64,000 nt of DNA from Methylomonas sp. ZR1 (GTDB taxonomy: Bacteria; Pseudomonadota; Gammaproteobacteria; Methylococcales; Methylomonadaceae): contig NZ_RCST01000001.1 of the NCBI RefSeq assembly GCF_013141865.1, positions 3,782,001 to 3,846,000 of the forward strand, written 5' to 3'. Under the pieces are notes generated by a model, which saw only the letters and a program-made list of their open reading frames with translations, searched no databases and was not told the DNA's origin. Made by a program: the position numbers and the translations under genes. Shown here one piece after another: positions 1-64,000 of the stretch. Each line of letters opens with the position of its first letter. The stretch's first letter is position 1.

Positions 1-62
1 ATGAGCTGGCGCAACCATTGATTGCCGAAAAGATTTGGGGATATTTACAAGCCTTGCTGTAG
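1..62 (+). CDS. C-terminal tail of an unidentified protein (partial)
   Basis: An open frame enters from the left edge and ends at TAG (60-62). Its last residues read ELAQPLIAEKIWGYLQALL. It is convergent with the glycosyltransferase that follows, 10 bp away. A helical, leucine-rich end of this kind is common in GT-B glycosyltransferases, and the neighbour is also a glycosyltransferase, but twenty residues do not identify a family. Only the frame and the stop are seen; the role is unknown. Confidence 0.4.
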   Translation, partial: ELAQPLIAEKIWGYLQALL

Positions 63-72
63 ACGCGACGCG

Positions 73-1023
73 CTAATTTGCCGTCAAGGTTTGCTTAAAC
101 GCCGGCAGTTGCCTATAACCGGCGATTTCGCCGGCCGTAAACATCCATTTCATTTTTTTTTGTAAGCGCTGCTGCTCACGTGGTTCCAGCCAAAAACTCG
201 CGAATCGGCTAAGATAATGCCGCAGCAAATACAGTGGGATGCCAGCGATATTTTTTCCGGTGGGTACATCAGCATACGCCAGCACCTGACAACGGGCCAC
301 GTCGAACATCCAGCGGCAGACGTAGGCTTTCGTCATCCGCTCCGGGATGTTACAGTGATACAGCAATGCTTCCGGCACATACCAAAACTCGCCGCCGCCG
401 CGCCGAAAACGGCCCATGTATTCGGTGTCTTCCGTAAACGGCACCGAAGTACCCGGCCCAAGCTCTTCGCGAAACCAGCCATTTTTGGCTACGGCCCCGG
501 TTCTTAACGCCGTATTGACGCCGCCCGGAATCACCTGTTCATCCAAAAACTGCTGGGACATGCCGAAATCGCGAGTATTGGTAATGCCGCGCGGCAATGC
601 AAACTCACCTTCGGTATGCAACCAGGCGGGGATGTCGCCCAGCCATTTGGGTAATACTTTGCCGGCAAAACCGTCGATTTCCGGATGCAGCACAGCGGCA
701 TCGATGTAAGCCTGTAACCAGCTCGCTTGCGGTTCGACATCGTCGTCGGTGAACACCAATAATTCACCTTGCGCTTGCTTGATGGCGCGATTCAAAGCGC
801 GGGACTTACCGGGAATCGGCTCGGAGACGCAATGCACCGGCAGCCGACCACGCTCAGCTTCGGCGGCGATCACCGCCACAGTGTCGTCGCTGCTGCCGTT
901 ATCAACCATCAGCAATTCCCAGCGGGTCTGGCTATTCAGGCGCATTGCGGCCAATGCGTCGAACAAGCGCGGCAATATCGACGCTCTGTTGCGGGTGCTG
1001 ATAATCACGGAGGCGTTTAACAT
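73..1023 (-). CDS. Family 2 glycosyltransferase
   Basis: This 316-residue protein transfers a sugar from a nucleotide donor, probably during surface polysaccharide or glycolipid synthesis at the inner face of the membrane. The N-terminus has the GT-A pattern: the VIISTRNR strand at residues 6-13, VDNGSSDDT at 40-48, and an acidic FTDDDVEP motif (DDD about 93-95) that would bind the metal-nucleotide sugar. There is no clear membrane segment, so it is a soluble or peripheral GT2 enzyme. The acetyltransferase on the same strand 39 bp upstream probably belongs to the same operon. Acceptor and sugar cannot be told from the sequence. Confidence 0.9.
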   Translation of the reverse strand: MLNASVIISTRNRASILPRLFDALAAMRLNSQTRWELLMVDNGSSDDTVAVIAAEAERGRLPVHCVSEPIPGKSRALNRAIKQAQGELLVFTDDDVEPQASWLQAYIDAAVLHPEIDGFAGKVLPKWLGDIPAWLHTEGEFALPRGITNTRDFGMSQQFLDEQVIPGGVNTALRTGAVAKNGWFREELGPGTSVPFTEDTEYMGRFRRGGGEFWYVPEALLYHCNIPERMTKAYVCRWMFDVARCQVLAYADVPTGKNIAGIPLYLLRHYLSRFASFWLEPREQQRLQKKMKWMFTAGEIAGYRQLPAFKQTLTAN

Positions 1024-1062
1024 AGGTTGCAGACCTAATTTTGAATTTTGGGTTAAGCAATA

Positions 1063-2145
1063 TTACAGCGGATGATCGAAATAATCGCCATCGATCCCGC
1101 TGCGGTACCAATTTTGCGAAATATTGTCGGCTAGCGGCGGCTCGCGATAAATCAGATAGCGGTTACCGCGCGACGGCACTGCTTCATAGCCAAGACAGCG
1201 GAACAGACTGGTCAATGACGGCGAGGCGACTTCCAGACTGCCCCAGCTAATCCCGTTCTCCCGCCAATAAGCAAATAGGTAATACAACAGTGTCTGTATG
1301 GCCGGCTCATCGTCCAAGGGATAAAACACGTCACGCAATACTGCCATGCTGATAGCATCCCCAAAGCCTTGCTGATGCCAAATTGCGTAGGCGCGCAATT
1401 TGCCAGCAGCATCGCGCAGCGCGAAAAGCCTTAAAGGACAGGTAGGAAAATCAAATAAACGCCAATTCAAATAGCGGCTGCTACGTTCCAGACAAGAGAC
1501 ATAGCCCGCTTTCGCCCGTTCCCACAACGCATCAAACTCGGTGTCGCAATGCCAAACCTCCGCCAATGTAAAACCGCCGCTACGTAATTTGACATTGCGT
1601 AAGCGCAAGTTGATGTCGAACATGCTGCCCAGCAAATGGCCCAACGATTTGCCGGCGCGTTTCTGCCAAGAACCGCGATAACCGACGCGCAAACGATAAA
1701 AGTCATTATCGCTACCGCCGATCGGTACGAAGCCGCATTTTTTGAAGGCTTTCTGGGTAATCACGCCGGCAGTCACCGTGCCGTTGAATCGCGCAAATTC
1801 GAGGCTGTGTTCGATCAGCTTGGTGGCTAAGCCCTGCCCACGAAACTCTTCATCGACACAGGTATTGGAACCGAAGGCAAGCGTTACGGATTGGCCGTTC
1901 AACCACCAGGGTTGCACGAACATGGCCCGGAAACCCGCCAAACGCCCATTGTGCCAAACCCCGACGCCGGCGCACGGCAAGGCGTTCTGCCATGGGTTAT
2001 GCACGATACGGGATTCGAACCATTGCTGGATATATTCGGGGTGTTGCTGAAACTCCTCGAAATTGGCAACGGCAATCAGAATGCAATCCGGAATATCCGC
2101 CGGTTGGATAGGTCCATAAACAAAATGGTCTGCAACAGCGGACAT
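1063..2145 (-). CDS. GNAT-family N-acetyltransferase
   Basis: This 360-residue protein carries an acetyl-CoA-binding GNAT fold in its first half. The pyrophosphate-binding loop reads FRGQGLATKLIEHSL (RGQGLA at residues 102-107), followed by a typical helix. The C-terminal half (about 165-350) looks like a second, degenerate acyltransferase-like domain, as in the FemAB-like double-GNAT proteins of polysaccharide clusters. The start is supported by a GAGAAAG ribosome site just upstream of ATG. It lies directly upstream of the GT2 gene on the same strand, which suggests acylation of a cell-surface sugar; that link is inferred. Confidence 0.8.
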   Translation of the reverse strand: MSAVADHFVYGPIQPADIPDCILIAVANFEEFQQHPEYIQQWFESRIVHNPWQNALPCAGVGVWHNGRLAGFRAMFVQPWWLNGQSVTLAFGSNTCVDEEFRGQGLATKLIEHSLEFARFNGTVTAGVITQKAFKKCGFVPIGGSDNDFYRLRVGYRGSWQKRAGKSLGHLLGSMFDINLRLRNVKLRSGGFTLAEVWHCDTEFDALWERAKAGYVSCLERSSRYLNWRLFDFPTCPLRLFALRDAAGKLRAYAIWHQQGFGDAISMAVLRDVFYPLDDEPAIQTLLYYLFAYWRENGISWGSLEVASPSLTSLFRCLGYEAVPSRGNRYLIYREPPLADNISQNWYRSGIDGDYFDHPL

Positions 2146-2352
2146 AGGCTTTCTCGAAAAAGTGCGGGAAATGATTAGCGAGGCCTAACTATCGTTAGCA
2201 AAGGCATCAGCGACAATCGAAAACTATTATCGGTGCAAACTTGCCGCAATACCAAACGACAGCGTCGTTTTAACAGGATTGAAGGAGCAGGAAAAGTTGA
2301 GGCTTGGGCAACACGCGCACTGCCCAAACCCTCAGCACATCTATAACGGCGC

Positions 2353-2832
2353 TTACCGGACTGAATTCAAAACCGCTTTGGCATCCAGCAATCTGCTGCG
2401 TTTTTTCAAGCCCAGAACACCCAGCATGCCGCTAAGAAAAAACCAGGCCGCGGTGGGTAAGGCAGCTTTCAATTCAGCTGTTTTGCTTTCGTCTATCACT
2501 GGCTGGAAAACCGTGCCAAGCAGACTGAGTAAACCCATTTGCGAAACCATATCGCCAAGCCCTGCTATGTCCGACAAGGCTTGCTGAAATGTTACGACCG
2601 CACGGGTCTTGACCCGTGTAAACAATGTTAGCGCATAGTCCTGCAAGGGCTTATCCGCTAGTGGATTCAATGGCTGCTCCTGATAAGCGCTTGGCAAATC
2701 CGGCAAAATCGTTTGGAAGGATTCGAGCGGGTTTAACGTATTTTCGGTCGTAGCTGCTTGCGCAAACTGCATCCCCCAAAACGATAGACCAATAAAAAAT
2801 AACGCGGAAAATAACGGCTTGTTTGTGTCCAT
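2353..2832 (-). CDS. Small exported protein with VPLPA/PEP-CTERM-like sorting tail
   Basis: This 159-residue protein has an N-terminal signal segment (LFSALFFIGLSFWGMQFAQA). Near the C-terminus is ALPTAAWFFLSGMLGVLG followed by basic LKKR. That tripartite tail (short proline motif, hydrophobic helix, basic end) is the layout of exosortase substrates, with LPTAAWFF close to the VPLPAAVWLF variant. The region between has no recognised domain. No exosortase gene is in the window. Two other genes here (25912-26970 and 27169-27894) carry the same type of tail. Its function is unknown; processing and surface export are inferred from the tail. Confidence 0.65.
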   Translation of the reverse strand: MDTNKPLFSALFFIGLSFWGMQFAQAATTENTLNPLESFQTILPDLPSAYQEQPLNPLADKPLQDYALTLFTRVKTRAVVTFQQALSDIAGLGDMVSQMGLLSLLGTVFQPVIDESKTAELKAALPTAAWFFLSGMLGVLGLKKRSRLLDAKAVLNSVR

Positions 2833-3269
2833 ATTAAAACCCCAGAATTAATCAATTAGTTAAGAGGTGAAACCCTATTCGCACAAACCGGACCGATTAC
2901 GGCAAACAGCGGCTTATGGTATAGGCATCCATACACAGGAGAATAGCACTATGCGTGCCAATTGCAAGAGGCTGTTTTATATCAACATTTCCCATCCACC
3001 CATTAAACTTGTTGGTATAGAAGCCACAAAAAGCCAATTAAATGCTGCTAACACAACAACTTAGCGGCTAGCGACTTCATCAAAGTTGTAGGAGCCAATA
3101 TCGCGAAATTTTCCGGCTTATTCTGTTCGAATCCAGTGGCCGGCAACACCGCCACCACCCAAGCTAAAGGCTAAGCTTCCATCGGCAAGCGGCGGTTTTC
3201 CTGTTGAAAGATAGCCATAAATTGTTAGAGTAGTAGGCAAGTGACTGAACACTAAGACTCGGGAGCATC
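2833..3269. other. Intergenic region upstream of pycA
   Basis: About 440 bases between the divergent sorted-protein gene and pycA. A 65-codon plus-strand frame (2867-3064) has no homology that I recognise and no good ribosome site, so I do not call it. The stretch TTCGAATCC near 3126 resembles a tRNA T-loop, but no cloverleaf can be built around it. The promoters of both flanking genes must lie here; no convincing -35/-10 pair was picked out. Confidence 0.5.
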
Positions 3270-4688
3270 ATGTTACGCAAAATACTGATCGCCAATCGCG
3301 GCGAAATTGCTGTCCGGATCATTCGGGCCTGCGCGGAAATGGGCATTCGTTCAGCGGCTATTTATTCGGAAGCCGACCGCTTTGCCTTGCACGTCAAAAA
3401 AGCTGACGAATCGCATTACATAGGCAGCGAGCCGCTGGCCGGCTATTTAAACATCTACGGCTTGGTGGATTTAGCCTTGCGCACCGGCTGCGATGCCATT
3501 CATCCCGGCTACGGTTTCCTGTCAGAAAACGCCCAGTTCGCCAAAGCCTGCCAGGAACGCGGCTTGGTGTTTATCGGCCCCTCCGCCGAAGTGATCCAAC
3601 GCATGGGCGACAAAACCGAAGCCCGCAGCGCGATGATAGCCGCCGGCTTACCCGTCACGCCGGGCTCGGACGGTAATCTGGATAGCGTCGAGCATGCCTT
3701 GCAGGTGGCCGAACAAATCGGTTATCCGATCATGCTGAAGGCCACTTCAGGTGGCGGCGGGCGCGGCATCCGGCGTTGCGACACCCCCAACGAATTGCGA
3801 CAGAACTATCAGCGGGTGATTTCCGAAGCCACCAAGGCCTTTGGCAGCGCCGACGTGTTTTTGGAAAAATGCGTCGTTAACCCGATTCACATCGAAGTGC
3901 AAGTGTTGGCCGATCACTTCGGCAACACCATCCATCTATACGAGCGCGATTGCTCGGTGCAGCGCCGCAACCAGAAATTGATCGAAATCGCTCCTTCACC
4001 GCAACTGGATGAAGCACAACGCCAGTACCTGGGCGGTTTGGCGGTGATGGCGGCCAAAGCGGTCGGTTACACCAATGCCGGCACCGTTGAATTTCTGCTG
4101 GACGCCAACGGTCGTTTTTATTTCATGGAAATGAACACCCGGGTACAAGTCGAGCACACCATCACCGAAACCATCACCGGTGTGGACATTGTCGAAGAAC
4201 AAATTCGCGTTGCGGCCGGTTTACCGCTGCGTTTCAAACAAGAAGAGATTGTTCGTCGCGGCTATGCGATTCAATTTCGCGTCAACGCCGAAGACCCTAA
4301 AAACAATTTCCTGCCCAGCTTCGGCCACATTTCCCGTTACTACGCCCCCGGCGGTCCCGGCGTACGTACCGACACCGCTATTTATACCGGCTACGAAGTC
4401 CCGCCCTTTTATGACTCGATGCTGGCCAAAGTCATCGTCAGCGCGATGACCTGGGAAGACGCGATCAATCGCGGCGAGCGAGCCTTGAAAGATATGGGCT
4501 TGTTCGGCATCAAAACCACGATCCCCTATTACTTAAAAATTCTCGGTCATCCGGATTTTCGCCGCGGCCGCTTCAACACCGGCTTTGTCGAAGCCAATCC
4601 CGACCTGATCAATTATTCCAACAAGCCGCGACCGGAAATTCTGGCCAGCGTGCTGGCGGCAGTTGTCGCCTCTCATACTGGCCTGTAA
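3270..4688 (+). CDS. pycA: Pyruvate carboxylase subunit A (biotin carboxylase)
   Basis: The ATP-grasp biotin carboxylase subunit, 472 residues, carboxylates biotin with bicarbonate and ATP. Visible signatures are the N-terminal KILIANRGEIAVRIIRA, the glycine-rich ATP-binding loop MLKATSGGGGRGIR, the biotin carboxylase motif FLEKCVVNPIHIEVQVLAD, and the catalytic MEMNTRVQVEHTITE. The start is supported by CGGGAGC just upstream. Subunit B follows after 15 bp, so the two are one operon. AccC looks similar, but the pairing with an OadA-like partner rather than AccB points to anaplerotic pyruvate carboxylase, which makes oxaloacetate. Confidence 0.93.
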   Translation: MLRKILIANRGEIAVRIIRACAEMGIRSAAIYSEADRFALHVKKADESHYIGSEPLAGYLNIYGLVDLALRTGCDAIHPGYGFLSENAQFAKACQERGLVFIGPSAEVIQRMGDKTEARSAMIAAGLPVTPGSDGNLDSVEHALQVAEQIGYPIMLKATSGGGGRGIRRCDTPNELRQNYQRVISEATKAFGSADVFLEKCVVNPIHIEVQVLADHFGNTIHLYERDCSVQRRNQKLIEIAPSPQLDEAQRQYLGGLAVMAAKAVGYTNAGTVEFLLDANGRFYFMEMNTRVQVEHTITETITGVDIVEEQIRVAAGLPLRFKQEEIVRRGYAIQFRVNAEDPKNNFLPSFGHISRYYAPGGPGVRTDTAIYTGYEVPPFYDSMLAKVIVSAMTWEDAINRGERALKDMGLFGIKTTIPYYLKILGHPDFRRGRFNTGFVEANPDLINYSNKPRPEILASVLAAVVASHTGL

Positions 4689-4703
4689 ACCCAAGGAAAC
4701 CCC

Positions 4704-6527
4704 ATGAGCAAAGTTTACGTAACCGACGTTATCCTCCGCGACGCCCACCAATCCCTCATCGCAACCCGCATGCGCACCGAAGACATGCTGCCGGCCTGCG
4801 CCATGCTGGACGACATCGGCTATTGGTCGTTGGAATGCTGGGGCGGCGCGACCTTCGACGCCTGTCTGCGTTTCTTGAAGGAAGACCCCTGGGAACGCCT
4901 GAGCAAGCTGAAAGCCGCGCTGCCCAATACCCGCTTGCAAATGCTGCTGCGCGGCCAAAACCTGCTCGGCTACCGACATTATTCCGACGATGTGGTGCGA
5001 AAGTTTGTAGAAACGGCCGCGCGCAACGGCATGGACGTGTTTCGTATCTTTGACGCACTGAATGACATCCGCAACTTGGAAACCGCTATCGAGGCCACCC
5101 GCAAGGCCGGCAAACATGCGCAAGGCACCATTTGTTACACCACCAGCCCGGTACATGACATCGCCAGTTTCATCAAATTGGGTAAAGGCCTGGCCGACTT
5201 GGGCTGCAATTCGATTGCCATCAAAGACATGGCCGGTCTGTTGACCCCTTACGTCGCCGGCGAATTGGTCAAAGCGCTGAAAGATGCCGTCGATTTGCCG
5301 CTGCACCTGCATTGCCACGCTACTGCCGGCTTGGCGGAAATGTGCCAGCTCAAGGCTATTGAAGCCGGCTGCGAACATGTCGATACCGCGCTGTCCTCCT
5401 GGGCCGGCGGCACCAGCCACCCGCCTACCGAATCATTGGTCACCGCCCTCCGCGGCACTGATTTCGACACCGGCCTGGATTTGGATAAACTGCAAGCCGT
5501 GAATCAATATTTCCTGGACGTTCGAAAAAAATACCACCGCTTCGAAAGCGAATTTACCGGCATCGACACCCGCGTCCACATCTTCCAAGTACCGGGCGGC
5601 ATGATCTCCAACCTGGCCAACCAGTTAAAAGAGCGCAATGCTTTGGATCGCATGGCCGAGGTGTACAAAGAAATCCCCGAAGTCCGTAAAGACTTGGGCT
5701 ACCCGCCGCTAGTCACCCCTACGTCGCAAATCGTCGGCACCCAGGCCGTGTTGAATGTGCTGACCGGCAAGCGTTACGACACCATCAGCAATGAAGTGAA
5801 GCGTTACCTGCACGGTGGCTACGGCAAAGCCCCGGCGCCGGTTAACGCCCAACTGCAAGCCAAGGCCGTCGGCAAGGAAGAAGTCATCGAGTGCCGTCCG
5901 GCCGATTTACTCAAACCGGAATTCGAGCATCTGCGCAACGAAATCGCCCACCTGGCGATGAATGACGAAGACGTGCTGAGCTTCGCAATGTTCCCGGAAA
6001 TCGGTAAACAATTTTTGGAGCTGCGCTCCACCGACAGCTTGGTCGCAGAACCCCTGGAGTTGGACGAAGCACCTGCGTCCGCCGAAGTCAAAAAAGCCCC
6101 GACCGAATTCAACGTAGCGCTACACGGCGAGCAATATCACGTGAAAGTCACCGGTGCCGGGCCGAAAAATCAAAGCTTGCGGCATTTTTACTTCACCGTG
6201 GACGGCATGCCGGAAGAAATCGTCATCGAAACCCTGGACGAAATCGTGTTGGATGGCGGCGCCCAAGGCGCAGTACAGAGTGCTATCGCCAGCAAACGCC
6301 GCCGCCCCAGCGAGCCGGGCGATGTGGTGACCAGCATGCCCTGCAATATCATCGACGTATTGGTCAAAGAAGGTCAAAAAGTCAATGCCGGTCAATCTTT
6401 GCTGGTGACTGAAGCCATGAAAATGGAAACCGAGATCACGGCACCGATAGCCGGTATCGTCAAAGCCATTTATGTGGCAAAAGGTGATGCGGTTAACCCT
6501 AATGAGGTGCTGGTCGAAATTAATTAG
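4704..6527 (+). CDS. pycB: Pyruvate carboxylase subunit B (carboxyltransferase plus biotin carrier; OadA-like)
   Basis: This 607-residue protein transfers carboxyl from biotin to pyruvate. The N-terminal HMGL-like TIM barrel starts with VTDVILRDAHQSLIATRMRT and includes the catalytic-lysine region SIAIKDMAGLLTPY. The middle is the conserved carboxylase domain. The C-terminal 75 residues are the biotinyl domain with TEAMKMETE, whose first lysine is biotinylated. The family also contains sodium-pumping oxaloacetate decarboxylase alpha subunits, but no OadB or OadG gene is beside it and the biotin carboxylase gene is, so pyruvate carboxylase is the better reading. Confidence 0.92.
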   Translation: MSKVYVTDVILRDAHQSLIATRMRTEDMLPACAMLDDIGYWSLECWGGATFDACLRFLKEDPWERLSKLKAALPNTRLQMLLRGQNLLGYRHYSDDVVRKFVETAARNGMDVFRIFDALNDIRNLETAIEATRKAGKHAQGTICYTTSPVHDIASFIKLGKGLADLGCNSIAIKDMAGLLTPYVAGELVKALKDAVDLPLHLHCHATAGLAEMCQLKAIEAGCEHVDTALSSWAGGTSHPPTESLVTALRGTDFDTGLDLDKLQAVNQYFLDVRKKYHRFESEFTGIDTRVHIFQVPGGMISNLANQLKERNALDRMAEVYKEIPEVRKDLGYPPLVTPTSQIVGTQAVLNVLTGKRYDTISNEVKRYLHGGYGKAPAPVNAQLQAKAVGKEEVIECRPADLLKPEFEHLRNEIAHLAMNDEDVLSFAMFPEIGKQFLELRSTDSLVAEPLELDEAPASAEVKKAPTEFNVALHGEQYHVKVTGAGPKNQSLRHFYFTVDGMPEEIVIETLDEIVLDGGAQGAVQSAIASKRRRPSEPGDVVTSMPCNIIDVLVKEGQKVNAGQSLLVTEAMKMETEITAPIAGIVKAIYVAKGDAVNPNEVLVEIN

Positions 6528-6540
6528 GAGAAAAGACTAA

Positions 6541-6671
6541 AGGCGAAAGGTAAAATGGCGTGTTTGCCGTGAGGATGGCTTCCATATATTTATAGCTGCT
6601 TACTTTGGCAAATGAATTCGCCACTACAATTATGTCGGCTGCTCGTCTTTTTAGATTTTTATCTTTCGCCT
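6541..6671. repeat. AT-rich intergenic element bounded by inverted repeats (MITE-like)
   Basis: The segment begins AGGCGAAAGGTAAAAT (6541-6556) and ends with ATTTTTATCTTTCGCCT (6655-6671), which read as inverted copies: 9 perfect outer base pairs, then a few matches with one or two mismatches. The about 100 bp between them is AT-rich compared with both flanking genes and has no open frame. Terminal inverted repeats around a short non-coding body is the layout of a miniature inverted-repeat element. A target duplication is not obvious, so an ordinary intergenic repeat is also possible. Confidence 0.4.
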
Positions 6672-6678
6672 GATTACT

Positions 6679-8113
<1,435 letters not shown>

Positions 8114-8319
8114 TACATCCTACCCAAACAAATTATTCAATTGGCCTGTCTGCTAACGTGTTGAATAGCTGCCTGCCGATTGCCTGGATCCGCTTGCAGT
8201 TATTGATGCGTAAAGTACCTTGATAACACCCCTCTTAACTCTTTTATGCTTTGGCGAGCAGGATTTTTTATTGATTATGCCTGCCTAAACTGTCTTCAAC
8301 TCTCAATTACACAGCCTGT

Positions 8320-8586
8320 TTACTTCATTTGCGTCGATTCTGAATGTCTATTCTCAGGCTCTTCCGCTACATTTTCCAAATGCCGATGAAACATAAAACG
8401 TTGTAGCGTACCGGTATACGTCACACCCGAGTGGTAATCGTAAATCTCCACTTCAGATTCTTCCTCGGTTTGCAATGGCGCTTTTTGGGTGGCATTTTCA
8501 TGATGTTCCGCAATAGCGGCACCTGTTAATCCCATACTCAAAACGGCAAATATGGCGAGTTTTATCGTGTTTTTAACTCGTTTCAT
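8320..8586 (-). CDS. Small exported protein of unknown function
   Basis: An 88-residue protein starting MKRVKNTIKLAIFAVLSMGL, with a signal peptide that probably ends after GAAIA. The start at 8586 is chosen because GGAGTG lies eight bases upstream; the frame is open further upstream but without a ribosome site. The mature part is acidic and then His-rich (EEESEVEIYDYHSG, then RFMFHRHLENV). No known domain was recognised. It is divergent from the protease gene downstream, with about 250 bp between them. Confidence 0.55.
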   Translation of the reverse strand: MKRVKNTIKLAIFAVLSMGLTGAAIAEHHENATQKAPLQTEEESEVEIYDYHSGVTYTGTLQRFMFHRHLENVAEEPENRHSESTQMK

Positions 8587-8832
8587 GATGATCACTCCTA
8601 TCCAGTAGCAAACGATCCAGGCGTTTTCGAGACTTTGCGATTTGACGATAGTTCCTAAATCCACTGTTGATTAAAAACACACGTAACTGACTCGCTTGAA
8701 ATTTGCTAAACGCGCTCCCATTTTGCCGACGTAGCGGCTCAGTGGAATTGAATATCCCGCGCTGCCGCCGTTTAAAACAGCATTAATCCGTTCGCACGAT
8801 TCTGGGTAGGAACCAACAAACCGGAGGCCGAC

Positions 8833-9966
8833 ATGCAACATCCCAATCATCCCGATTCGCCCGATGTATTCATTAAACGTGTATTCGCCGCCGGTGCAGT
8901 CGCCGCAGCGCTGATAGTCCTTTGGCATTGGCAGCCGGGAGCACCGGCGACCGAATCCGCCCCGGTCAGAACCGTCGCCGCGCGCGGCGATTTGGCAGCG
9001 GACGAAAAAAGCACCATCGAACTGTTCGAAAAATCGCGAGATTCGGTGGTTTACATCAGCACCGCCGCGCTAGTGCGCAATGTCTGGACTCGCGACGTAT
9101 TTTCAGTGCCGAAAGGCACGGGTTCCGGATTTATCTGGGACGAAGCCGGCCATGTCGTCACCAACTTTCACGTCATTGCCGGCGCAAACGAAGCCACGGT
9201 AAAACTGGCCGACGGCCGCGATTACAAGGCCACTCTGGTTGGCGCCAGCCAGGTGCATGATATTGCGGTATTGAAAATCGGCGTCGGCTTCAAACGGCCG
9301 CCACCGGTACCGGTCGGCACCAGCCGCGATCTAAAAGTTGGCCAAAAAGTATTCGCTATCGGCAACCCGTTTGGTTTGGACTGGACCTTGACCAGCGGCA
9401 TCGTCTCCGCGCTGGACCGCTCCCTGGGCGGTCAGGAAGGTCCGGCCGTCGAACATTTGATCCAGACCGACGCCGCGATTAATCCCGGCAACTCCGGCGG
9501 CCCGCTCCTCGATTCCGCCGGCCGGTTGATCGGCATCAATACCGCAATTTACAGCCCGAGTGGTGCCTCCGCCGGCATCGGTTTTGCGGTGCCGGTGGAT
9601 ACGGTGATGCGGGTGGTGCCGGAACTGATTAAACAAGGCAAATACATCCGCCCGGCCCTGGGTATCGAAATAGACCAACAGATGAACGAGCAATTGGCGG
9701 CTTTGACCGGCACGGCCGGTGTCGCGGTATTGCGGGTGCAGCCCGGTTCGGCGGCGGATAAAGCCGGCCTACAAGGCGTATCGATAACGGCCAACGGCAT
9801 GGTGCCGGGCGACATCATCGTCGCCATTAACGGTAAGGACGTCGATACGCTCTCAAAACTGTTCGCCCGCCTGGACGACCAGAAGGTTGGCGATGTCGTC
9901 AAAGTCAAGGTATTCAACAATGGCCAGACCCGGGAAGTCGAAGTAATCTTACAGCCAGGAAATTGA
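8833..9966 (+). CDS. HtrA/Deg-type periplasmic serine protease
   Basis: A 377-residue trypsin-like protease that would act in the periplasm on misfolded or signalling proteins. Residues 15-33 form one N-terminal membrane segment. The triad is visible: His113 in VTNFHVIAG, Asp143 in VHDIAVLKI and Ser221 in NPGNSGGPLLD. One PDZ domain follows (about 275-375, with GDIIVAINGKDVD). A membrane anchor with one PDZ is the DegS layout, rather than the two-PDZ DegP layout. GGAGG precedes the ATG by six bases. No sigma-E regulators are adjacent, so a sigma-E role is not implied. Confidence 0.9.
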   Translation: MQHPNHPDSPDVFIKRVFAAGAVAAALIVLWHWQPGAPATESAPVRTVAARGDLAADEKSTIELFEKSRDSVVYISTAALVRNVWTRDVFSVPKGTGSGFIWDEAGHVVTNFHVIAGANEATVKLADGRDYKATLVGASQVHDIAVLKIGVGFKRPPPVPVGTSRDLKVGQKVFAIGNPFGLDWTLTSGIVSALDRSLGGQEGPAVEHLIQTDAAINPGNSGGPLLDSAGRLIGINTAIYSPSGASAGIGFAVPVDTVMRVVPELIKQGKYIRPALGIEIDQQMNEQLAALTGTAGVAVLRVQPGSAADKAGLQGVSITANGMVPGDIIVAINGKDVDTLSKLFARLDDQKVGDVVKVKVFNNGQTREVEVILQPGN

Positions 9967-10046
9967 TTCTTCGGCATGGTGCCGATCTCGCCATTTCGGG
10001 ATCGGCTGGTATGATCGGAAGCTATATTTCTTAAGCAGACCAAGCC

Positions 10047-10283
10047 ATGCCGACCGCCAAATCACCCAGGCTGAACCCGAACAAATTACTGCTCAGCAAA
10101 TGGACCGCCGTTACCCCGCAAAATAAGGAAAAGCACTTTATCGTCAGTAAATTGCTACTGCCGGACGAGCCGGACGCGCCGCTGGAAATGATCGAACTGG
10201 AGGCGGTGTTTAGCAAACGGGTGCAAATCATGCCCTGGCGGGATTTGCTTAATACCAACAACTGGCGCCAGGGTTGGCACTGA
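10047..10283 (+). CDS. TIGR02450-family Trp-rich small protein
   Basis: This 78-residue protein matches the small Trp-rich TIGR02450 family: NPNKLLLSKWTAVTPQNKEK near the start, the central HFIVSKLL, and a C-terminal ending in NNWRQGWH. Its function is unknown. Family members often sit beside photolyase or cryptochrome genes, and here the photolyase ATG is three bases after the stop, so this is the first gene of that operon. The acidic middle and conserved tryptophans suggest a small beta protein; a link to photorepair is inferred from position only. Confidence 0.85.
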   Translation: MPTAKSPRLNPNKLLLSKWTAVTPQNKEKHFIVSKLLLPDEPDAPLEMIELEAVFSKRVQIMPWRDLLNTNNWRQGWH

Positions 10284-10286
10284 GCG

Positions 10287-11702
10287 ATGAGCTACAACCT
10301 GATCTGGTTCAAGCGCGATCTGCGGGTACACGACCATGCACCGCTGCTTTACGCCAGCCGCAAGGCGCCGGTGCTGTGTTTGTTCATCATCGAACCCAGC
10401 TTGTGGGCGGCCGACGACGTTGCCACGCAACACTACCAATTTTTACGCGAAAGCCTGCTTGATTTGGAACTTGCCTTGCGCAAACGCGGCGGCGGCTTAC
10501 GTATCGAAGTGGGCGGAGCAGTGCCGGTTTTGCAGCGGCTCTGGCAGGAAGCGCCCTTTCTGGCGATGTATTCGCACCAGGAAACCGGCAACTGGCTGAG
10601 CTTTCAGCGCGACTTGGCCGTGCAACGCTGGTGCCGGGAACACGGCTTGCCTTGGCACGAGTTTGCACAATTTGGTGTGGTACGCCGGTTGCGTGATCGC
10701 GATGCGTGGAAAGCACATTGGGACGCACTGATGGCCGAACCCTGCCTGGAACCTCCCGCTTGCGATTGGATAGCAGCCCCTAAACTGGCGATCTTGCCCG
10801 AGCCGCAAACCCTGGGCTTAATCCATCCCGACCCGCCGCAGCGCCAAAGAGGCGGCCGCCGCCAAGGCATCGAAACCTTGCGTGACTTTCTGTTCGACCG
10901 TTGCGGTGCTTACCGAGGCGGCATCTCCTCGCCCTTGTCCGCACCGACGGCCTGTTCGCGCCTTTCTGCTTATTTGGCCTTCGGCTGTTTGAGTTTACGG
11001 GAGGTCGTGCAAGCCACCCGCCGCCAGTTGGCTGCTTTACCGCGCGGCGATGCCCGTCGTGCCGGTTTGACGGCCTTCGTCAGCCGCTTGTACTGGCATT
11101 GCCATTTCATGCAAAAGCTGGAAAGCGAACCGGAACTGGAGTTTACCAATCTGCATCGCGGCTATGACGGCTTGCGCGAAGCGGACTGGAATCCGGCGCA
11201 TTTTCAGGCCTTAAGCGCAGGCCAAACGGGTTGGCCGCTGGTCGATGCCTGTGTGGCGATGTTGCAGCAAACCGGCTGGCTGAATTTCCGCATGCGGGCG
11301 ATGCTGGTATCGGTAGCCAGTTATCCTTTGTGGCTGCATTGGCAACCGGTTGGCGCTTGGCTGGCCCAACAATTTCTGGATTACGAACCCGGCATCCACT
11401 GGAGCCAAATGCAAATGCAGGCCGGCACCACCGGCATTAACACCACGCGGGTGTATAACCCGATCAAACAGGCCCGCGACCATGATCCACACGGTCATTT
11501 TGTCAGACATTGGCTGCCGGCCTTACGCCGCGTGCCCAATGAATGGCTGTTCGAACCGTGGCGCATGCCGCTGAAACTGCAACAACAACGCGGCACGAGG
11601 GTCGGATCGGAGTGGATATTGCCGAACCGCTGGTCGAACTGGAATCGGCTACCCGGCAGGCGAAAGCCCGGCTTTACGAAGTACGTGGCCGCGCCGACGT
11701 GA
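10287..11702 (+). CDS. FAD-dependent deoxyribodipyrimidine photolyase/cryptochrome family protein, C-terminus frameshifted
   Basis: A photolyase-type flavoprotein that would repair UV-induced pyrimidine dimers with light. The N-terminal alpha/beta domain opens [19 protein letters not shown]. The FAD-binding helical domain has [35 protein letters not shown] and [18 protein letters not shown]. After about residue 430 the frame gives a run that does not fit the family ([17 protein letters not shown]). The family-like tail continues in the -1 frame (11603-11815) and overlaps the next gene. The protein as read therefore has a replaced C-terminus. Sequencing error and true mutation cannot be told apart here. 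Confidence 0.9.
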
Positions 11703-11815
11703 AAGCCGCCAAGGCTGCTATCGGCGAGAAACACGGCTCGCGAAAGCAATCCACCCGCCGCCGACCAACCCAAGCCGCAGCCGGCGACTGGGTACAAACC
11801 CAGCTGGATTTTTAA
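11603..11815 (+). pseudogene. Displaced C-terminal part of the photolyase, -1 frame
   Basis: From about 11603 the frame one base back reads [19 protein letters not shown], then [18 protein letters not shown], and ends in VQTQLDF at a TAA (11813-11815) that overlaps the ATG of the DUF2256 gene. Photolyases of this class usually end with a similar stretch (a proline-containing EPLV or APLV motif, then an R/K-rich helix). The tight junction to the next gene supports this as the original end. Fourteen bases (11589-11602) separate the last shared codon from the new frame, so one base is missing or two are extra. Confidence 0.8.
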
Positions 11816-11964
11816 TGCACCAAAAAGCCTTGCTGCCTGCCAAGCTCTGTGCCGTCTGCGGTCGACCCTTCGTGTGGCGTAAAAAATGGGCCCGAGACTG
11901 GGAGGCGGTGAAATATTGCTCAGAGCGTTGCCGCCGGCAACGCGGCACGACCAAGATCGCATGA
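11815..11964 (+). CDS. DUF2256 small zinc-finger-like protein
   Basis: A 49-residue protein starting [19 protein letters not shown] and continuing with [10 protein letters not shown] and [12 protein letters not shown]. Two CxxC-type pairs (CAVC and CSERC) and the W-R-K-K-W block are the hallmark of DUF2256, which probably binds zinc. Its ATG overlaps the end of the displaced photolyase tail (TAATG), and its TGA overlaps the next ATG (ATGA). It is therefore translationally coupled on both sides inside the photolyase operon. Its molecular role is unknown. Confidence 0.9.
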
Positions 11965-13490
11965 CCACCTTGCGGCTCATTCTGGGCGACCAATTAAATC
12001 CGCTGCACAGCTGGTTTGCGCAAACCGATGACGAAACAGTTTATACGCTGATGGAAATCCGCCAGGAAACCGATTACGTCTTGCACCATGCACAAAAAAT
12101 CATCGGTATTTTCGCGGCAATGCGCGATTTTGCTCAGCATTTGTCGGTCCAAGGCCATCGCTTGCACTACCTGCCAATTGACGATAGCGGCAACCGGCAG
12201 TCGCTGACCGCTAATTTGGATGTGTTGATTACGCAGTATCGGGTTCAGCATTTTGAATACCAGCTTCCCGACGAATGGCGTTTGGATCAACAATTACGCA
12301 CCTATTGCCAACAGTTGGCCATCAGCAACCGAGCCTGCGACAGTGAGCATTTCTATAGCCAGCGCGAGGAAGCCGCAGAGCTGTTTGGGTCTCGGCCGCA
12401 TTGGCTGATGGAAATGTTCTATCGGCGCATGCGCGTCAAACACCGGGTGTTATTGGCAGACAATCAGCGCCCGGCCGGCGGGCAATGGAATTACGATCAC
12501 GACAACCGCAAAGCCTGGCCCGGCACGCCGGTGGTGGCCGCTGACACTCGGCCCCGTCACGACCATAGCGCGATTTGGCAAAGCATCGTCGCGGCGGGCG
12601 TGAACAGTTTCGGCGCAGCGGACGCCGAGGATTTCCGCTGGCCGCTGAATCGCAACGAAGCCTTGCAGCAACTCGAAGCCTTTATCGCCGAAGGCTTGCC
12701 GCAGTTCGGCGATTTTCAGGATGCGATGAGCCGGCGCAGTTGGCGGCTGTTTCATTCGCTGCTGTCGTTTGCGCTGAACACCAAAATGCTCAATCCGCGT
12801 GAAGTGGTCGAACGCTCCGAACAGGCTTATCGCCAAGGCCATGCGCCACTGGCGGCGGCGGAAGGCTTCATCCGGCAGATTCTCGGTTGGCGCGAATATG
12901 TGCGCGGCGTGTATTGGGCAAAGATGCCGGACTATGCCGCGCACAACTATTTCGGCCATGACAGACCTTTACCCGCCTGGTTCTGGACCGGCGAAACCCG
13001 GATGAATTGTCTGGCAGCAGCCATCGGCCAATCGCTGCAATATGCTTACGCACACCACATCCAGCGGCTAATGGTGATCGGCAATTTCGCCCTGCTGGCA
13101 GGCCTGGCACCGGAAGCCGTGCATCGTTGGTATCTGGGCGTGTATATCGACGCCTTTGAATGGGTGGAATTGCCCAACACGCTGGGCATGAGCCAGTTTG
13201 CCGATGGCGGCTTACTGGCCACCAAACCTTATGTATCCAGCGCCGCGTACATCGACCGGATGAGCGATTATTGCAAGGGCTGCCACTACGACAAAAAAGC
13301 CCGCACTGGCGAGCGAGCCTGTCCATTCAATGCGCTGTACTGGGATTTTTTTATCCGCCATCGCGACAAGCTAAGCCGCAATCCGCGCCTGAGTATGGTC
13401 TATCGCAATCTGGACCGGTTTGCGGCTGCAGAGCTTGAGGCGATAGCCCGGCGTGCGGAAACAGTGTTAGCGGATTTGGAAAGGCTTTGA
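11961..13490 (+). CDS. Iron-sulfur bacterial photolyase/cryptochrome (PhrB-like, FeS-BCP)
   Basis: A 509-residue member of the (6-4) photolyase/FeS-BCP class. It starts at 11961 ([19 protein letters not shown]), where ATG overlaps the DUF2256 stop; the open frame extends upstream but would run through that gene. Four cysteines are placed as the cluster ligands of Agrobacterium PhrB: one in [10 protein letters not shown], then CKGC and ACPFN, with spacings 88, 3 and 13 that match C350, C438, C441 and C454. It should bind FAD and a [4Fe-4S] cluster and repair (6-4) photoproducts or sense blue light. It is the last gene of the operon. Confidence 0.94.
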
Positions 13491-13555
13491 AAACAAAGAC
13501 TATACCCGATTGCCGCCGCTCGGTGATTCATCGCTATAGGCGTGATATAAACTCT

Positions 13556-13576
13556 CCTTCTCCCTCCGGGAGAAGG
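13556..13576. repeat. Perfect 9-bp inverted repeat (intergenic palindrome)
   Basis: CCTTCTCCC (13556-13564) and GGGAGAAGG (13568-13576) flank a TCC loop, about 65 bases after the FeS photolyase stop. The motif with its following GCTAGGATGAGGGGA resembles a short palindrome scattered in many proteobacterial genomes. There is no T run, so it is a weak terminator at best; an RNA stability element is possible. Confidence 0.6.
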
Positions 13577-13671
13577 CTAGGATGAGGGGAAAACCATCAA
13601 TGATCGTTCGAATTCGCTGCGTTGATTAAACCTGCCGGATACTGTTTTTGTAAACTTAGCGAATACTTGGA

Positions 13672-14247
13672 ATGATGAATTTAACAATTAAACCGGCCAA
13701 TCCTCAGGGAAAGGGAGCTGTTGCTGTATTGGACAGTTTGCAGCAAGCCAAAAAGCAGCTGATTGCCCCCGCCAAAAACATTCAGCAAATCAGCAGCGAT
13801 TTATTTACCTCTCTGTTTGTTCTCAATAGCCAAATTCGGTTTAAACCGACCACGGGACAAGCATATTGGCTGTATTTTAAAGATGAGCAATGTCGCCTAT
13901 CGTTGATTGCCCCGGAACAATGGCTGTCAAGCCAGTCCGGCCGATTCATAGGCACTTGCGAATTACAGCCGGATTTAACCTGGACTTTGGCCTTATCCGA
14001 GGCTTGCGCCAATGACGGTGCGTTTATCCAAGAGATTGCGGATCAGCGCCGGCAACTGGAACAGACACTGCAACAAGCCGAAAAAATCGACGATGTATTG
14101 CCGGTCTATATGGAAACCCTGCCTTACTATTCCCGAGTACTTGCCGCGACGCTGGCCTATTCGCTGAAGCAATCCATGCAAAAATCGGGTATTTTGGGCT
14201 TGAGTTTTCGGCAAGCGGAAAAGTTACTGATAAGCCGTATCGATTAA
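13672..14247 (+). CDS. DUF2452 family protein
   Basis: A 191-residue protein. The N-terminus NPQGKGAVAVLDSLQQ and the core GQAYWLYFKDEQCRLSLI, then APEQW and ELQPDLTWT, match DUF2452. That family also includes human C1orf50, which keeps the same pattern (YYLY, S-I-I-S-P-K-E-W, then L-x-x-D-L-S-W). The middle is rich in Gln and Lys and probably helical. There is no signal peptide or catalytic motif. Its function is unknown. The gene stands alone, convergent with the STAS/GHKL cassette that follows. Confidence 0.75.
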   Translation: MMNLTIKPANPQGKGAVAVLDSLQQAKKQLIAPAKNIQQISSDLFTSLFVLNSQIRFKPTTGQAYWLYFKDEQCRLSLIAPEQWLSSQSGRFIGTCELQPDLTWTLALSEACANDGAFIQEIADQRRQLEQTLQQAEKIDDVLPVYMETLPYYSRVLAATLAYSLKQSMQKSGILGLSFRQAEKLLISRID

Positions 14248-14405
14248 ATAATCTCGCAGACGATTCGATCAAAAGATCGTTGATTTTGAGAAGTTAAAGT
14301 GGTAAGCGACCCGTTAAGTTAGCTTTATGAATGACAACATTTGAACTCATAACCGCCCGTCAGCGAAGTTAGAAAGATGCAATTCTCACCTCAGCGCCAA
14401 TTATG

Positions 14406-14873
14406 TTAATGAAATCTCCGAGAAAAGCCGTATTCAATATCATCAATCAATTCGTTTATAGTTCGATAAATTCTATCCAAAACAGGACTGTCTTCTGAAA
14501 GACATTTATGGCTGCTTTTATCAAAGTTTTTTAGAGTAATTGAACGACGAAGGCTCTTAGTTGCCTCACCGAGATCTTCGTCAGATAAAACCTTAAGCCG
14601 GGAAATTATCTGCGACAATCGTTGTATTTCACGAACAATATCTTTCGACTTGCTAGAATCAAATTCAGAGCAGTGAAATGTAATAGCGGTCTGTTCCAAT
14701 TTCTCCAAACGCTCTTTTAATTCTTCTATAGTAGAGCGAGTTTCCTTACGCAGTTCGCGATGATTGTTTTGCCTATTGACAATGAACCAACCGCATATAA
14801 CAGTAAGCCAAGTAATAGTTTGAAATATGCCATTTATGACGGGAATGTACCACCAAGGTTGTTGTTCAGCCAT
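14406..14873 (-). CDS. Membrane-anchored coiled-coil protein of the STAS/GHKL cassette
   Basis: A 155-residue protein with one N-terminal membrane helix (about residues 10-32, INGIFQTITWLTVICGWFIV). A charged coiled coil follows (about 36-66, RKETRSTIEELKERLEKLEQ), and the rest is helical. It is the last of three co-oriented genes, 17 bp after the DUF4325 gene, in the same AT-rich stretch. No family was recognised. From its layout it could be the membrane output or anchor of the cassette, but that is inference from gene order. Confidence 0.7.
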   Translation of the reverse strand: MAEQQPWWYIPVINGIFQTITWLTVICGWFIVNRQNNHRELRKETRSTIEELKERLEKLEQTAITFHCSEFDSSKSKDIVREIQRLSQIISRLKVLSDEDLGEATKSLRRSITLKNFDKSSHKCLSEDSPVLDRIYRTINELIDDIEYGFSRRFH

Positions 14874-14890
14874 GGATCTTATTCCCCTCT

Positions 14891-15211
14891 TTAATCAGTT
14901 GCGCCATCTGAACCATGGGTAATATATTCGTTCACTTCTTCGACGATACTGGGATCTGACGAATGAAGTTCGAAAGCCGATTGGACTTGGTCTTCCGTAT
15001 AACCCTGTCTGACTAATCCACCAAAGGCCTCTTCCAAAAATGAAGAGCCATACCCTCTGGTACCATCCATTTCAATGATGGCCTTTTCTCCATCTTTTAA
15101 AATAGGAATCAACCACTCATCTCTAAACCGGGCACCACTAAAAGGCCCATCTTCTGGAACCCTTCCGGCTGGATATCGAGAAAATTGTATTGCTATGTTA
15201 ATCGTTCGCAT
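14891..15211 (-). CDS. STAS-like DUF4325 protein
   Basis: A 106-residue protein starting MRTINIAIQFSRYPAGR at 15211; the longer frame to 15253 would overlap the ATPase gene and lacks a ribosome site. It has the DUF4325 pattern: an N-terminal strand with F-S-x-x-P-A-G-R, the middle strand EKAIIEMDGTRGYGSSF, and then LEEAFGGLVRQGY, where S-S-F-L-E-E-A-F-G-G is the usual signature. STAS folds often act as partners of GHKL ATPases, as in anti-sigma/anti-anti-sigma pairs. The gene directly upstream encodes such an ATPase, which makes an interaction likely. Confidence 0.82.
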   Translation of the reverse strand: MRTINIAIQFSRYPAGRVPEDGPFSGARFRDEWLIPILKDGEKAIIEMDGTRGYGSSFLEEAFGGLVRQGYTEDQVQSAFELHSSDPSIVEEVNEYITHGSDGATD

Positions 15212-15221
15212 AATGATTACC

Positions 15222-16265
15222 TTACAATTTGGTAATTGGTATTTGCCAAGCAATTAGCGTACCCAAAATTGAATCTTTATAATTTTGTTGAAACTCAAGG
15301 CCTGACTGGTAACGATAACACCCACGGTTACTGAGAACAGTGAGAATCCCTTTTTCTGATGCGCTGATAACCTCAAGTAACTGTTTAAGTCCTTTACCAC
15401 GGTAGCTTTTTCCTGTTCGAGACTTACTATCCGCTATTGCTTCTAAAATGGCTTGACCATCCGTAACTTGTCCAAACATAGTCATAAGTTTTTGCCAAAG
15501 ATGAGGTTTCTTTATCGGTAAAGTAGCGGGTATGCCAATTCCCAAATCACAAAACACAACAGTTAACATGTCATCTTTTTCTTGAGAAAACATCCACCAA
15601 TCTGTTGGCTCATCGAAAATATGCAGCCCGTCTTGACGGGGTTCAATATAAGCATGTTGCCTACTATTTGTCATGGCCTCTGTAAGGCCATGGTAAAAAC
15701 CTTTTGCAATTCCATCGGTCAATTTTCCGTCATAATGCTGCAAAATAGTGTCGTATTCTTCACCAAGAACCTTATTTCCCCAGGCAAACCTCCAATGCAC
15801 CACGTCACCGTCAGTAGGAATTACTCGTTTTCTACATTTCAGCAGTTCTAGAACACCGATTTGCTCCAGAACCTGCCAAGCTTTTGTGTTTCTCGGTGGT
15901 AAACAGCGAATTGGAATTTTATTATTCGTCAACCTAATGATACGTCGTAGCTCGGCTACGAACAACAATGTACCGCCGGTAGACATCGTTTTTGTAGACG
16001 AAAAGTCGATCAACACTGGTTGATGTTTCAACAATACAAACGATCTCAATTCGCGTAAAAAGGCGAGGAAAATTGTACGGATTGCTGGTTCGAAAATATT
16101 GAACGCGGCAGGAGCAACTAGCCTTTGTGCAGAAAGAGGTATTTTCGTGGGAAAAAGTCTACGAATCGATTCGTTTTTTCGTTTTGCTCTACGTCTTTTC
16201 CGCTTCAAAATAAGCTGATGATAGCGTCGAATGAATCGGTACCGCTCCTTGGATAATTTCTTCAT
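15222..16265 (-). CDS. STAS-domain/GHKL ATPase fusion without kinase phospho-acceptor domain
   Basis: A 347-residue protein. A very basic N-terminus (KRKRRRAKRK) is followed by a STAS-like domain (about residues 75-145, PVLIDFSSTKTMSTGGTLLF). The second half is a GHKL ATP-binding domain: N box GLTEAMTNSRQHAY, G1 box VFCDLGIGIPATLP, and G2 box SYRGKGLKQLLEVI. There is no His-containing dimerisation domain, receiver or sensor, so it is closer to anti-sigma-type ATPases than to sensor kinases. It heads a three-gene AT-rich operon, ten bases before the DUF4325 gene. No clear ribosome site precedes its ATG. Confidence 0.85.
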   Translation of the reverse strand: MKKLSKERYRFIRRYHQLILKRKRRRAKRKNESIRRLFPTKIPLSAQRLVAPAAFNIFEPAIRTIFLAFLRELRSFVLLKHQPVLIDFSSTKTMSTGGTLLFVAELRRIIRLTNNKIPIRCLPPRNTKAWQVLEQIGVLELLKCRKRVIPTDGDVVHWRFAWGNKVLGEEYDTILQHYDGKLTDGIAKGFYHGLTEAMTNSRQHAYIEPRQDGLHIFDEPTDWWMFSQEKDDMLTVVFCDLGIGIPATLPIKKPHLWQKLMTMFGQVTDGQAILEAIADSKSRTGKSYRGKGLKQLLEVISASEKGILTVLSNRGCYRYQSGLEFQQNYKDSILGTLIAWQIPITKL

Positions 16266-16662
16266 ACATAGATCAGCCAGCGATGAGTTGGGTTTTGATA
16301 TTTCTATTCTAACAGTTCGTGACTCAATACTATCAACCCGTTAACTGAAGTTGGTGTCCTTTAAGACCGCTTGATCCATACAGAGCAAGTAGATACTGTT
16401 ATCCAAGACCAACTCCGGCCGTGCAGTCATAAACGCTATCAGCGTGGCTACCCATTCCACGGCGGGCACTGAAGCCAAAGCACGATGTTGAGCAAATGGG
16501 CAACAGCCCCCACACCCCCGGAAAACTCACCCCTCGGACCGCACCTAACAGCAAGTCGCATTATTGATTTAGCGCTTCTGTCAGCCGCACGTTTTGGATA
16601 GCAATTGAGGCTAGGCGGGGCCGCCATGCTCGGTCGAAGACGGCCCACTTGCCCAATTCACC
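16266..16662. other. Intergenic region between MerR gene and the STAS/GHKL cassette
   Basis: About 400 bases. On the minus strand, a frame from about 16510 to a TAA at 16341-16343 reads HRALASVPAVEWVATLIAFM, then TARPELVLDNSIYLLCMDQ. It looks like a gene tail, but it has no start and a stop just upstream. I take it as a possible gene remnant of unknown family. The rest shows nothing clear. A promoter for the cassette should lie near 16266-16340, which is AT-rich. Confidence 0.35.
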
Positions 16663-17715
16663 TTAGGCTCCGCCGCTGCCCTGCAATGGCGACCGGTGCA
16701 ATTCCGCCATCGACTCAAACACGTAAGCCAATAGCGGCTGGTCGATAAACGTGCCAAAGAACAGATAAGGTTCGGCCTGGTTGGCGGCGCGAATTTTGGC
16801 GTGGGTTTCCGGGTTGTCGCCTGCGTAGGCGCGGAACAATTCCAGCCAGGTCCGCGCCAGTTTCTGCATGCGCGGATCGTTCGGCGGCGTGCCGTCTTCC
16901 CTATGTTGACGTATCGCGGCGATCAGCGGCGGCCACTCGTCGGCGCGCTTACCGTAGTTTTCGCGCATAAAGCTGAATTCATCGGCGGCGAGGTATTTCT
17001 CGTAGATCGTCAATTTGGTCTCGATGAATGCACTTTGGATGTAAGCAACAAGCTCCGGCGTCACGCCGGTTTTAGCTTGCATCGTCGGCTCGCCGACCAT
17101 CATGGCGTTGAGTTTGACGAGTAGCCGAGGATCGCCTTGGGTGTCGAGTTCCAGCATGCTGATCCATTGCCTTGCCAATTCCTGGGCCTCGGCACTCTCC
17201 GGCGCAAACCCGGCTTGCATCGCCTCGTGCACCGCTTGAACCAGTGCCGCCCATTCGCCGGCGGTAGAGGTCTCGTCTATATCCAGTAGCGGCAAGCGCT
17301 TTAAGTCGTTGGTGGAAAAATATTTATCGTACATGGTCATCATCTCCAAAGTGGTTAGCCAATCGGCAAGCTCCGGCTCTTCTCCGCGGGTCAATTGCAG
17401 TCGCAAACCGGACAAGCGGTCGCGCAAGGCTTGGCTTTGCGCAATCTGCTGGTCCAAGGCTTCAATCTGCCGCTCGACGATAGTCGCGAGATTCAGTCCG
17501 GAGTTTGCCAAAATGTCTCCGATGTCGGCCAACGACAAACCAAACCGCCGTAAGGCTTGAATTTGATGCAATCTGGAAATGTCCGCCCGGTTATACAGCC
17601 GGTAGCCGCTATCGGAACGCGCGGAAGGCTTAAGCAAACCGATGCTGTCATAGTGGTGCAAAGTACGGACCGTCAGTCCGCAGCGTTTGGCAAGATCGCC
17701 CACTTTAAGCAACAT
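16663..17715 (-). CDS. MerR-family regulator with two TipAS-like effector repeats
   Basis: A 350-residue regulator. Residues 3-70 are a MerR winged helix (KVGDLAKRCGLTVRTLHHYD, then GLLKPSARSDSGYRLY), followed by a coiled-coil dimer helix (about 75-112). The C-terminal part holds two related segments, about 126-208 (MYDKYF, then GEWAALVQAVHEAMQAG, ELARQW) and 235-312 (IYEKYL, then DEWPPLIAAIRQHREDG, KLARTW). Each resembles the TipAS drug-recognition fold. MerR/TipA proteins bind elongated promoter spacers and activate when ligand binds. No target gene is adjacent in the same operon, so the ligand is unknown. Confidence 0.82.
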   Translation of the reverse strand: MLLKVGDLAKRCGLTVRTLHHYDSIGLLKPSARSDSGYRLYNRADISRLHQIQALRRFGLSLADIGDILANSGLNLATIVERQIEALDQQIAQSQALRDRLSGLRLQLTRGEEPELADWLTTLEMMTMYDKYFSTNDLKRLPLLDIDETSTAGEWAALVQAVHEAMQAGFAPESAEAQELARQWISMLELDTQGDPRLLVKLNAMMVGEPTMQAKTGVTPELVAYIQSAFIETKLTIYEKYLAADEFSFMRENYGKRADEWPPLIAAIRQHREDGTPPNDPRMQKLARTWLELFRAYAGDNPETHAKIRAANQAEPYLFFGTFIDQPLLAYVFESMAELHRSPLQGSGGA

Positions 17716-17774
17716 GGTTAAGATAAATAGATTGGAACTGGGTTATTAAACTGTTGATGGCCGCGTCCTGGGCC

Positions 17775-18179
17775 TCAAGCCATCACATCCAGTTTCGGCG
17801 GCAAGGCCATGCCGTCGAGACGTTTAACGTTGCTCAACACTTTTTCCAGAAAAGCGGTGTCTTCGTGACGGCTTTTCTGAAATTCGATCTGCGCTTCGAT
17901 CTGGCCCAAATAATCCACCTTCACGTCGCCGGCATCCCCTGCGCCAGACGAGTTGATGGTGGCGGTGGGAATATAAGGCACGACATCCAGCAAACCGTCC
18001 ACGCCGGATTTGATCAAGGCGTTGATTTCATTGAGCGAGACCCGGCGCATATCGACGGTCCGCGGCGCTTGGCTTTGATCGGCTACCTCGGCGGCTTTAG
18101 CGATTGCCGGCGACGGCAAAGTTTTTCCGCTGACTGCGCGGCTAGCGGCAAGGTTGGGTCCTATGTTCGAAATATTCAT
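17775..18179 (-). CDS. Conserved hypothetical protein, flagellar-accessory-like size
   Basis: A 134-residue protein starting MNISNIGPNLAASRAVSG, with a good AGGAG site before the ATG. It has no signal peptide; the first 50 residues are of low complexity (Ala, Ser, Pro). The second half contains VSLNEINALIKSGVDGLLDV and a helix, IEAQIEFQKSRHEDTAFLEKV. No domain was recognised. It lies downstream of the kinase 18270-20087 on the same strand but beyond its terminator, so it is probably a separate unit. Confidence 0.6.
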   Translation of the reverse strand: MNISNIGPNLAASRAVSGKTLPSPAIAKAAEVADQSQAPRTVDMRRVSLNEINALIKSGVDGLLDVVPYIPTATINSSGAGDAGDVKVDYLGQIEAQIEFQKSRHEDTAFLEKVLSNVKRLDGMALPPKLDVMA

Positions 18180-18221
18180 CGTAAACTCCTGGTTTTAGGG
18201 TGTGTGTCCATCGCATACAGC

Positions 18222-18268
18222 AAAATAGACGCCATTTGTTGAGGCTAGGGATTGTCGAATTGGCGTCT
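18222..18268 (-). terminator. Terminator-like hairpin after hybrid kinase gene
   Basis: AGACGCCA (18227-18234) pairs with TGGCGTCT (18261-18268). Read on the minus strand the stem starts just after the kinase stop and is followed by ATTTTGC. The loop is long (26 bases), so strength is uncertain. Confidence 0.45.
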
Positions 18269-18269
18269 T

Positions 18270-20087
18270 TTACGAGTAGTTATTGTCGGCCGCCGGCAAT
18301 AGCCGGCTCAGCAGGGCATGTAACGCCACAGGGTCCAAAGGCTTATGCAGCACCAAGTAACCTTCCTGCTCGGCTTGCGCCAAAGCCGGGGAATTGAATT
18401 CGCCGCTGACCATCGCCCCGGCGGCATCCGGGCAGCGTTCCAGCAAGGCTTGCAGCAACTCGAAGCCGCTTTCGCCGGAGCGCAAGCGCTGGTCGCAAAA
18501 AATGGCGTGGGGTGCGAAGCCGGCATCAAGCAGGGCCAATGCGTCGTTGGCGGATGCGGCGCAAACCGTTTCCACGCCCCACGAATTCAATAAGGCTTGC
18601 CAGGCGTTGCGCACTTGCGGTTCGTCGTCGATCACCAGGCAGCGGCCGCTCAGCGCTGCGGCTTGCTCGACCGGTGCGACCGGCTGGTCAGCCGCCATAG
18701 TCCACCGCTCGTGGCTGGGAGCGGCGACCGGCAATCGCAACCAGAAGCGTGAACCGCGGCCTTCCCGCGAACTCAAGCCCTGGCTGGCGCCCATCAAATC
18801 GGCGCAACGCGCCACTACCGCCAAACCCAAACCGTGCCCGGCGTTGTCGATGCGCCAGGCATGTTCGGGGCGGAAGAATGGCGAGTAAATCCGCTGTTGG
18901 TCATCTTCGGCGATGCCGACCCCGGTATCCCAGACCTCGAACTGCCAGCAAGCACTGCGCGGCCGCACCGACATCAATACCCCGCCGCTTTGGGTATAGC
19001 GCAAGGCATTTTGCATCAGGTTGATCATGGACTGGCGCAACAACATGGCATCGGCGGTGACTAAGGCCCTGCCGCCGCTCAAACGCACTCTGAGATCGAT
19101 TTGCCGTGAGCGGGCCTCTTCACGAAACAACGTGGCGACATCGTTCATCAGCGGGTCCAGCGCCACGGTTTGCAGATTGACCGGCTGGGCGCCCAGCTCG
19201 ATCCTGGACAAGTCCAGCAACGAATTGAACATCTGTGTAATCGATTGCACGCTTTGTTGCAGATCTTGCAATGCAGGCTGCAAACTCGGTTCCTGATTGC
19301 GGCGGGAAATCGATTCTATTAAAAAGCCCATGGCATGCACCGGCTGGCGCAAGTCGTGGCTGGCCGTGGTCAGGAATTGGTTTTTGGCGCGTAAGGCCGC
19401 TTCGGCTTCCTCCTTGGCACGCCGATAATTCTCGGCCAACTTGGCGCTATCTTCTTCCAGTTTTATTTGCTGCAGGAAAAAGCCATGGGCAATTGAGGAG
19501 TGCCGGTGTATCGATAAGACATAACTGACGCACAGAGGCATGATTAAATGCCAGTGCTCGGGAAACGTCCATGGGGTCAACAGTGTGCAACCGCCCCAAG
19601 CGGCACCGAAAAACCGCTGAAACGCACTGAATACCGGTGATTGGTGGGTGGCGTTGGCCGCCATGATTGCCGCCAAACTCATGTAAAGCAGCAAGGTATA
19701 TTCGAACGGGACCCGACCGGCGATGATAAGCACCAGCGCCGCCAAGCCGAGCCCATGCGCCAAGGCCATGCGCAGAATGATGGGTAGCCAATGGGCGACT
19801 GCCGCATGCGGATCGAGGCTGGCCCTGTCACGCAAGTATTGCCGCTGTTGCAGGCGCACGGCAAGCACGACCAGAAAATACGACACCGTCCACGCCAGCA
19901 ATCCCAAGACGTCTTGATCGAGTTGATGCTTCCAGTACACGAAGGGCAAGCCTACAAACGGGATAATGGTGATACCGTACACCAGCCGGTTATGCGTCAT
20001 GTCCAGCAATCGAGCTTGGCCGGCCGGGCTGATGTCGGCAAAGCGCAGCGGCTTGCTGTCCGTTGAATCGGCCAGTGTGGCTTGCAT
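18270..20087 (-). CDS. Membrane hybrid sensor histidine kinase / response regulator (copy 1)
   Basis: A 605-residue sensor starting at 20087 (MQATLADSTD); its ATG overlaps the stop of the response regulator gene (TGATG). Residues 40-195 hold about six membrane helices with no periplasmic sensor domain. A helix (205-240) leads to the DHp domain with SHDLRQPVHAMGF (His244). The ATPase domain has N360 (NLMQNAL), DTGVG (387-391) and GHGLGL (417-422). A C-terminal receiver has the acidic pair 487-488, Asp532 (IFCDQRL) and Lys582. Kinase and coupled LuxR-type regulator form a phosphorelay. A near-copy lies at 23281-25098. Confidence 0.93.
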   Translation of the reverse strand: MQATLADSTDSKPLRFADISPAGQARLLDMTHNRLVYGITIIPFVGLPFVYWKHQLDQDVLGLLAWTVSYFLVVLAVRLQQRQYLRDRASLDPHAAVAHWLPIILRMALAHGLGLAALVLIIAGRVPFEYTLLLYMSLAAIMAANATHQSPVFSAFQRFFGAAWGGCTLLTPWTFPEHWHLIMPLCVSYVLSIHRHSSIAHGFFLQQIKLEEDSAKLAENYRRAKEEAEAALRAKNQFLTTASHDLRQPVHAMGFLIESISRRNQEPSLQPALQDLQQSVQSITQMFNSLLDLSRIELGAQPVNLQTVALDPLMNDVATLFREEARSRQIDLRVRLSGGRALVTADAMLLRQSMINLMQNALRYTQSGGVLMSVRPRSACWQFEVWDTGVGIAEDDQQRIYSPFFRPEHAWRIDNAGHGLGLAVVARCADLMGASQGLSSREGRGSRFWLRLPVAAPSHERWTMAADQPVAPVEQAAALSGRCLVIDDEPQVRNAWQALLNSWGVETVCAASANDALALLDAGFAPHAIFCDQRLRSGESGFELLQALLERCPDAAGAMVSGEFNSPALAQAEQEGYLVLHKPLDPVALHALLSRLLPAADNNYS

Positions 20088-20740
20088 CAGGAGCCTTCCA
20101 GCTTTTTGCCGCGCAGCATTGTAATCACCTCGATCCGGTTGCGGGCCCCCAGCCGCTCCAGAATACCGGTGACGTGCTCCTTGACGGTTTGCTCGGACAG
20201 CGACAGGTTCAAGGCGATACGTTTGTTGGGCAAGCCTTTCAGCATCATCGCCAGCACCTGGCCTTGGCGGGCGGTCAAACCCAGCTCGGCGGCGGTGACC
20301 GGCAGTTCCTTGAGCGGCTGATTGCTGCCTGTCACGGCAAATGGACCGCTGTGAAACCAAGTGTCACCCCGTAGCAACGCGGCCACGGCACGGCCGAAAA
20401 TCTCCGGCGCTTCCTGCTTGTGCAGAAAGCCGTCGGCGCCGGCCTCGCGTGCCTTGTCCGACACGGCCGAATTGTCGTCCGCGCTGATTGCCAGCAAACG
20501 TGTCGCTGGGTACTGGCGTTTCATTTGCACTAACAACGGCAGCGACGCACCTTCCGGCAGCCAAAAATCCACCACGGCCAACGACGGCGGCTGGGCGGCA
20601 TCGAGAATCGCCCAAAACTCGGCGATGCTGGATACCGGCCGAGCCTGACCGAAGCCGCAATGCGATAGCAAAAAATCGGCGATACCGCTCGCCGACAGCG
20701 GATGGTCGTCGATAACCAACGCGCTAGCCAAATTTGTCAC
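20087..20740 (-). CDS. LuxR/NarL-family response regulator
   Basis: A 217-residue regulator. The GTG start at 20740 is chosen because GGGAG lies eight bases upstream; a TTG two codons earlier is too close to it. The receiver has acidic residues 11-12 (VIDDHPLSASGI) and the acceptor Asp58 (LAVVDFWLP). The LuxR helix-turn-helix is at the C-terminus (LTARQGQVLAMMLKGLPNKR, then LSLSEQTVKEHV). It is coupled to the hybrid kinase gene by a one-base overlap. The ACCCTAC-N4-GTAGGGT operator 113 bp upstream of its start, and the second copy at 27048, are candidate binding sites (inference). Confidence 0.93.
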   Translation of the reverse strand: MTNLASALVIDDHPLSASGIADFLLSHCGFGQARPVSSIAEFWAILDAAQPPSLAVVDFWLPEGASLPLLVQMKRQYPATRLLAISADDNSAVSDKAREAGADGFLHKQEAPEIFGRAVAALLRGDTWFHSGPFAVTGSNQPLKELPVTAAELGLTARQGQVLAMMLKGLPNKRIALNLSLSEQTVKEHVTGILERLGARNRIEVITMLRGKKLEGS

Positions 20741-20760
20741 GCTCAACTCTCCCTAATGGT

Positions 20761-20801
20761 CGATAGCCTGGTTCGGCATTTTGCGTCGAACCAGGCTATC
20801 G
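20761..20801. promoter_or_regulatory. Perfect 15-bp inverted repeat in the leader of the regulator operon
   Basis: CGATAGCCTGGTTCG (20761-20775) and CGAACCAGGCTATCG (20787-20801) are exact inverted copies around an 11-base loop, ending about 20 bp upstream of the regulator's GTG. No T run follows on either strand. As RNA it would form a strong 5' leader hairpin in the regulator transcript; as DNA it could be a dimer binding site. Its role is unknown. Confidence 0.7.
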
Positions 20802-20852
20802 CTAAAACATGCAAAATAATTACATCTTAACAAACAGCCGATGCGCCCCAAT

Positions 20853-20898
20853 ACCCTACTACGGTAGGGTTACGCCGCCGCACCGCGCTTCCGATAAT
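20853..20898 (+). promoter_or_regulatory. Promoter module 1: operator dyad plus -10-like box
   Basis: ACCCTAC-TACG-GTAGGGT (20853-20870) is a perfect 7-bp dyad. GATAAT (20893-20898) lies exactly 40 bases after the dyad start and faces right, with no good -35 box, so the dyad would sit near -43, the position of a class II activator. The same dyad, spacing and flanking words (TTAACAAA upstream, TTCCGATAATGC) recur at 27048-27093. Rightward transcription would reach the genes from 21103. The neighbouring LuxR-type regulator is the obvious candidate ligand. Confidence 0.65.
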
Positions 20899-21102
20899 GC
20901 AGCCCAGGCTCGTCGCCGTTCATCAGGGCTCCGGGCATTTTCATCCCTGCAAAACGGCTGTTTGGAGAACGCTTTTTGATCTCACTGATTTAATAATCAA
21001 TAAAAGCAGCCCAAGACGAAGATACGGCAAATGACGAATTTTATAAGACATACGATGCCGTTACATCAACCTTAGGTTTATCAATTAAAAAGAGGCGACG
21101 CT

Positions 21103-21198
21103 ATGAAAACGTGCTTTCCATCATTACCGGTTATGGTTGTTTTAACCCTTGGTGGGCGTGTTTTACGTTTGCGCGGCAATGACAAGGCGAATCCATGA
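21103..21198 (+). CDS. Possible 31-residue leader peptide
   Basis: A short frame, MKTCFPSLPVMVVLTLGG followed by a basic tail, preceded by AGAGG at seven bases. Its TGA overlaps the ATG of the next gene (ATGA), which suggests coupled translation. It may be a leader peptide or a small membrane peptide (hydrophobic middle). It could equally be chance; the good ribosome site and the overlap are the only support. Confidence 0.4.
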   Translation: MKTCFPSLPVMVVLTLGGRVLRLRGNDKANP

Positions 21199-21608
21199 AA
21201 AATGTGATGACCATGATTGCCACGTCCATGCTCTGTTCATGCGGTTTTATGACGCCAGCCAAGCAATATGCGGGCGACACGCTTAGCGCTGACGAGATTG
21301 CGGTAATCCAAAGTGTTGTGGGCACCCCTTTTGCCGATGCCTATCACGCGACCATCATCGGCTATACGAAGATCGAAGCCAACGGCGCGGGCGAACAAAA
21401 GGAATTTGGCTGGCCGGGTTTTACGGACTACCCCAGCGAGATTCATGTCTTGCCTGGAGAGTACGACATTCAAGTCTATTGCTTTAAAGGATTTTCGAGT
21501 CATAGACCCAAGAAAACCCTGGTTTTACAAGCAGGCCAAACCTATTTGCTCAAATGCGATGTCCGAGGCGATCAGGCGTTTATCGGGGTGAGCTCGCGAG
21601 CCAACTAG
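21195..21608 (+). CDS. Putative small lipoprotein, unknown function
   Basis: A 137-residue protein with a short signal segment MKNVMTMIATSMLCSCGF; the LCSC run offers a lipobox-like cysteine. The mature part contains a region with Y-P-S-E-I-H-V-L-P-G-E-Y-D-I-Q-V followed by LVLQAGQTYLLKCDV. That pattern is typical of small beta-sandwich lipoproteins where a hanging PGxY and a later AGxxYxLxC occur. It is the first full gene downstream of promoter module 1 and so is a candidate member of the regulon. Confidence 0.7.
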   Translation: MKNVMTMIATSMLCSCGFMTPAKQYAGDTLSADEIAVIQSVVGTPFADAYHATIIGYTKIEANGAGEQKEFGWPGFTDYPSEIHVLPGEYDIQVYCFKGFSSHRPKKTLVLQAGQTYLLKCDVRGDQAFIGVSSRAN

Positions 21609-21732
21609 CCAGTTAGGGCGGTTGGGTTTTACCCGCCATGGTTAACTCGATTTATGATGTTTGCCCGGTCGAAACCCATCCTCCGAGACCAACGCGCCGT
21701 TTAGCAACACGTTACAAGAATGGCAATAGCTG

Positions 21733-22425
21733 ATGCCAATGATCAAATCGGCGCCACGCAAGTTTGTCGTATGCCTGATCGTCTCTTTGTCGATACATCT
21801 TGGGATAGTGTTGGCGTTGACCGATATAGACCGGCCGAGGAAACCGGCTGACCGTTTGATAGCGCTATCGGTGGAATTCAAGATCCTACGCTTAGCGGAA
21901 CAAGGCAGGCAAAATCAGTCGCCGCCAGGTCCGTCATCCAGGGTGGCCGGAGGCAGATCAAGGACGCTTCCAAAGCCGGTGCCGATTTTGCCGGATCGTG
22001 GCGACTCTTCGCCGCGGCAAACGAACAACGCCGCGCCGCTGACCTACAAGTCAACGAATCCCGCGCATCCAGAGCCTGCCAAACTCGACCTATCCAAGGT
22101 ACTGGACGATATGCGCCAAGTCGCCCGAGAATCGGCCGAACTTGAAGCGGGGAATAAGTTCGATCGCCGCAAATTGGCGGTTGCCCCGGAAAATCTCAGG
22201 GCGCCGGATAGCGGGCCCGCGCAAGAAACGGAAACCTATACGCTTCCCAACGGTTACCAGCGCCGATGTGTCGTCAACGCGGACGGCAAAAAGCAATGCA
22301 TGAGTAAAGAGGCGGATGACGACAGTATTTGGAACGCTAGGATTTATGTACCGGACTCGCTGCCAGCCGAAGGCAAATCCATCGAATTCGCTCGACGTCT
22401 AAAGCAGGCTGTCGGCAAACATTAG
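21733..22425 (+). CDS. TonB-like membrane-anchored protein of unknown function
   Basis: A 230-residue protein with one N-terminal helix (about 10-29, KFVVCLIVSLSIHLGIVLAL). The S-I-H-L pattern in it is typical of TonB/TolA anchors. A Pro/Ser/Arg-rich linker follows (about 60-110). The C-terminal part has a short cysteine pair motif (NGYQRRCVVNADGKKQCMSK). There is no full TonB C-terminal domain and no ExbB/ExbD nearby, so it is at best TonB-like in build. It follows the 21195 gene on the same strand after 124 bp. Confidence 0.6.
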   Translation: MPMIKSAPRKFVVCLIVSLSIHLGIVLALTDIDRPRKPADRLIALSVEFKILRLAEQGRQNQSPPGPSSRVAGGRSRTLPKPVPILPDRGDSSPRQTNNAAPLTYKSTNPAHPEPAKLDLSKVLDDMRQVARESAELEAGNKFDRRKLAVAPENLRAPDSGPAQETETYTLPNGYQRRCVVNADGKKQCMSKEADDDSIWNARIYVPDSLPAEGKSIEFARRLKQAVGKH

Positions 22426-22664
22426 CGCCATCGGTCGGCTTGATAAAAATGCATGACTTTGGGCTCGGCCGGTTAACGGCTTTGAATATATTTTCGTGGT
22501 TCAATCGAGAGCCGCTTGATTCCGCTAGGCCAGATGTTGGTTGCATCGCTTGCTTTATCCGACCGCCCGATGGAGGACTTTTTTCCGCTTGGTAGCTTTA
22601 CGAAAAAAGCCTGGCTAGAGTTAAGGTTGTGTAACGTTTAATACCACGTGCGCCTTTTATTCGG

Positions 22665-23294
22665 TCACCTTGCGATTTCAATGCGGTCAATGTAGGGGCG
22701 GGCCAATTGCTCTGCGCTCGCTAACGTCAGCCAGCCGAACAACACGCTTTCGGCAACGCGTTGAATCAGGCCCCTGTAGTCCGCCAGAAAAGGGACGGCC
22801 AGCAACACCAGAACCGTCAGTACCAGTACGCCGGAAATTTTCAAGGGGATGGCGACGCGGGAGCCAGGGATACGCCCAAACAGCACTAAGCCATAACCGC
22901 CTCCCAGATATTCAAGCGCACCGAACAGGTTATGAATTTGTTGGCGCCAAGAGCCAATCAGCGGAGAGCCGGGATCGCACGGGAATAGCGCGCAAAAGAC
23001 ATAAGCCGTTCCCACCCAGGAAAACGCCAGTAAACCCCGGCGTAGCGTAGGGTTCTGCTTGAGAGTGCGGTACTGGCAGGCCAATGCCAGCCATTGCATC
23101 AAGCCCACCGGCAGGAAAAGTCCGTAATTGATTTCGTCCGCCAATGGCGTTCCGAACGCAGCCAATTCGCTAATAGTATGGCGCACGGCATCGTAGTTGG
23201 GGAGCGTTTGGGCGTAGTGCCAGTTACCCCAAGCCAACAGGCCCGAGGAAGCCAACCCCAGCCATCCGGCAAGACTATTATTAGGCGATTGCAT
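22665..23294 (-). CDS. DUF998 family membrane protein
   Basis: A 209-residue protein with about five or six membrane helices. The DUF998 pattern is visible: an N-terminal SELAAFGTP after the first helix, then VFCALFPCDPG, where the P-C-D-P-G motif sits in a loop, and QIHNLFGALEY in the next helix. Its function is unknown. The start overlaps the end of hybrid kinase copy 2 by 14 bases on the same strand, so the two are translationally linked. This protein may cooperate with that sensor, but no partner is known for the family. Confidence 0.8.
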   Translation of the reverse strand: MQSPNNSLAGWLGLASSGLLAWGNWHYAQTLPNYDAVRHTISELAAFGTPLADEINYGLFLPVGLMQWLALACQYRTLKQNPTLRRGLLAFSWVGTAYVFCALFPCDPGSPLIGSWRQQIHNLFGALEYLGGGYGLVLFGRIPGSRVAIPLKISGVLVLTVLVLLAVPFLADYRGLIQRVAESVLFGWLTLASAEQLARPYIDRIEIAR

Positions 23295-25098
23295 TTTTCT
23301 TGGTTATCCCTGTTAGCGGATTGGATGGCAATAGCCGGCTCAGCACGGCGTACAAGGCCTCCGGGTCCAAGGGCTTATGCAGTACCAGGTAACCTTCCTG
23401 CTCGGCTTGGGCCAGGGCCGGCGAATCGAATTCGCCGCTGATCATCGCCCCGGCGGCGTCCGGGCAGCGTTCCTGCAAGACTTGCAACAACTCGAAGCCG
23501 CTTTCGCCGGCGCGCAGGCGCTGGTCGCAAAAGATGGCCTGCGGTTCGAAGCCGGCGTCGAGCAAGGCCAATGCATCGTTGGCGGACGCGGCGCAAGCCG
23601 TTTCTACGCCCCACGAATTCAATAAGGCTTGCCAGGCGTTACGTACTTGCGGTTCGTCGTCGATCACCAGGCAACGGCCGCTCAGCGTTTCGCCACGGCC
23701 GGCCGGCGCAAAATCCCGGTCGCGCGCCACCGCGCGCCGCTCCTCAATCCGCGTGGACGGCAGCCGCAGCCAAAACCGCGAGCCTCGGCCTTCCCGCGAA
23801 CTCAAACCCTGGCTGGCGCCCATCAAATCCGCGCAGCGCGCCACTACCGCCAAACCCAAGCCGTGGCCGGCGTTGTCGATGCGCCAGGCATGTTCGGGGC
23901 GGAAGAACGGCGAATAGATATGCGGTTGATCGGCTTCCGCGATGCCGACCCCGGTATCCCAGACCTCGAACTGCCAGGCGTCGCGGTAGCGGCGAGCCGC
24001 CATCAGTACCCCGCCGCTTTGGGTATAACGCAAGGCATTCTGCATCAGGTTGATCATCGACTGGCGCAGCAATAGCGGGTCGGCGCGCACCAAGGCTTTA
24101 CCGGCGCTGGTGCTCACGCGCAGCTCGATTTGGCGGACGCGCGCTTCTTCCCGGAACAGCGTCGCGACGTCGTTCATCAACGGGTCCAAGGCCACGGTTT
24201 GTAGATTTACCGGCTGGGCGCCCAGCTCGATCCTGGACAAATCCAACAGCGAGTTGAACATCTGCGTCACCGACTGCACGCTTTGCCGCAAATCCTGTAA
24301 GGCTGGGCCCAACAGTAAATCCCGGTTGCGGCGGGAAATGGATTCGATCAAAAAGCCCATGGCATGCACCGGCTGGCGCAAATCGTGGCTGGCCGTGGTC
24401 AGGAACTGGTTCTTGGCGCGCAATGCGGCTTCGGCTAGATCCTTGGCGGCGCGGTAGCCTTCTTCCAGGAATATCTGTTGCAAAAAAAACCGGTGCACGA
24501 GCACCGCGTGTTTGTAAATCGACAGAATGTAGAGCGCAGTCAGCGGCATCACGTAGGGCCAATGAGCGGGAAATACCCACGGCATAAGCAATGTCGAGAC
24601 GCCCCAACTGGCAGCGAAGAAACGTTGGAATGCGCTCAGGATAGGCGACTGGTGGGTGGCATTGCCCGCCACTATCGACGCACAGGTGACCAGAAACAGC
24701 ATCGCAAACTCAAAGGGATAGTCGCCGCTGCACATAATCATCACCGGTACCGACAGGCTGAATCCGTAAAGCAGCGCCAACGCATGCACCTGGCGCAGCC
24801 AATGGTGCATGGCCCGTTCGGCGCCCAATTGTGCGCAGTCACGCCGATAGCGGCGGAACAACAGACGGACGGCCAGCGCCACCAATGTAAAAATACTGGC
24901 CCAAGCCCAAAAGGCGCGAGCGTCCCGGTCGATTTGATGCAGCCAGACAATAAACGGTGCGGCGACCACGGGGATCAAGCCAAAACCGAAGGCGATACGC
25001 CCGAAACTCAAGTCCAGTAGGCGTAGTTGACCGTTTGGACTGATGTCCGAGAAGCAAACCGCCCCGTCTTGGCGAGGATTAGAAAAAAGCTTTTCCAT
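23281..25098 (-). CDS. Membrane hybrid sensor histidine kinase / response regulator (copy 2)
   Basis: A 605-residue paralogue of the kinase at 18270-20087, with the same length and order: membrane helices to about residue 195, DHp with SHDLRQPVHAMGF (His238), GHKL ATPase, then a receiver (VIDDEPQVRNAW, FCDQRLRAGESG). The catalytic and receiver halves are nearly identical between the two, while the membrane halves differ widely. No response regulator gene is adjacent, so it may feed the same LuxR-type regulator. The DUF998 gene overlaps its 3' end. Confidence 0.93.
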   Translation of the reverse strand: MEKLFSNPRQDGAVCFSDISPNGQLRLLDLSFGRIAFGFGLIPVVAAPFIVWLHQIDRDARAFWAWASIFTLVALAVRLLFRRYRRDCAQLGAERAMHHWLRQVHALALLYGFSLSVPVMIMCSGDYPFEFAMLFLVTCASIVAGNATHQSPILSAFQRFFAASWGVSTLLMPWVFPAHWPYVMPLTALYILSIYKHAVLVHRFFLQQIFLEEGYRAAKDLAEAALRAKNQFLTTASHDLRQPVHAMGFLIESISRRNRDLLLGPALQDLRQSVQSVTQMFNSLLDLSRIELGAQPVNLQTVALDPLMNDVATLFREEARVRQIELRVSTSAGKALVRADPLLLRQSMINLMQNALRYTQSGGVLMAARRYRDAWQFEVWDTGVGIAEADQPHIYSPFFRPEHAWRIDNAGHGLGLAVVARCADLMGASQGLSSREGRGSRFWLRLPSTRIEERRAVARDRDFAPAGRGETLSGRCLVIDDEPQVRNAWQALLNSWGVETACAASANDALALLDAGFEPQAIFCDQRLRAGESGFELLQVLQERCPDAAGAMISGEFDSPALAQAEQEGYLVLHKPLDPEALYAVLSRLLPSNPLTGITKKNAIA

Positions 25099-25262
25099 TT
25101 TGCTATTCCGATTCTGTTGCCGCCCAGCCTTGGCGCGGTTAGTCAGGTTTTCGTGTCCGGATACTCCTTCGTTAACATGCGGTTTTATAACCTTCCACTA
25201 GCCATCGGTGCTGCGGCAGAGGAGCACGGAGCGTCACCTTGAGCTCCGTGTCGAGTATTACT

Positions 25263-25655
25263 TCAGCATTTGCCCGCCGCCTGCAGCAAAGCGTTGCAAC
25301 TTGCCTTGTTGGTTTTGCCTACGTCGCTCGATCCTTTGGTGAAATCGGTGCACATGGCGTCAGCTCCGCTTGCCATGCCCCAGGTCGCGAATTTACCAAA
25401 CCCCGAAGGCTCTAAAATCTCACATTTAAAGGTCGCGCCATCGTCAGTTTTAACGGTGTACTGCATGCCGTTATAACCGGCGGGGGCTTCGGTTGCCTGT
25501 GAATGGGTGATTTTGAAGTTGCCCATTTCACGGCCAATAGCCATTGATATTTTGCCTTCCGCTTTGTTGCTTCCCTGGACGGGAGGGTTGCTTGCCGTTG
25601 TGGCACAGCCGGAAAGGATCAAGAAGAAAGTTACCGTTACAAATTTTTGCAGCAT
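25263..25655 (-). CDS. Small putative lipoprotein, unknown function
   Basis: A 130-residue lipoprotein. The start at 25655 (MLQKFVTVTFFLILSGCATT) is preferred because GGAGAATC lies just upstream and the signal and lipobox LSGC follow at once; the open frame runs further but without these. The mature part has a conserved-looking beta region (YTVKTDDGATFKCEILEPSG) and three more cysteines (MCTDF, SCNALL, GKC). No domain was recognised. It would be anchored in the outer membrane. Confidence 0.72.
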   Translation of the reverse strand: MLQKFVTVTFFLILSGCATTASNPPVQGSNKAEGKISMAIGREMGNFKITHSQATEAPAGYNGMQYTVKTDDGATFKCEILEPSGFGKFATWGMASGADAMCTDFTKGSSDVGKTNKASCNALLQAAGKC

Positions 25656-25732
25656 TTTGATTCTCCAGCGCTCCGATTGATAGAAGCGCTGGGCACAGGA
25701 GCGAAAAATATGCCTAACGCAGGTAAGCAAAG

Positions 25733-25763
25733 GCGCTTTGGTGGCTTCCAGAGGCCAAAGCGC
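25733..25763. repeat. 9-bp inverted repeat in the lipoprotein 5' region
   Basis: GCGCTTTGG (25733-25741) and CCAAAGCGC (25755-25763) form a stem with a 13-base loop, about 80 bases upstream of the 25655 start. It could be the terminator of the HAF-repeat gene or a leader structure of the lipoprotein mRNA. Confidence 0.5.
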
Positions 25764-25911
25764 TCAAGATTAACGCAGTGTTATGGGTTGTTTTTTTGCA
25801 GGCGCAGCCGATTGTCGCGTCCTCAGAACCCCGGCAACCTTGCTACATCCGGGTAACGAGCTGCTTGTCCAAGTTGCAGCTAAGCGTTAGCTCCACAACC
25901 GCCATGCGCTT

Positions 25912-26970
25912 TCAGATTCGAGCCCGCAGGCGCAGCGGAACGAAACCGAGTAAAGCAGAACCAAACAACCAGATGGCGCCGGGTATGGGCACAGCAGCAA
26001 TCGGATTTAATAGAAAGGCCCGTTGCACGCCATTCGCGGCAATCCCCACCCCAACGATTTGTCCGCTATTGTTGACATCGTAAGCCGTCATCAGCGTCCA
26101 ACCGATATTGGCTGCAATCAGCGTGTTCAAGTCTGTCATGACGCCATTGAGCGTAACGAACGCACGTTTGGATCCACCAAAATTGTCGCCGAAATATCCC
26201 ACGGCTTGTCCGGCATTATTGATACCGAATGCCTCGCTGCTATAGCCGGACAAACCTATATCAACCATGTGGTCATCAAGCGTTGTAATGAAAGCGTGCT
26301 TTTCATTGTTGGTGACATAGGATGTGCCGGCCACCTGGCCGAGGTCGTTGATGGCATAACCTCTGCTGACACCCCAGGCAAACGCGCCCAGATCCACCAT
26401 TTGGCCATTACGGGTAATAAAAGCGTGACCTCCATTAGGCGTTTGACTCTCGCCAGTGACCTGACCACTATTGTTGATCGCATTCCCCCCACTCCAGTGA
26501 CCACCATTCAAGGTTCCCAGATCAGTCAAGCTGCCGTTACCGGCAATAGTGGCTCGTTGGTTGCCCTCGGCATTCCATGCACTGCCGACTATTTGCCCGG
26601 CGTCATTGATGCCGTAGGCCACACTGGAATAAGGACTGCCGCTGAAACCACCGATTATTTGCGTGACACCATTACTGTACACAATCCCGCGCCCGCCGGA
26701 ATTGCCCACCACCACACCGCTCGAATTGATCCCGGTAGGACTTGAATATCTGGGTACGGACAGCCAGCTCACACTATTGTTTTTGTAAACAAAGCTTTCA
26801 CCATCCCCCGTAAAACCCAGAACATGCCCGGCATCGCTGATAGCGCGCGCCCCCGAATTGACTAACGGGCTCTCCGGCATGAGATCCACCAACGTATACA
26901 AAACACTGGCGTGTGCCGGTAATACCGGCAGCATTAAGCCCAGGGCAAGGCATTTCAGACTGCGCTTCAT
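25912..26970 (-). CDS. HAF-repeat extracellular protein with PEP-CTERM/VPLPA-like tail
   Basis: A 352-residue secreted protein. A signal peptide ends at AHA (about residue 21). Then come six or seven HAF-type repeats of about 40 residues, each with a core like GINDAGQIVG or AINDLGQVAG followed by HAFI and DLG. The C-terminus is VPIPGAIWLFGSALLGF then RLRARI, a sorting tail of the PEP-CTERM/VPLPA type. HAF repeats probably fold into a beta-propeller. Surface attachment after exosortase processing is inferred. It is divergent from the Lcl-domain gene; promoter module 2 lies between them. Confidence 0.87.
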   Translation of the reverse strand: MKRSLKCLALGLMLPVLPAHASVLYTLVDLMPESPLVNSGARAISDAGHVLGFTGDGESFVYKNNSVSWLSVPRYSSPTGINSSGVVVGNSGGRGIVYSNGVTQIIGGFSGSPYSSVAYGINDAGQIVGSAWNAEGNQRATIAGNGSLTDLGTLNGGHWSGGNAINNSGQVTGESQTPNGGHAFITRNGQMVDLGAFAWGVSRGYAINDLGQVAGTSYVTNNEKHAFITTLDDHMVDIGLSGYSSEAFGINNAGQAVGYFGDNFGGSKRAFVTLNGVMTDLNTLIAANIGWTLMTAYDVNNSGQIVGVGIAANGVQRAFLLNPIAAVPIPGAIWLFGSALLGFVPLRLRARI

Positions 26971-27047
26971 TGTAAATTCCTCTTGAAATTATCGCTCTAA
27001 TAGTTGAATTAAAAATACATGTTAACAAAACTTCCTAACGCGCCAAC

Positions 27048-27093
27048 ACCCTACTCCGGTAGGGTTCCCTGGCTACACGCACCTTCCGATAAT
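27048..27093 (+). promoter_or_regulatory. Promoter module 2: operator dyad plus -10-like box
   Basis: ACCCTAC-TCCG-GTAGGGT (27048-27065) with GATAAT (27088-27093) exactly 40 bases after its start, the same layout as module 1 at 20853. Conserved words include ACATGTTAACAAA upstream and CCTTCCGATAATGC around the -10. It faces the Lcl/DUF1566 gene whose ATG is at 27169, about 75 bases after the -10. The dyad could also influence the divergent HAF-repeat gene. Confidence 0.65.
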
Positions 27094-27168
27094 GCTCCTT
27101 AAGCTCGGTGCCGCTAGGCAGGTTTACGAGTATTTACATGCCTTCGATAACTAACTTTTTGGAAAAAA

Positions 27169-27894
27169 ATGATGAAACATAAAGCTATATGCGCCGGGTT
27201 ATCCGCGCTCTGCACGCTAGCGACCGGTAGCGCCGAAGCCCAGTTGTTCGACCGCGGCGGCGGCCTGATCTACGATAGCGCGCAAAACGTCACCTGGCTG
27301 GCGGACGCCAACTACGCCAAAACCAGCGGCTTCGACGCCGAAGGCAAGATGAGCTGGCAAAACGCCGTGGCCTGGGTGGACGGTCTCAGCTACTCGGACA
27401 GTGTGCGCGGCACCACCTACAGCGATTGGCGCTTGCCGACCTTCAACGACCTGGGAGTGCCCGGTTGCGACTATGGATACAGCGGTAGCGATTGCGGATT
27501 CAACGTCTCCACGGCCAGTTCGGAGCTCGCGCATCTTTATTACGGCGACTTCGGTAACAAAGGCTCCCTCGATTCACGTGGCGGGCCACAGTCCGGCTAC
27601 GGCATCGTCGACGATCCGGCGACTGCCGACGACGAAAGTCTGTTTAGCCATATTCAATCCTTTGGTTACTGGTTAGGTACCAGTTACGGTGGCGACGCCA
27701 GCAAAGCCTGGTACCTGAGCACCGCAACCGGCATGCAAAACTACATCAGCAAAGGCACCAATTATTACGTCTGGGCGGTGCGCGACGGCGATGTCGCGGC
27801 GGTGCCGTTGCCCGGCGCCGCTTGGCTGTTCGGCGCGGGTCTGGCCGGTTTGCTGGCTCGCGGCAAGCGTCGGCAAAATCATCGCCCCCTGTAA
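27169..27894 (+). CDS. Lcl/DUF1566-domain surface protein with PEP-CTERM/VPLPA-like tail
   Basis: A 241-residue exported protein. A signal peptide ends after GSAEA (about residue 24). The mature part is a DUF1566/Lcl-type domain: RGGGLIYDSAQNVTWLADAN, then SDWRLPTFNDLG, and at the end YYVWAVRDGDVA, where W-R-L-P and W-x-V-R are the family marks. The C-terminus VPLPGAAWLFGAGLAGLLA followed by RGKRR is a sorting tail. DUF1566 domains occur in adhesins and sugar-binding surface proteins. It is the gene most directly downstream of promoter module 2. Confidence 0.88.
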   Translation: MMKHKAICAGLSALCTLATGSAEAQLFDRGGGLIYDSAQNVTWLADANYAKTSGFDAEGKMSWQNAVAWVDGLSYSDSVRGTTYSDWRLPTFNDLGVPGCDYGYSGSDCGFNVSTASSELAHLYYGDFGNKGSLDSRGGPQSGYGIVDDPATADDESLFSHIQSFGYWLGTSYGGDASKAWYLSTATGMQNYISKGTNYYVWAVRDGDVAAVPLPGAAWLFGAGLAGLLARGKRRQNHRPL

Positions 27895-27959
27895 TTTCCC
27901 CAGGAATAACCATCGTGAAGCACACCCAGCGCTAATTCAACTGACAAAGGACGCGGCCG

Positions 27960-28814
27960 ATGAGATTTAGACCATCAATAACGGTCAGTTTTCTGCTATG
28001 GCTAATCGCGCTAGGCGGCTGTGCCGCCACCATCCCCGCCATAACAACGACAGAAGTCGCCGGCCGGCAGGTGGAATTTGCGCTTAGCAAACACCAGACT
28101 GTACCGGTCATCTTCGAAAACGGACTGGGCGGGGCTTTAGAAGGGTGGGCAGAAATTTATCCGACGATAGCGCGTGATAACACGGCCTTGGTTTACAACC
28201 GCGCCGGCTACGGGAATAGCGAAGAGGCGGCCACCGCGAGGGACGGCCGGCATATTGTCGAAGAGTTGCGCGGATTGCTTGTCAGCCAAGGCCTAACGCC
28301 GCCTTATGTGCTGGTGGGGCATTCGCTGGGCGGGTTGTATATGCAATGGTATGCCCGGCATCATCCAGATGAAGTGGCGGCCTTGATTCTGGTTGATTCC
28401 ACTCATCCTGCTCAACTCAAAGGCGCCGGGGCAATCGAAAACTGGCCGCTCTGGGTGCGCTGGCTGTTAGATTTGATGACATCGGCAACTGCCAAACAAG
28501 AGCTAGCCGCCCTGGACCTGACCGGTGACGAAGTATTGGCTGCCCCGCCCTACAGCGGCGGACCGATCATAGTGCTGAGCGCTGAGCAACCTCTGGAGGA
28601 TACCTCTGAGCTGGCGCTCGATGCCAATCAAAAACGCAAGGATATTGCGCGGCTATATCCGGGGGCAATTCAACGCTGGGTAGATAGCGGTCACGTCATT
28701 CCGCTGGAGAAGCCGGAGTCCGTCATTTCCGCAATCCACGAAGTCTTGTTGAGCACACAGCCGAATGACACCAAGCCCAATGCGATACCCTATAAGCGGG
28801 ATTATGCTCAGTAG
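27960..28814 (+). CDS. Alpha/beta-hydrolase, probable lipoprotein
   Basis: A 284-residue hydrolase with an N-terminal lipoprotein signal (LLWLIALGGCAAT; lipobox LGGC). The oxyanion region is FENGLGGALEGW, and the nucleophile elbow is VLVGHSLGGLYM (Ser in GHSLGG). The acid is probably in LILVDSTHP or a later loop, and the catalytic His in DSGHVIPLEKPE. The substrate is unknown. It follows the Lcl gene after 65 bp on the same strand and may share its transcript. Confidence 0.88.
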   Translation: MRFRPSITVSFLLWLIALGGCAATIPAITTTEVAGRQVEFALSKHQTVPVIFENGLGGALEGWAEIYPTIARDNTALVYNRAGYGNSEEAATARDGRHIVEELRGLLVSQGLTPPYVLVGHSLGGLYMQWYARHHPDEVAALILVDSTHPAQLKGAGAIENWPLWVRWLLDLMTSATAKQELAALDLTGDEVLAAPPYSGGPIIVLSAEQPLEDTSELALDANQKRKDIARLYPGAIQRWVDSGHVIPLEKPESVISAIHEVLLSTQPNDTKPNAIPYKRDYAQ

Positions 28815-28914
28815 TCACTCAGCATAGCTTTTGTTTTTTGAATCAATTTGTGCGCCTGTGAGGGGCGCGAACCGGAAGGTTAACCAGACAAAGCATGCTT
28901 GAATGGGTTAAGAC

Positions 28915-28951
28915 ACCTGAAGGCTGCGAAAATATGCTGCAACCTTCAGGT
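28915..28951. terminator. Hairpin between convergent genes
   Basis: ACCTGAAGG (28915-28923) pairs with CCTTCAGGT (28943-28951), with inner TGC/GCA pairs. It lies between the convergent hydrolase and pgi genes and could end transcription from either side, although neither flank has a T run. Confidence 0.5.
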
Positions 28952-29015
28952 TTGGAAAACGGCTTGCCTACCAAAGACAGGATGTTCGTTTTCTAAAACA
29001 GCCTATTGTGTAAGC

Positions 29016-30653
29016 TTATTTACGCAGGCGCTTATAAGCGTTGATCAAGCCGTTGGTGGAGCTGTCGTGGTCTGTGACCATCTCGTCGTTTTTCAGCTGC
29101 GGCAGAATCGCCCGCGCTAACACTTTCCCCAATTCCACACCCATTTGATCAAAGGAATTGATATTCCAGATCACGCCTTGTACGAAGATTTTGTGTTCGT
29201 AAAACGCAATCAAAGTACCCAAGGTTCTGGGGGTCAGTTTTTTGAATAAAAACGAGTTGGATGGCTTGTTGCCTTCGAAGATTTTGGAGGCAATCAGGGC
29301 GTCATCCAGATTAGGTTCATGGCTTAAATCCTCCCTAACCTCCGCTTCGGTTTTACCGCGCATCAGCGCTTCGGCTTGGGCCAGGAAGTTGGAAATCAGA
29401 ATATCGTGGTGGTCGGGTAAGTCGTATTGGCTTTGCGCGGCCGCCAGAAAGTCGCCGGGAATCAGTTTGGTGCCCTGATGAATCAATTGGAAAAAGGCAT
29501 GCTGGCCATTAGTACCGGGCTGGCCCCAGATAATCGGACCGGTGTTGTAATCGACTTTTTCACCGTTGATGGTAGCGCTTTTGCCGTTACTTTCCATATC
29601 GCCCTGCTGGAAATAATCGGCAAAATATTTCAAGGACTGCGCGTACGGCAGAATCGCGTAGGTTTCCGCTTCGAAGAAGTTGTTGTACCAGATGCCCAGC
29701 AAGCCCATGATGACCGGGATGTTTTTTTCGAATGGCGCACTGCGAAAATGTTCGTCGGCGATATGCGCGCCCATCAGCAATTCTTCGAAATTGTCCATGC
29801 CTATGTATAGGGCAATGGACATGCCGATCACGGACCACAGGGAATAACGGCCACCGACCCAATCCCAAAACTCGAACATGTTCTCCGGGTCTATGCCGAA
29901 TTCCTTGACCTTTTCGACATTGGTCGAGATCGCCACGAAATGTTTGGAAATATTGGCCGGGTCAACCGCAGCTTTTAAAAACCAGTTACGCGCCGACCGG
30001 GCGTTGGTCATCGTTTCCTGAGTCGTAAATGTTTTTGACGAGATCAAAAATAAGGTAGTCTCGGGGTTGAGCGGTTTCAGGGTTTCCACGATGTCGGTTT
30101 GATCAACATTCGAAACGAAGTGGGCTTTCAAACCGTCTTTACCGTAAGGCGCCAATGCAGTATCGACCATTTTCGGCCCCAAATCGGAACCGCCGATGCC
30201 GATGTTGACGATGTCGGTAATGGTTTTGCCGGTGTAGCCGGTCCAGGCACCGGAACGGACTTGTTCCGTAAATACCCGCATTTTCGCCAACACTTTATTA
30301 ATTTCCGGCATCACGTCCTTACCGCGAAACAATACCGGCTTGTTGCTGCGATTGCGCAAAGCGGTATGCAAGACAGCGCGTTTTTCCGTGGTGTTAATAA
30401 TGGAACCGGAAAACATGGCTTCGGTCTTGGCGGAAAGCTCCGCGCGGCTTGCCAATTCAATCAACAAAGGCAAAGTTTCTTCGGTAATTAGATTTTTAGA
30501 GAAATCGAACAGCAAATCGCCAAATGTCACGGAAAACTTGTCGAAGCGTTGCGGATCTTTATCGAACGCATCCTTCATGCAAAATTTGCCGGCAATCTCG
30601 CGGTGATGTTGCTTAACGGCATTCCATTCGGCAGAGTTTATTAATTTGGACAT
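29016..30653 (-). CDS. pgi: Glucose-6-phosphate isomerase
   Basis: A 545-residue enzyme that interconverts glucose 6-phosphate and fructose 6-phosphate. The full PGI fold is present: [33 protein letters not shown] (phosphate loop), [33 protein letters not shown] (PGI signature 1), and the late signature [12 protein letters not shown]. In a ribulose-monophosphate methanotroph, PGI also serves the formaldehyde-fixing hexulose cycle; that context is inferred. It is transcribed alone. Confidence 0.97.
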
Positions 30654-30966
30654 ATTGTTGTTATTTAATTAACCGGATAGGGGGGATATTTCAGTAGACC
30701 TGAACAGGCAGAGGCAATTTAAAGGGATGATTCATAACCCCATTATAAGGATTGTCTTTGATTGCTGACAAAAAAAATTACAGCTTGAATCGATCATCTC
30801 AACTACGGCACGATAGCCTTTCTTTGGCTAGGGCGATGTGCTAGAGTTAAGCGCTGTTTTGATCGAAATCAGGCAGTTACGTTCGCCAATGATTTAAACA
30901 TGTTCATGTATAACCACATGAAAAATAATAAAAACTACAGCATTTATTAACACGGGAAGGGTATTT
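30654..30966. other. Divergent promoter region, pgi / 30967 gene
   Basis: About 310 AT-rich bases between two divergent genes. It must contain both promoters. No tandem repeat or recognised operator was seen. An AAGGG ribosome site is present just before the 30967 ATG. Confidence 0.5.
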
Positions 30967-31560
30967 ATGAGAAGCTCTCGCATATTAAGAAACGGTTTAC
31001 TGGGCTTGTTGGGCCTGATTTTTTCATCAACAGTATTGGCACACGGTGGCGCCGCGGGTACTGATACTGACCAATGTAAGTTCGAACTGGAAAAAGATCA
31101 CTGGATCCATTACACCGCCTACCAGCCAAACGCATACCCGGCTGAAGAGTTCTGCGGCAATATTCCCGACATCAATTCGTTGACGCAATTGGTATTCGAC
31201 TATCAAGACCAACGCTATCGCGGCATGGCTATAGAATTTGAAGTGACCAAAGAGCCTGAAGGCAAACGGGTTTTCTTCCAAGCAGCCGAAAAACATAAAT
31301 CAGGCACCGTCATTCTGAACCTGCCACAAGGCGTGCCAGAAGCCGGCAAACATTTGATCCACATCACGCTACTGCAAGATAATGGCGAAAGATTGGATGC
31401 ACACATGAGCTTTAAAGCCGGTGCGGGTCAACCGACCAGCAAAGGTAGTTATGCCTTGTATGCATTGGTGTTGTTCGCTGGCTTGTACGTCCTTTATCTG
31501 TCTAACGCCGGTTTCAAACGCAAAGTTGACGGCATAATTGGTAAAGCGAAAGAAATCTAA
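30967..31560 (+). CDS. Exported C-terminally anchored protein of unknown function, copper-neighbour
   Basis: A 197-residue protein with a signal peptide ending at VLAHGG (the mature protein would begin with His). The mature part has a beta-rich region with two cysteines (QCKFELEKDHWIHYTAYQ, EEFCGNIPD) and a later strand set KHLIHITLLQDNGERLDAHM. A membrane helix (about 163-180, YALYALVLFAGLYVLYL) and a basic tail follow. No Pfam family was recognised. The N-terminal His and the adjacent cupredoxin gene suggest a periplasmic copper role, which is inference. Confidence 0.75.
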   Translation: MRSSRILRNGLLGLLGLIFSSTVLAHGGAAGTDTDQCKFELEKDHWIHYTAYQPNAYPAEEFCGNIPDINSLTQLVFDYQDQRYRGMAIEFEVTKEPEGKRVFFQAAEKHKSGTVILNLPQGVPEAGKHLIHITLLQDNGERLDAHMSFKAGAGQPTSKGSYALYALVLFAGLYVLYLSNAGFKRKVDGIIGKAKEI

Positions 31561-31579
31561 GAATTACGCCGCAAGAACC

Positions 31580-31611
31580 GTTATTCCGCCGATGCTGCGC
31601 GGCGGAATAAC
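31580..31611. terminator. Perfect 12-bp hairpin after the 30967 gene
   Basis: GTTATTCCGCCG (31580-31591) pairs exactly with CGGCGGAATAAC (31600-31611) around an eight-base loop, 20 bases after the stop. No T run follows, so it may weaken rather than end transcription into the cupredoxin gene. Confidence 0.55.
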
Positions 31612-31693
31612 GTCATTTCCGGCAGCCTTGTCAATCAGAACTATCGCGGCATAATCCACGCTATACACGAAGCCCCTTTGAGGTAATGCAATA

Positions 31694-32590
31694 ATGTTCA
31701 AATTCGTATCACTTGCCACACTGGTCTGCGCCTTATCTGTGACTGCTGCGTCCGCAAAAGAAATGCAGGATCACAATCAGATGATGAACCACGGCGACGG
31801 TCATTTGATGGATATGGATGGCGGCATGGTCATGGGCCAAAACACCGACACCTTGCCCGGCGGCTGCGACAAAATTGCCGAGACCAAGGAGATTACCGTG
31901 CATGCCGGGCACAAATATTCCGAGAAATTCCCCGGCACCATGTTTGCGTTCGATCAGCAGGAGTTTCAATTCGAACCTTGCACCAAACTGACTGTTCATT
32001 TCGTCAATGAAGATGAAATCCGTCATCAATGGATGATGCACGGCTTACCCAAATATTTGTACCCCAAAGGCATGTTCCATTTGGAAGTCAGCGGTCCCGG
32101 CAAAGTATCCGGCACGCTAATCCTACCGCCGGGCGACAAAACCTACTTAGTGCATTGCGACATCGCGCAGCACATGGAAAAAGGTATGAAAGCCCAATTG
32201 AAGGTCGGCAAAGGCAGCGAGGACTTGCCCAGCATTCCTGGGGTAACCGCGGCGATTTTCCCGGATGATTACAGCGGCAGACCCTACGATCCTAAACTCG
32301 ACGCGCCAGCCCCCAGCACTCCAGTGGCAGCCCCAGTAGTGGCAGCGGCACCCGTGCCTGTTGCCGCAGTCGATGATTCGATTGTTTCCGGCACCACCGT
32401 AGTCGGCTTGGCTATCGGTTTTATTGCCGCACCTTGGCTGGCAAAACGCTTTAAAGGCATGAGCGCCGGCGAAATTGTTGCTACCGTACTGGAGCAAGTC
32501 GCTCACGCTGTTGGCTATGTCATGCAACTGATCGGCAAGCTGATCAAAATGGTATCCGGCAAAAACGTCATCGCCTTACCGGACAAATAA
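31694..32590 (+). CDS. Periplasmic cupredoxin with Met/His-rich N-terminus and membrane anchor
   Basis: A 298-residue exported copper protein. After the signal peptide (cleaved near SAKEM) comes a Met/His-rich stretch (DHNQMMNHGDGHLMDMDGG) that could bind Cu(I). The cupredoxin domain (about 55-175) has a type 1 copper pattern: His in EIRHQWMMHGLP, then Cys, His and Met in VHCDIAQHMEKGM (C-x4-H-x4-M). A Pro/Ala/Val linker (about 203-228) leads to a C-terminal amphipathic or membrane segment (VVGLAIGFIAAPWLA). It follows the 30967 gene by 133 bp and would handle electron transfer or copper. Confidence 0.87.
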   Translation: MFKFVSLATLVCALSVTAASAKEMQDHNQMMNHGDGHLMDMDGGMVMGQNTDTLPGGCDKIAETKEITVHAGHKYSEKFPGTMFAFDQQEFQFEPCTKLTVHFVNEDEIRHQWMMHGLPKYLYPKGMFHLEVSGPGKVSGTLILPPGDKTYLVHCDIAQHMEKGMKAQLKVGKGSEDLPSIPGVTAAIFPDDYSGRPYDPKLDAPAPSTPVAAPVVAAAPVPVAAVDDSIVSGTTVVGLAIGFIAAPWLAKRFKGMSAGEIVATVLEQVAHAVGYVMQLIGKLIKMVSGKNVIALPDK

Positions 32591-32599
32591 AGACTAAGC

Positions 32600-32637
32600 A
32601 AAAAGCCCCTGAAACAGTAGTTTCAGGGGCTTTTTTT
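32600..32637 (+). terminator. Rho-independent terminator after cupredoxin gene
   Basis: AAAAGCCCCTGAAA and TTTCAGGGGCTTTT form a strong stem (32601-32614 with 32621-32634) around CAGTAG, ending in a run of seven T (32631-32637). It is ten bases after the cupredoxin stop and ends that unit. Confidence 0.92.
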
Positions 32638-32650
32638 ATGAGCCAAACAA

Positions 32651-33073
32651 ATGCAGTTAGAATCGCTCGGCCCTCTGGGATTATTTATCAGTGCTTTCAT
32701 TTCGTCCACCGTCGCACCCGGCGGTTCGGAAGCGGTACTGGCCTACCTGGTTAACAGCCAACAACATTCCGTCAGCCAGTTGGTGGCTATCGCCAGCATC
32801 GGCAACACCTTGGGCGCCATGACCACCTGGTGGTTGGGCCTGTGGGCCGCCAAAAAATATCCCGCCGAAGCTTTAGCCAAGCAACATCAAAAATCGCTAA
32901 ATACCGTGCGCCGCTGGGGCAGTTGGGCCTTGCTGTTTTCCTGGCTGCCGCTAGTCGGCGACGGCCTGTGTTTTGCCGGCGGCTGGCTACGCCTTTCCAT
33001 CCTATCCTCGCTGTTGACGATTTTTTTAGGTAAAGTGTTGCGTTATATCGCCGTTGCCTACGCCTTTGTCTAA
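32651..33073 (+). CDS. YqaA/DedA-like (VTT-domain) membrane protein
   Basis: A 140-residue membrane protein with three or four helices. The N-terminus MQLESLGPLGLFISAFISST plus VAPGGSEAVLAYL, and the middle ASIGNTLGAMTTWWLG, are typical of the YqaA (COG1238) branch of VTT/DedA transporters. The end WLPLVGDGLCFAGGWLRL keeps the P-x-x-G-D-x-x-C-F-A-G-G motif. It probably works in lipid transport, as inferred from the superfamily. Its start sits just after the terminator. Confidence 0.85.
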   Translation: MQLESLGPLGLFISAFISSTVAPGGSEAVLAYLVNSQQHSVSQLVAIASIGNTLGAMTTWWLGLWAAKKYPAEALAKQHQKSLNTVRRWGSWALLFSWLPLVGDGLCFAGGWLRLSILSSLLTIFLGKVLRYIAVAYAFV

Positions 33074-33076
33074 GCC

Positions 33077-33838
33077 ATGAGTTTGTTTTCCTTACCGCAC
33101 TTCCCCGCCGTCAATACAGTCGCTGAGCACAATAAACGCGATTATCAGATTGCCGCGTTTACCTTTGTCACCACCACCATCTGTTTGACGATGGATGGCT
33201 TCGCGCCGCAATTTATGCAATACGTTTTGGCGTTTTTCGGCTGGCTGTTTTTGATAGCCTGGCTGCGCGGCGAATGTAAGTATGTGCGCACCCAGGTGGC
33301 CGTGGCGGTAACCTTTGCGGTGATCGGCGAGTATTTCGCGTCCGTGTACATGAAAGGCTATATCTACCGCTTCGGTAATGTTCCGGCTTACGTACCGGCC
33401 GGCCACGGACTGGTGTATCTCACCGCCGTCGCATTGGGCCGCTCCGGACTATTTCAGCAACACGCCCGCCGCATTGCGGTTTTGGTTGTGGCGGCTTGCA
33501 GCACCTGGGTGGCATGGGGGTTGAGCGGCCTCGGGCGATTGGACATCATCGGCGCGGTGCTGTTTGTGGTGTTCTTGGGCTACTTGTTCAAAGGCCGCTC
33601 GCCGATGGTTTATCTGGGTGCGTTCTTCATCACCTCCTGGCTGGAAATCGTCGGCACCAGCGCCGGGACCTGGGCCTGGGCCGAGATTGATCCCGCCTCG
33701 CACCTGCCGCAAGGCAACCCGCCTAGCGGTGTAGCGGCTTGGTATTGCTTAGTCGATGCGGTGGCTATTGCCGGGGCGGGGCCGGTACTGCAGGCCTTCA
33801 CCAAAACAGCAATGGTGTTGCAGCGGCAAAGGGCTTGA
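33077..33838 (+). CDS. Conserved multi-pass membrane protein, unknown function
   Basis: A 253-residue protein with about seven membrane helices and no soluble domain. Conserved-looking spots are GFAPQFMQYVLAFFGW, VIGEYFASVYMKGYIYR with GNVPAYVPAGHGLVYL, and a late SWLEIVGTSAGTWAWAEI. The G-x-V-P-x-Y-V-P-x-G-H-G loop looks functional. I do not recognise the family. It starts three bases after the YqaA stop, so the two form an operon. Confidence 0.7.
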   Translation: MSLFSLPHFPAVNTVAEHNKRDYQIAAFTFVTTTICLTMDGFAPQFMQYVLAFFGWLFLIAWLRGECKYVRTQVAVAVTFAVIGEYFASVYMKGYIYRFGNVPAYVPAGHGLVYLTAVALGRSGLFQQHARRIAVLVVAACSTWVAWGLSGLGRLDIIGAVLFVVFLGYLFKGRSPMVYLGAFFITSWLEIVGTSAGTWAWAEIDPASHLPQGNPPSGVAAWYCLVDAVAIAGAGPVLQAFTKTAMVLQRQRA

Positions 33839-33888
33839 CCGTTGCAGGCTGAGTCGAGCGAAACGATACCCCGCAAAACGCCTTCAAT

Positions 33889-33915
33889 GCTGGGTTTCGC
33901 GCTGCTCAACCCAGC
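33889..33915. repeat. Intergenic palindrome of REP-like type
   Basis: GCTGGGTT (33889-33896) and AACCCAGC (33908-33915) with the loop TCGCGCTGCTC, followed by CTACATT. It lies between the convergent membrane-protein and MOSC genes. Palindromes of this wording recur in many proteobacterial genomes; here it probably also serves as a terminator. Confidence 0.5.
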
Positions 33916-33920
33916 CTACA

Positions 33921-34451
33921 TTATTCCACATGCCGGATCGCGTTCAAGCGCACCCGGTCACCCACCCGAATCAAACCCCCGGCCAAAATTCGCGCCGTCA
34001 TCCCACCATGTCCGCGTAGCGCGTTATAACTCCCCATCCCCAATTCCGCCGCCATTTTTGAGCACGGATCGCAAGGCCCGGTGACTTGAATAATCACCTC
34101 ATCGCCCACAGCCCATTCCAACATCACATCAGGAAACGGCGAACGCATACCGATAAGATTTAGTCCCGAAACCACTAGATTGCGCCGTAGCCGAGTCGGC
34201 TGCAATTCCGCGAGTCCGCACCAGTTGGCGACGATCGGTAAATGCTCGGCTTGAAACAAGGTCAGTTCGCGTTTTGCCGATTGCCGTCCGGAACGGGCTC
34301 CGTTGGCCCGGCGATCTCCCAATAACCCCTGCCCCGGCTCAGCCCGCACCTCGGCAACCGAAACAGCCGGTTTACCTCGCTCGGGACGCAGGATGATAGC
34401 TTCGATCCGGCCTTCCGAAGCGAATTGTTGAGTGAGATCGCGGAGAGTCAT
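33921..34451 (-). CDS. MOSC-domain protein
   Basis: A 176-residue protein that is almost only a MOSC domain, the fold at the end of molybdenum-cofactor sulfurase. It shows EAIILRPERGKP near the start, the glycine loop GQGLLGDR, SAKRELTLFQAEHL, RRNLVVSGLNL, and the cysteine motif VTGPCDPCSKM with the late GHGGMTARILAGG. The Cys in T-G-P-C is the proposed sulfur carrier. Its substrate is unknown; small MOSC proteins of this type include N-hydroxylated-base reductase partners (YiiM). Confidence 0.9.
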   Translation of the reverse strand: MTLRDLTQQFASEGRIEAIILRPERGKPAVSVAEVRAEPGQGLLGDRRANGARSGRQSAKRELTLFQAEHLPIVANWCGLAELQPTRLRRNLVVSGLNLIGMRSPFPDVMLEWAVGDEVIIQVTGPCDPCSKMAAELGMGSYNALRGHGGMTARILAGGLIRVGDRVRLNAIRHVE

Positions 34452-34679
34452 AATTGAACGTAGTGTTAGGACGATTTAATCTGAGGCGTAAAAGCGTAGC
34501 GTAATCGCTCTAATATGAAAAACTTCATTACCCCGGTGTCGAGCTTGCTAGTCGACGCTACGAGCCATTAGCCCTTTCAAGCTTGTGTATAATTCATAGC
34601 AGATAGACTCAGTTGGGAGCTATCGAGCCATTCGGAACGAACGGCTTCTCAAATATCAGCAAAGGATAATGACAATTCT

Positions 34680-35366
34680 ATGAATAAATTTCTTGCCGCC
34701 ACCCTTTTTGTCGCTAGCAACCTATTGGCTGGCTGCGTCGCAACCGGCGTCTATCAACCGCCGCAAGCGCCGCAAACCTTGGATTATTCTCGTGAAGTGA
34801 ATGCAGATTTCGACTCAACTTGGTCAACAATCACTAATGTCGCCGGCGCCACCTTCTTCAATATCAAAAACTTTGACAAGGGTAGCGGCTTGATGACTCT
34901 CGAATACGACAATATCCGTGGCAATATCGGCGCTTATGTCAATTGCGGAGAATTTGTAAGTAATCAAAGCGCCCAAAAGACTATCCATCCCGATCCCAAA
35001 TCGGTTATTAACTATATGACGATAAGCGACCTGATTATGCATCTTTCGGGCAGAGCCAATGTGATGGCTCGTCCAGTGGCAGATAACAAGACCCAGGTTC
35101 AGATCAACAGCCAATACACTTTGGTAATCGACAAAAAAATCGGCGACAAAGTCGAGCGGGTCGGCGTATGGAATTTCAGCTCCCGCGAACCGGACACACA
35201 AAAAGCCGATGTCAGTTATCGCCCAACCAATGTCACATGTCAGTCCTCTAACAAACTTGAAAACGACTTTTTAACCGAAGTTTCCGCGCGCCTGCCTTCG
35301 ACCGCAAGGCCAGAACCGGTTGCCGAGCCATCGGCGCCAAGCAAGAAAAAACGATCACGCAAATAA
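34680..35366 (+). CDS. Putative lipoprotein, unknown function
   Basis: A 228-residue protein with a lipoprotein signal (NLLAGCVATGVYQPP; lipobox LAGC). The mature domain begins with DADFDSTWSTITNVAG-like wording (here VNADFDSTWSTITNVAG), common in outer-membrane lipoproteins with a DUF3576- or YbbC-like sandwich, and ends in a Lys/Arg-rich tail (SKKKRSRK). No exact family was identified. A GC-rich hairpin follows its stop. Confidence 0.7.
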   Translation: MNKFLAATLFVASNLLAGCVATGVYQPPQAPQTLDYSREVNADFDSTWSTITNVAGATFFNIKNFDKGSGLMTLEYDNIRGNIGAYVNCGEFVSNQSAQKTIHPDPKSVINYMTISDLIMHLSGRANVMARPVADNKTQVQINSQYTLVIDKKIGDKVERVGVWNFSSREPDTQKADVSYRPTNVTCQSSNKLENDFLTEVSARLPSTARPEPVAEPSAPSKKKRSRK

Positions 35367-35377
35367 TTTGCAAGTCC

Positions 35378-35401
35378 AGGCTGCGGGGTTTTCCGCAGCC
35401 T
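35378..35401 (+). terminator. GC-rich hairpin after lipoprotein gene
   Basis: AGGCTGCGG (35378-35386) and CCGCAGCCT (35393-35401) around GGTTTT, eleven bases after the stop. No T run follows the stem, so it is a weak or Rho-assisted terminator. Confidence 0.55.
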
Positions 35402-35496
35402 AATTCCTACCTAAACCCAAAAATACTGCTTTTCGGCATTCACCAGTTATCGTCACACCGTCATTTCCGAATGAGTAAACCGCATTCCAATGCCGC

Positions 35497-35521
35497 GTGG
35501 GCACAAAAAGCATGTGCCCAC
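35497..35521. repeat. Perfect 9-bp inverted repeat at the edge of the cassette array
   Basis: GTGGGCACA (35497-35505) and TGTGCCCAC (35513-35521) around AAAAGCA. It directly abuts the degenerate end of the cassette array and marks the left boundary. Elements of this wording occur as scattered palindromes in many genomes. Confidence 0.6.
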
Positions 35522-35522
35522 C

Positions 35523-36233
35523 CTAGGCTAGCGTAGAGCTAAGCCGACCGCTGGAGCGCCATGTTATGCCTTTCGCTGATAGCATCCACGAAACCTGCGC
35601 ACTGGGGGGGTGCTCGCCATCGAAATAATCTTCCGCGTACTTTTCTGCAAAGCCTTGTGACTTCAATATGTCGATTTCTTTTCGCACAAGTGGCCAAGGC
35701 ATTGAGCCAGTTGATTCTGATTCATCCCTCAACCTAGCAATGAGCATAAGATAACCATCGAGCGAGACAAGCCCGCAAATTTGCTGTAATGCTTTAGTGC
35801 GCAACTCAGGCGGAAGCACTTGAAGCGTGTACGATTCGAGCACCAAATCAAAAGCCCCCTGCCAGTTATCAGGAGCTTGAAAAAGGTCGCAAACCACATA
35901 CTTGACATTGGTATTTGGAAACCGATTCCCACACTCGGAAATGGCGGTTGGCGAAATATCAAAAGCAGTCACGTCGAAGCCAAGGCAGGAAAGCCATTCT
36001 GCATCGTCACCTAAGCCGCACCCAATCTTCAAAGCCTTTTGCCCAAAAGTAAGAAGGTTGTTCGTTTTTTGAAATAGCTCAATCATGTTTGGATTTGGCG
36101 TATAGTCAGCCCACGGGATAGGAGTGCCGTCTGAACGGGCTTTGGCATATAGCTGTTCAAACCAATCAAGGGGATGTCCTGCGGAGATTGCTATCTGAGC
36201 CAATTGTCTTGCTAAAGCGCGATGATTATCCAT
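35523..36233 (-). CDS. Cassette-borne class I SAM-dependent methyltransferase
   Basis: A 236-residue methyltransferase. Motif I is KALKIGCGLGDDAEWLSCLG, with G-C-G-x-G and a following acidic FDVTAFDISPTAI, which binds S-adenosylmethionine. Motif IV is FDLVLESYTLQVLPPE. The substrate is unknown; the relation is to small-molecule methylases (Methyltransf_11/25). It is the last (leftmost) of three integron cassettes. Its start is 14 bases after a recombination core, GTTATGC. Its last 15 residues are encoded by attC sequence (GITWRSSGRLSS), so the original stop was probably earlier or the site has decayed. Confidence 0.88.
   Translation of the reverse strand: MDNHRALARQLAQIAISAGHPLDWFEQLYAKARSDGTPIPWADYTPNPNMIELFQKTNNLLTFGQKALKIGCGLGDDAEWLSCLGFDVTAFDISPTAISECGNRFPNTNVKYVVCDLFQAPDNWQGAFDLVLESYTLQVLPPELRTKALQQICGLVSLDGYLMLIARLRDESESTGSMPWPLVRKEIDILKSQGFAEKYAEDYFDGEHPPSAQVSWMLSAKGITWRSSGRLSSTLA
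35526..35570 (-). other. Degenerate attC site (left end of cassette array)
   Basis: On the minus strand the site opens with GGCATAAC (35570-35563), the exact inverse of the GTTATGCC at the other end of the same cassette. ATGGCGCTCCAGCGG, a common attC left-arm wording, follows. It ends near GCTAGCC (35532-35526), where a good site would have GTTAGCC: one T to C change in the core. At 45 bases it is shorter than the usual minimum of about 57, so it has probably lost part of its stem. Confidence 0.65.
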
Positions 36234-36246
36234 GAGCTTATCTGTG

Positions 36247-36307
36247 GCATAACGCCTAGCTAAGGGGCGCGCAGCGAAGCGTCGCCTTGAGCGCAGTGTT
36301 GAAAGGC
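36247..36307 (-). other. attC recombination site between cassettes 1 and 2
   Basis: Read on the minus strand: GCCTTTCAAC (36307-36298), then an imperfect stem with CAAGGCGACGCTTCGC, then GCGCCCCTTAGCTAGGC and the core GTTATGC (36253-36247). The length (about 61 bases), the imperfect hairpin with unpaired bases and the G|TTRRRY-type right core match attC sites of integrons. The methyltransferase ATG follows 14 bases later. Confidence 0.85.
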
Positions 36308-36664
36308 TTGGTTGATGGCTTGCTTTTTGTATCTGGTAACAAAATCTTTTGCCTCATCAAGTGATTCTGGGTAAGAGATTTTATAGTAGCCTCCATCCTC
36401 ACGCTGCTCATAGACTGAATGAAATAGGAATCCATGCTCCACGAGATATTTGACTTTATCCCATTGCGCTTTATCTGCGGCTTTCGGAGCGGAAAACTTT
36501 CGGTTGACCTCGATCAATGTGCCACCACATTCTGGGCAAATTCTTGAGATTGAAGATTGAGGTTTCTTAAAGCTCTTTCTGCATTTAAAGCATAAATTCG
36601 GAAAGAGATAGCTCTGTATATGCTTGTCTTTTTGAAAGTAGCTGTGATGCTTGAACTTACCCAT
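36260..36664 (-). CDS. Cassette-borne zinc-ribbon protein, unknown function
   Basis: A 134-residue protein. Two CxxC pairs (NLCFKCRKSFKKP, ICPECGGTL) form a zinc ribbon at residues 25-48. After it comes a domain with FSAPKAADKAQWDKVKYL, HGFLFHSVYEQRE and YYKISYPESLDEAKDFV. I have no named family for it, but similar proteins are often met in integron cassettes. It has no signal peptide. Its last codons and stop lie inside the downstream attC site, as is usual for a cassette gene. Confidence 0.78.
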   Translation of the reverse strand: MGKFKHHSYFQKDKHIQSYLFPNLCFKCRKSFKKPQSSISRICPECGGTLIEVNRKFSAPKAADKAQWDKVKYLVEHGFLFHSVYEQREDGGYYKISYPESLDEAKDFVTRYKKQAINQAFQHCAQGDASLRAP

Positions 36665-36676
36665 GACTCTGAAAGC

Positions 36677-36742
36677 CTTTAACGTGAAAGTGAGCGGCCT
36701 GCGCGGCTTTTCGCGCAGGTCCGCTCGACTGCTGGGTTAGAG
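36677..36742 (-). other. attC recombination site between cassettes 2 and 3
   Basis: On the minus strand: CTCTAAC (36742-36736), CCAGCAGTC, then the stem GAGCGG-A-CCTGCGCG with loop AAAAGC and CGCGCAGG-CCGCTC, then ACTTTCAC and the core GTTAAAG (36683-36677). The stem pairs 6 plus 8 bases with a single unpaired base at 36720. This is the classical folded attC with an extrahelical base. The zinc-ribbon ATG follows 12 bases later, and the DUF2283-like gene's TAA lies in the left core. Confidence 0.92.
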
Positions 36743-37069
36743 CACACTTGCATCTCTTAGCTCGCTAACGAAGTCTGAACGGTCGAGAAACTCAACGCCA
36801 AAAACGTTTCCGTCGTGATCGAGATCGACGTTGAAGCCGACCTCAAGGAAAGGCAGGGTCTTCGCAATCGGCGCGGAGAGATTGGCGAAATGCGCGCTCG
36901 GCTTAGGACTGACAAAATATACGTACCCAGCCTCAGCATCGTCGTCGTAGGTGCAACGCTCAATTTCTCCGCTTTCAACCTGCGAGGCGGCAGATTCGTA
37001 GCCTGCGCTAGCGAGAGCAGACCTTACCTCGGACATCAGTGTCGGTGCGGCGGATGCAAGGGGAGTCAT
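36737..37069 (-). CDS. Cassette-borne DUF2283-like protein
   Basis: A 110-residue protein. The second half has the DUF2283 pattern: CTYDDDAEAGYVYFVSP, a later strand, and VDLDHDGNVFGVEFLDR, where the D-x-D-x-D-G-x-x-x-G-x-E-F-L motif is distinctive. The N-terminal 35 residues are helical and Ala-rich. DUF2283 proteins are small beta proteins of unknown function. The gene is flanked by exact 12-bp inverted repeats (GTTAGAGCACAC at both ends, in opposite sense), as expected for an integrated cassette whose two half-sites come from one circle. Confidence 0.78.
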   Translation of the reverse strand: MTPLASAAPTLMSEVRSALASAGYESAASQVESGEIERCTYDDDAEAGYVYFVSPKPSAHFANLSAPIAKTLPFLEVGFNVDLDHDGNVFGVEFLDRSDFVSELRDASVL

Positions 37070-37074
37070 GTGTG

Positions 37075-37081
37075 CTCTAAC
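37075..37081 (-). other. Right-end core of the cassette array
   Basis: On the minus strand, GTTAGAG (37081-37075) followed by CACACATG is a G|TTRRRY-type core just before the DUF2283-like ATG. No full attC is visible upstream, so this is either the junction with a lost attI or an old boundary. It matches, in inverse sense, the core at 36736-36742. Confidence 0.65.
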
Positions 37082-37100
37082 AAGTAATTAAGTAGTTTCT

Positions 37101-37128
37101 GTATATCATCCAGGACGCGATGATATAC
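37101..37128. repeat. Perfect 10-bp inverted repeat right of the cassette array
   Basis: GTATATCATC (37101-37110) and GATGATATAC (37119-37128) around CAGGACGC. It lies 20 bases outside the cassette array, on the valS side. It does not have attC cores. It may be a regulator site or a terminator-like structure that isolates the array from valS. Confidence 0.6.
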
Positions 37129-37322
37129 GCTCGTGCGTGACGCTAACAATAATTTTCCTGCGCCAAAGCAAGCATCCTGTCTCCGATAGGCAGGTCACTG
37201 CCAAACAGAAAAATTCGGCAACAGCCAACCGATCCCTCGAATCGCCTTTAACTCTATCCCGCCGCGCATTTACGGTTAAAATACCACCCCTAATTTAAAC
37301 CCAAGCGCATCCGACACAAAAC

Positions 37323-40130
37323 ATGGAAAAAACCTATTGCCCGCACGCTATCGAACAACGCTGGTATCAACTTTGGGAAGAGAGTGGCTACTTCGCGACC
37401 AAGCAAGATGGCGACTCCTATTGCATCATGATTCCGCCGCCCAACGTCACCGGCAGTTTGCATATGGGGCATGCGTTTCAGGACACCATCATGGATGCGC
37501 TGACCCGTTATCACCGCATGAAAGGTTACAACACCCTGTGGCAACCGGGCACCGATCATGCCGGCATCGCCACGCAAATGGTGGTGGAACGCATCATCAA
37601 CGCCGACGGTAAAACCCGCCACGACTTGGGCCGCGAGGCGTTTATCGAGAAAGTCTGGGAATGGAAGGAAGAGTCCGGCGGCACCATCACCCGACAATTG
37701 CGGCGGATGGGTTCGTCGCTGGATTGGGAGAAGGAGCGCTTCACCATGGACGACGGCATGTCCGATGCGGTGCAGGAAGTGTTCATCAAATTGTACGAAG
37801 AAGGCCTGATTTATCGCGGCAAACGTCTGGTGAACTGGGATCCGGTGCTGCACACCGCTGTTTCCGACCTGGAAGTGCTGTCGGAAGAAGAAAACGGCTC
37901 GATGTGGTATATGCGCTACCCGTTGACCAACGGCACCGGCCACTTATTGGTGGCAACCACCCGTCCGGAAACCCTGCTCGGCGACGCGGCAGTGGCGATT
38001 CATCCCGATGACGAGCGTTACAAACATCTGCTCGGCGAATTCGTCGAATTGCCGCTGACTGGTCGCCGCATACCGATCATAGCCGATGAATATGTCGATC
38101 CGGAATTCGGTACCGGCTGCGTGAAAATCACGCCGGCCCACGATTTCAACGACTACGAAGTCTGGTCGCGGCATAAACAAATATCCGCCATCGCCGACCT
38201 GCCGCACGGCGGCTTGATCAACATCTTTACCGTCGATGCGGCGATTCGCGGCAACGATGATGGCTTTACCATTATTCCTGACGCCTATATTGGCCTGGAC
38301 CGCTTCGAAGCGCGCAAGAAAATCGTTGCCGATTTGGACGCACAAGGCCTACTGGAAAAAATCGCCGACCATAAATTGATGGTGCCGCGCGGCGACCGTA
38401 CCGGCGCTGTGATCGAGCCTTTATTGACCAATCAGTGGTACGTGAAAATCGAACCGTTGGCCAAGCCGGCCATCGAAGCCGTCGAAACCGGCGCCATCAA
38501 ATTCGTGCCGGACAACTGGAAAAACACCTATTTCGAATGGATGCGCAACATCCAGGACTGGTGCATCTCCCGGCAAATCTGGTGGGGCCACCGGATTCCG
38601 GCCTGGTACGACGATCAGGGCAATACATACGTCGGCCATAATGAAGCCGAAATCCGCACCACGCATGGCTTGGCCGCCGATTATCCGTTGAAGCAGGACG
38701 AAGACGTGTTGGACACCTGGTTCTCGTCGGCGCTATGGCCGTTCTCGACGCTGGGTTGGCCGGAGCAAACCCCGGAATTGGCGAAACATTACCCGACCAG
38801 CGTATTGGTCACCGGCTTCGACATCATTTTCTTCTGGGTGGCAAGGATGATCATGATGGGCCTGAAATTCCAGGGCGAAGTACCGTTTAAGGAAGTGTAC
38901 ATTCACGGTCTGGTCCGCGACGCGGAAGGCCAGAAAATGTCTAAATCCAAAGGTAACGTGCTAGACCCTATCGACATCATCGACGGCATCGATTTGGAAG
39001 CCTTGGTAGCTAAACGGGTGTCCGGCATGATGCAGCCGCATCTGGCCAAAAAAATCGAACAAGCCACCCGCAAGCAATTCCCGGACGGCATTCAATCGTT
39101 CGGCACTGACGCGCTACGTTTTACCTTTGCGTCGCTGGCTTCGACCGGCCGCGACATTCGCTTTGACTTGCAGCGTACCGAAGGCTATCGCAACTTCTGC
39201 AACAAATTGTGGAACGCCGCGCGTTACGTGCTGATGAACACCGAAGACCAGGATAACGGCATCGATTGCGCGGAATGCACATACAGCCAGGCCGACTTGT
39301 GGATTCTGTCCAGATTGAACCGCACCATCGCAACGACTACCGATGCGATCAACAGCTATCGATTCGATTTGGCCGCGCAAGCCATCTACGAATTCACCTG
39401 GAACGAATACTGCGACTGGTATCTGGAGCTGGCGAAAATCTCGCTGCAAAGCGACGACGAAACCTTGCAACGCGGCACGCGCCAAACTTTATTGAAAGTA
39501 CTGGAAACCGTGTTGCGTTTGGCGCATCCGATCATGCCCTTCATCACCGAGGAAATCTGGCAACGGGTTGGCCCGCTGGCCGGTGTCACCGCAGCGACTA
39601 TCATGCTGCAGCCTTACCCGGAAAGCGATAGCACGGCTATCAACACCGACGCGGAAACCAAAATCCAATGGACGATGGACTTCATCCTTGGCATCCGCCG
39701 CATTCGTGGCGAGATGAATATCGCCCCCGGTAAGCCGCTGAATGTGTTACTGCAAAACGGCAGCGACACCGATCAAGCTTATTTGAAAGACAGCGAAAGT
39801 TATCTGCTGAAACTGGGCCGCCTGGAAAGTATTACCTGGCTGGCGGCGGACGACGACGCGCCGGAATCGGCGATTGCGCTGGTCGGCGACATGAAAATCC
39901 TGATCCCGATGGCCGGTTTGATCGACAAAGACGCCGAATTGGCGCGCCTGGACAAGGAAATTCAGCGCATCGAAAAGGAACTGCCGCGTATCGAAGGCAA
40001 ATTGAGCAATGCCGCCTTCGTCGACAAAGCTCCGCCGGAAGTCATCGACAAAGAGCGCGAGAAACTGGCCGGTTTACAATCATCATTGACGAATCTGAAG
40101 GAACAGTACGCCAAGATCAAAGCCCTGTAG
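37323..40130 (+). CDS. valS: Valyl-tRNA synthetase
   Basis: A 935-residue class I synthetase that charges tRNA-Val. The ATP signature is [15 protein letters not shown] (HMGH as the HIGH motif, about residues 37-51). The editing domain (CP1) lies in the middle. The second signature is [14 protein letters not shown] (KMSKS). The anticodon-binding helices follow, and the C-terminal coiled-coil arm ([20 protein letters not shown]) is typical of ValS. It is the first gene of a run; the HDOD gene starts nine bases after its stop. Confidence 0.98.
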
Positions 40131-40138
40131 TGTAAGCC

Positions 40139-41578
40139 ATGAATCCGGCTCCCCCACAAAAGCCACCGCAAACTCTGGACGAATGGACAGAGCTACTCCG
40201 CGTGCAGGAAATGCCGATTTTCTCCAACACCGCGCATAATATCTACGCGGCGTTGGACGACAGGCACAAGGGGGCCATCGAGCTGGCGACGGTAATTCTG
40301 CAAGACCCCAACCTCACCGCCAAGCTGCTTAAGGTGGGCAGCAGCCCTTACTACAATCCATCGAAACAAAAGATGAGCACCGTATCGCGCGCCATCGTGG
40401 TATTGGGCGCGGAGGTGATCAGAGAGCTGACGCTGGCTTGCTCGTTTTTCGAAGCGATGCTGTCGTCCACCAACAAGGACAGGGCTAATCGAGAAATTGC
40501 GTTAGCCTTGCATGCCGCCGTGCAGGCCAAGGATTTGGCGCTCAGCATGGGAGATACCTCGCCCGAGGAAGTGTTTGTCGCGGCGCTACTGCACAATATC
40601 GGCCACATTGCCTTCTGGTGCTCCGGCAATCCGCAATCCAAAAAAGTCCATGAGCAAATCGAAAAAAGCGGCCTGAACAATCGCGAAGCTGAGAAAAAAA
40701 TACTGGGCTTCACCTTGCAAGACTTGGGCAAAAAGCTCAGTAAATCCTGGAGCCTGGGCGGCCTGATAGAAGACGCCATCGCCAAGCCGGATTCCGCGGA
40801 AAAACGGGTGCAAATGGTGCAACTAGGGCATCAGATTTGCTTGGCTCTAAAAGCCGGCCGCGATTCAGACGCCATGCGGGTTTGTCTGCAGAAAGTCGCC
40901 GCATTCACCGGCCTGCCAACGGAAACCCTGAAAACAAAGATCGACAAAAACACCTCGGAAGCCGTGCATATCGCCCGCCAGTTTGGCGCCAACGATGCCT
41001 CCAAATTCATCAGCACCGAAGCCATCATTGCCAAATTCGAAGACGCTGAAGAGGAAAAGGCCGACAAGAAACAGCTGCAATTTCAAATTTTGCAAGACAT
41101 CAGTAGCCACATCAGCGGGCAAATCGATCTAAACGGCCTGTTTGAAATGGTGCTGGAAGGCATACATCGTGGCGTAGAAATGGACAGAACTTTGTTCATG
41201 CTGCTCAGTCCGGATAAACAGACGCTAAACGAAAAATTTTCCTTAGGCTGGCATAAAATCGGGCTTGACCAAAAAATCCGTATTTACAATTCCGAACCGT
41301 CCGCGAACTTACTGTTTCACGCCTTGCAACAGCAAGAAGGCGTCTGGCTGTTTCCCCAGCAGCATCGCGAGCTTTACACGCCGCAAATCCGCCAGCATAT
41401 CGGCGATTACGAGTGCTTTGTTTTCCCGGTTTATGCGGAGAAAAAGACCGTGGGCCTCATTTATTGCGACCATTCTATTCATGGACTACCCTTAACGCGC
41501 GAGGACTTCACCGCAGCCAAGCATTTTGCCAAACAAGCGCATATCGGCTTAACCCTATACTGCATGAAAAACCACTAA
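40139..41578 (+). CDS. HDOD-domain protein with C-terminal GAF-like domain
   Basis: A 479-residue signalling protein. The HDOD domain (about residues 15-240) shows LRVQEMPIFSNTAHNIYAAL, DPNLTAKLLKVGSSPYYNP and a degenerate HD segment (FVAALLHNIGHIAFWC). HDOD proteins lack phosphodiesterase activity but bind partners in second-messenger and motility pathways. A GAF-like sensor domain follows (about 310-475; LNGLFEMVLEGIHRGVEMDR, then YECFVFPVYAEKKTVGLIYC). It is closely followed by the two-receiver gene (three bases), so it is part of one signalling operon. Confidence 0.88.
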   Translation: MNPAPPQKPPQTLDEWTELLRVQEMPIFSNTAHNIYAALDDRHKGAIELATVILQDPNLTAKLLKVGSSPYYNPSKQKMSTVSRAIVVLGAEVIRELTLACSFFEAMLSSTNKDRANREIALALHAAVQAKDLALSMGDTSPEEVFVAALLHNIGHIAFWCSGNPQSKKVHEQIEKSGLNNREAEKKILGFTLQDLGKKLSKSWSLGGLIEDAIAKPDSAEKRVQMVQLGHQICLALKAGRDSDAMRVCLQKVAAFTGLPTETLKTKIDKNTSEAVHIARQFGANDASKFISTEAIIAKFEDAEEEKADKKQLQFQILQDISSHISGQIDLNGLFEMVLEGIHRGVEMDRTLFMLLSPDKQTLNEKFSLGWHKIGLDQKIRIYNSEPSANLLFHALQQQEGVWLFPQQHRELYTPQIRQHIGDYECFVFPVYAEKKTVGLIYCDHSIHGLPLTREDFTAAKHFAKQAHIGLTLYCMKNH

Positions 41579-41581
41579 TCC

Positions 41582-42376
41582 ATGACAGACTATCAGCTTG
41601 CCAATCTTCAGGTTTTTCTCGTCGAGCCGTCGCATACTCAGCAGCAAATCATTTCCCATTTTTTACATGCTTGCGATATCAACGACATTACCTGCCTAAA
41701 TACCGGCGCGGAGTTGTTCGAGCGTTTACAGCACTCCCGGCCCGATCTGATTATCAGCTCGATGTATTTGCCCGACATGACCGGCGTGGAGTTGGTAACC
41801 TCGCTTCGCAAACACGACGAGTCCTACGAAATGGCCTTTTTGCTGATTTCCAGCGAGACCAATATCAAATATCTGGAACCGATCCGCCAGGCCGGGGCCA
41901 TCGCCATATTACCCAAGCCGTTTACCCGTCAGGCCCTGGAAACCGCCCTGCATTCCACGCTGGAGTATGTTCGCCCGGAAAAACTTAACCTCACCCATCT
42001 GGACATAGAGGACCTGAGCGTGCTGCTGGTAGACGACAGCGAATTCTCGTTGAAATACTTGACCCGGGTTTTCGAAAATATTGGCGTTGGGCAAATTGTG
42101 ACCGCGCATGACGGCAAACAAGGGCTGCAAATGTTCAATCAGCAGTATTTCGATCTGGTAGTCACCGACTACAACATGCCGCAGATGGATGGCCTACAAC
42201 TGGTCGATCACATTCGCAACCATTCCGAACGCGGCTCGGTACCTATTTTGATGGTCACCAGCGAGCAAAATGAAAGCCGCCTGGCGGCCATCGAAAAATC
42301 CGAAGTCTCCGCCATACTAGACAAGCCCTTCGAAGCCACTTCAATCAAGCGCCTTCTGATTAATTTGCTCAATTGA
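41582..42376 (+). CDS. Double receiver-domain response regulator (first receiver degenerate)
   Basis: A 264-residue protein with two CheY-like domains and no output domain. The second (about 140-262) is complete: VLLVDDSEFSLKYL, acceptor Asp in DLVVTDYNMPQMDG, and Lys in LDKPFE. In the first (about 10-125) the acceptor position reads DLIISSMYLPDMTG, where Ser replaces Asp, and the acidic pocket reads VEPSHT. It is therefore probably not phosphorylated and may serve as a dimer or docking unit. The partner kinase is not in the operon. Confidence 0.9.
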   Translation: MTDYQLANLQVFLVEPSHTQQQIISHFLHACDINDITCLNTGAELFERLQHSRPDLIISSMYLPDMTGVELVTSLRKHDESYEMAFLLISSETNIKYLEPIRQAGAIAILPKPFTRQALETALHSTLEYVRPEKLNLTHLDIEDLSVLLVDDSEFSLKYLTRVFENIGVGQIVTAHDGKQGLQMFNQQYFDLVVTDYNMPQMDGLQLVDHIRNHSERGSVPILMVTSEQNESRLAAIEKSEVSAILDKPFEATSIKRLLINLLN

Positions 42377-42533
42377 GCTAATCTTGTGTGGCGAGCGAAT
42401 ACCCCACAATATGCACGGCTATGAGAATCCCGGATCGAACCAATGTCCGATGCGGCCATGATCGAGCTCATCCGGTTTTCGCGCAAAATATGCCAGGACT
42501 GACCACCAATAGCCCCAAATTAAGGTACGGAAT

Positions 42534-43073
42534 ATGAAGCCGACTATCACGCCTAACAATAACGAAAAAAAACTCGCGGACGATGATTTTATCGTTTCCA
42601 AGACCGACACCTCTGGGCGGATCACTTACGCTAATCGCATTTTTATGGAAATCGCCGGCTATCCGGAACACCAATTGCTGGGCATACAGCACAACATCAT
42701 CCGACACCCTGACATGCCGCGCGGCGTGTTCAGATTTATGTGGAATACCTTAAAAGCCGGTGACGAGTTTTTCGGGTTTGCCAAAAATCTATGCCGGGAT
42801 GGCGGATTTTATTGGGTATTTGCCAACATTACGCCGGATTATGACAAGGACGGTAAATTGCAGGGTTACTATTCGGTGCGCCGTAATCCGCCCCGTAACG
42901 CACTGGGGGTCATCATACCGATTTATCAGGAAATGTTGGCCATCGAGAAACGCCATTCAGTCAAAGATGCCCCGGATAAATCGCTGGAATACCTATTTGA
43001 CGTGGTTCAGCAATCCGGCGCTAAAAATTACAATAGCCTTGTGCTAAGCCTTTACAAGCCCAACGGAGTGTAA
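42534..43073 (+). CDS. Aer-type PAS-domain protein
   Basis: A 179-residue protein. Residues 15-125 are a PAS domain with the Aer pattern: FIVSKTDTSGRITYANRIFM, IAGYPEHQLLGIQHNIIRHP, then DMPRGVFRFMWNTLKAGDEF and WVFANITPDYDKDGKLQGYY. Aer PAS domains bind FAD and sense redox or oxygen. The C-terminal 50 residues form helices that may contact the receptor. The chemoreceptor gene starts three bases later, so sensing and signalling halves are on two genes. Confidence 0.9.
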   Translation: MKPTITPNNNEKKLADDDFIVSKTDTSGRITYANRIFMEIAGYPEHQLLGIQHNIIRHPDMPRGVFRFMWNTLKAGDEFFGFAKNLCRDGGFYWVFANITPDYDKDGKLQGYYSVRRNPPRNALGVIIPIYQEMLAIEKRHSVKDAPDKSLEYLFDVVQQSGAKNYNSLVLSLYKPNGV

Positions 43074-43076
43074 GCC

Positions 43077-44546
43077 ATGAATTCAAATGCCAATATTCCG
43101 TTTTTAAGAACCAAGCTGAATTATGCGGTGGCAGCCGTTATATTTTTTACCGTTGCGGCATTCGTCTACACGCTTATCACGCATGGCTTTTCCTGGCTCA
43201 TGCTTGGCTTGCTGCTGCCGTTGCCGGTGATAGCTCTGGATGCCTGGCACGCCGGCAAACAATGCCTGCTGGTATTAGAGCGTATAGAAGAAGTGCTGAG
43301 ACACACTAATCAAGGCCAACTCTATCATCGCGTCACCAAAACGCGAGGCATGGGCGAAGTCGGCAAAATAGCCTGGGAGCTCAATGAAACCCTGGACATC
43401 ATGGAGTCTTACTTCAAAGAAATGAACTCCTGTTTCCAGCACGCAGCCGAAGGCAATTATGACCGTTATGCCTTGGTTGACGGCTTTCCGGGCATACTGA
43501 AAAAATCGGCGAAGAATATGAACGACGCCATCAAATTAATGGATGAAAACGACAAATTAACGATCAAGCGGCGTTTATCGGCCGGTCTGCATGCGCTCAA
43601 CACCAACAATCTGCTCAACAATCTGAAAGGTAATCAGAGCGACTTGCTCAATATCACCGAGCAAATGCAGAAAGTAGAAAATATTGCTGTGGAAACGGGT
43701 GAAAACGCCAACGCCAGCCTATCCGCCGTCGAAACCATCAGCAACTCCCTGTCCGACATCAATGCCAATGTACATTCGGTGTCGGATGTGATCGGTGCGC
43801 TGATTAACGACAGCAAAAAAATTACTGAATCCTTATCGATGATTACCGGAATTGCCGATCAAACCAACCTGCTGGCCTTAAACGCCTCCATAGAAGCGGC
43901 ACGCGCCGGCGAGCATGGACGGGGCTTCGCGGTAGTCGCGGACGAAGTCAAAAATCTCTCCGAGCATACCAAGAACGCCGCGTTGGAAGTCTCCAGAACA
44001 TTGAAATCGTTTAATAAACGAGTCGAACAAATGCAAATCGAGGCTGAAAGTTCGTCATCGCTGTCGCAAGAGATACTGGCTCAGGTCAACTCCTTCCGCC
44101 AGCAGTTTTCCAATCTCTCGCAGTCGGCAAAAATTTCGGTCGATTACATTTCTTATGCCAAAGACAAATCCTTCGGCGTCCTGGCCAAACTGGATCATGT
44201 GGTTTACAAACAAAACGGCTATGTGGCGATAGAAACCTTCAGCGAGTGTCCGCATCACCAAGCGATCATGGTAGACAACCATAATTGCCGGTTAGGAAAA
44301 TGGTATTACGAAGGACTGGGCTATGAAAAATTCCGCTCGACCAGCGCTTACGCCAAATTGAATCAGCCGCATGCAGAGGTGCATAGGACGACGCAAAAGG
44401 CTTATGAAGTCTCTCGATCCAAATGGGTGGATGATCCAGGCATGCTTGATGAGATCATTCGGCAAATGCAACTGGCCGAGGCCGCCAGCGCCGAGGTGAT
44501 GCAGTATATCGACGCGATGGTGGAAGAAAGGCATAAAAACATATAG
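43077..44546 (+). CDS. Methyl-accepting chemotaxis protein with C-terminal CZB zinc-sensor domain
   Basis: A 489-residue receptor. Two N-terminal membrane helices (about residues 15-58) have almost no periplasmic loop. A linker holds HAMP-like helices, then comes the signalling hairpin tip [19 protein letters not shown] followed by [20 protein letters not shown]. The C-terminal CZB domain has His in [12 protein letters not shown], Cys in [12 protein letters not shown], and His pair HAEVH in [11 protein letters not shown], the C/H set that binds zinc. CZB receptors sense zinc or hypochlorous acid. Without a periplasmic sensor domain, it may rely on the PAS protein and CZB for input. Confidence 0.94.
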
Positions 44547-44616
44547 TCCACCGCTTTACAGAATCGCATAGCGCAAGTCGCTTCGGTGCAAAGCGCAGCA
44601 ACATGCACTGAGCTGC

Positions 44617-45132
44617 CTAACTTCCCAAATATTCCACCGTCACTTCCGCTAATCCGTGCATACCGATCTGTTCCGCCGCGCCCTGGGACAGATCGATAAG
44701 TCGATTAGCCTTGAATGGCCCCCTGTCGTTGATCACCACATCCACAAAACGGCCGTTACGCAGATTGGTAACCCGAACTTTAGAGGGAATCGGCAGCGTT
44801 TTATGCGCCGCCGTCATGCCGCGCGGATCGAAGCGGTCGCCATTGGCCGTAAAATTACCGGATTCTGCGCCATACCAGGAAGCCAAGCCCTGCGCTTTGT
44901 ACCCTAGCGCGCTGTGCAGCGGGGAATAAGTTTTACCTTTGACTTTATAGGATTTGGTGTAAGTCGTCTTAGTCGTACCGGTCAGCACGGCTTGATCGTC
45001 AGTGCGTTGCAGCGTCGGAACACTGGAACAGGCACTAAGTAGACTAATAAACATCAGCGGCATAACTGTATGCCATCGCCGCACGTTGAGGCTAAATCGG
45101 CTTGAAAAAACCGATACCGTGTTTAAGAACAT
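44617..45132 (-). CDS. rlpA: RlpA-like septal ring lytic transglycosylase, lipoprotein
   Basis: A 171-residue protein. The start at 45132 is chosen for GGAGAAAC eight bases upstream. The signal region ends in the lipobox LLSACSS. The double-psi beta-barrel holds the RlpA pattern: GLASWYGAESGNFTANGDRF, MTAAHKTLPIPSKVRVTNL and VVINDRGPFKANRLIDLSQG. RlpA cleaves glycan strands lacking peptides and localises to the division septum. The SPOR domain of longer RlpA proteins is absent, so this is the short form. It is transcribed alone. Confidence 0.92.
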   Translation of the reverse strand: MFLNTVSVFSSRFSLNVRRWHTVMPLMFISLLSACSSVPTLQRTDDQAVLTGTTKTTYTKSYKVKGKTYSPLHSALGYKAQGLASWYGAESGNFTANGDRFDPRGMTAAHKTLPIPSKVRVTNLRNGRFVDVVINDRGPFKANRLIDLSQGAAEQIGMHGLAEVTVEYLGS

Positions 45133-45235
45133 AACTGTTTCTCCGCGTGGAAGACTGCTTAAACAAGCAGTCTTCAATGGATAGAGTTGAAAAATTCAGA
45201 CGAGATTGCCGAGCCGGTTTATCCTGACGGATTGC

Positions 45236-45631
45236 TCAGTTAACTACCCGATGGCCGCGTTGGCGTAAGCAGTTGTTGTAGGCGTTTTTATAGCGGTCTT
45301 CGGATTGAATACCTTGTTTGGACGCACCACCGATACCGCCGGCAGCTGCACCGATAGCCGCGCCTTTTCCAGGGCTGCCGAGCACTGCGCCCAAAGCGGC
45401 GCCACCGGCCGCGCCAATCAGGCCGCCAACGCCGGCACCTATCGCAGCTTCTTTCGCAGTGCCTCCGGACGCTTGCGATGCCAATTGCTGGCACTCATGC
45501 ATATCCTGATTCAAGCGGTAAGAATTTGGGTTATTGTAAGCATCGACGGTTGGCGTCCAGCCGGTTTGCGAAGCGCAAGCCGATACCAACAGACAAACGA
45601 CAGTGACTGAACAGACTGTTAGCTTCGTCAT
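45236..45631 (-). CDS. Glycine-zipper lipoprotein
   Basis: A 131-residue protein with a lipoprotein signal (VVCLLVSACASQTG; lipobox VSAC). A glycine-zipper segment (GAGVGGLIGAAGGAALGAVL and GKGAAIGAAAGGIGG, about residues 64-102) has the G-x-x-x-G pattern of proteins that span or bind the outer membrane. A C-terminal tail has RYKNAYNNCLRQRGHRVV. The N-terminal Gln/Cys pair (MHECQQLA) is common in the family. It overlaps the stop of the 45631-46017 gene by one base, so they form an operon. Confidence 0.85.
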   Translation of the reverse strand: MTKLTVCSVTVVCLLVSACASQTGWTPTVDAYNNPNSYRLNQDMHECQQLASQASGGTAKEAAIGAGVGGLIGAAGGAALGAVLGSPGKGAAIGAAAGGIGGASKQGIQSEDRYKNAYNNCLRQRGHRVVN

Positions 45632-46017
45632 TATCTATTCATCCCATTGCCAATCCACGAACCGGCCGCAGCACCGATACCGGCCGCCAATGGGTCACCG
45701 CGACCCATTTCATAACCCATCGCACTACCCACCAAACCGCCAACCAAACCTTGCGGAGAACGCTGGTCGTAACCGCCATATCTAACTGGCGGGGGTGGCG
45801 GCGGCGCGTAATAGCGCTGTTGCATGGGCACATATTCCACTACTCGCTCGGGCACATACACCCGCTCCACAGGGTAAGCAGGGTAATACTCGCGTCCATA
45901 ACCGTGACCGTGATGGTGGTGGTGCCGATGATGACGATGCTCGCCCCAATCGTCATCGGCCAAAGCCGCTGAAGAAAACAACAAACCGATCAACATGATT
46001 TTTGTCACTCTGAACAT
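45631..46017 (-). CDS. His-rich exported glycine-zipper protein
   Basis: A 128-residue protein with a signal peptide ending at ALADD (about residue 20). Then comes a His cluster (EHRHHRHHHHHGHG), a Tyr/Val/Pro segment (VERVYVPERVVEYVP, a proline run), and a C-terminal glycine-zipper (QGLVGGLVGSAMGYEMGR, GIGAAAGSWIGNG). The His run suggests metal binding, most likely nickel, zinc or copper; this is inference. It is first in the two-gene operon. Confidence 0.8.
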   Translation of the reverse strand: MFRVTKIMLIGLLFSSAALADDDWGEHRHHRHHHHHGHGYGREYYPAYPVERVYVPERVVEYVPMQQRYYAPPPPPPVRYGGYDQRSPQGLVGGLVGSAMGYEMGRGDPLAAGIGAAAGSWIGNGMNR

Positions 46018-46335
46018 ATATGACTCCTTGTTGGGAAATTATTCAGTTGCGGCAAATTCTAGGGAGACTGGCTTAAAACAGAATTAAGGGCAGATTATGA
46101 TCGGATTAAGAATCTCGCCGCGCTGATTAGCCCGTTAAGCAACGAAATCAGCAATTATCTGGGCATATCCTTGACCGACCTTGACGGCCCTGATTCGTCA
46201 TTAAACAGAACGGGCGATAACTGCATTCGCGGTGGGTTGTAAAATACTTAGCGTTTTTTTGGACCGTTTCAACTTACGTTTGAAGTTGAAAGTCTGCCGA
46301 ACGTACCTTTGGGTTTCTCGTCAGAACAGCGAAGC
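46018..46335. other. Intergenic region with a 9-bp hairpin
   Basis: About 320 bases between the His-rich gene and engB. TTTCAACTT (46267-46275) and AAGTTGAAA (46283-46291) form a stem around ACGTTTG, about 45 bases after the engB stop on the minus strand. It could end engB transcription. Nothing else was recognised. Confidence 0.5.
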
Positions 46336-46959
46336 CTAATCCTCCGACACCACCATCTTCCTGAACCCAAACCACTCATCCAAAACCTGGTGTACATCGT
46401 CAATGCCGACTTTGTTCAAAGCGGAAAACAATTGCAAAGTCACCACAATATCCGCTTGACTCAAATCCCGCTGCACCTGCAATAAAGTAGTCTTGGCCGC
46501 GCCGAATTTCAGTTTGTCGGATTTGGTCAACAAAATGTGCAAGGGCAATTTGCGATGTTCGCACCATTCAACCATTTGCCAATCGAAATCGGTGAGTGGG
46601 TGGCGGATGTCCATGACTTGAACGATACCGCACAGGGCTTGGCGGTCGTGTAAGTAGCGTTCCATCATCTGCCGCCAATCTTTTTTGATGGCCTCCGGCA
46701 CTTTCGCGTAGCCATAACCGGGCAGGTCGACCAGTTTGCGTTGGGCGTCTATTTCAAAAAAATTCAGCAATTGGGTACGGCCCGGGGTTTTACTGACGCG
46801 GGCCAAGGCATTTTGTTGCACCAGCGTATTGATTGCACTGGATTTACCGGCGTTGGAGCGGCCGGCGAAAGCGATTTCCATGCCTTGGTCGGGCGGCGCG
46901 TCCTTCAGTTTGGGAGCGCTGTTGATGAACTTGGCCTGGTGGTAGATGGGATTCATCAC
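46336..46959 (-). CDS. engB: Ribosome-biogenesis GTPase EngB/YihA
   Basis: A 207-residue GTPase needed for assembly of the 50S ribosomal subunit. The G motifs are present: G1 AFAGRSNAGKSSAINTL, G2 region with TPGRTQLLNFF, G3 VDLPGYGYAKV, G4 LLTKSDKL, and G5 LFSALNKVG. The N-terminal HQAKFINSAPKLKDAP is typical of the family. It is divergent from cytochrome c4, as in Pseudomonas, where engB, cytochrome c4, dsbA and dgcP lie together. Confidence 0.96.
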   Translation of the reverse strand: MMNPIYHQAKFINSAPKLKDAPPDQGMEIAFAGRSNAGKSSAINTLVQQNALARVSKTPGRTQLLNFFEIDAQRKLVDLPGYGYAKVPEAIKKDWRQMMERYLHDRQALCGIVQVMDIRHPLTDFDWQMVEWCEHRKLPLHILLTKSDKLKFGAAKTTLLQVQRDLSQADIVVTLQLFSALNKVGIDDVHQVLDEWFGFRKMVVSED

Positions 46960-47067
46960 AATCTCGCTTAGTGTTTATAAATCGGTTAGAATCCGGGCAT
47001 TATAACGTCCGGCGGCTGACATCAGCTTGCTTTATATCGAATCAACCTTCCTGAGCAGGGGCCCATA

Positions 47068-47748
47068 ATGATAAAAAAATTGCTGACTGTTTCCATCTCT
47101 TTGTTGTTGGCAACTGCTGCCGGCCATGTAAACGCGCAAGGTAATGCCAGCGCCAGCGCCGGAAAAACCAAAGCCGCCAGTTGCGCGGGCTGCCACGGCG
47201 AAGACGGTAACAGCACGATGCCGGCGTTTCCGAAATTGGCGGGACAGCATCAAACTTATTTGGTTAAGCAATTACAAGCGTTCAAGAGCGGCGCGCGCTT
47301 GGCCCCGATGATGGCGCCATTAGCGGCGGGCCTTGACGAGCAAACAATTCAAGAGCTTGCCAGTTATTATGCCGGCAACAAAATTTCCACCAATCCGGCG
47401 CCCAAACTGCCGGCGAATGACGACGATGCGCCCGCAAAAACCCCTGAGCAAGAAAAAGCCGCGCTGGATGCCTTAATTACGCAAGGTAGCGACTTATACC
47501 GTAACGGCAATATCAGCCGCGAAGTGTCGGCATGCGTGGCATGCCACGGCCCTTATGCTGAAGGCAATAAACCGGCCTCATTCCCGTCCTTACATTCGCA
47601 GCACGCCGATTATCTGATTAAAAGTCTGACTGATTTCAAAACCGGTGCCCGCAGCAACAACCGGGAGAACATGATGCACATGATCGCCACCAAAATGACT
47701 GACGAGGATATTAAAGCGGTTGCTTATTACATCTCCACGATGAAATAA
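47068..47748 (+). CDS. Dihaem cytochrome c4
   Basis: A 226-residue periplasmic protein with a signal peptide ending at VNAQG. There are two haem sites: CAGCHGEDGN (first domain) and CVACHGPYAEGN (second), each followed by a Met ligand region (the first domain ends in MMAPLAAGL, the second in MMHMIATKM). Two similar about 100-residue domains are the c4 layout. It carries electrons from the bc1 complex to the terminal oxidase. A stem (47758-47785, ATCCGGC with GCCGGAT) follows the stop and may be its terminator. Confidence 0.95.
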   Translation: MIKKLLTVSISLLLATAAGHVNAQGNASASAGKTKAASCAGCHGEDGNSTMPAFPKLAGQHQTYLVKQLQAFKSGARLAPMMAPLAAGLDEQTIQELASYYAGNKISTNPAPKLPANDDDAPAKTPEQEKAALDALITQGSDLYRNGNISREVSACVACHGPYAEGNKPASFPSLHSQHADYLIKSLTDFKTGARSNNRENMMHMIATKMTDEDIKAVAYYISTMK

Positions 47749-48097
47749 GCCTTCGTTATCCGGCGGAGTTGCTGCTCTGCCGGATTTGACCAGTCCTTGA
47801 TTCACAAGGATTAAATTCTCTTCCTCGCTCTTGTCGCAACCTGCCTTCCTCGTTCTGAAAGCTCTCTTCCTGAAGGCCGGCGCGGAAGCGTTGCCTTGAA
47901 AACTGGACAAGGTCAGCTCCGCAACAGATTGGGTTAGATTACAGAACTGCGTTTGCTTGAATGTTACGAAGTGAGGGCTGACGAGGTGCGGACCAGTCAT
48001 TGACTGGGCGAATACGTTCGATTTTTTGTCAAATTGTTTACGCATCTGGGTGTAAACATGGTTTTTTATCGGGAATACATTATTACGGAGAACGTTG
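47749..48097. other. Intergenic region between cytochrome c4 and dsbA
   Basis: About 350 bases. A stem at 47758-47785 (ATCCGGC with GCCGGAT, GGAG/CTC inside) lies ten bases after the c4 stop. The rest shows no gene; a minus-strand frame of 151 codons is a shadow of c4 and the leader. The dsbA ribosome site is GGAG (48087-48090). Confidence 0.5.
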
Positions 48098-48703
48098 ATG
48101 TTAAAAATAATCGCATTGTTGGGACTGTTGGGCTTTTCTTCGCTGGTAAATGCAGAAGGCGGTTACGAAGCCATAACGCCGGCACAGCCGGTACAAAATC
48201 CGGACAAGATCGAAGTGATCGAGTTTTTTTGGTACGGCTGCCCGCATTGCTATAGCCTGGAACCGTCTATGGTCGAATGGCTGAAAACCAAACCCGCCAA
48301 TGTTGAGTTTATCCGTCAGCCGGCGGTATTCAGCGATCTGTGGGGCAAGCATGCCAAGGCCTATTTTACGGCCGAAGCGTTAGGTATTTTGGATAAAGTC
48401 CACGCCGATCTGTTCGATGCAATTCAGAACAAGAAGCAAAAATTAGTCAGCGAAGACGAACTGGCTAAGTTTTTTGCAGATCATGGCGTTAAGGACGAGG
48501 ATTTTCGCAGTGCTTTTAACTCGTTTTTGGTCGATGCCAAGCTGCGTCAAGCCGAATCTACCGGTCCTCGTTACGGTATCAGTGGGGTACCTGCACTGAT
48601 TGTCAACGGCAAATACAAAGTCACCGCTCAATCGGCCAAATCTCAAGCCAACATGTTGACCGTAGTCAATCAATTGATCGCACAAGAAAGCCAGAAAAAA
48701 TAA
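48098..48703 (+). CDS. dsbA: Thiol:disulfide interchange protein DsbA
   Basis: A 201-residue periplasmic oxidase that makes disulfide bonds in exported proteins. The ATG at 48098 is preferred over the TTG three bases earlier because GGAG sits seven bases before it. A signal peptide ends near VNAEG. The active site is FFWYGCPHCYSLEP (CPHC), and the cis-proline loop is ISGVPALIVNGKY (V-P). Length and helices fit DsbA. It lies between cytochrome c4 and the diguanylate cyclases, as in Pseudomonas. Confidence 0.96.
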   Translation: MLKIIALLGLLGFSSLVNAEGGYEAITPAQPVQNPDKIEVIEFFWYGCPHCYSLEPSMVEWLKTKPANVEFIRQPAVFSDLWGKHAKAYFTAEALGILDKVHADLFDAIQNKKQKLVSEDELAKFFADHGVKDEDFRSAFNSFLVDAKLRQAESTGPRYGISGVPALIVNGKYKVTAQSAKSQANMLTVVNQLIAQESQKK

Positions 48704-48828
48704 ACGCCCCACTAACGAATTGCCGCACAAGGACGTGAGGGGCGAATGCTGATTGTAGGATATTCTTCACAAATTCAACGATAGTCTATAATCAAGCGAC
48801 TAAGAATTTAAGAATTAGGGCACGTTTC

Positions 48829-50355
48829 ATGGTTTTTTTTAAAAACAAGGATGAGGGTCCGGACAGGTGGAAGGAAAAATACCTCAAGCTGTTGGACGAC
48901 CAGGAACACACTGAAAAACAATACAAAGCCAACGAAGAGTTGTTGTGCAAAACTATCGTCCGTTTTGCGCTGGCCGTTAAAGGCCTAAACCGGCAACTTG
49001 ATCCTCACTTAAACCGTATTCGCAATTTATTAAAAAGCGGCCTGCAAAGTCAGCAATTGCAGAAAGAGCTATCGGCTTTTTCTAATGCGCTGATAATGCT
49101 GGAAGAATCGCCTGAGCCTACTCTCATCGACGCTTCATTGCTGTTCGAGTTTCTTGGCAAACAATATCCCCAACACTCGGATCAGCTTGATGAGATTCGC
49201 GAAAAATACGAAAACCGCCTGTTCAGTAACAATCAGACCTTTTATCTGGCACTGTTGGAGCTTATAGAGGGCAACAAGCCGCTTGCCAACATGGACTTGG
49301 CCTTGGAGCTAACCGGAGCGGATGCTAAAGCCATCAATATTCAACTGGTTCGTTTGTTGGACAATGCGGAAATTCCGTTGGTTTTTGCCGAAGACGCCGA
49401 AAAGATCAAAAACCGGCTGCATGCCGATCAAGCCTTAGGGCCTATTTTTGACGATACGGTTGCATTGCTGTTGGCGATAAAAAAACATTTGGAATCCGAA
49501 CAGCAGGAGATGGCGGCATTTTTGTCGAAATTGACCGAGCAATTAACCGAATTAGGTGTAAAAGCGACCGGTGTTAACGCCGCCAACGAAATAAGGGTTA
49601 AAAAGCGCAATCTGCTGGATCAAGCGGTATCCGAGCAAATTATGGAGCTACGCGAAAAGTCCGAGAACGCGACGCAACTTGAGCCGCTGAAGCAAATTGT
49701 CAGCAGTCGATTAACCACTATCACGCAACAGATCCAAGCACACAATCTCCAGGAACAGCAGGAACGCGATAAAACCCAACGGGACATGCAGATCCTGTCA
49801 CAAAGGTTGCGGGAAATGGAGTCCGAGTCCTCTGAGTTGCGCTCGAAACTGGATCTGGCCCAACATCGCGCGACCCGCGATCCGTTGACTAATCTGCCCA
49901 ATCGGTTGGCGTTCGAGGATCGATTGGCGGATGAGATGGCGCGTTGCCGACGGCATAAATCGCCGATGACACTAATGGTTTGGGACGTGGATCTGTTTAA
50001 GAGCATCAACGACACTTACGGCCATAAAAGCGGGGATAAGGCCCTGATTGTGATAGCCGAATTATTACTCAAACACTGCCGAGAAACCGATTTCGTGGCG
50101 CGTTTCGGCGGCGAGGAGTTTGTGATGATATTACCCGGCGCTGATGCCAAATCCGCCTTGGTGATCGCGGAAAAGCTTCGAAAAACCTTGGAAAACAGTA
50201 GCTTCAATGCCAATGGCAACAAAGTGTCGATCACCTTATCCTGCGGAATGAGCCAATTTATCGATGGCGACACTAACGAATCGATTTTCAATCGAGCCGA
50301 CTCAGGTTTGTACCGCGCCAAACAAACCGGCCGTAACCGCTGCGTTGTCGTGTAA
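48829..50355 (+). CDS. dgcP: DgcP-like diguanylate cyclase (copy 1)
   Basis: A 508-residue enzyme that makes cyclic di-GMP. The N-terminal 320 residues start DRWKEKYLKLLDDQEHTEKQ, very like Pseudomonas DgcP, and are helical with two similar bundles. A coiled coil (about 305-345) leads to the GGDEF domain: RDPLTNLPNRLAFEDRL, the active loop RFGGEEFVM, and the inhibitory I-site RETD five residues before it. DgcP in Pseudomonas lies near dsbA and affects biofilm formation; a pole-associated role here is inferred. The next gene is its paralogue. Confidence 0.9.
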   Translation: MVFFKNKDEGPDRWKEKYLKLLDDQEHTEKQYKANEELLCKTIVRFALAVKGLNRQLDPHLNRIRNLLKSGLQSQQLQKELSAFSNALIMLEESPEPTLIDASLLFEFLGKQYPQHSDQLDEIREKYENRLFSNNQTFYLALLELIEGNKPLANMDLALELTGADAKAINIQLVRLLDNAEIPLVFAEDAEKIKNRLHADQALGPIFDDTVALLLAIKKHLESEQQEMAAFLSKLTEQLTELGVKATGVNAANEIRVKKRNLLDQAVSEQIMELREKSENATQLEPLKQIVSSRLTTITQQIQAHNLQEQQERDKTQRDMQILSQRLREMESESSELRSKLDLAQHRATRDPLTNLPNRLAFEDRLADEMARCRRHKSPMTLMVWDVDLFKSINDTYGHKSGDKALIVIAELLLKHCRETDFVARFGGEEFVMILPGADAKSALVIAEKLRKTLENSSFNANGNKVSITLSCGMSQFIDGDTNESIFNRADSGLYRAKQTGRNRCVVV

Positions 50356-50368
50356 CCAAGTCTGATTC

Positions 50369-51679
50369 ATGGCAACTGCTAACCCTTATTCCGCACCACT
50401 CGATAACGAAAAGTTTTTATACAAGCTCGTTATTCAGCTGCTGATTTTTTGCCAAGGCAGCCACAAGTTGTTGGAGCCCCATCTTCTGGCAATAGGTGCA
50501 AAGTTGCGCAGCGGCGCTAATGCGCAGGAATTACTGCCTGAGTTGCAAGCGGTTTCCAAAACTTTGTTACACATTTCCAAACAAGCCAAGCAGAATGTGA
50601 GCGTCGGGGAAGACGATGCTACTGAGTCACAACACAACTATTTGCTGGAGCGTTTAGATGAACTGCTTGGCGAAACTGAGGTGCCTTTACGTTTTCAGCA
50701 ACAGACGTCACTATTAAAGCAACGGGTCAGAGCTAATCTCAGCGAGGATTCGTATAAGAAAGTCATCGACTCAGCGATTACATTGTTGCTGAACATCAAG
50801 GATTACAGCGCCTCCGAGCAGAAAGGTATCGATGTATTTCTCGGCGATTTAAGCGAGAGGCTGGACGAGCTCGGACAAGACGTAGAAACCGCTGGACAAG
50901 CTAATCGCGCATTGATTGATGATCGCGAGATTATGAACACCGAAATTCACAGGCAAGTCGGTAATCTAAAGGACTCGACACAGGCGGCTGAAGAACTCGA
51001 TTTGCTGAAGAACCAGACAGCCGAGCATCTTGATCGTTTGCTGGAGCGGTTACTTGAGCATAAACAAATAGAAGATGAAAGGCAGCGGGATGCGCAAGAA
51101 AAAATTGAGTCAATGACGCAAAAATTACAGGAGCTGGAAACTGAGACCGAGACCCTGCGCGTCAAACTTAAAATAGAGCACGACAAAGCCCTGAGCGATT
51201 CCTTGACCGGATTGCCGAATCGTCTGGCGTATAACAATCGTGCGGAAATGGAATTGAAACGTTGGAAGCGTTATAAAGCGCCGCTAGCGCTGATCATTTG
51301 GGATATTGATTTTTTCAAGCAAATCAATGACACCTACGGCCACAAGTCCGGCGATAAAACCCTGGCTTTGGTGGCTCAGCTATTGTTGAACAACTGCCGG
51401 GAAACGGACTTCGTCGCCCGTTACGGCGGCGAGGAATTTGTCATGCTGATGCCCAACACTAGTGCGCTTCAGGCGCTGGAAATGGCGGAAAACACCCGCA
51501 AGATGATTAAAAGCTGCGGATTTAATTCTAACGGCGAAAATATCAATCTAACTCTGAGTTGCGGTATCAGTGAGTTTATAGACGGCGACATGCATGACGA
51601 TGTGTTCGTGCGGGCCGATCAGGCGCTCTATCAGTCCAAACAAGGTGGGCGCAATCGCTGTACGGTGTTCGAACGATAA
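50369..51679 (+). CDS. DgcP-like diguanylate cyclase (copy 2)
   Basis: A 436-residue paralogue of the upstream cyclase, starting 13 bases after it. The N-terminal helical region is shorter (about residues 1-245) but related (KLVIQLLIFCQGSHKLLEPH, then ELLPELQAVSKTL). The GGDEF domain is complete: SDSLTGLPNRLAYNNR, the loop RYGGEEFVMLMP, and the I-site RETD. The tandem looks like a gene duplication within the operon; both should be active. Confidence 0.93.
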   Translation: MATANPYSAPLDNEKFLYKLVIQLLIFCQGSHKLLEPHLLAIGAKLRSGANAQELLPELQAVSKTLLHISKQAKQNVSVGEDDATESQHNYLLERLDELLGETEVPLRFQQQTSLLKQRVRANLSEDSYKKVIDSAITLLLNIKDYSASEQKGIDVFLGDLSERLDELGQDVETAGQANRALIDDREIMNTEIHRQVGNLKDSTQAAEELDLLKNQTAEHLDRLLERLLEHKQIEDERQRDAQEKIESMTQKLQELETETETLRVKLKIEHDKALSDSLTGLPNRLAYNNRAEMELKRWKRYKAPLALIIWDIDFFKQINDTYGHKSGDKTLALVAQLLLNNCRETDFVARYGGEEFVMLMPNTSALQALEMAENTRKMIKSCGFNSNGENINLTLSCGISEFIDGDMHDDVFVRADQALYQSKQGGRNRCTVFER

Positions 51680-51805
51680 TCTTTACGAGTCCCCACTTTT
51701 TTGGCGGCTCTTTTAGAACACTGGCTATCTAGCGCAAAAAGTTAGTTTTTTAGCATCGCCTCTACAAACGCGCTCCCCACAACTGAGCAATCTGTTCGCT
51801 TACTC

Positions 51806-52492
51806 TCAGCCAAATAAAAATGGATAGCTAACCGATCTGAACGGTGTATTGGCTGTTAGGCAACGGTCGAATATGCCGATTGCCTCATCGCAGGAGATGA
51901 TTTCCTGCTGACTGTCCAGGATATAGTGGGCTAAATTAAGGATACATTTCCAGTGGCGGCGATTGTCGATAAAGCGAAAAGCCTGAAGCAACAATTCCTG
52001 CATTTTCTCTTCCCGCTGACTTTTTGACGCGATGAAGTGATCCAGGTAACTGAGCGCCTTTTCCAGATCGCTGCAGCCGCCGTAGTTATGTAAGGCATTG
52101 AAACTTATTAGATTGATATTAAAAACTTCGTCATCGCGAATGGACACGTATTTGGCTTCCGCCAAAGGCCCAACCAATAAGTTGACAACATCCGCTTCGT
52201 AAGCGCGTTGACAGGCGTGCTGCTGCTTATCGTCGGATAAGTCGTTAAAGCTTTCCACGACAGCAATCGGCAAGTTTTGGATTAAGTTGCCGTCTACGAC
52301 TTTCGCAAAAAAATCGTCGTAAGCATTAACAGGCCGTTTGACATGTATTTCAAAAAATACCGGAGGTAATTGTTTTTGGCGATTGCCAAGATGGATAGCC
52401 GCGGCATGACCGGCTTCATGAAAAGCTGTGCGCCAATTGAGTTCGTTAGGGTGCACGAAAGTTGACGTAGTTGAATAGTAGTTTCGTTCCAT
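51806..52492 (-). CDS. Orphan protein with HEAGH peptidase motif (M41-like)
   Basis: A 228-residue protein. The start at 52492 (MERNYYSTTSTFVHPNELNW) is preferred for a GAGG site nine bases upstream; an ATG five codons earlier lacks one. The zinc motif is TAFHEAGHAAAIHLGN (HEAGH), the same wording as in FtsH peptidases, but there is no AAA domain. A possible third ligand lies in a later acidic stretch such as LVGPLAEAKY. Its role is unknown. It is transcribed alone, after a strong terminator. Confidence 0.7.
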   Translation of the reverse strand: MERNYYSTTSTFVHPNELNWRTAFHEAGHAAAIHLGNRQKQLPPVFFEIHVKRPVNAYDDFFAKVVDGNLIQNLPIAVVESFNDLSDDKQQHACQRAYEADVVNLLVGPLAEAKYVSIRDDEVFNINLISFNALHNYGGCSDLEKALSYLDHFIASKSQREEKMQELLLQAFRFIDNRRHWKCILNLAHYILDSQQEIISCDEAIGIFDRCLTANTPFRSVSYPFLFG

Positions 52493-52511
52493 AGACAGCA
52501 ACCTCATCCAG

Positions 52512-52540
52512 AAAAAAGATGCGGCCCAAGGGCCGCATTG
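52512..52540 (-). terminator. Rho-independent terminator after the GH17 gene
   Basis: Minus-strand reading: ATGCGGCCC and GGGCCGCAT (52538-52530 with 52527-52519) with a tight loop, then CTTTTTTC. It lies about 190 bases after the GH17 stop and just before the orphan M41-like gene, which would keep the two units apart. Confidence 0.85.
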
Positions 52541-52730
52541 AGGAAGGATATTAAAACTCTTTACCCTTTAGGAGAGGGAGCGCATACATAAGAGTTGCAT
52601 ACAGTCTAATGCTGGAAGCGCGTTTTGAAAATGTGACAAATTGACGCGCGGCAAACTGTCACTCGATATAACAACGACTTTTCGGGTTGAAAAAACAGGT
52701 ATTACGGCGTCATACCCATTAACGTAAAAC

Positions 52731-54431
52731 TTAAGCGTCCTGTTTACTGCGATGCTTAGTCCAGAACGGCAAGGACAGCATAAGCAAACAAGCCAGCCAG
52801 CCAAGCAACTGTTGGTTATACAAGGTGTAGCTCAGCGCAAAGGGCAAACCTTCTGAAAAGCCTGGGTGAGCTTGAATGAAATCCCGGCCATCCATAAAGG
52901 CTTTGACCTCTCCCAGTATTAGCGCGATGGCGCCAAAACTCAGTAAATAAGCCAAGAACCGATCACGGCGGCTTTGCAAGTTCCCGCCAATTAGACTGTC
53001 AAACGCCAAAACTCGGCCATTGAATTTATGCTCCTTTAGCCATAGGCAAGCAATCAAACCGATCACCCCAATAGCCGGAATGGCAAACTGCTCGATCGGA
53101 AAGCTCAAATAGCGCCCATTCATAGCCAGTCCGTAAGTTTTATAAAGTGCCAACAATATGAAGACTAGATAACCGGCTCTTAAGCTATTGGCCAACTTAA
53201 TACTGCCTGGTTTATCAATCAAAATATCGCTGCCACGTTCAAGCAGCAGCGCGCCGAGAATCGTATTCGCGATCACCAAGGCTACGGTATAAAGCCTTTG
53301 CCAAGTGCTGTAACTGGTGTACCAGAGAAAATCGGCCAATGTCACCAGGCAAACGCTGAAGACTTGCGCCAGGGTGAAAAACGCCAACATGCGGATCAGC
53401 GAAACTTGCTCCAGCTTTTTGGAATACCTCGCGATTGCCAACAGCCAGATCAGCGTGGCGACGGCAAAGCGGATCGGCCAATTGGGTGCTTCGTTGACCG
53501 GGCCGGTCAACGGGAATACTGGTTCGCGGTCCGCCGAGAACAAGCCCCAGTTGGCCCCCACCACGCCTTCCAGTTCACTTTTCCAGGGTTGGTTAAAGGC
53601 TTCGACAATGTTGTAATCAAAGCCGTGGCGATTGGCGACCTGGATCATGCCGCGAATGAATGTGGCTTCGTTGACGACACCAGGAATGGCCATGCCGCGC
53701 TGTCTGCCGGCGCTGGGCCAACCGGACTCACCTATCAATATAGGTTTGCCGGGCGCAATGCCACGGGCTTCGTCTTCTACCTGTTTGACAATTTTTTCCA
53801 GATGCTGCGAGGCATTCTCCACCGAAATGGGTTCATCCTCCCAATAAGGCAGGATGTGAATGGTGATGAAGTCCACTTCGTTGATCAGTTTGGGGTACTT
53901 CATATACATCGACCAGACGTCCGCATAAGACACGGGTTGCTTGACCGCTTTCTTCACCTCGCGGATATAACCTATCAGCCGGTCAACATCCATGTCGCCG
54001 CGCAATAACACTTCGTTGCCGACAATCACTCGTTTCACCACGTCGGGGTTTTCATTGGCCGATTTGATCAACGCATTAACTTCATTACTGTTGTCTTTGT
54101 ACCCGTAACCAAGCCAGGCGCCCTGGATCATTTTCAATCCGTGTTTGCGAGCTAACCCCGGAGTGGGTTGTTGGCCGCCGAGACTGGAGTAAGTGCGGAT
54201 GCTTTCCGTTTTGTCTGCCAGCAGACGCAAGTCTTCATCGATATGTTCCGGCAATGGGAATTTTTCTTCCAGCGGACTAAAGCCCTCCCGAAACGGTGCG
54301 AAGGAGAGGCTCATCAACTTGCCGGAGGGCACGTCCGTGCCGGCGTCTTGCGGCTGATTGTTCAACCAGGCGAAACTGCCGTGAACTAAAAAAATGAAAA
54401 TCAAACAAAGCAATACTCTGATGCTGGGCAT
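52731..54431 (-). CDS. Membrane glycoside hydrolase family 17 protein (beta-glucan metabolism)
   Basis: A 566-residue protein starting at 54431 (MPSIRVLLCLIFIFLVHGSF), a signal anchor; the frame is open to 54479 but adds no recognised sequence. Residues 40-320 are a GH17 barrel with the acid/base site RVIVGNEVLLRG and the nucleophile ILIGESGWPSAG. Then seven membrane helices follow to residue 560 (first RFAVATLIWLLAIA). Membrane GH17 proteins of this kind act as beta-glucan transglycosylases in Gram-negative cyclic or branched glucan synthesis. No glucan synthase is adjacent. Confidence 0.88.
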   Translation of the reverse strand: MPSIRVLLCLIFIFLVHGSFAWLNNQPQDAGTDVPSGKLMSLSFAPFREGFSPLEEKFPLPEHIDEDLRLLADKTESIRTYSSLGGQQPTPGLARKHGLKMIQGAWLGYGYKDNSNEVNALIKSANENPDVVKRVIVGNEVLLRGDMDVDRLIGYIREVKKAVKQPVSYADVWSMYMKYPKLINEVDFITIHILPYWEDEPISVENASQHLEKIVKQVEDEARGIAPGKPILIGESGWPSAGRQRGMAIPGVVNEATFIRGMIQVANRHGFDYNIVEAFNQPWKSELEGVVGANWGLFSADREPVFPLTGPVNEAPNWPIRFAVATLIWLLAIARYSKKLEQVSLIRMLAFFTLAQVFSVCLVTLADFLWYTSYSTWQRLYTVALVIANTILGALLLERGSDILIDKPGSIKLANSLRAGYLVFILLALYKTYGLAMNGRYLSFPIEQFAIPAIGVIGLIACLWLKEHKFNGRVLAFDSLIGGNLQSRRDRFLAYLLSFGAIALILGEVKAFMDGRDFIQAHPGFSEGLPFALSYTLYNQQLLGWLACLLMLSLPFWTKHRSKQDA

Positions 54432-54686
54432 AATCTGACTGAGGGGTCTGTTGCAAAAATGACGCGGATTGACTGGCAATAATCGCTCGTCATGGAATTA
54501 TAAGGCATTAGCCGCATTCCCGAATTACATCGTTTGGCAGCTAAGTAATAACGGTCAGGATTGTCGCGAGTTCATTAAATATTTACTGTACTTTACCCAT
54601 GGGTTCTGGTTACAGTATCTGGCTTTTCTGATATTCGGAAACCTTATTAAGGCTTCCGTCAATTCGTCTGTTTTATGAGGTTTTGT

Positions 54687-56417
54687 ATGCATAAAAAGGT
54701 TATCCCCATTCTATGTGGCGCCATGCTGCTTCCGGCGTCGCAATGGGCTGTGGCGGCGGTAGACAAACTACCGGCGACCAATAGCGTCAAGATGGGTGCG
54801 GCAGAGGAAGTTTGTTCCGAATTTACCGATGCCAAGTGGCGTGATGCGCAAGTGATCGACGGAGTCGAAATACAAGAATCACGGATGTGTAACCCCGATA
54901 ATCCTGCTGAAATCGCTGCTTTTGTTAAAGGCACCAATAATATTTCAATGTCTACCTTAATGGAGACACAGCTCGCCGCTGATGCCATCACACTCGGCGA
55001 AGATATGGACGGCGACGGCGACCCCGACCACTATATTATTAAGCTGGAAATTGCCGAATTGAACGGCCATTCTCCGGACATGAAAGACCCCACCACCACC
55101 TTTGACATTGCCCCCGGCATTCAACCGACTTTCTGGGTATACGCGCCGAAAACGCGCGATATGTCTACATTGAGCTTGTACGAGCCGGTGGCCAATCCTT
55201 TATTGCGCGCGCCATCGCCAACTATCCGGGTCGAACAAGGCGATATTGTGTGGTTGGTGCTGGAAAACAGCCATTACTTTCCGCACTCAATCCACTTGCA
55301 TGGCGTAGATCATCCTTACATGGATCATAGCGGCGAAGGCAACGATGGTGTCGGTCAAACCGGCCAGATGGATGTTTTGCCCGGCCAGAGCAAAACTTAT
55401 GTAATCAAACCGCGCCAACCCGGCACTATGTATTACCACTGTCACGTACAGCCACACACTCATATTCCGATGGGTTTGCAAGGCATGTTTGTGGTCGAGG
55501 AAAATCGCCCCAACAACTGGGTACAGGTTTTCAACGTCGGCAACGGACAGGTTCGCCATCCATCGGTAGCGGTCAAAGAAAAATATGCGGCCGAGTACGA
55601 TCTGCACTATCAATCGGTTGATAAGGAATTGCATGAAATGGTGCGATCCGCCAATGATCCGCGGATTATTGCCCGGCGGATGAATCAGGAATATGACATT
55701 ACTGATGCTAGCCCCGATTATTTCATGCTGAATGGTCGTTCATTCCCTTACACATTGAGGGAATCGCTGATCTTGATGGAAGAAAATAAAAAGGTGAAGC
55801 TGCGGATATTGAACGGTCACGAGGAAGCCTTTGCGATGCATATTCATGGTCATAAGCCTATGGTGACGCATTACGATGGTGTCGATAACGGCCCGAATTC
55901 ATATATCAAACGCGACGTACATGGCATGGTACCCGCCCAGCGTATCGATCTGGAATTAAGCGGTGTTGACGATGGCTTGAACAGTTTTGGTCAAGGCGTC
56001 TGGATGTTTCACGACCACGTCGAGAAATCCTTCACTACTAACGGTATCGGCGAGGGCGGCGACATCAGTTTGGTGGTGTACAAAGGTTTTTCCGACGAGA
56101 AAGGCATCCCCAAAGTCCATGGTATGAGCCTAGCGCCTTACTTCACCAGAGAATTCTGGCAGGGTAAATATCCAGCCTGGCAGGATTACGATGCCTGGAA
56201 GAGCTTAGGTTTGCCGGATATCAGTAATAAAAAGCAAGTAGCTTTTGTGCCGCCACCGCCTCCCCCGCTGAATACGGGCGACGCCGCTGCGAAAGCGGAA
56301 GCAGCCGGAAATCAGCCGTCTTTTATTGGGCAATTGCTGTATGGCTTGATACTAGGCGGTTTGAGTTATGTCGGCTTTGCCAATCGCCAGCGGATCATGG
56401 CGATGTTCAAAAAGTAA
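54687..56417 (+). CDS. Membrane-anchored multicopper oxidase
   Basis: A 576-residue exported oxidase. The start at 54687 (MHKKVIPILCGAMLLPASQW) is chosen for GAGG seven bases before it. Copper motifs in the first domain are SIHLHGVDHPYMDH and TMYYHCHVQPHTHIPMGLQG, which holds a complete type 1 motif (HCH-x3-H-x4-M). The second domain has FAMHIHGHKP and GVWMFHDHVEKSF, where Asp stands at the usual type 1 Cys position. So type 1 copper is in domain 1, as in some two-domain laccases. A Pro-rich linker (PPPPPPLN) leads to a C-terminal membrane helix. Confidence 0.92.
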   Translation: MHKKVIPILCGAMLLPASQWAVAAVDKLPATNSVKMGAAEEVCSEFTDAKWRDAQVIDGVEIQESRMCNPDNPAEIAAFVKGTNNISMSTLMETQLAADAITLGEDMDGDGDPDHYIIKLEIAELNGHSPDMKDPTTTFDIAPGIQPTFWVYAPKTRDMSTLSLYEPVANPLLRAPSPTIRVEQGDIVWLVLENSHYFPHSIHLHGVDHPYMDHSGEGNDGVGQTGQMDVLPGQSKTYVIKPRQPGTMYYHCHVQPHTHIPMGLQGMFVVEENRPNNWVQVFNVGNGQVRHPSVAVKEKYAAEYDLHYQSVDKELHEMVRSANDPRIIARRMNQEYDITDASPDYFMLNGRSFPYTLRESLILMEENKKVKLRILNGHEEAFAMHIHGHKPMVTHYDGVDNGPNSYIKRDVHGMVPAQRIDLELSGVDDGLNSFGQGVWMFHDHVEKSFTTNGIGEGGDISLVVYKGFSDEKGIPKVHGMSLAPYFTREFWQGKYPAWQDYDAWKSLGLPDISNKKQVAFVPPPPPPLNTGDAAAKAEAAGNQPSFIGQLLYGLILGGLSYVGFANRQRIMAMFKK

Positions 56418-56441
56418 GCGCTAACTGCTCTGCGTCAGACC

Positions 56442-56480
56442 AACGCCGCTGTCGAGCTAAAGCCTCGGCAGCGGCGTTTT
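56442..56480 (+). terminator. Strong Rho-independent terminator after multicopper oxidase
   Basis: AACGCCGCTGTCGAG (56442-56456) pairs with CTCGGCAGCGGCGTT (56464-56478) around CTAAAGC, with one T-G wobble, and is followed by TTTT. It lies 25 bases after the stop. Confidence 0.92.
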
Positions 56481-56870
56481 GCTATAGGCTCGCGTGTAAC
56501 TCCGCATCGTGTCCTGAGTGATGCAAAGCAATCTTGTATTGTTATGACCAAAGCGAATTGCGCGCAATCCTGCGCCATCTAAAATCCGGCAAAAATTTGC
56601 GACCTACTGCCGTTGACGTCAGTTGGCAAGCAGCCCTTCCTGTCATTTGACGGAGGCAATCAGCTATTTCGTAGCGCATTGAACTCGCCTCTTTTCGCCG
56701 CGACAAACAACTCGGTAATCCAGCCAACAACCAGACAATATGCCGGACAATCACAATCCGGATTTGGGTGTTAGAATGCTCAGCCATTGATGTTAAGGGG
56801 ACATTGCCGACCATAGTTTGGCGGCGTGTTCCGCAAGTAGGCGCTCGGATATCTAAGAAAAGAGGAAATT
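56481..56870. other. Intergenic region upstream of the UPF0182 gene
   Basis: About 390 bases with no supported gene; a minus-strand frame of 90 codons (56542-56814) has no signal, ribosome site or known domain. The leader of the UPF0182 gene carries an AGAGGAAA ribosome site right before the ATG at 56871. No promoter boxes were recognised. Confidence 0.5.
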
Positions 56871-59507
56871 ATGCGTAACTGGAAACTGTTGCCGGCGATC
56901 ACTTTAGCGACCCTCGCAACTGCTATTGTGCTATATGTCGCGTTCTACTTCGTGTTTCTCGATTTTTTCGTGGATTTATGGTGGTTCCGTTCGCTGGAAT
57001 TCGAAGCTTACTTTTGGTTGAAATTACTCTACCGATTTATTTTCTCCGGTGCGGTTACTGCGTTTTTCTTTGCTGTTTTTTTATTTCACTTCTGGATTGC
57101 CTCTCGCTACCTGGGCCTGAACCCGCCCGATGAAATATTGATGGACGATTCCAAGCGTCGGCGTTTTCAACGCTTTGCCGATGTGTTCATGAGTGGTTCG
57201 GCTCGTATCTATACTCCCATTTCACTGCTACTCGCCGTAGTGATTGCTGTGCCGTTCTATTTGCAATGGGAGCAGGCGCTGCTGTTTTTCTTCGGCAGCG
57301 CATCGGGCATCGTCGATCCGGTATATGGCAACGACGTCAGCTTCTACATGTTTTCCTATCCGATTTACATGCTGATTCAGAAGGAGTTGTTAACCACAGC
57401 GGTTATTGTGTTTTTGGCGACCGGCGTGCTGTATTGGATGGAGCATGAATTTGTCCCCAATCAAAGCAAGGAATTTCCACTGGGTGCGAAGATCCATTTG
57501 ACGGTGCTGTTTGCATTCGTAGTGCTGTTTGTGGTCTGGGGATTTTTACTGGAACGCTTCGCCTTGTTATATTCCGGGGGTAACGAACCGGTGTTTTTTG
57601 GCCCCGGCTTTGTCGAATTGCGTTACAAGTTGCCTATGATTTGGCTTGAAGTCTTGTTCTTTTTGGCGATTGCCATATCGGTAGTTTTTTACGCGCTGTC
57701 GGAGAGACATCGTAGTAAAACGCCTATTATCGTTGCCTCGTTGGGTTTTTTGGCTGTTTGGGGCCTGCAAGGCTCTCACACCCTACCGGAGTTGATTGAA
57801 AAATTCATCGTCAAGCCTAATTTTACCCGCACCGAAGGTGATTCGATTCGGCATAACATTGACGCCACCATGGCGGCATTCGATTTAAACAATATTAAAA
57901 CCGTCGATTTTCAGGTCAATCTGGACGCCACCAAAGATATAGAAGCCTGGTCGACCAAAAAACATTTCGAAAACATTCCGGTTTGGGATCGCGAATTTCT
58001 GATCGACAGCTATATGCAGTTACAAGGCATTCGGCCTTATTATGGCTTTCCGACTGTCGATGAAGACCGTTATTTTATTAACGGACATCATCAACAAGTC
58101 AATCTGGCAGCCCGTGAAGTCAATATCGATAAATTGCCCAAGGAGGCGCAAAACTGGGAAAACACCCATTTGCGCTACACCCATGGCTACGGCGCGGTCA
58201 TATCTCCAGCCGCTCAGGATGCCGGCATTCCTATCGTTTGGTACTTGCGCGATTTGAACATGACTTCGGATGTTGGGTTTTCCGTGAAGTACCCCGACAT
58301 TTATTACGGCCAGGAAAAATATCGCTACGCGATCGTACCGAACAACTTGGCTGTGACCGATATTTCCGGCTCTGCGCCAGGCGAATCGCTGGATTATCAG
58401 GGTATCTCCGGCATACCGATTCCGTCGCTGTTCAGAAAAATGTTGTTCGCGTTTTACCTGAAAGACGAAAAAATATTCTTCTCTCCCAACATATCCGCGC
58501 AAAGCAAGTTACTTCTGCGTCGCAATATCGACGAGCGAATTACCGCGCTGACGCCGTTTTTACACCTGGATAAAGATCCGTATTTGGTTGTTGACAAGGA
58601 TCGCTTCTACTGGATACAGGACGCCTATACCTTATCCAATTATTACCCGGTCTCCAAACCGGCAGCTGACGATTATCTGGACGGCCAGCACAAGTTCAAT
58701 TACATCCGTAATTCGGTCAAAATTGTGGTCGATGCCTATGACGGTAGCGTCGATTACTATATTTCCGACCCAAAAGATCCGATCATCAACGCTTACAACC
58801 GCGCGTATCCCGGCGTTTTCAAAAATTTGCGGGAAATGCCCGACGAGCTAATGCAGCATCTGCGTTATCCGCGCGACTTGTACTATATGCAAATGAAAAT
58901 TTACGCTAAATATCATCAAAACAGCCCGGAGTTGTTTTATGAACAGGCGGAAACCTGGCAGTTCGCCTCCGTGGATGGACAGCCGGTATTACCGTATTTC
59001 ATTACGATGGACTTTGATCGTTGCAACGATTTGGAGGAGTTTGTGATGATTAATCCGATGACCCCGATCCATAGGGACAATTTAAGCATGGTGGGCATTG
59101 CCGGCACAGTTGACGAAAAAAGCTGCGACCACAGTTACAAGCCGGGTATCACTATTTTCAAATTCCCTAAGGCCGTGCAGGTTAACGGACCTTCGCAAGT
59201 CAATGCGCTGATCGATCAAAACCCGGAAATCGCCTCGCAGTTTACCCTATGGAATCAACAAGGCTCGGAAGTTAAAAAAGGCCGGATGGTGATATTGACG
59301 ATGGGTAATTCGATTTTATATGTACAGCCTATTTATATGCTGGCGACCAAAACCAAGATGCCTGAGCTGGCGCGGGTAATTGTTTCGATAGGCAATCAGG
59401 TGGTGATGGACAAAACCTTGCAGGCGGCCTTCAGTCGTTTGAAGGATTTGTTTATTAAAGGCGCAGCTGGGCCTGTTTCAGGCGTTTCGGCAGCTGAAAG
59501 CAAATAG
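56871..59507 (+). CDS. UPF0182 family membrane protein
   Basis: An 878-residue protein of UPF0182 (COG1615). About seven N-terminal membrane helices (to residue 310; LYVAFYFVFLDFFVDLWWF near the start) are followed by a large periplasmic or exterior part of about 560 residues. That part shows the family's marks: FIVKPNFTRTEGDSIRHNID, WDREFLIDSYMQLQGIRPYY and later HLRYTHGYGAVISPA and RYPRDLYYMQMKIYAKYH. Its molecular function is unknown. The length is within the family's usual range. It is a single gene, ending just before the convergent rsd gene. Confidence 0.92.
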   Translation: MRNWKLLPAITLATLATAIVLYVAFYFVFLDFFVDLWWFRSLEFEAYFWLKLLYRFIFSGAVTAFFFAVFLFHFWIASRYLGLNPPDEILMDDSKRRRFQRFADVFMSGSARIYTPISLLLAVVIAVPFYLQWEQALLFFFGSASGIVDPVYGNDVSFYMFSYPIYMLIQKELLTTAVIVFLATGVLYWMEHEFVPNQSKEFPLGAKIHLTVLFAFVVLFVVWGFLLERFALLYSGGNEPVFFGPGFVELRYKLPMIWLEVLFFLAIAISVVFYALSERHRSKTPIIVASLGFLAVWGLQGSHTLPELIEKFIVKPNFTRTEGDSIRHNIDATMAAFDLNNIKTVDFQVNLDATKDIEAWSTKKHFENIPVWDREFLIDSYMQLQGIRPYYGFPTVDEDRYFINGHHQQVNLAAREVNIDKLPKEAQNWENTHLRYTHGYGAVISPAAQDAGIPIVWYLRDLNMTSDVGFSVKYPDIYYGQEKYRYAIVPNNLAVTDISGSAPGESLDYQGISGIPIPSLFRKMLFAFYLKDEKIFFSPNISAQSKLLLRRNIDERITALTPFLHLDKDPYLVVDKDRFYWIQDAYTLSNYYPVSKPAADDYLDGQHKFNYIRNSVKIVVDAYDGSVDYYISDPKDPIINAYNRAYPGVFKNLREMPDELMQHLRYPRDLYYMQMKIYAKYHQNSPELFYEQAETWQFASVDGQPVLPYFITMDFDRCNDLEEFVMINPMTPIHRDNLSMVGIAGTVDEKSCDHSYKPGITIFKFPKAVQVNGPSQVNALIDQNPEIASQFTLWNQQGSEVKKGRMVILTMGNSILYVQPIYMLATKTKMPELARVIVSIGNQVVMDKTLQAAFSRLKDLFIKGAAGPVSGVSAAESK

Positions 59508-59542
59508 GCTATTCGGAGCTTTTCAGGGGCAATATCTGCGCA

Positions 59543-59989
59543 TCAATGCAGCAGCATGGAGCACAGCCGGTCTTCCAGCTCCATGCGTTCCGCCAGCCGT
59601 TCGCCAAGCATGGATAAATCCTGAGCCAGATTCGCGGTATTAAATTTACGCCTGCCATCGTCGTAAGTGTCGCTAAAAGTAACAGCCGACGCGGTAGTGC
59701 TGGAAAATGCCGGATATATCTTTTCCGCGTGAGACAACGCTGAACTTTGATGCTGCTTCTCAGCAATTAGATGCTCGTAGATGCTGAAGTGCCCAAACGA
59801 TACGTAATCTATCAGCAGTTGCGAAAACTCAGACAACATTGGCCTGATTGCGTTCTCGCTGGAGAATGGCTTCATTTCGGCGAGTTGACAATACAAAGCC
59901 CAGACGGCAGAGCGCTCCTCCTGCAATGCTGTCACCAAGTGCAAGTTATTTGAACTGGTGTTGTTAGCTACGGAATTCATTTCAGTCAC
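59543..59989 (-). CDS. rsd: Rsd/AlgQ-family sigma-70 regulator
   Basis: A 148-residue helical protein. The family pattern is seen in LQEERSAVWALYCQLAEMKP, MLSEFSQLLIDYVSFGHFSI and YEHLIAEK, and the C-terminal LSMLGERLAERMELEDRL. Rsd/AlgQ binds sigma-70 and shifts RNA polymerase to other sigma factors; in Pseudomonas, AlgQ also promotes alginate. It lies convergent to the UPF0182 gene and divergent from the nucleosidase-like gene. Confidence 0.88.
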   Translation of the reverse strand: MTEMNSVANNTSSNNLHLVTALQEERSAVWALYCQLAEMKPFSSENAIRPMLSEFSQLLIDYVSFGHFSIYEHLIAEKQHQSSALSHAEKIYPAFSSTTASAVTFSDTYDDGRRKFNTANLAQDLSMLGERLAERMELEDRLCSMLLH

Positions 59990-60089
59990 GGCACGTCTCC
60001 CTTTGAAAATTGACGAATCTTAAATTTATGTGAATTATCATGAATATTCAACAATTGATTAAAATATAAGGGAATTTTTCTTAAAAACT

Positions 60090-60911
60090 GTGATTGACTT
60101 TGCACCATCAACTTTTATCTTTGTCGCATTGCCCTGTGAGGCCAAACCGTTAATTCAGGCATGGCGACTAAAAAAACTACCACAAAAGCAGCCCTTTGCG
60201 ATTTACAAAAACGCCGACATCGTTTTGGTGATTAGCGGTGTAGGCAAAATCGCCATGGCTGGCGCGGTGGCTTATACGCTGGCGCATTTTCCCGAGGCAA
60301 CCCAACCTATCCTGCTCAATTTCGGCATCGCCGGACATCGCCACCAGGCGCTAGGCAGTTGCTTTTTGGCCGATAAAATCACCGACGCCGAAACCCAACG
60401 CCGTTTTTATCCGCAACTGGCTTTCGATGCCCCGTGCCCCACCCTGCCGCTAATTACTTTATCCCGAGCCGACGTCGAGTACAACGACGAGAATCTGCGC
60501 GATATGGAGGCTGCGGCGTTTTACGAAATAGCCGTTAAATTCAGTTCCAGCGAATTGATTCACTGTTTAAAAGTGGTTTCGGATAATGCCGAATCGGCAC
60601 TGGAGAAAATCAATGAGGAGTTGGTGGTGGCTTGGGTGCAGGCGCGTATTGCTGACGTCGAAGGTATGATCGCCGTGCTGACTACACTCAGAGGATCGCT
60701 ACCAACATTGGAAAGTGAGCTATACAAACAGCTGCTTGAACAGTTTCATTTCACGGCGACCAACGCCGCTAAATTGCACACACTGGTGAATCGTTGGCAA
60801 GCATTAAACCACGCGACCATGCTCAATTTAGCTGGGACAAAATTTGAAAATGCGAGGGCGTTATTAGCTTGGTTGGAAACCCAGCTAGAGAAGCATCAGT
60901 ATTATTTGTAA
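60090..60911 (+). CDS. Nucleosidase-like protein of the phosphorylase superfamily
   Basis: A 273-residue protein with a GTG start at 60090. The first two thirds show the MTA/SAH nucleosidase or futalosine hydrolase type: IFVALPCEAKPLIQAWRL, VLVISGVGKIAMAGAVAY, LNFGIAGHRHQALGSCFLAD, and the purine site DMEAAAFYEIAVKF (D-M-E-A-A). The last 90 residues (LTTLRGSLPTLESELYKQLL and on) are helical and do not belong to the enzyme fold. The substrate is uncertain, since the sugar-binding segment is short. There is no partner gene in an operon. Confidence 0.82.
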   Translation: MIDFAPSTFIFVALPCEAKPLIQAWRLKKLPQKQPFAIYKNADIVLVISGVGKIAMAGAVAYTLAHFPEATQPILLNFGIAGHRHQALGSCFLADKITDAETQRRFYPQLAFDAPCPTLPLITLSRADVEYNDENLRDMEAAAFYEIAVKFSSSELIHCLKVVSDNAESALEKINEELVVAWVQARIADVEGMIAVLTTLRGSLPTLESELYKQLLEQFHFTATNAAKLHTLVNRWQALNHATMLNLAGTKFENARALLAWLETQLEKHQYYL

Positions 60912-60944
60912 CTATTGCAGGAGTGGTGACGAACGCGGGGGAAT

Positions 60945-60977
60945 GAAAAAATACGGGGTGCCCCGAAAGACACCCCG
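60945..60977 (-). terminator. Rho-independent terminator of the 60986 gene
   Basis: On the minus strand, CGGGGTG (60977-60971) pairs with CACCCCG (60960-60954) around a ten-base loop, and a TATTTTTT run (to 60945) follows. It lies just after the stop of the small periplasmic protein gene. Confidence 0.85.
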
Positions 60978-60985
60978 GGACAGAA

Positions 60986-61372
60986 TTACAGCATTTTTTT
61001 CAATTCTTGGACACCTTCTTTGCCGGTAGCCAAATGTTCTTTGGCTTCTTGCAAGTTAGCGGCTTTAGCAGAAGTAATAGCTGCTTTCAAATGGCCTCTG
61101 GCTTTATCTGCATATCTAGCAACTTTGTCGTTTGCGTTGAGTTCTTTGATAAAATCAGCCGCTTTTTTGATCAAATCGACAACGGCATCACCTTCGGCAC
61201 CATTGTTGATTGCTGTCTCGGCAGCTGTAATGCGCGCTACAACCTCATTGATTACATCGGTAGGTTTGTAAGCAGTTCTACCTGGATCAGATTCAGCAAC
61301 GGCAGCTGTTGAAAAAGAACCCATGGCAGCAGCTAAAGAGAACGCGATAACAGCACTTTTTAAAATTTTCAT
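60986..61372 (-). CDS. Small helical periplasmic protein, unknown function
   Basis: A 128-residue protein. The start at 61372 (MKILKSAVIAFSLAAAMGSF) has GAGG eight bases upstream, so the longer frame to 61570 is rejected. A signal peptide ends at AVAES (about residue 27). The mature part is two long helices rich in Ala, Lys and Glu (ARITAAETAINNGAEGDAVV; ARGHLKAAITSAKAANLQEA). It resembles small periplasmic helical-bundle proteins but belongs to no family that I recognise. Confidence 0.75.
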   Translation of the reverse strand: MKILKSAVIAFSLAAAMGSFSTAAVAESDPGRTAYKPTDVINEVVARITAAETAINNGAEGDAVVDLIKKAADFIKELNANDKVARYADKARGHLKAAITSAKAANLQEAKEHLATGKEGVQELKKML

Positions 61373-61536
61373 GTATTGAACCTCACAGTTATTTTTATAA
61401 GAACATATAGCTGCTAACCCAACCGCTTTAACCACTACATGTTGGGCCGGGATAATAGCACAGTTCATTCTGTTTGCTAGCCTGTTTATAGCGGTTTTTA
61501 TGGTTTTTTCGGTGACGAAAAAATGCCGCTGCGGCC

Positions 61537-62370
61537 TTATTCGACGCTGACTAGCAGCTTGTCCAGCCATGCGCTGGGCAGCAGCCGTTTCAACCAGGCA
61601 AACAAATGCGTGGGTACCGTTACCCGGTAGCGAATTTTCGGCCTATTCGACTCCAATGCATGCGCCACTTTTTCAGCGACTGCACTAGCCGGTAACGTGA
61701 AAGGTGCCGCCGGGCCGGGTTTTTGTAGCCTTGCTTCCATCGCTTTATAAGTTTCTTTGTGAAAACTGGCCTCGGCATCGATATGCTTTTGATACAAAGC
61801 AAAGGCATTTTCCCGGAAACGGCTCGTTATCGGCCCCGGTTCAATCAATACGATATGAATGCCTGTGCCGCGCAATTCCAAACGCAAGGTATCCGCCAAG
61901 CCTTCCAATGCGAATTTGCTGGCGTTATACGCGCCGCGAAACTTCATCGCCACGAACCCCAGTACCGAGCTGTTATAGATCACCCGGCCATGGCCTTGTT
62001 TGCGCATCAGCGGTAATAGCAGATTGGTCAATTCGTGGGTGCCGAACAGATTGGTTTCGAATTGGTGGCGCAGCACATCCCTGCTCAAATCTTCTACGGC
62101 GCCGGGCTGGCCGAAGGCGCCGTTATTGAACAATGCATCGATCTTGCCGTCGGTCAGCGCGATTAATTCGTTGACCGCGCGTTGAATGCTCCGCGAATCC
62201 GCCAAATCAAGTTGCAGACATTCGAAGCCTTCACCGCGCAAACGCTCTACATCCTCAGGCTTACGCGCGGAGCAAATTACCCGATGACCGCGCTGCTGCA
62301 AAAACAGCGCAGTGTGATAACCGATGCCGGAAGAGCAGCCGGTGATAAACAGCGTTTTGCCGACAATCAT
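61537..62370 (-). CDS. Short-chain dehydrogenase/reductase (SDR)
   Basis: A 277-residue oxidoreductase. The cofactor loop is LFITGCSSGIGYHTAL (T-G-x3-G-x-G), then DALFNNGAFGQPG (N-N-G), the catalytic Ser in VIYNSSVLGF, and the YxxxK pair in AYNASKFALEGL. The wording and length fit the classical SDR group close to retinol-like or 3-ketosteroid reductases. Substrate not known. Its ATG overlaps the stop of the DUF4124 gene (ATGA), so the two are translationally coupled. Confidence 0.92.
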   Translation of the reverse strand: MIVGKTLFITGCSSGIGYHTALFLQQRGHRVICSARKPEDVERLRGEGFECLQLDLADSRSIQRAVNELIALTDGKIDALFNNGAFGQPGAVEDLSRDVLRHQFETNLFGTHELTNLLLPLMRKQGHGRVIYNSSVLGFVAMKFRGAYNASKFALEGLADTLRLELRGTGIHIVLIEPGPITSRFRENAFALYQKHIDAEASFHKETYKAMEARLQKPGPAAPFTLPASAVAEKVAHALESNRPKIRYRVTVPTHLFAWLKRLLPSAWLDKLLVSVE

Positions 62371-62957
62371 GGTTGAACGAGATCAGCCTCGTTGAACAAA
62401 AAGGTTTTGCCGCTGCTGCAATTAATCAGAAAATTTAGCTGGTCCGGTTTGCTCTTCCCAGTGAGCTCATCGGTTTCAATTCGCTGACACTCGCCGCTGG
62501 CTAAGGCTTTTTGTGCGGCCAGCCTGCGGAATTTTTCAACATCCGGCAGGCGCGTTTCGAAGGGTTTGACTTGCGCGGGTAGTTTTTCCGGATCGTAAGG
62601 TGGAATGGCGAATGCGGAAAATTGCATGGGGTTTTGCTTGATCAGAGTCTGTGTCATTTCACTCTGAACTCGGGCATCTTGTTTATTTTTGGCGATGGCG
62701 TCGAGTTTGGCCTGGTGCTCGGCTTGTTCCTGCGCAGACTGCTGTTTTTTCAATTCGGCTTCTGCGGCTTGCTGCCTTTCCAGCGCATTTAAATCAACAC
62801 TGCTGCCGGTTTTGGTATTCATTTGCACCGCTTTGTGCTCCACCGTGCAGGGTGACGATTGATAATTGGTGTGGCCGCTGACATCAGTGCATTTAAATAC
62901 CCCAGCCCAACTATCCGCGGACAGGCACAGGGCAAAAACGAAGAACAGATTTTTCAT
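62367..62957 (-). CDS. DUF4124 exported protein
   Basis: A 196-residue protein. The start at 62957 (MKNLFFVFALCLSADSWAG) has AGGAAT upstream, and the signal peptide ends at SWAG. The DUF4124 domain follows at once: VFKCTDVSGHTNYQSSPC, where V-F-K-C-x-D and Y-x-x-x-P-C are the pattern. Then a Gln/Ala-rich coiled coil (QQAAEAELKKQQSAQEQAE) and a C-terminal cysteine pair (GECQRIE, INCSSG). Function unknown. It is followed by the SDR gene. Confidence 0.85.
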   Translation of the reverse strand: MKNLFFVFALCLSADSWAGVFKCTDVSGHTNYQSSPCTVEHKAVQMNTKTGSSVDLNALERQQAAEAELKKQQSAQEQAEHQAKLDAIAKNKQDARVQSEMTQTLIKQNPMQFSAFAIPPYDPEKLPAQVKPFETRLPDVEKFRRLAAQKALASGECQRIETDELTGKSKPDQLNFLINCSSGKTFLFNEADLVQP

Positions 62958-62987
62958 TGGATTCCTGTTGATTAAACGCCGAAACAA

Positions 62988-63478
62988 AACTATTACTCAG
63001 CTCGCGATCAGTGTAAATAAATTTTTTCTATTGGCCAGCCCCAGCCTGGCATCGCGCAAAAAATTGGTGGTTTTTGCCGGCTATTAATTTCCGGAAGTGA
63101 GCTCGACGGCGAAGTGTATCAGTCTTTTCAGCAATATCCAGCCGCTTAAAACGCAGAGGCCGCCATGTTCGCCGCGAAAGCACTTGAGCGAAATACCAGC
63201 TGCTTTTTCCCGAAATCCTTGGGCGATAAAGCCCCTTATCTCAAACTGAACACGCTGACGGTTAAAGGCATACAGCGCCGCGAGCTTATCCGGCATTTAC
63301 AAAACCGTGTAGCTGGGTGCTAGCCACGCACCTCTTCTCATGGTGATCGACCAGCCATTTTGCCGCACATCTAAAGCTCTCGGCTGCCTCCATCACGACT
63401 CATGAAACACCGCCATGACAGTCGTATTCATCAAGCCGGCAAGTTATACTGCCCGCCAATTTTCGACCTAAGAGCGCT
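62988..63478. other. Intergenic region upstream of thyA
   Basis: About 490 bases. A minus-strand frame of 70 codons (63084-63296) has no ribosome site or known domain and I do not call it. The plus strand just before thyA is AT-poor with no clear promoter boxes. I see no other gene or repeat. Confidence 0.4.
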
Positions 63479-64000
63479 ATGCAACCCTACCTGGATCTTC
63501 TCGCCGACATCATGAATAACGGCATCGACAAAAGCGACCGCACCGGCACCGGTACTCGGTCAGTGTTCGGTCGGCAGATGCGTTACAACTTGGCTGACGG
63601 CTTTCCGTTGCTGACGACCAAGAAGCTACATTTCAAATCCATTGCGTATGAATTGTTGTGGTTTTTACGCGGCGATACCAATATCCAATATTTGAACGAT
63701 CACGGTGTAACGATTTGGGATGAGTGGGCCACGCCAGACGGCGAGCTGGGGCCTGTATATGGTGCGCAATGGCGTAACTGGCTGGGGCCGAATGGCGAGA
63801 GCTACGATCAGATGCAGATTTTGTTGGACGGTTTAAAAAACAAACCGGATTCGCGCCGACACATCGTCAGCGGCTGGAATGTGGCATTTTTGCCGGATGA
63901 AACCGTTGGTCCGCGCGAGAATGCCGCAGCCGGGCGAATGGCCCTGCCACCGTGCCATGTGTTGTATCAATTCTATGTCGCTAACGGCAAATTGTCCTGC
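63479..64000 (+). CDS. thyA: Thymidylate synthase (5' part, runs off the window)
   Basis: The first 174 codons of thymidylate synthase, which methylates dUMP to dTMP with methylene-tetrahydrofolate. The N-terminal [20 protein letters not shown], the loop [36 protein letters not shown], and the catalytic Cys in [12 protein letters not shown] are all present. The start is ATG at 63479, and the frame is open to the end. The C-terminal part, including the dUMP-binding lid, lies outside the window. Confidence 0.97.

Follow-up and report, generated by a model that had tools for sequence, protein, structure and literature searches.

Integrons are usually pictured as one integrase, one attI site and one array of gene cassettes. 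What, then, is a set of three small co-oriented genes with attC-like sites and no integrase doing between valS and a MOSC-domain gene of Methylomonas sp. ZR1, and why does it lie exactly there? We addressed these questions in a 64,000-nucleotide stretch of the genome (hereafter the window; contig NZ_RCST01000001.1, positions 3,782,001 to 3,846,000), starting from an initial annotation that had described the genes, from the letters alone, as an integrase-less array of three integron cassettes.

A three-cassette array next to valS

The array lies between valS (37323..40130, plus strand) on one side and, on the other, a lipoprotein-like ORF and the MOSC-domain gene (33921-34451, minus strand). 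Three co-oriented ORFs fill the minus strand at 35523-37069 as first described, each a small gene cassette. Cassette 1 (36683..37080, minus strand), running from TT to the G of its attC site (attC2), encodes a DUF2283-domain protein of 110 aa (36737-37069, minus; Pfam PF10049, 27 bits with a cut-off of 23); cassette 2 (36253..36682, minus) encodes a zinc-ribbon-like protein of 134 aa (36260-36664, minus); and cassette 3 (35532..36252, minus) encodes a SAM-dependent methyltransferase of 236 aa (35523-36233, minus; PF13649, 46 bits). The names originally given to the first and third products hold, whereas every Pfam match of the zinc-ribbon protein falls under its cut-off. The methyltransferase also matches the PADLOC defence model mad2 weakly (47.5 bits), a likeness that probably reflects the shared methyltransferase fold only.

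Because a folding-based attC finder proved insensitive (over the 77 docking sites described below, 14 matches on the cassette side and none on the attI side), we built our own attC covariance model and used it for an unfiltered scan of all 64 kb. The model was trained on 16 of 22 listed candidates, all from relatives and none from the window; these candidates were selected for pairing, and their covariation is therefore not independent evidence. The two top-scoring matches in the window, and the two significant ones within the array, are attC2 (36676-36743, minus strand, with an extrahelical A; 61.4 bits, E 3.1e-14) and attC1 (36246-36308, minus strand; 29.2 bits, E 1.4e-5), in agreement with the attC-like sites initially placed at 36677-36742 and 36247-36307. 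The score of attC2 is helped by two training sites that closely resemble it (L066:9022 and L048:8683), and its core is nearly identical both to an attC of an integron in G117 (L066) and to the attC of a zinc-ribbon cassette in G116 (L067). A degenerate terminal site, first drawn at 35526-35570 and here at 35525-35570 (minus strand; R' = GCTAGCC), ranks seventh of 11 matches with 11 bits and E 1, which is not significant alone; half-site pairing makes it plausible, and by eye it looks like the attC ends of other sites. Folding as single-stranded DNA, the check suggested with the initial annotation, set attC2 apart from shuffled sequences (z -4.3 and -5.4), whereas attC1, at z 0.1, and the terminal site, at z -0.06 and 0.35, gained no support from it. 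One extra candidate at 25711-25787 (E 0.19) adjoins ordinary genes and was taken as chance.

The half-sites at the start and end of each cassette had been said to pair throughout; they do so exactly in cassette 1 over a 12-mer (GTTAGAGCACAC/GTGTGCTCTAAC) and in cassette 3 over 8 bases (GTTATGCC/GGCATAAC), and in cassette 2 with one base extra (GTTAAAGGC/GCCTTTCAAC). The same property can be measured over 67 comparable cassettes drawn from the 77 docking sites (an ORF of at least 80 aa starting no more than 60 nt away, and G as the base preceding the cut; cassette 1 included): for 34 of the 67, own start and own end agree at no fewer than 8 of 10 bases, versus 8.6% of cross pairs, and the mean agreement is 6.72 versus a maximum of 5.85 over 5000 permutations. 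Relatives of each gene also occur in cassette positions in other genomes. In Methylocucumis oryzae (L305), a protein 75% identical to the DUF2283 protein is encoded by the first cassette at an attI-type site; genus member G116 (L067) has a 50% identical relative of the zinc-ribbon protein in the first cassette at a different attI-type locus; and the methyltransferase has a 79% identical relative in G174 (L069), directly behind an attC of 46 bits. Judged by where these relatives lie, the genes of all three cassettes behave as mobile cassettes elsewhere. The same three genes in the same order without attC sites, an arrangement that would have told against the cassette reading, did not turn up: among the matches listed for a 3.5-kb query against 37 genus genomes, none spanned them. 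It is with such observations—covariance-model matches, half-site pairing and relatives that are themselves cassettes—that an ordinary genomic island or operon, its attC-like hairpins being terminators, is hard to reconcile; it can draw on the folding of attC1, which is no better than that of shuffles, and we give it next to no credence.

The absence of an integrase, first noted for the window, extends to the whole host genome (5.18 Mb in 2 contigs, 100% complete), in which no integron integrase reaches the TIGR02249 cut-off; the search returned nine weak matches, the best two genes being XerD and XerC. Across the order, an integron integrase over the cut-off occurs in 106 of 201 genomes. With two significant attC sites, co-oriented small genes and no genomic integrase over the cut-off, the array resembles the CALIN class of IntegronFinder, for which the threshold is two attC sites (PMC9024848), and the original assignment to a CALIN-type cluster in a methanotroph is borne out in this Methylomonas-type genome. 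CALIN is the correct label, yet it misses the dock: the array starts at an attI-type site common to many loci, whereas the CALIN definition, in the part of that paper used here, names no attI.

The attI-type dock and its loci

The location of the array is accounted for by a conserved attI-type site at 37078..37111 (minus strand) adjoining the first cassette, which the initial annotation overlooked. Its core, GATATACAGAAACTACTTAATTACTTG↓TTA, is cut between 37081 and 37080 (the arrow marks the cut), it matches the profile with E 4.4e-12, and it is the single copy in the window. Cassette 1 begins at G↓TTAGAGC, preceded in the cassette sense by GATATACAGAAACTACTTAATTACTTG, and a G↓TTRRRY crossover joined to a first cassette, as expected of an attI site, is thus present at 37081/37080. 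No adjoining intI was found in the window or the host genome; the motif adjoins an integrase of the long type described below (IntI-L) only in other genomes (G116, G252 and G215), and we therefore file the window copy as attI-type rather than as the attI of a complete integron.

The motif spans about 31 bp and carries about 45 bits over 30 positions in 56 distinct sites, a value inflated by the fact that these sites were found by likeness to the window's copy, a bias that strict-pattern and model searches share; little is common beyond about -31. A sequence-only model was made from 54 of the 56 sites, leaving out L200, in which no TT follows the G, and L162, from another genus; both stay in the 56-site information count and in the set of 77 sites, and L200 is also among the 67 cassettes. 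At E ≤ 0.1 this model matches in 31 of 37 genus genomes and eight times in the host, where four matches were inspected. At E ≤ 0.001 it matches in 62 of 201 genomes of the order, 57 of them in the host's family, with one to fourteen copies each. A strict pattern of 50 bits, for which fewer than 0.001 chance matches were calculated for 257 Gb, was found in 29 stretches among 84,980 species, held by methanotrophs, Nitrosomonas (7 stretches), two Competibacteraceae MAGs and one unassigned proteobacterial MAG, with no copy in viral contigs; one set of 12 genomes was picked for holding this pattern. Of the 77 sites, 67 have a G preceding the cut and an ORF of at least 80 aa that starts no more than 60 nt from it, versus 37 of 108 control GTTA positions. 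A looser test (at least 40 aa within 90 nt) did not discriminate, with 74 of 77 sites and 76 of 108 controls, and the stricter version was used instead. Read in this way, copies of the motif are spread over many unrelated loci of the chromosome; most have no adjoining integrase, and most are followed by what looks like a cassette gene.

Are these loci the same in different species? Beside valS, 242 nt separate the host cut from the start codon of the gene; the motif lies 242-243 nt from that codon in G040, G178 and G076 and 292 nt from it in G086, and these five genomes carry five different cassette contents at the dock. Both flanks, valS near the dock and the MOSC gene on its far side, are conserved. 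The motif at the valS site is degraded in G174 and G188, and G122 has none, MOSC and valS being 198 bp apart. Clustering of attI-side flanks sorted the 77 sites into 49 families, eight of which were compared on both flanks. In seven of these eight groups (valS, FKBP, TusA-like, ABC transporter, AMP-ligase, L170 and helicase), homologous chromosome returns after 0.6-3.5 kb of sequence that differs between species; in the NDH group, matches within the stretch compared are confined to short pieces. Both flanks being common and the content between them different, we read these loci as shared docks with exchanged cassettes.

Similarity to the left of the motif core points to a longer site in part of the set. 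Among the 49 family representatives, ATATAC occurs again at -95 to -36 in 18, against an expectation of 0.5 taken from other flank windows; for GGAAAA the count is 13 against about 1. Many copies thus have a further GATATAC-type repeat near -95, whereas the window's copy has just the near one of the two. On this recurrence, the full attI-type site may be about 95 bp long with two repeats, like the site at the IntI-L locus. In attI1, additional integrase-binding repeats lie upstream. We had considered the 62-66 bp left of some copies as a mini-cassette; the leftward similarity better fits an extended attI with two repeats.

The same observations bear on whether the cassettes could have arrived by ordinary attG-like integration, an off-target integrase putting them at random genomic GTT sites. 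Such events are reported for IntI1 and in E. coli (PMC12901181 and PMC12444791, citing Loot 2024), and attG sites are alike in being genomic sites that receive cassettes outside an integron. As characterized in the relevant parts of these two papers, however, attG sites diverge from classical att sites and are broadly distributed, as are the E. coli attG insertions (PMC12444791), whereas the motif copies are long and conserved, resemble the attI of one integrase, have about 45 bits of sequence in common and recur at the same loci in several species; random integration is accordingly very improbable. A parallel for the shared loci is Xanthomonas, where integrase-less arrays (CALINs) likewise occupy the same, conserved places in several species; in the account available to us, no docking motif is named there and intI sits at one locus, ilvD, whereas the Methylomonas loci carry attI-type copies (PMC12444791). 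Pieces of attI away from intI and beside cassettes are also found in the Delta-attI cassettes of class 1 and class 2 integrons; as these are presented in the portion of PMC12901181 used here, the attI piece replaces attC at the end of a cassette within an array, whereas the Methylomonas attI copy forms the chromosomal start of an array.

A long integron integrase as candidate for loading the docks

Which enzyme, then, could have filled these sites? The candidate is IntI-L, a rare long integron integrase of 462-518 aa from the chosen ATG, other IntI frames being mostly about 330-380 aa. Over residues of about 142-461, IntI-L is an integron integrase like those already known (TIGR02249; IntI4 structure 2a3v), and the copy in G116 scores 374.9 bits with TIGR02249 versus a curated cut-off of 265; it differs from them by an added N-terminal core-binding-like domain (~1-89) followed by a linker. 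The AlphaFold model of IntI-L was poor overall (pTM 0.27), and residues 1-89 alone were used. Long N-terminal extensions are mentioned, in the part of PMC3414803 drawn on here, only for other tyrosine recombinases. One clear IntI-L was seen among 85 Nitrosomonas-genus genomes (G252:C46, L355); its 75% identity with the Methylomonas copy across residues 136-461 suggests that the gene was transferred horizontally.

Each of the 11 IntI-L genes examined, from three lineages, has the motif core 126-132 nt upstream, the core letters having been collected gene by gene, and this constant placement identifies the motif as the putative attI-type sequence of IntI-L. In G116 an attC array lies beside IntI-L, and the enzyme is predicted to act on attC. 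Could the sites instead belong to some other recombinase, whether a short IntI or an enzyme so far unseen, the likeness to IntI-L being confined to a common attI core? Short IntI genes are the more frequent kind in the genus (G116 aside, 11 of 29 genomes match IntI at 1e-60), and the attI of one short type has, by eye, part of the core TAATNA..G↓TT in common with the motif. A direct assignment of the motif to the ordinary genus IntI of ~330 aa was nevertheless rejected, as BLAST over 34 integrase loci found it beside none of the short ones and matched the IntI-L locus L124 only. The readable attI regions of ordinary genus IntI also differ from the motif, as judged by eye from 15 upstream stretches of which some are incomplete or unclear. 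Given that the motif adjoins IntI-L in three lineages, we regard another recombinase as unlikely.

A second alternative concerns the history of the docks: each dispersed site might be the stump of a complete IntI-L integron that later lost its integrase, in keeping with the proposal that CALINs, of which 2961 were counted versus 2760 complete integrons, are degraded integrons (PMC9024848, in the part cited). IntI-L or its remnants do occur within 3 kb on the attI side at four of the 77 sites (L124, where it is intact, L162, L266 and L277), and some copies have up to ~95 bp of attI leader in common with the IntI-L locus. The other 73 sites, however, have no trace of IntI-L in the stretch searched (median 1.6 kb on the attI side), several families have a gene that ends 38-88 nt before the cut and so leave no room for a lost integrase, and, averaged over sites, little is common beyond about -31. 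Loss of a local integrase is thus a doubtful account of the set as a whole, if the least improbable of the alternatives. The short IntI-L remnants at L266 (G113) and L277 (G149), which adjoin attI-type sites, are themselves decayed IntI-L loci.

We therefore consider it likely that the three cassettes beside valS form an orphan array, lacking an integrase, whose dock is one of many fixed and dispersed attI-type sites, and that this array was probably loaded in trans by IntI-L, an enzyme absent from the host. Many places in one chromosome may at one time have received their genes through a single enzyme. By this mechanism, IntI-L would act in trans on all attI copies, where it would insert and excise attC circles like the integrase of an ordinary integron, and a single IntI-L would thereby serve a chromosome-wide set of docks, and the cassettes would be expressed from nearby promoters. 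No IntI-L was found in the host genome, and the array is therefore presumably frozen now unless an integrase arrives.

More generally, we lean, by a modest degree, towards what may be called a polysite integron: in three or more proteobacterial lineages, a family of integrases with a doubled core-binding domain would have spread copies of its attI over many fixed chromosomal loci and would load and swap cassettes at all of them in trans, the integrase-less arrays being outlying docks rather than relics. The interest of the valS array beyond its CALIN label is that its dock ties it to a chromosome-wide attI-type set and to an unusual integrase. A conserved attI-type sequence explains why different species have arrays at matching places, and suggests that many docks can be kept up by one integrase. 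It becomes testable whether CALINs belong to a live system and how new copies of attI arise; for reading a longer site, the added core-binding-like domain offers a concrete candidate. The motif also offers a route to finding attI sites, which outside class 1 are poorly described according to the part of PMC9024848 consulted. In the sections of other papers available to us, attI-like secondary sites are described as capable of recombination (PMC10127599) and Methylococcus integrons have been catalogued with IntegronFinder (PMC8527097); in the open-access PMC literature we found no description of dispersed attI-type docks or of an IntI with two core-binding domains.

Other features of the window and host genome

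The host has a second pair of attC-like sites at G000:C1:4167999-4168717 (L221; E 4e-9 and 7e-4), which is another integrase-less array; a 10 kb stretch there holds no match to the dock profile, and only a 21-nt partial likeness was seen nearby. Around the valS array, an Rfam search of window positions 30000-45000 found nothing inside the array and gave weak matches at 32541-32638 (plus strand) to amino-acid-operon leader families, all under their gathering scores; the highest match, to His_leader, reached 33.4 of 49 bits. A promoter scan of the minus strand gave one weak sigma-70-like match at 37149-37120, which, at one found versus 0.5 in shuffles, is no evidence of a promoter. The lipoprotein-like ORF between the array and the MOSC gene (34680-35366, plus strand) has relatives only in two genus members, G113 (75%), elsewhere on the chromosome, and G117 (33%), by protein search of 121 order genomes; DNA search of the 37 genus genomes adds, among the matches listed, 73-75% matches in G204 and G182. 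Finally, a REP-like hairpin repeat (GTGGGCAC...GTGCCCAC; 35497..35521), of which the genus genomes hold many copies, lies at the array end, and arrays at several other loci, judged by eye, likewise end near REP-like repeats.
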